A stretch of 32,506 bases of DNA from Nevskia sp. GTDB taxonomy: Bacteria; Pseudomonadota; Gammaproteobacteria; Nevskiales; Nevskiaceae. The stretch lies in the NCBI RefSeq assembly GCF_023266035.1, contig NZ_JAHFRY010000036.1:1-32506 (forward strand), in the 5' to 3' direction. This document shows positions 1-32,506 of the stretch, in pieces. Within the stretch, counting starts at the first letter, position 1, and each line of letters starts with the position of its first letter. A program made the translations under genes and the position numbers. Under the pieces are notes generated by a model. That model saw only the letters and a program-made list of their open reading frames with translations, was not told the DNA's origin and ran no database searches.

Positions 1-116
1 TGAAGGTGAAGGTCGAGCTGATCGTCCCGATCGCGATGGAAGAGCAGGTTCGCTTCGCCATCCGTGAAGGCGGCCGCACCGTTGGTGCCGGCGTCGTTAC
101 CAAGATCCTGAAGTAA
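1..116 (+). CDS. tuf: Elongation factor Tu, 3' end of first copy (partial)
   Basis: This is the C-terminal 37 codons of EF-Tu, the GTPase that carries aminoacyl-tRNA to the ribosomal A site. The reading frame starts at base 3 and stops at 114-116. It includes the conserved domain 3 end [15 protein letters not shown]. The bases 1-120 match 17026-17145 exactly, so identity with the complete tuf copy covers the whole visible coding part plus four bases beyond the stop, and then ends abruptly. That pattern is typical of two tuf genes kept alike by gene conversion. A tuf gene just upstream of a tRNA gene and secE-nusG matches the tufB position in E. coli. Everything before base 1 is unseen, so whether this copy shares the unusual switch I of the second copy is unknown. 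Confidence 0.97.
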
Positions 117-126
117 GTCTCGTCTG

Positions 127-163
127 CCCCGCAGGCCAGCAATGGCCTGCGGGGTTGTCGTTT
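127..163 (+). terminator. Rho-independent terminator after first tuf
   Basis: An 11-bp perfect stem (127-137 with 144-154, CCCCGCAGGCC) with a six-base loop is followed by TTGTCGTTT. It sits 10 bp after the tuf stop and should end that transcript before the tRNA promoter. Confidence 0.85.
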
Positions 164-175
164 CAGCAGCAGGCG

Positions 176-205
176 TTTACATTTTCCCCGGCACGAAGCT
201 ATACT
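176..205 (+). promoter_or_regulatory. Sigma-70 promoter for tRNA-Trp (and probably secE-nusG)
   Basis: A -35 box TTTACA (176-181) and a -10 box TATACT (200-205) are separated by 18 bp. The -10 is followed at once by CGCGCCCCC, a GC-rich discriminator of the kind linked to stringent (ppGpp/DksA) control of stable RNA genes. The tRNA begins 29 bp after the -10 box. No other promoter is evident before secE, so read-through into secE-nusG is likely. Confidence 0.8.
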
Positions 206-234
206 CGCGCCCCCTCGATTCACAGTGCGCCAAC

Positions 235-310
235 AGGGCGGTAGCTCAACTGGTAGAGCGTCGGTCTCCAAAACCGAAGGTTGCGGGTTCGAGACCCTCC
301 CGCCCTGCCA
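235..310 (+). tRNA. tRNA-Trp (anticodon CCA)
   Basis: A 76-nt cloverleaf can be drawn by eye. The acceptor stem AGGGCGG (235-241) pairs with CCGCCCT (300-306), followed by discriminator G307 and an encoded CCA end (308-310). The D stem is GCTC/GAGC. The anticodon stem TCGGT/ACCGA encloses the loop CTCCAAA, with anticodon CCA at 268-270, which reads UGG. The T arm contains GGTTCGAGACC. The gene lies between tuf and secE, a place where many gammaproteobacteria keep tRNA genes; E. coli has several other tRNAs upstream of tufB. Confidence 0.97.
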
Positions 311-343
311 CTGTGATGAAAGCAGTTTTGCCTCACGAGACCG

Positions 344-739
344 ATGGAATCCTCGAAGACAGCCGGTAGCCAGGTCGAAGAAACCGGCTCACGTTTCGAC
401 ACGTTGCTGCTGATCTCGGCCCTTGTGCTGCTGATTGGCGGTCTCGCCGTCTATTACGTGTTCCTTGAATTGCCGAAGTCCGTTCGGCTGTTGCTGCTGC
501 TCGGCAGCATCGCCGCGGCCGTCGCCGCGGTCTATCGCACGGCAATCGGCCATTCGCTCTGGTCGCATGTCCAGGGCGCCCGTGTCGAACTCCGCAAGGT
601 GGTCTGGCCTACGCGCCAGGAAAGCCTGCAAACCACGCTGATCATCGCCATTTTCGTGCTGATCGTGGCCTTGATGATGTGGGGGCTCGACGCGACCTTG
701 CTTTGGGGCGTCCAGAAGCTCACCGGACGGAGTGCCTGA
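344..739 (+). CDS. secE: Preprotein translocase subunit SecE
   Basis: SecE is the small essential subunit that clamps SecY in the inner-membrane Sec translocon. The 131-residue product is close to the 127 residues of E. coli and has the three-helix form. Hydrophobic segments lie at about residues 21-41, 48-64 and 98-122. The conserved cytoplasmic stretch [13 protein letters not shown] (about 82-94) precedes the last helix and is the family signature. The first two helices are known to be dispensable in E. coli. The ribosome-binding site is weak (ACGAGA before the ATG). The stop codon overlaps the nusG start as TGATG, so the two genes are translationally coupled. The gene probably depends on the tRNA-Trp promoter. 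Confidence 0.95.
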
Positions 740-1272
740 TGAGCATGCGTTGGTATGTGGTTCACGCGTACTCACAGTACGAAAACAATGTGTTGCGCGC
801 CCTGAAGGAGCGCATCACCCGCGCCGGACTTGAAGAAAAGTTCGGCGACATCCTGGTGCCGACCGAAGAAGTGGTCGAAATCCGCGATGGCCAGAAGCGC
901 ACCACGGAGCGCAAGTTCTATCCGGGCTATGTACTGGTCCAGATGGAAATGAACGAAGACACCTGGCACCTGGTCAAATCGACGCCGAAGGTCCTTGGCT
1001 TCATCGGCGGCACGCCGGACAAGCCGGCCCCGATCTCCGAGAAGGAAGCCAAATCGATCCTCAGCCGGGTCGAGGAAGCGGTCGAGAAGCCGAAGCCGAA
1101 GACGCTGTACGAGCCGGGCGAAGCCGTCCGGATCACCGAAGGCCCGTTCGCGGACTTCTCCGGTGTGGTCGAGGAAGTCAATTACGACAAGAGCCGTCTG
1201 CGAGTCGCGGTGCTGATCTTCGGCCGCGCCACACCTGTCGAACTCGAATTTTCGCAGGTGCAGAAAGGGTGA
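739..1272 (+). CDS. nusG: Transcription termination/antitermination factor NusG
   Basis: NusG binds RNA polymerase, reduces pausing, and links transcription to Rho or to the S10 protein of the leading ribosome. I chose the ATG at 739, which overlaps the secE stop and has GGAG at 729-732. It gives 177 residues starting [18 protein letters not shown], like the E. coli protein (181). The open frame extends upstream to 679, but that part is secE in another frame. The NGN domain covers about residues 1-108, with the family motif [10 protein letters not shown] near residue 60. A charged linker (EKPKPK) leads to a KOW domain at about 125-177 ([17 protein letters not shown]). Nothing is missing or odd. 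Confidence 0.97.
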
Positions 1273-1468
1273 ATGGTTGGCGAGCACTGCTCGCCGGGCA
1301 TTCACGACCGGCCACGGATGGCCGGGCCGAGGTCTCCAAACGAGGATGAACCCTCGCCAGGGATGGCAAAACAAACTTTGTAGACCGGACGCTTTTAGCT
1401 GTCCGGAAGTAGTCAAACCGGGGAGCCCACCTGAAAGCCGGGCGCACGTACCCATCACGGAGTAAGCA
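1273..1468 (+). promoter_or_regulatory. Structured leader between nusG and rplK; candidate L1 control region
   Basis: This 196-bp gap has no gene but holds three clear hairpins: GGCGAGC/GCTCGCC (1279-1285 with 1289-1295), CCGGCCA/TGGCCGG (1308-1314 with 1319-1325), and CCGGACGCT paired with AGC-T-GTCCGG (1385-1406, one bulged T). None has a good T tract. In E. coli, L1 represses rplK-rplA by binding the rplK leader. The GGGGAGCCC to GGGC to ACCC stretch at 1420-1453 could fold into such a site, but I could not match it to a known consensus. I see no convincing sigma-70 promoter here. Confidence 0.4.
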
Positions 1469-1900
1469 ATGGCAAAGAAAGTCCAGGCCTACATCAAGCT
1501 GCAGATTCCTGCAGGCAAGGCCAATCCGTCACCGCCCGTCGGCCCAGCACTCGGCCAGAACGGCGTCAACATCATGGAATTCTGCAAGGCGTTCAATGCC
1601 GCCACGCAGAAGCTGAAGCCGGGTATCCCGACCCCAGTCGTGATCACGGTCTACTCCGATCGTTCGTTCACCTTCATCACCAAGACCGCGCCGGCCACGG
1701 TGCTGATCAAGAAGGCCGCTGGCGTCGAGTCGGGCAGCCCGACTCCGCACACCAAGAAGGTCGGCAAGATCACTAAGAGCCAGGCCGCCGAGATCGCCAA
1801 GACCAAGTGGCCGGATCTCAACGCCGGCAGCATGGAAGCGGCAGTCAAGCTGATCGCTGGCTCGGCCCGCTCGATGGGCATCGACGTGGTGGAGGGCTAA
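1469..1900 (+). CDS. rplK: 50S ribosomal protein L11
   Basis: L11 forms the stalk base of the 50S subunit with 23S rRNA, where it contacts EF-G and RelA and is the thiostrepton-site protein. The 143-residue product matches the usual length (142 in E. coli). The N-terminal domain has the conserved proline-rich stretch [20 protein letters not shown] (residues 21-40), and the C-terminal rRNA-binding domain ends with [10 protein letters not shown]. The lysine near the N-terminus is a known target of the methylase PrmA in the family. GGAG at 1459-1462 precedes the ATG. rplA follows after 4 bp with its Shine-Dalgarno inside the end of rplK, so the pair is coupled. Confidence 0.98.
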
Positions 1901-1904
1901 GAAC

Positions 1905-2609
1905 ATGGCAACCCTGATCAAGCAGTCCAAGCGTCAAAAAGCATTCGCCGACAAGATCCAGCCGGGCAAGTCGTACCCGGTCGACCAGGCCATCGAAATC
2001 CTGAAGTCCTGCGCCACGGCGAAGTTCAAGGAATCGCTCGACCTGTCGCTCAACCTCGGCATCGACGCCAAGAAGTCCGACCAGAACGTCCGCGGTTCGA
2101 CGACCTTGCCGAACGGCAACGGCAAGACCGTTCGCGTTGCCGTGTTCGCCCAGGGTGCCAAGGCTGCTGAAGCCCTGGCCGCTGGTGCCGACGTGGTCGG
2201 TATGGAAGATCTGGCCGCCAAGATGAAGGAAGGCGACCTGAACTACGGCGTGGTCATCGCCAGCCCGGACACGATGCGCGTTGTCGGTGCGCTCGGTCAG
2301 GTGCTCGGTCCGCGCGGCCTGATGCCGAATCCGAAGACCGGCACCGTGACGCCGAACGTCGCCGAAGCCGTCCGCAACGCGAAGTCGGGCCAGGCCCGTT
2401 ATCGCACCGACAAGGCCGGCATCATTCACTGCTCCATTGGTGCAGCGAATTTCGAAACCGCCAAGCTGACGGAAAACCTGCTCGCCGTGCTGCGTGATAT
2501 CCGCAAGCAGAAGCCGGCGACCTCGAAGGGCGTTTTCATCCGCAAGGTAACGCTGTCGACGACGATGGGCCCCGGCGTGCCGGTCGAGCTGTCGTCGCTG
2601 CCGGAATAA
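1905..2609 (+). CDS. rplA: 50S ribosomal protein L1
   Basis: L1 forms the mobile L1 stalk of the 50S subunit, which helps eject deacylated tRNA from the E site. In E. coli it is also the repressor of the L11 operon. The 234-residue product has the family length. It shows the conserved hinge region [16 protein letters not shown] at about residues 132-147 and the C-terminal [14 protein letters not shown] at 1891-1895 lies within the last codons of rplK, nine bases before the ATG. A strong hairpin terminator follows 11 bp after the stop, so the rplKA unit can end here. Confidence 0.98.
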
Positions 2610-2620
2610 GAGACAAATGA

Positions 2621-2649
2621 CCGGAATGCGTTCTGCGCATTCCGGTTTT
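2621..2649 (+). terminator. Terminator or attenuator between rplA and rplJ
   Basis: A perfect 10-bp stem CCGGAATGCG (2621-2630) with CGCATTCCGG (2636-2645) encloses a five-base loop and is followed by TTTTC. The T tract is short, so some read-through into rplJ is likely. Confidence 0.75.
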
Positions 2650-2862
2650 CGGAACTTGACAGTGTGGCCTCACCGCCACGCCGTCCGAGACCGTCAGTAG
2701 GGCCGAACCGCTCACGCGGCGAGGCAGGTTAAAGGTTCGCAAGAGCCGCTGACGCAGACGGTAAGCCCTGAAGACTCACGTCGACAGGGTTCCGTAAAAG
2801 TGGATCGAGCCGCAAGGCACGATCCTGTTTGTAACGCAGCATCACCAGGAGGTTCGCGTCTA
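2650..2862 (+). promoter_or_regulatory. rplJ leader, candidate L10(L12)4 autoregulatory RNA
   Basis: The 213 bases before rplJ fold well. ACGG (2758-2761) pairs with CCGT (2792-2795), then after an asymmetric internal loop CCCTG (2766-2770) pairs with CAGGG (2785-2789). Next comes GGATCG-A-GCC-GCAA-GGC-A-CGATCC (2802-2825), a nine-pair hairpin with a GNRA tetraloop, ending 21 bases before AGGAGG. In E. coli, L10 with L7/L12 binds the rplJ leader and represses rplJL, and position and structure fit that role. I did not confirm the known consensus. TTGACA at 2656-2661 has no -10 partner at normal spacing, so the promoter that makes this leader is not identified. Confidence 0.5.
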
Positions 2863-3390
2863 ATGGCATTGCGTCTTGAAGACAAGAAGGCCCTGGTTGC
2901 GGAAGTGAATGAAGTGGCGTCACGCGCGCTGTCGGCTGTTGCGGCCGAATATCGCGGACTGTCTGCCGGCAAGTTCGACATCCTGCGCAGCAAGGCCCGT
3001 GAGAACGGGATCTATCTGCACGTGGTCAAGAACACGCTGGCAAAGCGCGCACTGGCCGGCACTCAGTTCGAGTGCATGGGCGACGCGCTGGTCGGACCGT
3101 TGGTGCTTGGATTCTCGCTGGACGATCCAGGTGCTGTTGGTCGCGTGATCAAGGACTTCGCGAAGGATAACGACAAGCTGGTGGTCAAGGCGGTTTCGAT
3201 CGGCGGGCAGCTGTATGGCTCGAAGGACATCGAACGTCTGGCTTCGCTGCCGTCCAAGGAGCAGGCGTTGGCCATGCTCATGGGCGTCATGAAGGCCCCG
3301 GTGTCGAAGTTCGTTCGCACCCTCGCAGAACCGACTGCCAAGTTCGTGCGCACCGTGCAAGCGGTGGCCGACCAGAAGCAGGCGGCCTGA
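2863..3390 (+). CDS. rplJ: 50S ribosomal protein L10
   Basis: L10 anchors the L7/L12 dimers to the 50S stalk base. I chose the ATG at 2863, which has a perfect AGGAGG at 2847-2852 and gives 175 residues beginning MALRLEDKKALVAEV. An in-frame start at 2800 would add a non-homologous prefix inside the leader. The N-terminal rRNA- and L11-binding domain includes AEYRGLSAGKFDILR (about residues 28-42) and KNTLAKRAL (about 56-64). The C-terminal helix that binds L7/L12 follows. The length is slightly above E. coli (165). It is cotranscribed with rplL, 90 bp downstream. Confidence 0.97.
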   Translation: MALRLEDKKALVAEVNEVASRALSAVAAEYRGLSAGKFDILRSKARENGIYLHVVKNTLAKRALAGTQFECMGDALVGPLVLGFSLDDPGAVGRVIKDFAKDNDKLVVKAVSIGGQLYGSKDIERLASLPSKEQALAMLMGVMKAPVSKFVRTLAEPTAKFVRTVQAVADQKQAA

Positions 3391-3480
3391 GTCGAGTCCT
3401 GACACCACAGTTTTTCCATTCACTTTCCCTGATCGGGTAAGCGGTTTGGTTCACACACTAGTCAATCGAGGTTTTTAGAA

Positions 3481-3858
3481 ATGGCACTTTCAAATCAGGA
3501 AATCCTTGACGCGATCGCCGAAAAGTCCGTCATGGACATCGTCGAGCTGGTCAAGATGATGGAAGAGAAGTTTGGCGTCTCCGCCGCTGCCGCCGTCGCC
3601 GTTGCCGGCCCGGCTGCCGGCCCGGCTGCCGCTGCTGCAATCGAGCAGACCGAGTTCACCGTCGTGATGTCGTCGTTCGGCGAGAACAAGGTCAATGTCA
3701 TCAAGGCCGTCCGTGAAATCACCGGCCTGGGTCTGAAGGAAGCGAAGGATCTGGTCGAAGCCGTCCCGGCAACGATCAAGGACGCGATCCCGAAGGCTGA
3801 CGCCGAAGCGATCGTCAAGAAGCTGTCGGATGCGGGCGCCAAGGCTGCGATCAAGTAA
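3481..3858 (+). CDS. rplL: 50S ribosomal protein L7/L12
   Basis: L7/L12 is the multi-copy stalk protein that recruits and activates translational GTPases (EF-Tu, EF-G, IF2). The 125-residue product is near the usual length (121 in E. coli). The N-terminal dimerisation domain covers about residues 1-35. The flexible hinge (about 36-58) is made almost only of Ala, Val, Gly and Pro, and the globular domain has the factor-binding stretch [20 protein letters not shown]. The hinge DNA has an exact 12-bp tandem repeat, GCCGGCCCGGCT at 3604-3615 and 3616-3627. GAGG at 3467-3470 serves as ribosome-binding site. Confidence 0.98.
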
Positions 3859-3899
3859 GCCTTGTCGATTCGCTCAAGCAGCACGCTGTAACCGGCGAG

Positions 3900-3933
3900 G
3901 GCTGGCCGCGCAAGCGGCCGGCCTTCTGCCGTT
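3900..3933 (+). terminator. Attenuator-like hairpin between rplL and rpoB
   Basis: A 10-bp stem (3900-3909 with 3914-3923, one G-T pair) with a GCAA tetraloop is followed by TTCTGCCGTT, a poor T tract. E. coli has a partial terminator at the same place that sets the ratio of L7/L12 to beta, and this hairpin probably does the same. Confidence 0.65.
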
Positions 3934-3992
3934 GCTACAACCGTATTTGAATGCTCCGCGCGCCTGAAGCGCGCCAAGACGAGGTAACACCG

Positions 3993-8144
<4,152 letters not shown>

Positions 8145-8147
8145 GGC

Positions 8148-8191
8148 GACAGGTCACCTGTCTGAGACGTGCTGCCGAAAGGCGCCGTCTC
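8148..8191 (+). repeat. Double palindrome in the rpoB-rpoC gap
   Basis: Four bases after the rpoB stop lies the perfect palindrome GACAGGT-C-ACCTGTC (8148-8162). It is followed by a second structure in which GAGACG (8164-8169) pairs with CGTCTC (8186-8191) around an inner GCC-GAAA-GGC hairpin. There is no T tract, so it is not a terminator. An RNase processing site or mRNA stabiliser is possible. Confidence 0.6.
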
Positions 8192-8246
8192 GGACATCAG
8201 TAATCAGCCTACTAGCCTCAAGAATTGCGGTATTGCGGAGATAGAC

Positions 8247-12509
<4,263 letters not shown>

Positions 12510-12516
12510 GAAATCA

Positions 12517-12590
12517 GCCGCTGCGGGCAACCTTCAACAGGTTTCCCGCAGCGGCCGTTGCAAGCGGCGTAGCAATCTTTTGTTCCGCCG
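12517..12590 (+). terminator. Terminator after rpoC
   Basis: An 11-bp perfect stem GCCGCTGCGGG (12517-12527) with CCCGCAGCGGC (12545-12555) holds an inner AACC/GGTT pairing. The nearest T tract is CTTTTGTT at about 12577-12584, some 20 bases later, so termination may be incomplete or Rho-assisted. It ends rpoBC just before the str promoter. Confidence 0.65.
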
Positions 12591-12594
12591 ACGA

Positions 12595-12623
12595 TTGACT
12601 AAAACCGGGCGCGCTCTTATGAT
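12595..12623 (+). promoter_or_regulatory. Sigma-70 promoter of the str operon
   Basis: TTGACT (12595-12600) and TATGAT (12618-12623) are 17 bp apart, close to consensus. The discriminator TCGCGCCCTCGCGCGC is strongly GC-rich, like the tRNA-Trp and S10 promoters here, and suggests stringent control. The leader to rpsL is about 70 nt. Confidence 0.88.
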
Positions 12624-12701
12624 TCGCGCCCTCGCGCGCAGACCGTTCATGGTCCGCACGCCATATCTTTCACAATTGGGCTTTTGAAAGCGGGAATCAC
12701 A

Positions 12702-13109
12702 GTGCCAACGATTAATCAGCTTGTTAAGACCGGTCGGACCTCCAAAGCTGCCAAGAACAAGGTTCCGGCACTTGAGGCCAGCCCGCAGAAGCGTGGCGTG
12801 TGTACTCGCGTCTATACGACCACGCCGAAAAAGCCCAACTCCGCACTCCGCAAGGTTGCGCGCGTTCGTCTGACCAATGGCTTCGAAGTCACCAGCTACA
12901 TCGGTGGTGAAGGCCATAACCTGCAGGAACACTCCGTGGTCCTGATCCGCGGCGGTCGCGTCAAGGATCTGCCCGGTGTGCGTTACCACATCGTTCGCGG
13001 TGCGCTCGACGCCTCGGGTGTCGACAAGCGTCGTCAGGGCCGTTCGAAGTACGGTGCCAAGCGTCCGAAGGCCGGCGCCGCTGCCAAGACGGCTGGCAAG
13101 AAGAAGTAA
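12702..13109 (+). CDS. rpsL: 30S ribosomal protein S12
   Basis: S12 lies at the decoding centre and controls accuracy. I chose the GTG at 12702 (MPTINQLV, CGGGA six bases upstream), which aligns with the E. coli start; a TTG at 12684 is in frame but would remove that ribosome-binding site. The product is 135 residues. The motif [13 protein letters not shown] contains the lysine where streptomycin resistance arises, and [13 protein letters not shown] contains the second such lysine and the aspartate modified by RimO; both lysines are wild type. After KYGAKRPKA the protein runs on for 11 residues ([11 protein letters not shown]) absent from E. coli (124 residues). It is the first gene of the str operon. 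Confidence 0.97.
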
Positions 13110-13127
13110 TTCTTCTGCAAGTTATCG

Positions 13128-13156
13128 GGGTCTGCGCCTGGCGCAGGCCCTCGTTT
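13128..13156 (+). terminator. Hairpin in the rpsL-rpsG gap
   Basis: GGGTCTGCGC (13128-13137) pairs over 10 bp with GCGCAGGCCC (13141-13150) around a CTG loop and is followed by TCGTTTC. It resembles a weak terminator. In E. coli, S7 binds the rpsL-rpsG spacer to repress the str operon, so this 108-bp gap could hold such a site; I could not confirm it. Confidence 0.5.
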
Positions 13157-13190
13157 CACCACTTATTAGTTCCTGGCCATCAGCAACTAA

Positions 13191-13691
<501 letters not shown>

Positions 13692-13698
13692 GTGACGC

Positions 13699-13776
13699 TT
13701 GCCGGTTCTCCGGCAAACCGCTGCTCCCGCTCTCCTATCTGTAATGAAGCCGCGATAGATTTCGCGGCTTCGCTTT
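13699..13776 (+). repeat. Two hairpins in the rpsG-fusA gap
   Basis: TTGCCGG/CCGGCAA (13699-13705 with 13710-13716, loop TTCT) is followed by GAAGCCGCGA/TCGCGGCTTC (13746-13755 with 13762-13771), then GCTTTC. The second looks like a weak attenuator just before the fusA ribosome-binding site. Confidence 0.5.
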
Positions 13777-13794
13777 CAAGACCCGAGGTTTTCC

Positions 13795-15891
13795 GTGGCC
13801 CGCACTACGCCTATCGAGCGCTACCGCAATATCGGTATTTCCGCTCACATCGACGCCGGCAAGACGACGACGACCGAGCGCGTGCTGTTCTACACCGGCG
13901 TCAATCACAAGATTGGCGAAGTGCATGACGGCGCCGCGACGATGGACTGGATGGAACAGGAACAGGAGCGCGGCATCACGATCACGTCGGCCGCGACGAC
14001 CTGCTTCTGGAAGGGCATGGGCGCGCAGTTCGATCTGCATCGCGTCAACATCATCGATACCCCGGGACACGTCGACTTCACGATCGAAGTCGAGCGTTCG
14101 ATGCGCGTGCTCGATGGCGCCTGCATGCTGTATTGCGCCGTCGGCGGCGTGCAGCCGCAGTCGGAAACCGTCTGGCGCCAGGCCACGAAGTACAAGGTTC
14201 CGCGCATCGCGTTTGTCAACAAGATGGACCGTTCGGGCGCGAACTTCTTCAAGGTCGTCGAGCAGATGAAGAAGCGGCTCAACGCCAACCCGGTGCCGAT
14301 CCAGATTCCGATCGGTGCCGAAGAAGGTTTCCAGGGCGTTGTCGATCTCGTCAAGATGAAGGCCATTCTCTGGAATGAGGCCGACAAGGGCGTGACCTTC
14401 GAGTACGGCGAGATTCCTGCCGAGCTCGTCGATCTGGCCAATGAATGGCACGAGAAGATGGTCGAAGCTGCCGCGGAAAGCAGCGACGAGCTGATGAACA
14501 AGTATCTCGAAGGCGAGACGCTGACCGAGGAAGAGATCAAGGGCGGCATCCGTGCGCGGACGCTGAAGCTTGAAATCTTCCCGATGCTCTGCGGCTCGGC
14601 GTTCAAGAACAAGGGCGTGCAGGCGATGCTCGATGCGGTCATCGAGTACCTGCCGGCGCCGACCGACGTGCCGCCGATCGAGGCGCACGACACCGACGAC
14701 TACGAGAAGATCATCGAGCGCACCGCCGATGACAGCCAGCCGTTCTCGGCGCTCGGCTTCAAGATCATGACCGACCCGTTCGTCGGCACGCTGACCTTCA
14801 TCCGCGTCTATTCGGGCGTGCTGAAGAAGGGCGACAGCGTCTACAACTCGCGCAGCGGCAAGACCGAACGTATCGGCCGTCTGGTGCAGATGCATGCGAA
14901 CAACCGCGAAGAAATCGATGAAGTGCGCGCCGGCGACATCGCCGCCTGCATCGGTTTGAAGGACGTGTACACCGGCACCACGCTGGCTGCGCAGAACGCG
15001 CCGGTCGTGCTGGAACGCATGATCTTCCCGGAGCCGGTGATTTCGCAGGCGGTGGAACCGAAGACCAAGGTCGACCAGGAAAAGATGGGCATCGCGCTCA
15101 ATCGTCTTGCCCAGGAAGATCCGTCGTTCCGCGTCCGCACCGATGAAGAGACGGGCCAGACGGTCATCGCCGGCATGGGCGAACTGCATCTGGAAATCAT
15201 CGTCGACCGCATGAAGCGCGAGTTCAAGGTCGAAGCCAATGTCGGTCCGCCGATGGTGGCCTACCGCGAAACGCTGCGCCGCACGGTTGAAGCGGAAGGC
15301 AAGTTCGTGCGCCAGTCCGGTGGTCGCGGTCAGTACGGTCATTGCTGGATCAAGATCGAACCGCAGGAACCGGGCGCCGGTTACGAATTCGTCAACGGCA
15401 TCGTTGGCGGTGTGGTTCCGAAGGAATACGTGCCGGCCATCGACAAGGGCATCGTCGAGGCCATGAAGAATGGTGTGGTCGCCGGTTACCCGGTCGTCGA
15501 CATCAAGGTCACCGTGTTCGACGGCTCCTACCATGACGTCGATTCCAACGAAATGGCGTTCAAGGTTGCCGGTTCGATGGCGTTCAAGGAAGGCGCGCAG
15601 AAGGCCAGCCCGGTCATTCTCGAGCCGATCATGGCCGTCGAAGTGGAAACGCCGGAAGACTACATGGGTGACGTCATGGGCGATCTCAATCGCCGCCGTG
15701 GCGTGATCCTGGGCATGGACGATGTCGGTGGCGTCAAGGCGCTGAAGGCTGAAGTCCCGCTGGCAGAAATGTTCCAGTACTCGACGACTCTGCGCTCGAT
15801 GAGCCAGGGCCGCGCGACGTACACGATGGAATTCAAGAAGTACCAGGAAACGCCGGCAAACGTTGCCGCCGCCCTGGCGAAGAAGTCCTGA
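13795..15891 (+). CDS. fusA: Elongation factor G
   Basis: EF-G is the GTPase that drives translocation and, with RRF, ribosome recycling. It starts at GTG 13795, with GAGG at 13785-13788, and has 698 residues (704 in E. coli). The G domain has the P-loop [12 protein letters not shown] (about residues 17-28), a canonical G2 in [12 protein letters not shown] (about 58-69), DTPGHVDF (about 88-95) and NKMD (about 142-145). Domains II to V follow, including the domain IV motif [11 protein letters not shown] (about 506-516). The normal G2 here contrasts with the altered one in the neighbouring tuf gene. tuf follows after 53 bp. Confidence 0.99.
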
Positions 15892-15944
15892 TAAGCAACA
15901 CACCCGCGCTGTACTGAACTTGAGTCGGATTAGAGGATATTTCG

Positions 15945-17141
<1,197 letters not shown>

Positions 17142-17153
17142 GTCTGCACAAGG

Positions 17154-17192
17154 CCCCCGCGAGCCTCAGAAGGGCTTGCGGGGGTTTGTTTT
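17154..17192 (+). terminator. Rho-independent terminator of the str operon
   Basis: A 12-bp stem (17154-17165 with 17173-17184, one G-T pair), with a seven-base loop, is followed by TTTGTTTT. It is a strong terminator 12 bp after the tuf stop. It differs in sequence from the terminator after the first tuf copy. Confidence 0.9.
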
Positions 17193-17265
17193 CCCTGGTG
17201 GTTCTGCTGTCTGGAAGGTTTCGTTGTTTATTTTCTGGGTTTCCAGAAATACTTTCCAAACAGTG

Positions 17266-17294
17266 TTGCAGCAGGGTGATGGGGTCGATATAAT
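17266..17294 (+). promoter_or_regulatory. Sigma-70 promoter of the S10 operon
   Basis: TTGCAG (17266-17271) and a perfect TATAAT (17289-17294) are 17 bp apart, followed by the discriminator TCGCGCCCC. It is placed to drive the S10 genes and, through them, spc. A small inverted repeat, TTTCTGG/CCAGAAA, lies upstream at 17232-17249. Confidence 0.88.
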
Positions 17295-17310
17295 TCGCGC
17301 CCCTTAGTTC

Positions 17311-17334
17311 CCCGTTAGCCATCCGGCTACCGGG
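17311..17334 (+). promoter_or_regulatory. Leader hairpin before rpsJ
   Basis: CCCGTTAGCC (17311-17320) pairs with GGCTACCGGG (17325-17334) with one mismatch and an ATCC loop, followed by TCGTTCTTT. It starts about 10 bases after the expected transcript start. In E. coli, L4 controls the S10 operon through leader hairpins; this short one could play a similar role but is not like the E. coli leader. Confidence 0.4.
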
Positions 17335-17360
17335 TCGTTCTTTAAGACTTGAGTGAGAGC

Positions 17361-17678
17361 ATGGCCGCAACCAGCCAATCGATTCGCATTCGGCTCAAAG
17401 CCTTCGATCATCGTTTGATCGATAAATCGGCTCGCGAGATCGTCGAAACCGCGAAGCGCACCGGTGCCGTCGTCCGCGGACCTATTCCGCTGCCGACCCG
17501 CATGGAGCGCTACACCATCCTGGTGTCGCCGCACGCAGACAAGTCTGCTCGTGACCAGTACGAAATTCGTACGCACAAGCGTCTTATGCAGATTATCGAC
17601 CCCACCGAGAAGACCGTCGACGCCCTGTCGAAGCTCGATCTTCCGGCAGGTGTCGAAGTCCAGATTCGCGTCAACTAA
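17361..17678 (+). CDS. rpsJ: 30S ribosomal protein S10 (NusE)
   Basis: S10 is a 30S head protein that also binds NusB and NusG, coupling ribosomes to RNA polymerase. I chose the ATG at 17361, giving 105 residues starting [17 protein letters not shown] (103 in E. coli); a TTG at 17349 is in frame but has no support. GAG at 17351-17353 is a modest ribosome-binding site. The conserved core includes [15 protein letters not shown] (about residues 36-50) and [12 protein letters not shown] (about 66-77). It opens the S10 operon, with rplC 16 bp downstream. Confidence 0.97.
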
Positions 17679-17694
17679 GGCGAGGATCAGACAA

Positions 17695-18330
17695 ATGACT
17701 ATTGGTATTGTTGGGCGCAAAGCGGGCATGACCCGCGTGTTCACGGCGGCGGGTGAGTCCATCCCGGTCACCGTGATCGAATGCACTCCGAATCGCGTCA
17801 CTCAAGTCAAGACTGTGGAAACCGACGGCTATCGCGCCGTTCAGGTCACCGCAGGCGAGAAGAAGTCCAGCCACGTTTCCAAGCCGCTCGCGGGCCATTA
17901 CAAGAAGGCCGGTGTTGCTGCGGGTCGCGGTCTCTGGGAATTCCGTCTCGATGACAGCCAGGGCGCCGATCTGGTCCCGGGTTCCGAGATCACCGTGACT
18001 TCGTTCGAGGGCGTCAAAGCCGTCGACGTGGCGGGTGTGAGCATCGGCAAGGGCTTCGCAGGTGTTCAGAAGCGCTGGAATTTCGGCGGCGGTCGTGCCA
18101 GCCACGGTAACTCGCTGTCGCATCGCGTGCCGGGCTCCATCGGTCAGCGCCAGAGTCCGGGCAAGGTCTGGAAGGGCAAGAAGATGGCCGGCCACATGGG
18201 TTCGGACAACATCAGTGCCCTGAATCTGGACGTGGTCCGCATCGACGTCGAGCGCAATCTGCTGCTCGTCAAGGGCGCCGTGCCCGGACACAAGGGTGCC
18301 GACGTCGTCGTGCATCCGACGGTCAAGTAA
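17695..18330 (+). CDS. rplC: 50S ribosomal protein L3
   Basis: L3 is an early 50S assembly protein whose loop reaches near the peptidyl-transferase centre. I chose the ATG at 17695 ([20 protein letters not shown] at 17683-17686), giving 211 residues (209 in E. coli); the same frame is open further upstream but overlaps rpsJ. The conserved loop [14 protein letters not shown] at about residues 139-152, followed by [15 protein letters not shown], includes the glutamine that PrmB methylates in the family. The protein is complete and ordinary. Confidence 0.97.
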
Positions 18331-18352
18331 GTAGTTCATTGGACTGGGCGAC

Positions 18353-18958
18353 ATGGATCTCCAACTACACTCAAGCAACAGCACGCTGAATGTGGCTGAC
18401 GCCGTTTTCGGCGTCGACTACAACGAAGCCCTCGTGCACCAGGTTGTGACTGCCTATTTGAATGGCAGCCGCGCCGGTACCAAGGCTCAGAAGTCGAAAG
18501 CAATGGTTCGCGGCGGCGGCAAGAAGCCGTGGAAGCAGAAGGGCACGGGCCAGGCCCGCGCCGGTTCGATCCGCAGCCCGCTGTGGCGTGGCGGCGGCAA
18601 GACGTTTGCTGCCGTGCCGCGTGATCACAGCCAGAAGGTCAACAAGAAGATGTATCGCGGTGCAATCCGCTCGATCATCTCCGAACTGAACCGCAATGGC
18701 TCGCTGATCATCGCCGACAGCTTCACCGTCGAAGCCGCGAAGACCAAGACGCTGGTCGAGAAGCTGAATGTCGTTGGTGCCAACGACATCCTGATCGTCA
18801 CCGATACGCTGGACCACAACCTGTTCCTGTCGGCGCGCAACCTGCACCGCGTGAACGTGGTTGACGTCAACGGCATCAATCCGGTCTCGCTGCTGTCATT
18901 CAAGAAGGTGCTTCTGACTGCTCCGGCCGTCAAGAAGCTGGAGGCCTGGCTGTCATGA
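18353..18958 (+). CDS. rplD: 50S ribosomal protein L4
   Basis: L4 binds 23S rRNA, lines the exit tunnel with its loop and, in E. coli, represses the S10 operon. The product is 201 residues, exactly the E. coli length. The tunnel loop includes [19 protein letters not shown] (about residues 54-72), and the C-terminal part has the conserved [11 protein letters not shown] region. The Shine-Dalgarno is weak (GGGCGAC). Its TGA stop overlaps the rplW start as ATGA, showing translational coupling. Confidence 0.98.
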
Positions 18959-19272
18959 GCAAGATCAAGATCTCGGGCGAACGCCTGCACCAGCTGATCC
19001 TGGCGCCGGTCGTCTCGGAAAAGAGCACGCGCGCTGCTGAAAAGAGCAACGAAGCCGTGTTCAAGGTTCTGCGCGACGCCAAGAAGCCGGAAATCAAGGC
19101 GGCGATCGAAAAGCTTTTCAACGTCAAGGTTGAAGCGGTTCGGACGCTGAACGTGAAGGGCAAGGTCAAGCGTTTCGGCGGTGCCACCGGCGTTCGTTCC
19201 GACTGGAAGAAAGCCTACGTGACGCTCGCCCAAGGTCAGGAAATTGATTTCCTGGCTGGCGCCAACAGCTAA
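18955..19272 (+). CDS. rplW: 50S ribosomal protein L23
   Basis: L23 sits at the exit of the peptide tunnel and docks SRP and trigger factor. The product is 105 residues (100 in E. coli). It has the start of the L23 fold in [12 protein letters not shown] (about residues 15-26), KSNEAVFKV near residue 31, and the C-terminal [13 protein letters not shown]. The start overlaps the rplD stop by four bases, and GGAGG lies within the end of rplD. rplB follows after 15 bp. Confidence 0.97.
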
Positions 19273-19287
19273 TCGGAGCGACGAGAA

Positions 19288-20118
19288 ATGCCTCTCCAGA
19301 AAATGAAACCGACCAGCCCAGGTCGCCGTCACGTGGTTTCAGTGACGCACCCGGAGCTGTTCAAGGGTCGTCCGTATGCGCCGCTGCTCGAGGCCAAGCA
19401 CTCGAACGGTGGCCGCAACAACCACGGCCACATCACCACGCGTCATCAGGGCGGCGGTCACAAGCAGCACTATCGCCTGATCGATTTCAAGCGTGACAAG
19501 GATTCCATCGCGGCCAAGGTCGAGCGGATTGAATACGATCCGAACCGCAGCGCGCACATCGCGCTCCTGCTGTACAAGGATGGCGAACGTCGTTACATCA
19601 TCGCGCCGAAGGGTGTGAGCGTTGGCGATGCGATCCAGTCCGGTTCGGATGCGCCGATCAAGCCGGGCAACAGCCTGCCGATCCGCAACATTCCGGTCGG
19701 TTCGACGATTCACTGCATCGAGCTGCGTATCGGCAAGGGCGCCCAGCTGGCGCGCTCGGCCGGTGCCGCCGTGCAGCTGGTCGCTCGTGAAGGTGAGTAC
19801 GCGACGGTTCGTCTGCGTTCGGGCGAAATGCGCCTGGTGCATACGGAATGCCGCGCCACCCTCGGCGAAGTTTCCAACAGCGAGCACAACCTGCGCCATT
19901 ACGGCAAGGCTGGCGCCAAGCGCTGGAAGGGCATTCGTCCGACCGTCCGCGGTGTCGTCATGAACCCGGTCGATCACCCGCACGGTGGTGGTGAAGGCAA
20001 GTCCGGTCAGGGCAATCCGCACCCGGTTTCGCCGTGGGGCCAGAAGGCCAAGGGTCTCAAGACCCGCAATAACAAGCGCACGCAGAAGTTCATCGTGCGC
20101 AGCCGTCACAAGAAGTAA
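19288..20118 (+). CDS. rplB: 50S ribosomal protein L2
   Basis: L2 is a core 50S protein needed for subunit joining and peptidyl-transferase activity. The product is 276 residues (273 in E. coli). The RNA-binding domain has [20 protein letters not shown] (about residues 41-60). The C-terminal part has the highly conserved [20 protein letters not shown] (about 219-238), including the histidine important for catalysis in the family. CGGAGCGACGAGAA provides the ribosome-binding site. Nothing is odd. Confidence 0.99.
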
Positions 20119-20141
20119 CTCACGTAATTCGAGAGCCCGTC

Positions 20142-20417
20142 ATGTCGCGTTCCGTCAAGAAAGGCCCGTTCATCGATCACCATCTCGCAAAGAAGGTGAG
20201 CGATGCCCAGGGCAGCCGCGTCAAGAAGCCGATCAAGACCTGGTCGCGTCGTTCGATGATTTCGCCGGACATGGTCGGTCTGACCATGCAGGTGCACAAC
20301 GGCCGTCTCCACGTGCCGGTTTTCATCACCGAGAACATGATCAGCCACAAGCTGGGCGAGTTCTCGCCGACCCGTACCTTCAAGGGCCATACGGCCGGCG
20401 ACAAGAAGTCGAGCTAA
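20142..20417 (+). CDS. rpsS: 30S ribosomal protein S19
   Basis: S19 is a 30S head protein that forms a complex with S13 and contacts the A-site finger of the 50S subunit. The product is 91 residues (92 in E. coli). It begins [19 protein letters not shown] and carries the conserved [20 protein letters not shown] (about residues 34-53) and [15 protein letters not shown] near the end. The rplV start is 11 bp past the stop. Confidence 0.98.
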
Positions 20418-20427
20418 GGAGACAGAC

Positions 20428-20772
20428 ATGCAGACCCAGGCTGTTCTCAAGTTCGTTCGTCTTTCGCCCCAGAAGGCGCGTCTGGTCGCTGACCAGGTTC
20501 GCGGCCAGAAGGTCGATCAGGCGCTGAACCTGCTCAAGTTCTCGCGCAACCGCGCATCGGGAATCTTGCTCAAGGTCCTCGAATCGGCGATTGCCAATGC
20601 CGAAAACAATAACGGTGCCGATGTCGACGAGCTGAAGATCTCCGAGATCTTCGTCGATGAAGGCCCGACGATGAAGCGTATCCGGCCGCGTGCCAAGGGT
20701 CGTGCAGACCGCATCCTGAAGCGCACGAGCCACGTCACGATTCGCGTCTCCGACGGCAGCACCAAGAGTTAA
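20428..20772 (+). CDS. rplV: 50S ribosomal protein L22
   Basis: L22 binds all domains of 23S rRNA, and its beta hairpin lines the exit tunnel where macrolides bind. The product is 114 residues (110 in E. coli). It has the conserved [15 protein letters not shown] (about residues 12-26), [14 protein letters not shown] (about 57-70), and the tunnel-hairpin region [20 protein letters not shown] (about 79-98), with no sign of a resistance deletion. A strong AAGGAGAC precedes the ATG. Confidence 0.98.
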
Positions 20773-20786
20773 CGGGAAGAGTATTC

Positions 20787-21476
20787 ATGGGTCACAAGAT
20801 CAATCCGAATCTGTTCCGTCTTGGCATTTCGACGGCCTGGACGTCGAACTGGTACGCCGAGCGCGGTGCCTACGCCGATAACCTGAACAAGGATCGCCTG
20901 GTGCGCGAGTTCCTGTTCAAGAAGCTGGCGCAGGCTTCGGTCAGTCGCGTGCAGATCGACCGCCCGGCGAAGTCGGCGCGCGTCACGATCCACACCGCGC
21001 GTCCGGGTATCGTCATCGGCAAGAAGGGCGAGGACATCGAGAAGCTGCGTCAGGAAGTGTCGAAGCTGATGACGCTCAAGCCTGACTCGGTTCACATCTC
21101 GGTCGAGGAAATCCGCAAGCCGGAACTCGATTCCAAGCTGATTGCCGAAAGCGTTGCCCAGCAGCTCGAGCGTCGCATCATGTTCCGTCGTGCGATGAAG
21201 CGCGCCGTGACCAATGCCATGCGCCTCGGTGCAGGCGGCATCAAGATTCAGGTTGGCGGCCGTTTGAACGGCGCTGAAATCGCTCGTACCGAGTGGTATC
21301 GCGAAGGTCGCGTGCCGCTGCATACGCTGCGCGCCCACATTGATTACGGCACCGCTGAAGCGAAGACCACGTACGGCGTCATTGGCGTCAAGGTCTGGGT
21401 TTTCAACGGCGAAGTCTTCGAGACCGATCGTCACGCAGGCAAGAAGGAAGAGGCCGGCGAGCCGGCATCTGCCTGA
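20787..21476 (+). CDS. rpsC: 30S ribosomal protein S3
   Basis: S3 lies at the mRNA entry channel and has helicase-like function with S4 and S5. The product is 229 residues (233 in E. coli). The start [14 protein letters not shown] is typical. The KH domain has [17 protein letters not shown] (about residues 72-88), and the C-terminal half has [20 protein letters not shown] (about 151-170). The tail is acidic and Ala-rich. GGGAAGAG precedes the start, and rplP follows after 35 bp. Confidence 0.98.
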
Positions 21477-21511
21477 TTTTCCTTCACGCCAGAAATTAGG
21501 AGAGTGCTGCC

Positions 21512-21925
21512 ATGATGCAGCCCAAGCGAACCAAGTTTAGAAAGCAGCAGAAGGGCCATAACCGCGGACTTGCGCAGAATGGCAACAAGGTCAGCTTCGG
21601 CGAGTTCGGCCTGAAGTCGACTGAGCGCGGTGCGCTCACTGCTCGCCAGATCGAAGCGGCCCGTCGTGTCATCACGCGTTACGTCAAGCGTGGCGGCAAG
21701 ATGTGGATCCGCATCTTTCCGGACGTCCCGGTCACCCGTAAGCCGCTGGAAGTCCGAATGGGCTCCGGTAAGGGCAACGTCGAGTGGTGGGTCGCCAAGA
21801 TCCAGCCGGGCAAGATGTTGTATGAGCTCGAAGGCGTGACCGAAGTCGATGCGCGCGAGGCCTTCCGCCTTGCAGCCGCAAAGCTGCCGGTCAAGACGAC
21901 CTTCGTGCATCGCACGATCCTGTAA
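21512..21925 (+). CDS. rplP: 50S ribosomal protein L16
   Basis: L16 organises the A-site tRNA region of the 50S subunit. The product is 137 residues (136 in E. coli). Two adjacent ATGs occur; the first (21512) aligns [11 protein letters not shown] with E. coli [11 protein letters not shown] and has TAGGAGAG at 21498-21505, so I chose it. The conserved core includes [19 protein letters not shown] (about residues 69-87) and [13 protein letters not shown] (about 92-104). A heptad-repeat element fills the gap before rpmC. Confidence 0.97.
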
Positions 21926-21929
21926 CTAC

Positions 21930-22008
21930 AGTGGTCGGTGGCTAGTGACTGGTGGCTAGTCAAAAGTCTCCGCGTTTACTAATCACTAGCCACTTGTCAC
22001 TAGATACC
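21930..22008 (+). repeat. Inverted heptad-repeat element, site 1 (rplP-rpmC)
   Basis: The left side reads in 7-bp units AGTGGTC, GGTGGCT, AGTGACT, GGTGGCT (21930-21957). The right side reads ACTAATC, ACTAGCC, ACTTGTC, ACTAGAT (21978-22005). Arms 21937-21967 and 21978-22008 are 31 bases each and pair at 24 positions by Watson-Crick count around a 10-base loop. There is no T tract. The rpmC ATG is five bases after the element. Confidence 0.85.
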
Positions 22009-22013
22009 GAGTT

Positions 22014-22232
22014 ATGAAGACCACCGAATTTGTGAAGACGCTGCGGGACAAGTCCCCAGCCGATCTGAAGACTGAACTGGCGGCGCTGCGCAAGGAGCAG
22101 TTCAACCTGCGCATGCAGGCAGCTGTCGGCCAGCTTACCCAGTCGAATCTGGTTCACGACGTGCGCAAGAAGATCGCCCGCGTCAAGACCTTCATGCAGC
22201 AGCAGGCCCAAAAGCAGGCGAAGGCGTCATGA
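22014..22232 (+). CDS. rpmC: 50S ribosomal protein L29
   Basis: L29 is a small helical protein next to L23 at the tunnel exit. The product is 72 residues (63 in E. coli). It has the conserved [19 protein letters not shown] (about residues 25-43) and a longer Gln/Lys/Ala C-terminal tail ([11 protein letters not shown]). The only Shine-Dalgarno-like bases are GAG two bases before the ATG, which is too close, because the heptad element occupies the upstream region. Its TGA overlaps the rpsQ ATG. Confidence 0.97.
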
Positions 22233-22537
22233 GCGAAGTTACTGAAGTGGTCCCGGCAGCGCGCCGCATCGTCGGCCGCGTTCTGAGCAGCAAGATGGAC
22301 AAGACCATCACGGTCGCCGTCGAGCGCACGGTCAAGCATCCGCTGTACGGGAAGCTGCTGCGCAAGACGACGAAGCTGCACGCGCACGACGAGAACAACC
22401 AGTGCCACGAGGGTGACCTCGTTGCCATCGTTGAGACGCGCCCGATTTCGCGTTCGAAGTTCTTCCGCCTCGTGGAAGTGCTCGAGAGCGCCAGCGAATT
22501 GCAGCAGCGTGAAGCTGCCGCCAAGGCCGGAGTCTAA
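22229..22537 (+). CDS. rpsQ: 30S ribosomal protein S17
   Basis: S17 is a primary 16S rRNA-binding protein needed for 30S assembly. The product is 102 residues, 18 longer than E. coli (84). The OB-fold core is typical: [19 protein letters not shown] (about residues 15-33), VKHPLYGK (about 35-42) and HAHDENNQC (about 51-59). The N-terminus has about nine extra residues, and the C-terminus has a predicted helical tail ([13 protein letters not shown]). The start overlaps the rpmC stop (ATGA), so translation is coupled. Confidence 0.97.
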
Positions 22538-22542
22538 GCGCC

Positions 22543-22908
22543 ATGGTCCAACAGGAATCAATGCTGGTGGTCGCTGACAACAGCGGCGCCAAGGTGGTCC
22601 AGGTCATCCAGGTCAAGGGTTCGACGCATCGTCGTTATGCCTGCGTCGGCGATCTGATCAAGGTCACCGTCAAGGATGCGATCCCGCGCGGCAAGGTCAA
22701 GAAGGGCGAAGTGCACGACGCCGTTGTGGTTCGTACCAAGAAGGGCGTGCGCCGTCCGGATGGCTCGACCATCCGCTTCGACACCAACGCGGCGGTGCTG
22801 CTGACCACCAAGCTGGAACCGATCGGTACCCGTATTTTCGGACCGGTGACCCGTGAGCTGCGCGAACGTTTCATGCGCATCATTTCGCTGGCCCCCGAAG
22901 TCCTCTGA
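22543..22908 (+). CDS. rplN: 50S ribosomal protein L14
   Basis: L14 is a 50S interface protein and the binding target of the silencing factor RsfS in the family. The product is 121 residues (123 in E. coli). I chose the ATG at 22543 because [17 protein letters not shown] aligns with E. coli MIQEQTMLNVADNSGAR. Conserved blocks are [12 protein letters not shown] (about residues 46-57), [14 protein letters not shown] (about 62-75) and [10 protein letters not shown] at the end. It starts the spc group without its own visible promoter, 5 bp after rpsQ. Confidence 0.98.
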
Positions 22909-22924
22909 AGTCGTAGAGAAAATC

Positions 22925-23251
22925 ATGCGCAAGATCAAAAAAGGCGACGAAATCATCGTCATCACTGGCAAGGACAAGGGCCGTCGCGGCACTGTGTCCG
23001 TCGTCCAGGATGACGGCAAGATCATTGTTGAAGGCCTGAACCTGGCCAAGAAGCATCAGAAGGGCAACCCGCAGGCTGGCATCAGCGGCGGTATCGTCGA
23101 GAAGGAAATGCCGCTCGACGCGTCCAACGTGATGCTGTTCAACGCGAAGACCGGCAAGGGCGATCGCGTGGGTTTCAAGTTCCTCGGCGAAGGCGAAGCT
23201 CGTCGCAAGGTGCGTTACTTCAAGTCGAACCAGGATGTTCTGGACGCTTGA
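22925..23251 (+). CDS. rplX: 50S ribosomal protein L24
   Basis: L24 starts 50S assembly by binding the 5' part of 23S rRNA. I chose the ATG at 22925 ([19 protein letters not shown]), giving 108 residues (104 in E. coli); the frame is open upstream to 22853, but that part overlaps rplN. The KOW motif is at about residues 4-30 ([19 protein letters not shown]). The Shine-Dalgarno is weak (GTAGAG), which suggests coupling to rplN, 16 bp upstream. Confidence 0.97.
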
Positions 23252-23292
23252 GTCCGGGGCACTGCGTCAGTATTTGGTATTGAGAACAGGTC

Positions 23293-23832
23293 ATGGCCGC
23301 TAATTTGCAGACGTACTACCAGAACACTGTTGCGCCGGCGCTTCGCGAGAAGCTCCAGTGCAACGTGATGGCGATTCCGAAGATCACCAAGATCACCCTG
23401 AACATGGGCGTGGGCGAGGCGACTTCCGACAAGAAAGTCATCGAACACGCAGTTGCGAACATGGTCGCGATTGCCGGCCAGAAGCCGGTGGTCACCAAGA
23501 CCCGCATCTCGATCGCCGCGTTCAAGGTTCGCGAGAACTATCCGGTCGGCGTGAAGGTCACCCTGCGCAGCCAGCAGATGTACGAGTTCCTCGAGCGTCT
23601 GATCGCGATCGCGCTGCCGCGCATCCGTGACTTCCGTGGTCTGAAGGCGACTGGCTTCGATGGCCAGGGCAACTACAACTTCGGCATCACCGAACAGATC
23701 ATTTTCCCGGAAATCGACTACGACAAGGTCGACGCCATCCGCGGCATGAACATCACGATCACCACCACCGCGAAGAACGACGAGGAAGGCCGCGCCCTTC
23801 TCGACGCTTTCAGCTTCCCGTTCCGCAAGTAA
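23293..23832 (+). CDS. rplE: 50S ribosomal protein L5
   Basis: L5 binds 5S rRNA and contacts S13 and P-site tRNA. The product is 179 residues, the E. coli length. It has the conserved [15 protein letters not shown] (about residues 29-43), the block [18 protein letters not shown], and near the C-terminus [18 protein letters not shown]. In E. coli, S8 represses spc by binding near the start of rplE; no such structure is obvious in the 41-bp gap here. rpsN follows after 14 bp. Confidence 0.98.
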
Positions 23833-23846
23833 GACGAGTCTGATCC

Positions 23847-24152
23847 ATGGCCAAGACCAATATGCTGGAGCGCGAGAAGAACCGCGCCGAACTCGTCAAG
23901 AAATTTGCCAAGAAGCGCAATGCGCTGAAGGCGACGATTGTTGACCCGACCGCATCGTATGACGAGCGCATGGCGGCTGTCGACAGTCTGCAGAAGCTGC
24001 CGCGCGATTCGAGCCCGACTCGCCAGCGCAACCGTTGCAACGTGACCGGTCGTTCGCGCGGTGTCTACCGCAAGTTCGGTCTGTCGCGCACCAAGCTTCG
24101 CGAAGCAGCAACGCGTGGCGAAATCCCTGGCTTGAAAAAGGCCAGCTGGTAA
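23847..24152 (+). CDS. rpsN: 30S ribosomal protein S14 (zinc-free type)
   Basis: S14 binds the 30S head next to S3 and S10. The product is 101 residues, the long form without the paired CxxC zinc motifs: only one cysteine occurs, in [14 protein letters not shown] (about residues 59-72). The C-terminal signature [17 protein letters not shown] is intact. The gene ends 88 bp before rpsH, with a hairpin in between. Confidence 0.98.
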
Positions 24153-24181
24153 GCACTTTCTGAAACCAGTTGTCGGCGAGG

Positions 24182-24209
24182 CACCACAACGCTGAAAGGC
24201 ACTGTGGTG
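24182..24209 (+). repeat. Inverted repeat in the rpsN-rpsH gap
   Basis: CACCACA (24182-24188) pairs with TGTGGTG (24203-24209) around a 14-base loop. A second, overlapping pairing GGTGG/CCACC is possible just after. It lies 31 bp before the rpsH start and has no T tract. S8 is a spc-operon repressor in E. coli, but no evidence links it to this site. Confidence 0.45.
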
Positions 24210-24240
24210 GACCACCGGCCAACCCCCTGGACATCATTCA

Positions 24241-24636
24241 ATGAGCATCAACGATCCAATCGGCGATTTTCTGACCCGCATCCGCAACGGTCAGTCCGCC
24301 CGCAAGAAGTTCATCACGTCGCCGTCGTCGAAGCAGCGCGAGGCCATCGCGGCCGTGCTGAAGGACGAGGGCTACATCGGCGAGTATTCGGTTACGACCG
24401 AAGGCCAGAAGAAGACGATTAACGTCACCCTGAAGTATTTCCAGGGCAAGCCGGTCATCGAGCGTCTGGATCGCATCAGCAAGCCGTCCCTGCGCATCTA
24501 CAAGGCGAGCGATGAGCTGCCGCGCGTGCTGGCCGGTCTGGGTGTGGCGATCATTTCGACGTCCCAGGGCATGCTCAGCGACCGCAAGGCGCGGGCTGCC
24601 GGTCAGGGCGGCGAAGTCGTCTGCATCGTCGCTTAA
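24241..24636 (+). CDS. rpsH: 30S ribosomal protein S8
   Basis: S8 binds helix 21 of 16S rRNA and, in E. coli, represses the spc operon. The product is 131 residues (130 in E. coli). It begins [18 protein letters not shown]. The C-terminal half has the RNA-binding region [18 protein letters not shown] (about residues 101-118) and the closing GGEVVCIVA. The Shine-Dalgarno is a weak GGA. rplF follows after 15 bp, behind AGAGGAAG. Confidence 0.98.
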
Positions 24637-24651
24637 AGAGGAAGATCGAAC

Positions 24652-25182
24652 ATGTCTCGTGTCGCAAAAATGCCGGTCATCATTCCGGCAGGTGTCGAGT
24701 TCAAGAGCTCGGCCTCGGAGTTGAGCGTGAAGGGTGCCAAGGCAACCCTGTCGCTGCCGCTGCCGAAGGAAGTGCAGGTTGAACTCAACAATGGCGTCGT
24801 CACCATTGCCGAGGCTTCGATCAAGTCGTCGCCGGCAATGTCTGGTACTGTGCGCGCCCTGTTGGCGAGCATGGTCCTTGGCGTCACCAAGGGTTACGAG
24901 AAGAAGCTGATTCTGGTCGGCGTCGGCTATCGCGCCACGCTGACCGGCAAGAAGCTGAATCTGGCGGTTGGTCTGTCGCATCCGGTCGATTTCATGGTGC
25001 CGGATGGCATCACGATCACCGTGCCGACGCAGACCGAAGTGCTGATCCAGGGTGCCGACAAGCACATGGTTGGCCAGGTCGCCGCGAAGCTGCGCAGCTA
25101 TCGTCCGCCAGAGCCTTACAAGGGCAAGGGCGTTCGCTACTCGGATGAGAAGGTCGTCCTGAAGGAAGCGAAGAAGAAGTAA
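24652..25182 (+). CDS. rplF: 50S ribosomal protein L6
   Basis: L6 supports the sarcin-ricin and factor-binding region of the 50S subunit. The product is 176 residues (177 in E. coli), with two copies of the L6 fold (about residues 1-80 and 81-176). The second has GVGYRATLTGKKLNL (about 90-104), and the C-terminus has the signature PPEPYKGKGVRYSDE. AGAGGAAG is a clear ribosome-binding site. A heptad-repeat element follows the stop. Confidence 0.98.
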   Translation: MSRVAKMPVIIPAGVEFKSSASELSVKGAKATLSLPLPKEVQVELNNGVVTIAEASIKSSPAMSGTVRALLASMVLGVTKGYEKKLILVGVGYRATLTGKKLNLAVGLSHPVDFMVPDGITITVPTQTEVLIQGADKHMVGQVAAKLRSYRPPEPYKGKGVRYSDEKVVLKEAKKK

Positions 25183-25184
25183 GT

Positions 25185-25270
25185 AGTGAAGCAGTGGTCA
25201 GTGGTCGGCTCAGGCTTAGTCCTCCGGCCACCCGGCTACTCGAAGGTCACTGGAATCTGTCACTGGAAAT
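25185..25270 (+). repeat. Heptad-repeat element, site 2 (rplF-rplR)
   Basis: Two exact tandem AGTGGTC units (25193-25206) follow an AGTGAAGC (25185-25192). On the right, GTCACTGGAA and TCTGTCACTGGAA (about 25246-25267) repeat ACTGGAA twice, 13-14 bases apart, in the opposite sense. The central part (25207-25245) is C- and G-rich. The inverted pairing is looser than at site 1. The rplR ATG is six bases after the element. Confidence 0.7.
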
Positions 25271-25276
25271 CGTTTT

Positions 25277-25633
25277 ATGAGCCCGAAGAAAGAATCCCGT
25301 CTGCGCCGTGCGCGCCGGACGCGTGCAAAGATTGCCGAGCTGGGCACCCACCGGCTGTCCGTGCATCGCACGCCGCGCCACATCTATGCGCAGATCATCG
25401 CGGGTGACGCTGGTCATACCGTGGTTGCTGCATCGACGGTCGAGAAGATCGTTGCCGAGAGCCTTGAAGGCACCGGCAACGTCGAAGCCGCGAAGAAGGT
25501 TGGCGCCACGATCGCCGAGCGCGCCAAGGCCGCCGGCATCACGAAGGTCGCTTTCGACCGTTCGGGCTTTCAGTATCACGGCCGCATCAAGGCGCTGGCC
25601 GACGCCGCTCGCGAAGCTGGACTGGAGTTTTAA
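25277..25633 (+). CDS. rplR: 50S ribosomal protein L18
   Basis: L18 binds 5S rRNA and brings it into the central protuberance. The product is 118 residues (117 in E. coli). It starts [19 protein letters not shown], rich in arginine, and has the conserved [17 protein letters not shown] (about residues 25-41) and the C-terminal [20 protein letters not shown]. Its ribosome-binding site is at best GGAAAT within the heptad element. rpsE follows after 4 bp. Confidence 0.98.
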
Positions 25634-25637
25634 TTAA

Positions 25638-26153
25638 ATGGCTAACCCCAACTACAATTTCGACGACTCGCAGAGCGGCGATTTCAAGGAAAAGCTGGTC
25701 GCCGTCAACCGTGTGTCGAAGACGGTCAAGGGCGGCAAGCAGTTCACCTTCACGGCACTGACCGTGGTCGGTGATGGCGCAGGCAAGGTCGGCTTCGGTT
25801 ATGGCAAGGCGCGTGAAGTGCCGGTTGCCATCCAGAAGGCGATGGAAAAGGCGCGCAAGAACATGATTTCGATCGAGCTGAAGGGCGCGACCCTGCAGCA
25901 CGAGATCTGGGGCATCCATGGTGCCTCGCGGGTATTCATGAAGCCTGCATCCGACGGTACCGGCGTCATTGCCGGCAGCGCGATGCGTGCAGTGTTTGAA
26001 GTTGCCGGCGTGCAGAACGTGCTGGCCAAGTCGTTCGGCTCGCGCAACAAGATGAACATGGTGCGTGCAACGGTCGACGCGCTGCGCAAGCTCAACATGC
26101 CGTCGGAGATTGCCGCCAAGCGTGGCAAGACTCTTGAAGAAATCCTCGGTTAA
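25638..26153 (+). CDS. rpsE: 30S ribosomal protein S5
   Basis: S5 lies behind the decoding centre, affects accuracy, and carries the spectinomycin-resistance loop in the family. The product is 171 residues (167 in E. coli). The double-stranded RNA-binding-like domain has [20 protein letters not shown] (about residues 21-40), which includes that loop, intact, then [21 protein letters not shown] within the end of rplR, nine bases before the ATG, shows coupling. Confidence 0.98.
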
Positions 26154-26169
26154 GGACTAAGGAATCGCC

Positions 26170-26358
26170 ATGAGCGCTACCAAGCAAGTCAAAATCACGC
26201 TCGTCAAAAGCGTGTTCGGTCGTCTCCAGGCTCATCGCGCTTGCGTGCGCGGCCTCGGTCTGACCCGGATGCATTCGTCGGTCGTGGTTCCGGCGACGGC
26301 GGAAAATATGGGCATGGTCAACAAGATTGGCTTCATGCTGAAGATTGAAGAAGTCTGA
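26170..26358 (+). CDS. rpmD: 50S ribosomal protein L30
   Basis: L30 is a small 50S protein of the bacterial form. The product is 62 residues (59 in E. coli). It has KITLVKSVFGRLQAHRACVR (about residues 8-27), then GLGLTRMHSSVVVP and the closing NKIGFMLKIEEV. AAGGAATCGCC precedes the ATG. A heptad-repeat element fills the whole gap to rplO. Confidence 0.97.
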   Translation: MSATKQVKITLVKSVFGRLQAHRACVRGLGLTRMHSSVVVPATAENMGMVNKIGFMLKIEEV

Positions 26359-26359
26359 A

Positions 26360-26460
26360 ACAACAGTGGTCATTGGCCTGCGCCAGTGACCGGTCGTCTG
26401 TTTCGAATTCGCTGAACTGTTGTTACTGGCCATTGGCCACTGATCACTGGGAACTGTTGT
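26360..26460 (+). repeat. Inverted heptad-repeat element, site 3 (rpmD-rplO)
   Basis: The left units are AGTGGTC, ATTGGCC (26365-26378) and AGTGACC (26385-26391). The right units are ACTGGCC, ATTGGCC, ACTGATC, ACTGGGA (26425-26452). The ends are a perfect 8-bp inverted repeat, ACAACAGT (26360-26367) with ACTGTTGT (26453-26460). The element ends one base before the rplO start codon, so GGGA of the last unit is the only candidate Shine-Dalgarno. Confidence 0.82.
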
Positions 26461-26461
26461 C

Positions 26462-26896
26462 ATGAAACTGAATACGATCAAGCCTGCTGCTGGTGCCAAG
26501 ACGGCTCGCGTTCGCGTCGGCCGCGGTATCGGTTCCGGCATGGGCAAGACCGCTGGCCGCGGTCACAAAGGTCAGCGCGCCCGCAAGGGTGGCCGCGGCA
26601 AGATCGGCTTTGAAGGCGGTCAGATGCCGATCCAGCGTCGTCTGCCGAAGCGCGGCTTTTCTTCCGCGATCGGCAAGCTGACGGCTGAAGTGCGTCTGTC
26701 GGACATCGAGCGGATGACCGAGACCGAGATCGATCTCGGCGTGCTCAAGGCAGCTGGCGTCATTCAGTCGCAGATCCTGCAGGCGAAGCTGATCAAGTCG
26801 GGCACCTTGACCCGCAAGATCACGATCAAAGGCGTTGGCGTCACCAAGGGCGCCCGCGAAGCGATCACCGCCGCCGGCGGCAGCGTCGCAGAGTAA
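26462..26896 (+). CDS. rplO: 50S ribosomal protein L15
   Basis: L15 is a late-assembly 50S protein. The product is 144 residues, the E. coli length. The glycine- and arginine-rich N-terminal part has [20 protein letters not shown] (about residues 20-39), with [17 protein letters not shown] following. The start codon is placed one base after the heptad element, with GGGA nine bases upstream as the only ribosome-binding signal. secY follows after 30 bp. Confidence 0.98.
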
Positions 26897-26926
26897 TCCG
26901 TCGTATCTGACTGTTAGGCGTATTCC

Positions 26927-28279
26927 ATGGCCAAGACTCCCGGCGCAGGCGGCATGATGCCGGACCTCAGCAAGATCGGAGAAGTGCGTAACCGCATCTT
27001 CTTCCTGATCGGTGCGCTGATCGTCTATCGCATCGGATCGTTCATTCCGGTTCCGGGAATCGATCCGGCCAAGCTCGCGCAGCTGTTCGACCAGCAGAAG
27101 GGCACGATCCTGGACATGTTCAACATGTTCTCGGGTGGTGCGCTTTCGCGGTTGTCGATCTTCGCGCTCGGTGTGACGCCGTATATCTCGGCGTCGATCA
27201 TCGTGCAGCTGATGGCGGCGACGACGCCGGCGCTGAAAGAGTTGAAGAAAGAAGGCGAAGCCGGTCGGCGCAAGCTGACCAAGTACACGCGCTACGGCAC
27301 CCTGGGTCTGGCCTTGTTCCAGGCAGTGGGTGCTTCGTACGCCCTGCAGGGTAGCGTTGCGCTGTCGCCGGGCTTTGGATTCATCTTCACGGCAGCAGTG
27401 AGTCTGGTCACTGGCACGATGTTCCTGATGTGGCTGGGTGAGCAGATCACCGAGCGTGGCATCGGTAATGGCATGTCGATGCTGATCTTTGCCGGTATCG
27501 TCTCTTCGATGCCCCAGGCGATCGGCTCCACTGCGCAACTGATCAGCGAAGGTTCGCTGAATCCGCTGATCGCGATCCTGGTGCTGGTGCTGGTGGCCGT
27601 GGTGACGACCTTCGTGGTCTTTGTCGAGCGCGCACAGCGCCGCATTCCGATCCACCATGCGCGCCGTCAACAGGGTCGCAAGCTGTTCGCCGCTCAGACG
27701 CAGCATCTGCCGCTGAAGCTGAACATGGCGGGTGTGATTCCGCCGATCTTTGCGTCAAGCATCATTCTGTTCCCGGCGTCGATGGTGCGGTTCTTCGGCG
27801 GCGAAGGTGGTAGCGGGTTTATGCAGTCGCTGGCCAATGCGCTGTCGCCGGGTCAGGCGCTGTATACGATCCTGTACGCGTTCATGATGATTTTCTTCTG
27901 CTTCTTCTACACCGCGCTGGTATTCGATTCGCGGGAGACGGCAGAGAATCTGAAGAAGTCGGGTGCCTTCGTGCCTGGCGTGCGTCCTGGCCTGCAGACG
28001 GCCAAGTACATCGATAATGTGCTGACCCGTCTCACGGTAGCTGGCGCGATCTACATCACGGCGGTATGTCTAACGCCAGAATTTCTGGTCACGTATTTCA
28101 ACGTGCCCTTCACGTTCGGCGGCACGTCGCTGCTGATCACTGTCGTCGTCGTCATGGATTTCATGGCGCAGCTTCAGGCCCATCTGATGTCGCATCAGTA
28201 CGAAGGTCTGTTGAAGAAGGCGAACCTGAAGTCCTTGAGCAACAACGCCGGCCGTCCAGGCGTGGTTCGTCCGAGCTGA
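26927..28279 (+). CDS. secY: Preprotein translocase subunit SecY
   Basis: SecY is the channel of the inner-membrane Sec translocon and works with SecE (also in this window), SecG and the SecA motor. The product is 450 residues (443 in E. coli), with the expected ten hydrophobic segments from about residue 25 to 420. The plug region has [20 protein letters not shown] (about 64-83). The large cytoplasmic loop [15 protein letters not shown] (about 237-251) binds SecA and ribosomes. [15 protein letters not shown] precedes the seventh helix. It is the last large gene of spc, before rpmJ. Confidence 0.98.
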
Positions 28280-28328
28280 TTTTCCCCATCACTGAATAGG
28301 CCGGGCAACCGGTTGTAGAGATCGCGCC

Positions 28329-28442
28329 ATGAAAGTTCGTGCTTCCGTCAAGAAGATTTGCCGTAACTGCAAGGTTGTTCGCCGGAATGGCGTCGTTCGC
28401 GTGCTGTGCACGGATCTCCGTCACAAGCAGCGCCAGGGCTGA
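28329..28442 (+). CDS. rpmJ: 50S ribosomal protein L36 (zinc-binding type)
   Basis: L36 is the smallest 50S protein. This 37-residue product starts [20 protein letters not shown] and ends RHKQRQG. Cys11, Cys14, Cys27 and His32 form the zinc site of the C+ type; compared with E. coli (38 residues) one residue is missing between Cys27 and the His. Its position after secY is typical for gammaproteobacteria. The ribosome-binding site is a weak AGAGATC. It ends the spc genes, and the next promoter lies 198 bp downstream. Confidence 0.95.
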
Positions 28443-28639
28443 TCTAGGCCCTCGGTCCGCAGCCAGCGGAACGGTTAAAAGTTTGTATTTCAGCAGCCAG
28501 CATTGCTCGGCTGCTGATTGAAAGTTTCAGTGCAGGTGCGTCATTGGTCTGCATGTTGTATCCCAGCTTCAACGGAATGCTGTCGGTTACGGAGAGGAAC
28601 GGCGCGCATAGCGCCGACCTTGGCAGCTCACCCACCGGT
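28443..28639 (+). other. Non-coding gap between spc and alpha operons
   Basis: No credible gene occurs here. The most striking structure is CAGCAGCC (28491-28498) with GGCTGCTG (28509-28516), extended inward by AGC/GCT; no T tract follows. Smaller inverted repeats are TCCGC/GCGGA (28456-28470) and GGCGC/GCGCC near 28605. Some of these may end the spc transcript with Rho or protect its 3' end. Confidence 0.5.
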
Positions 28640-28669
28640 TTGAAAGAACTGTGGCGAGTCCGGTATACT
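28640..28669 (+). promoter_or_regulatory. Sigma-70 promoter of the alpha operon
   Basis: TTGAAA (28640-28645) and TATACT (28664-28669) are 18 bp apart, 47 bp before rpsM. The expected leader is about 40 nt, much shorter than the E. coli alpha leader that S4 folds into a pseudoknot, so that mechanism is unlikely in the same form. Confidence 0.8.
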
Positions 28670-28716
28670 TTGCGGCTCCCTGCGCCGCAGCGGTTCAAAG
28701 CTCTAAGAGGTTATCG

Positions 28717-29073
28717 ATGGCACGTATTGCGGGCGTCAATGTCCCGGCCAACAAGCACACCGTGATCGCGCTGCAGTCGATCTACGGCATCGGCGCGACT
28801 CGTGCGCGCAAGATCTGTGACGCGGCCAACATCAATCCGGCGGTTCAGCTGAAAACGCTGACCGAAGGCGAACTCGATCTGCTGCGTGCCGAAATCGCGA
28901 AGTTTGCGGTGGAAGGCGATCTGCGCCGCGAAGTGTCGATGAGCATCAAGCGCCTGATGGATATGGGTTGCTACCGCGGTCAGCGCCATCGTCGCGGCCT
29001 GCCGGTTCGCGGCCAGCGCACCCGTACCAATGCCCGTACCCGCAAGGGTCCGCGCAAAGCCATCCGCAAGTAA
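28717..29073 (+). CDS. rpsM: 30S ribosomal protein S13
   Basis: S13 is at the top of the 30S head and bridges to L5 and P-site tRNA. I chose the ATG at 28717 ([22 protein letters not shown] at 28705-28710), giving 118 residues as in E. coli; the in-frame ATG at 28651 lies before the promoter -10 box. The helix-hairpin part has [13 protein letters not shown] (about residues 23-35), and the C-terminus has the tRNA-contacting [20 protein letters not shown]. First gene of the alpha operon. Confidence 0.98.
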
Positions 29074-29104
29074 AGCGTAGCCTCACGCAGGAACACCCAG
29101 ACTC

Positions 29105-29509
29105 ATGGCCAATACCTCCGCCGCCGCTGCAGCCGCTAAGGCTCGCAAGCGCGTCAAGAAGAACGTGACCGATGCAATCGCTCATGTTCATGCTTCTTTC
29201 AACAACACGATCGTTCTGATCACTGATCGCCAGGGCAATGCTCTGTCGTGGTCGACCTCGGGTGCCTGCGGTTTCAAGGGCTCGCGCAAGTCGACTCCGT
29301 TCGCCGCGCAGATTGCCGCCGAACGTGCCGCCACTGCTGCTGCCGAGCATGGCGTTAAGAATCTCGAAGTTCGTATCAAGGGCCCAGGCCCGGGTCGTGA
29401 ATCGGCAGTGCGTTCGCTGAACGCCGCCGGCTTCAAGGTCACCAACATCACAGACGTGACGCCGATTCCGCATAACGGCTGCCGTCCGTCCAAGCGTCGC
29501 CGCGTGTAA
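29105..29509 (+). CDS. rpsK: 30S ribosomal protein S11
   Basis: S11 is on the 30S platform near the E-site codon. The product is 134 residues (129 in E. coli). After an Ala/Lys-rich start it has [20 protein letters not shown] (about residues 28-47), [11 protein letters not shown], and the C-terminal [18 protein letters not shown]. rpsD follows after 12 bp, behind AGGAGAG. Confidence 0.98.
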
Positions 29510-29521
29510 GGAGAGATCGAA

Positions 29522-30142
29522 ATGGCACGTTATATCGGTCCCACCTGCAAACTCGCCCGCCGCGCCGGCACTGACCTTCTGCTCAAGAGCCGTGGTCGCT
29601 CGCTGGACACCAAGTGCAAGCTTGATACCCCTCCTGGCCAGCATGGCGCGCGCAAGCAGCGTCTGTCGGACTACGCGCTGCAGCTTCGCGAGAAGCAGAA
29701 GCTGAAGCAGATGTACGGTCTGCTCGAGCGTCAGTTCCGCAACTACTACCAGAAGGCCACGCGCACCAAGGGCGCGACCGGTCTGAACCTGCTCCGCTTC
29801 CTGGAGCGTCGTCTGGACAATGTGGTCTACCGCATGGGTTTCTCGGCCACCCGCGCCGAAGCCCGTCAGCTGGTCAGCCACAAGGCGATTCTGGTCAACG
29901 GCAAGAGCGTCAACATTCCTTCGTACAGCGTGCAGGTTGGCGACGTGATCCAGGTTCGCGAGAAGTCGCGCAACCAGACACGCATCACCCAGGCTCTGTC
30001 GGTCGCCGCGCAGATCGGTCTGCCGGAATGGGTTGAAGTTGATGAAAAGGCGCTCAAGGGCGTGTTCAAGGCACTGCCGGAACGCGACCAGATTGTCCAG
30101 GACATCAACGAAAATCTGGTCGTCGAGCTTTACTCGAAGTAA
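29522..30142 (+). CDS. rpsD: 30S ribosomal protein S4
   Basis: S4 is a primary 16S rRNA-binding protein that starts assembly of the 30S body; in E. coli it represses the alpha operon. The product is 206 residues, the E. coli length. The start [19 protein letters not shown] is typical. It has [20 protein letters not shown] (about residues 37-56) and the S4 RNA-binding domain [20 protein letters not shown] (about 106-125). Two cysteines (9 and 32) remain but not a full zinc site. A GGAG site precedes the ATG. Confidence 0.98.
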
Positions 30143-30153
30143 GCAACGGTCTT

Positions 30154-30173
30154 GGGTCGGCTCGCGCCGGCCC
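30154..30173 (+). terminator. Weak terminator-like hairpin between rpsD and rpoA
   Basis: GGGTCGGC (30154-30161) pairs over eight bases with GCCGGCCC (30166-30173), loop TCGC, followed by only TTGATGC. It may lower the rpoA level or block decay from the 3' side. Confidence 0.45.
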
Positions 30174-30249
30174 TTGATGCGTACAGAAGTTCTGTTCTGC
30201 TGGCGCCTTTGATTTCGGCTTCCAGTCTTCGGTTTCAAGAGGTGTTTAC

Positions 30250-31236
30250 ATGCAGGGTTCCGTCGCCAGTTTCCTCAAGCCGCGTGTTGTCGATGTTGAG
30301 CAGATTTCCTCGCATCGCGCGCGCATCACTCTGGAACCGCTGGAACGCGGCTTCGGACATACGCTGGGCAACGCGCTGCGCCGCATTCTTCTGTCTTCGG
30401 TTCCGGGCTCGGCCATCACCGAAGCGCAGATCGAAGGCGTGGTGCACGAGTACAGCGCCGTCGAAGGCGTGCAGGAAGATGTCATCGACATCCTGCTGAA
30501 CATCAAGAACATCGCCGTGCGCATGAACGCTCGCGAGTCGGCCGTGCTGAAGCTCGAGAAGAGCGGCAAGGGCCCGATCACCGCAGCGGATATCCAGCTC
30601 GATCACGATGTCGAGATCGTCAACCCGGAACTGGTCATCGCCAATCTGACCGGCGGCAAGATCAGCATGACCCTCAAGGTCACGCGCGGTCGTGGCTATC
30701 AGCCGGCAGCCGCTCGTGCTCAGAACAACGAGGACGAAGGCGTTTCGATCGGCGCGCTGCAGCTCGACGCTTCGTACAGCCCGGTTCGTCGGGTCAGCTA
30801 CTCTGTCGAGCGTGCTCGCGTCGAACAGCGCACCGATCTCGACAAGCTGATCCTCGATGTCGACACCAACGGCGGCATTGATGCCGGTGATGCAGTCCGC
30901 TTTGCGGCCCGCATCCTGCGCGATCAGCTGGCGGTGTTCGTCGATTTCGCCGAAGGCGAAGAGCCGATCGTCGGCACTGTCGGCAAGAAGGATCTGAATC
31001 CGATCCTGTTCCGCCCGATCGACGATCTCGAGCTGGGCGTGCGTTCGACGAACTGCCTCAAGGCCGAAAACGTCTACTACATCGGCGACCTCGTGCAGCG
31101 CGGCGAGACCGAGCTGATGAAGACGCCGAACCTGGGTAAGAAGTCGCTGAACGAGATCAAGGAAGCGCTCAAGGCGCATGACCTCGAGCTCGGCATGAAG
31201 CTCGACAACTGGTCGTCGCCCAAGGTTGCTGCGTAA
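30250..31236 (+). CDS. rpoA: DNA-directed RNA polymerase subunit alpha
   Basis: Alpha dimerises to start RNA polymerase assembly, and its C-terminal domain binds UP elements and activators. The product is 328 residues (329 in E. coli). The N-terminal domain has [20 protein letters not shown] (about residues 28-47), which makes the dimer interface. After a linker, the C-terminal domain has [20 protein letters not shown] and [16 protein letters not shown]; the residues that contact DNA in E. coli (R265, N268, G296, K298, S299 equivalents) are all present. AAGAGGTG at 30236-30243 is the ribosome-binding site. Confidence 0.99.
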
Positions 31237-31257
31237 GGCCGCTGCCTGAATCTCCGA

Positions 31258-31281
31258 GGTCTGCGGTCGATACCGCAGGCC
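31258..31281 (+). repeat. Hairpin in the rpoA-rplQ gap
   Basis: GGTCTGCGG (31258-31266) pairs over nine bases with CCGCAGGCC (31273-31281), loop TCGATA. The following AGTAATTGC has no T tract, so it is not a standard terminator. A heptad array lies just downstream. Confidence 0.55.
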
Positions 31282-31303
31282 AGTAATTGCAAACAACCGC
31301 GCG

Positions 31304-31331
31304 AATGGCCACCGGCCGCTAGCCACTGATA
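31304..31331 (+). repeat. Single-arm heptad-repeat element, site 4 (rpoA-rplQ)
   Basis: Four units follow one another: AATGGCC, ACCGGCC, GCTAGCC, ACTGATA. They match the right-arm type of the other three sites, but no left arm (RGTGRYY) is present. The rplQ ATG is 13 bases downstream. Confidence 0.65.
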
Positions 31332-31344
31332 ACAGAGTTAAAAC

Positions 31345-31734
31345 ATGCGCCATAAAGTCGCAGGCCGCCGTCTCGGCCGCACCACCAGCCACCGCAAGGC
31401 CGATCTGCAGAACATGGCCGTGTCCCTGTTCCAGCACGAGCTGATTCGCACCACGGTTCCGAAGGCCAAGGAACTGCGCCGCGTTGCCGAGCCGCTGATC
31501 ACCCGCTCCAAGGATGACAGCGTCGCCAACCGCCGCATCGTGTTCAACCGTCTGCGTGACCGCGCCATGACCCAGAAGCTGTTCCTGGAACTGGGCCCGC
31601 GTTACTCGACGCGCCCGGGCGGCTACCTGCGCATCCTGCGCTGCGGCTTCCGCCCTGGCGACAATGCGCCGATGGCGTATGTCGAACTCGTCGGCCGTCC
31701 GGCCACTGCTGCTGCGGAAGGCGCAGACGCCTGA
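31345..31734 (+). CDS. rplQ: 50S ribosomal protein L17
   Basis: L17 is a 50S protein near the tunnel exit. The product is 129 residues (127 in E. coli). It opens [20 protein letters not shown] and has [20 protein letters not shown] (about residues 32-51) and the closing [23 protein letters not shown] at 31336-31338 is a weak ribosome-binding site next to the heptad array. It is the last gene of the alpha operon, with a strong terminator behind it. Confidence 0.98.
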
Positions 31735-31764
31735 TCGGCGTATCCGAAAGTTGGTTGCAAGAAC

Positions 31765-31794
31765 AAGGGCGCTTCGGCGCCCTTTTTCGTTTTT
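31765..31794 (+). terminator. Rho-independent terminator of the alpha operon
   Basis: AAGGGCGC (31765-31772) and GCGCCCTT (31777-31784) form a perfect stem with a TTCG tetraloop, followed by TTTCGTTTTT. This is the clearest terminator in the window and closes the ribosomal cluster. Confidence 0.95.
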
Positions 31795-32024
31795 GCTCCC
31801 TCGAGCAAGTTGGCGTGCGAATGGTGCTGGGGCGGGGTTGCTCTTCTGCAGCATCTGCTCAGTTCAAACCCATCGCCATATGCATCCGCGCGGATGGCAG
31901 TTCCGTAGCGGGGCGTCGGTTCTGGCAGCGCTTTGTTCGACCCTGTTGTATGGCATGCCTCTTGCGCTTTGAAACCATACTTTTCAAGGCTTTTCGAGGC
32001 CTCTGACAACAGGCTTTCGATTCC
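31795..32024. other. Non-coding gap between rplQ and the receptor gene
   Basis: I see no gene, repeat or RNA structure worth naming in this stretch apart from a short AAGGC/GGCCT inverted repeat near 31986-32002. It is less GC-rich than the coding sequence beside it. Confidence 0.5.
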
Positions 32025-32054
32025 TTGACGTTGTTCAGACCGCGTGACTATTCT
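32025..32054 (+). promoter_or_regulatory. Candidate promoter of the TonB-dependent receptor gene
   Basis: TTGACG (32025-32030) and TATTCT (32049-32054) are 18 bp apart, 83 bp before the receptor ATG. No operator could be recognised in the leader. Confidence 0.6.
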
Positions 32055-32136
32055 CGGCCGGTCACACATCCGAAACGAATGGCTTGGGGCCATCACGTCG
32101 GGTCCTGTTAAAAAACTTGCGTAAGGGAGCTTCAAA

Positions 32137-32506
32137 ATGAATCTGAGTGCAGACGGTAGGCTGCGGCTTGCAGCCCGTTGTGCGTTTGTCGTAGGGGTCG
32201 GCGCCATTGCCGGTACAGCTGCAGCGGCGGAAGTTATCAAAGTTGGGCAAGCGATTGAAGTGGTCCAGGCGGGACAGCCGGTTGAAGTGGCTCAGCTAAC
32301 CACCACTGATGATTCGGCGGCTGCACCAGCGTCGGGAAATGGTAAGGACGTACCGAAAGAGCTGAAAAGCGTTCAGGTGACGGGTTCGCGCATCAAGCAG
32401 GCGAATTTTGAATCCCCGATTCCGATCCAGACGATCGATGCCCGGCAGATCGAACAAACCGGCCAGACCAACATCGGTGACATCATCCGCAGTCTTCCCG
32501 TCGTCG
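32137..32506 (+). CDS. TonB-dependent receptor, N-terminal part (cut by window end)
   Basis: This frame starts at ATG 32137 with AAGGGAG at 32123-32129 and stays open for 123 codons to the window edge. It begins with a signal peptide: basic residues, then AFVVGVGAIAGTAAAA, with likely cleavage near residue 31. A short segment with internal similarity follows (VGQAIEVVQAGQPVEVAQ), then a Ser/Ala-rich linker. The plug domain opens with VQVTGSRIKQANFESPIPI and continues IDARQIEQTGQTNIGDIIRS, which is typical of outer-membrane TonB-dependent transporters, common in Xanthomonadales. The substrate cannot be told from this part. The gene has its own promoter and is separate from the ribosomal operons. 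The barrel lies outside the window. Confidence 0.9.
   Translation, partial: MNLSADGRLRLAARCAFVVGVGAIAGTAAAAEVIKVGQAIEVVQAGQPVEVAQLTTTDDSAAAPASGNGKDVPKELKSVQVTGSRIKQANFESPIPIQTIDARQIEQTGQTNIGDIIRSLPVV

Follow-up and report, generated by a model that had tools for sequence, protein, structure and literature searches.

The spacer between the ribosomal-protein genes rpmD and rplO is a degenerate, worn copy of a dispersed heptad-hairpin element. Gene-border arrays of this kind are known but unexplained, and the element adds a new word and defined ends to them. The copy lies in a window of 32,506 nucleotides (the whole stretch of DNA that was analysed), which is a ribosomal-protein gene region of a Nevskia-like gammaproteobacterium according to gene names read from its open reading frames; the RplO protein is 81% identical to that of a Nevskia MAG, and its best named relatives are Nevskia MAGs at 79-81%. 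The explanation that we favour, with about an even chance of being right, is an intercistronic RNA hairpin that is copied or rewritten between loci.

The rpmD-rplO spacer

The rpmD stop codon (26356..26358, forward strand, as are all features of this spacer; ORF 26170-26358 in the ORF listing) ends one base before the element, and rplO is listed at 26462..26896. The spacer thus spans 26359-26461 and the element, at 26360-26460, lies flush between both genes. The sequence-only reading had described perfect 8-bp inverted ends with internal heptads, in a unit stopping one base short of the rplO start codon, and these features were all recovered: the left end ACAACAGT (26360..26367) has its reverse complement in the right end ACTGTTGT (26453..26460), and base 26461 is a C, followed by the rplO ATG at 26462-26464. 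Such a flush 8-bp inverted repeat, with both ends within 3 nt, arose in 2 of 20,000 dinucleotide shuffles of the 103-base spacer, and a lag-7 self-match as high as that observed (40/96) was reached in a fraction of 0.0002 of 20,000 shuffles. However, the perfect match of the ends is peculiar to this copy, since the family consensus reads GAAGCAGT at the left end and ACTGCTTC at the right end, and the orthologous left ends aligned to ACAACAGT read GCAGCAGT, ACCGCAGC and GC-GCACC in the congeners G001, G012 and G007, respectively.

Between these ends, the remaining left-arm heptads ACAGTGG TCATTGG (26363..26376; family YYAGTGG) could be read off the sequence, and period-7 analysis gave the right-arm heptads TTACTGG CCATTGG CCACTGA TCACTGG (26423..26450). 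A local hairpin, GGTCATTGG-CCTGCG-CCAGTGACC (26368..26391), was recognised by eye from the alignment, and at its position G007 and G006 have other sequences with hairpin potential; the MFE fold favours arm-to-arm pairing over this local hairpin.

A dispersed family of inverted heptad arrays

The family consensus is GAAGCAGTGG-(YYAGTGG)n-loop-(CCACTRR)n-CCACTGCTTC, with arms mostly of 33 nt and with GAAGCAGTGG/CCACTGCTTC as shared terminal inverted repeats. An alignment of 27 elements, which leaves out L082, L084, L088, L097, L114, L116 and the window copies (all kept in the placement and fold sets), gave GAAGCAGTGG-YNAGTGG-YNAGTGG-YNAGTGG-YNAGT, a loop and the inverse ending in CCACTGCTTC. The units stand in tandem, with a mode of four per arm and mostly equal numbers in the two arms of a pair, and a base other than G ends 7-32% of the YYAGTGG units, the share varying with position. 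Additional AAGC/GCTT marks frame the arms: 32 and 31 of 56 have them at the outer ends and, immediately on the loop side, 26 and 27 of 56, where shuffled loops would give about 2.9. The loops vary in length and sequence among copies.

The dispersal of this word was evident from several counts. In the genome that holds the window (G000), 44 occurrences of the pentamer pair CACTGNNCACTG compare with 3 of the reversed pattern, several of the former being a minus-strand array followed by a plus-strand array 41-76 bp further on. In the 312 kb of loci fetched from G000 and G012, a 33-nt arm template detected 129 arms, versus 1 in the reversed sequence, after the coding false positives L094, L107, L115 and L118 had been removed by eye. 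These yielded 62 inverted pairs (29 in G000, 32 in G012 and 1 in the window), where the 32 of G012 correspond to 30 right arms because in L146 and L149 one right arm belongs to two pairs, and where the template favours arms of 33 nt, so that L101 and the second copy of L105, each with one shortened arm, fall outside the set. At L146 (G012:C98, 1978-2144), the left arm is tandemly duplicated together with its frame marks. At gathering score, the Rfam matches in the window comprised only a tRNA and none for the element.

Three sister elements were found in the window: one in the rplP-rpmC spacer (21926..22011), with both arms recognisable and a fold z of -5.7; a degenerate one in the rplF-rplR spacer (25188..25272), which has the full left end GAAGCAGTGG and a shuffle-like fold (z -0.6); and the right half of one in the rpoA-rplQ spacer (31292..31339; z -0.3), whose left arm is missing from the window and found in G012 and G007. 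The discrete unit with defined ends that the sequence-only reading had proposed, to be abandoned if no other locus had these ends or heptad arrays of similar layout, was therefore borne out by the genome search, as many loci have the ends GAAGCAGTGG/CCACTGCTTC and the heptad layout. Slippage as the sole origin, which that reading had also argued against, is excluded, since inverted arms of mostly equal length and a dispersed word cannot be wholly explained by a local process.

The placement of the elements is equally regular. With gene borders taken from our own simple gene caller, the 37 elements of G000 (the four window copies included) lie at 30 codirectional, 7 convergent and no divergent junctions, and a single divergent junction was found among 59 paired elements of G000 and G012; in sampled stretches, divergent junctions made up 25/183 of the spacers 15-300 nt long in G007 and 7/78 in G001. 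Among 48 codirectional cases, the median gap to the stop codon was -1 nt and that to the start codon 2 nt, and both gaps fell within -5 to +10 nt in 26 of them, which indicates that the element takes up practically all of the spacer. Several negative stop-side gaps reflect genes reading into the first heptads. At L089, L092, L109, L121, L124, L136 and L146, the upstream gene stops at the TAG within YTAGTGG, giving a gap of -14, and at L124 (G012) codons at the gene end are lost relative to G000 (L083).

A proposed notched hairpin between cistrons

RNA folds compared with dinucleotide shuffles gave a mean z of -4.8, with 30 of 37 copies below -3 as long imperfect hairpins. The rpmD-rplO copy reached -3.9, and two of the four window copies, with z near 0, are among the seven not below -3. 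The pairing of cognate arms is nevertheless not maximised, as matches at the variable dinucleotides were fewer than in shuffled pairs both in G000 (22 versus 33.7, p 0.009) and in G012 (26 versus 37.2, p 0.010), two tests that are not independent because the genomes share many elements. The mean longest uninterrupted helix was not significantly shorter than in shuffled pairs (p 0.08 and 0.53). We read these data as a hairpin that is kept but notched by mismatched dinucleotides; as a guess, the notching could be due to the instability of long perfect palindromes.

The favoured explanation would then run as follows. Two inverted degenerate YYAGTGG arrays around a non-conserved loop would form a notched mRNA hairpin between cistrons, which would act like REP-type intercistronic hairpins, the word itself being of little importance. 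Hairpins of the REP type may protect 3' ends, terminate transcription at convergent sites and tune the expression of the next cistron. Copying between loci, by ectopic conversion or by insertion into existing hairpins, would keep the copies alike within a genome and could change the word at a site; we infer such copying from the genome-biased words described below. If only the hairpin mattered, the notching and the constant AGTGG would need an additional reason.

Presence and absence at orthologous junctions

Within the G012 loci fetched for holding elements, the junctions of 16 of the 29 G000 elements were likewise occupied by an element, the other 13 junctions falling outside these loci. In the shared elements, 82 of 800 constant positions and 58 of 256 variable dinucleotides were changed, with 7.1% change in the flanks. 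The rpmD-rplO element itself is present in G000, G001 and G012, partial in G007 and replaced by other sequence in G006, and no element was found at this junction in G014 or in the nine best named relatives. In a Nevskia soli MAG (L002), the ribosomal region contains a single inverted YYAGTGG array, at 9572-9681, and rpmD-rplO has none. At rpoB-rpoC (gene names read from sequence), G012 carries a full YYAGTGG element (L126, G012:C19, 1010-1100), and the window, at 8145-8246, shows a spacer of comparable length and unrelated sequence.

The elements are dispensable, since G001, although 97% identical to G000 over rpsE-rplO, has only 9 pattern matches versus 129. Three junctions of L105 and L083 carry short unrelated spacers in G001 (3/3) and in G015 (2/3), which has its own element copy at C157:17058. 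Comparison of the empty and filled sites showed that the whole spacer is exchanged, and neither target duplication nor a remnant of the old spacer was seen by eye at these three junctions. At the convergent site C157:15741, the element is replaced by GC-rich hairpins in G001 and G015 and by a hairpin with a T-run in G006, in our reading putative terminators.

Such presence/absence polymorphism, together with the discrete ends GAAGCAGTGG/CCACTGCTTC and the uneven amplification among congeners (129, 211 and 51 matches in G000, G012 and G002, 23 in G015 and 0-9 in the other 14), is what a non-autonomous MITE- or REPIN-like element would produce if it were moved by a transposase acting in trans, without benefit to the host and with flushness reflecting tolerated insertion. 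We regard this explanation as unlikely, because the three empty-site junctions lack a duplication or remnant, the loops are not conserved, RAYT is not linked, and different words at junctions occupied in two species, as reported below, would be unexpected of random insertion. The classical MITE considered in the sequence-only reading is accordingly not supported by the empty-site comparison: the terminal inverted repeats of such elements are present, whereas internal conservation is not. The REP-with-RAYT alternative raised there had to be rejected as well. The single Y1_Tnp (Y1-transposase) gene of G000 lies at C162:3561-3887, and a heptad scan of the 6 kb around it (C162:1000-7000) gave no matches. 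RAYT genes, found in 15 of 18 Nevskia genomes, do not track the elements: G002, which is 84% complete, has 51 pattern matches and no RAYT, and G001, G006 and G007 have RAYT with only 9, 0 and 2 matches.

Heptad words and their exchange

Outside the genus, YYAGTGG matches numbered 0-4 in 40 genomes of other genera of the same family, and the word was detected in 17 of 369 genomes of the class including G000, at least 5 matches being found in eight of the others and a single match in five. One genome of another family, G333, about 0.4 Mb in size, has 12 matches in YYAGTGG-type arrays (L234, G333:C1, 156703-156735 and others). A second word, TTNCCAG, had 60 matches in G004, 24 in G010, 14 in G007, 12 in G016, 9 each in G013 and G002 and 3 in G012, with none in G000, G001, G006 and G015 or in any control. 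Taken together, these counts indicate that the words are genome-biased and not exclusive. A word-agnostic detector with a fixed 31-nt window found arrays in 23 of 79 G000 spacers, from loci chosen for elements, all of period 7; the 126 spacers of G007 gave 5 arrays of period 7, 9 of period 9 and 1 each of periods 6 and 8. G010 gave 2/59 and G001 0/52, and no array was detected in shuffles.

Different words were observed at orthologous junctions. TTNCCAG elements of G007 occupy junctions where G000 and G012 have YYAGTGG (L106/L129, L109/L136), and a GTGAGGC element of G007 (L185, 14437) stands at the junction of the YYAGTGG element of G012 at L140 (G012:C68, 1977-2104), which from the protein ends we take to be dnaK-dnaJ. 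The 340 kb of G007 sequence contain three two-armed heptad elements, and each of them is located at a junction where G000 or G012 carries YYAGTGG. For three two-armed period-7 elements among 238 non-divergent junctions in 17 G007 stretches, the post hoc probability of this coincidence is 4.5e-7, or 3.8e-5 when period-9 elements are counted as occupied; both values are post hoc in that the junctions were noticed first and then tested, with flank identities of 74-88%. These stretches exclude L190, L195 and L199, fetched for known orthologues, and L197 and L198 cover CACTG-pattern matches. Two one-armed period-7 arrays of G007 are not at such orthologous junctions; both are without an inverse partner, one being GTGAGGC (L194:14492) and the other TTNCCAG with a GAAGCAG end (L202:3294).

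A further word, CCAGTTT, forms an array at C157:17058 in G010. These cases are countered by other states at orthologous junctions of G007. At C157:17058, G007 has no element in a spacer of 16 nt, and at the L083 site it has what we read as a decayed CCTCAC-type array. At C157:15741, G007 has an inserted stretch of 0.9 kb with a nonamer array; this insert (L190, G007:C1, near 3707-4600) lies at the element junction beside the array and, in our reading, resembles a two-gene toxin-antitoxin module. Period-nine inverted arrays of G007 (ACGCRRAGR, CACRAAGNN) were noted in L184, L188, L189, L190, L194, L196 and L200, two of nine being at divergent genes. G007 also has YYAGTGG itself at two ribosomal junctions.

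It looks new, from these comparisons of sequence, that heptad words are genome-biased and that orthologous junctions may carry different ones. A possible though tentative extension is that junction-hairpin sites and their architecture outlive the words, genome-wide rewriting by whole-spacer replacement giving each lineage its favoured word (YYAGTGG, TTNCCAG, GTGAGGC or ACGCRRAGR-like nonamers). If true, this would be a concerted-evolution system requiring some machinery that copies or templates the hairpins. Most interesting among these observations is that conserved junctions exchange whole spacers and words.

The same exchange bears on whether a protein reads AGTGG every 7 nt, the region being a multi-site DNA- or RNA-binding platform for, e.g., IHF/HU or an RNA-binding regulator. 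This is an explanation that earlier authors favoured for similar arrays in the available text of their reports (PMC2700814, PMC4679880), and it agrees with the mostly equal unit numbers per arm and with constant AGTGG positions that evolve about half as fast as the intervening dinucleotides. We consider it improbable, because YYAGTGG, TTNCCAG and GTGAGGC at orthologous junctions would require changed protein specificity, and because most elements are missing from close relatives.

Shine-Dalgarno supply and G tracts

The sequence-only reading had suggested that the last heptad supplies the Shine-Dalgarno sequence of rplO and was co-opted for translation. At rplO, GGGA (26449..26452), 9 nt before the ATG, has a moderate anti-SD match (-4.2 kcal/mol), and GGRAA occurs at the last heptad of both the rplO and the rplR spacer, with an energy of -3.3 at rplR. 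As a property of the family, however, Shine-Dalgarno supply was rejected. The family right end CCACTGCTTC carries no such sequence, and genes behind elements have a mean anti-SD energy of -1.50 (n=48) versus -3.23 (n=134) for other genes at the same loci, with 8% versus 26% at or below -4.5, in a comparison where genes at loci with two elements may count twice and also as other genes. Since the sequences behind elements are weaker, the repeats, taken as a class, are not their source, and a terminal heptad serving as ribosome-binding site by family rule is very improbable.

Locally, the repeat may have been co-opted at rplO. The start-proximal half of the rpmD-rplO spacer (26411..26461) is conserved in congeners, with 0/51 differences in G001, 2/51 in G012 and 9/47 in G007, compared with 7/51, 14/50 and 24/49 in the left half. 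The start-proximal half is also better conserved at rplR and rplQ, that is, in three of four ribosomal spacers, whereas rplP-rpmC shows the opposite. At rplO, this half has probably been retained as a leader of the gene.

A two-layer G-quadruplex built from the four GG tracts of each arm, as proposed for GGGNATC arrays, would fit the strand orientation relative to stop and start codons that is described for Xanthomonas in the available text and the single GG per unit on one strand of the other words (TTNCCAG as CTGGNAA; GTGAGGC), but is scarcely credible given that the tracts are GG and not GGG, that the unit's last G is so often replaced, and that the GG strand of TTNCCAG elements faces the other way (left arm CC), so that the orientation is not shared.

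Comparison with known systems

No relevant report on the heptad words themselves was found in the open-access literature. With REP/REPIN sequences (Bertels and Rainey 2011, PMC3116915), in the part of that report that was available, the elements share two inverted conserved ends, a spacer, a hairpin and an extragenic location; they differ in that their arms are periodic heptads with variable positions instead of invariant 16-mers, and in that RAYT linkage was not found here.

In Xanthomonas and Nostoc, heptads of GGGAATC and GGGGA(C/T)T occur with a mode of four units and in inverted pairs, according to the available text of the report (Rehm et al. 2015, PMC4692102). The present elements resemble those arrays in their tandem heptads, modal unit number, inverted pairing, intergenic position and rarity at divergent genes. 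On the same partial basis, they depart from them in having GG tracts and no GGG(G), arms mostly of 33 nt as against 2-26 units (PMC4692102), the defined ends GAAGC/GCTTC, near-flush contact with both genes, a patchy occurrence across closely related genomes and the use of different words by congeners at one junction. GGGAATC arrays were found in 1 of the 369 class genomes (G424), with an inverted layout there too, G424 being the genome in which the Xanthomonas-type layout was compared.

A 2009 study of Geobacter metallireducens (PMC2700814) describes, in its available text, class 1 elements of four octamers GTTGCTYN, class 2 of three TCTCCGTS[Y] and class 3 of five heptamers MTYCTGA, in addition to 49 elements of four GGACCGG heptamers; classes 1 and 2 form opposite-strand pairs at variable distance, and the arrays, which were not found in G. 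sulfurreducens, were interpreted as possible IHF/HU sites. The elements of Nevskia share with them short tandem words on opposite strands at variable distance and the existence of several word classes, although the words differ, YYAGTGG here versus GTTGCTYN, TCTCCGTS[Y] and MTYCTGA there. Flush stop-to-start placement and word exchange at orthologous junctions are not reported for the Geobacter arrays in the available text of PMC2700814, and word exchange is likewise unreported in the accessible portions of the open-access literature on the Xanthomonas, Geobacter and Beggiatoaceae arrays.

In Beggiatoaceae, the available text of MacGregor 2015 (PMC4679880) describes TAACTGA direct repeats near start codons, including those of ribosomal operons, with few Shine-Dalgarno sequences and a patchy distribution, for which an RNA-binding regulator was proposed. 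The likeness extends to heptads within nucleotides of start codons, rare Shine-Dalgarno sequences, ribosomal operons and patchiness; as far as that text goes, TAACTGA forms direct arrays of one word with one indirect repeat and no paired arms, unlike the elements described here. Separate reports thus describe heptad arrays at gene borders for Xanthomonas, Nostoc, Geobacter and Beggiatoaceae, and the origin and function of the arrays were left open in the available text of those reports. In Nevskia, close species have the element present, absent or built from another word at one and the same junction, which makes both origin and function testable.
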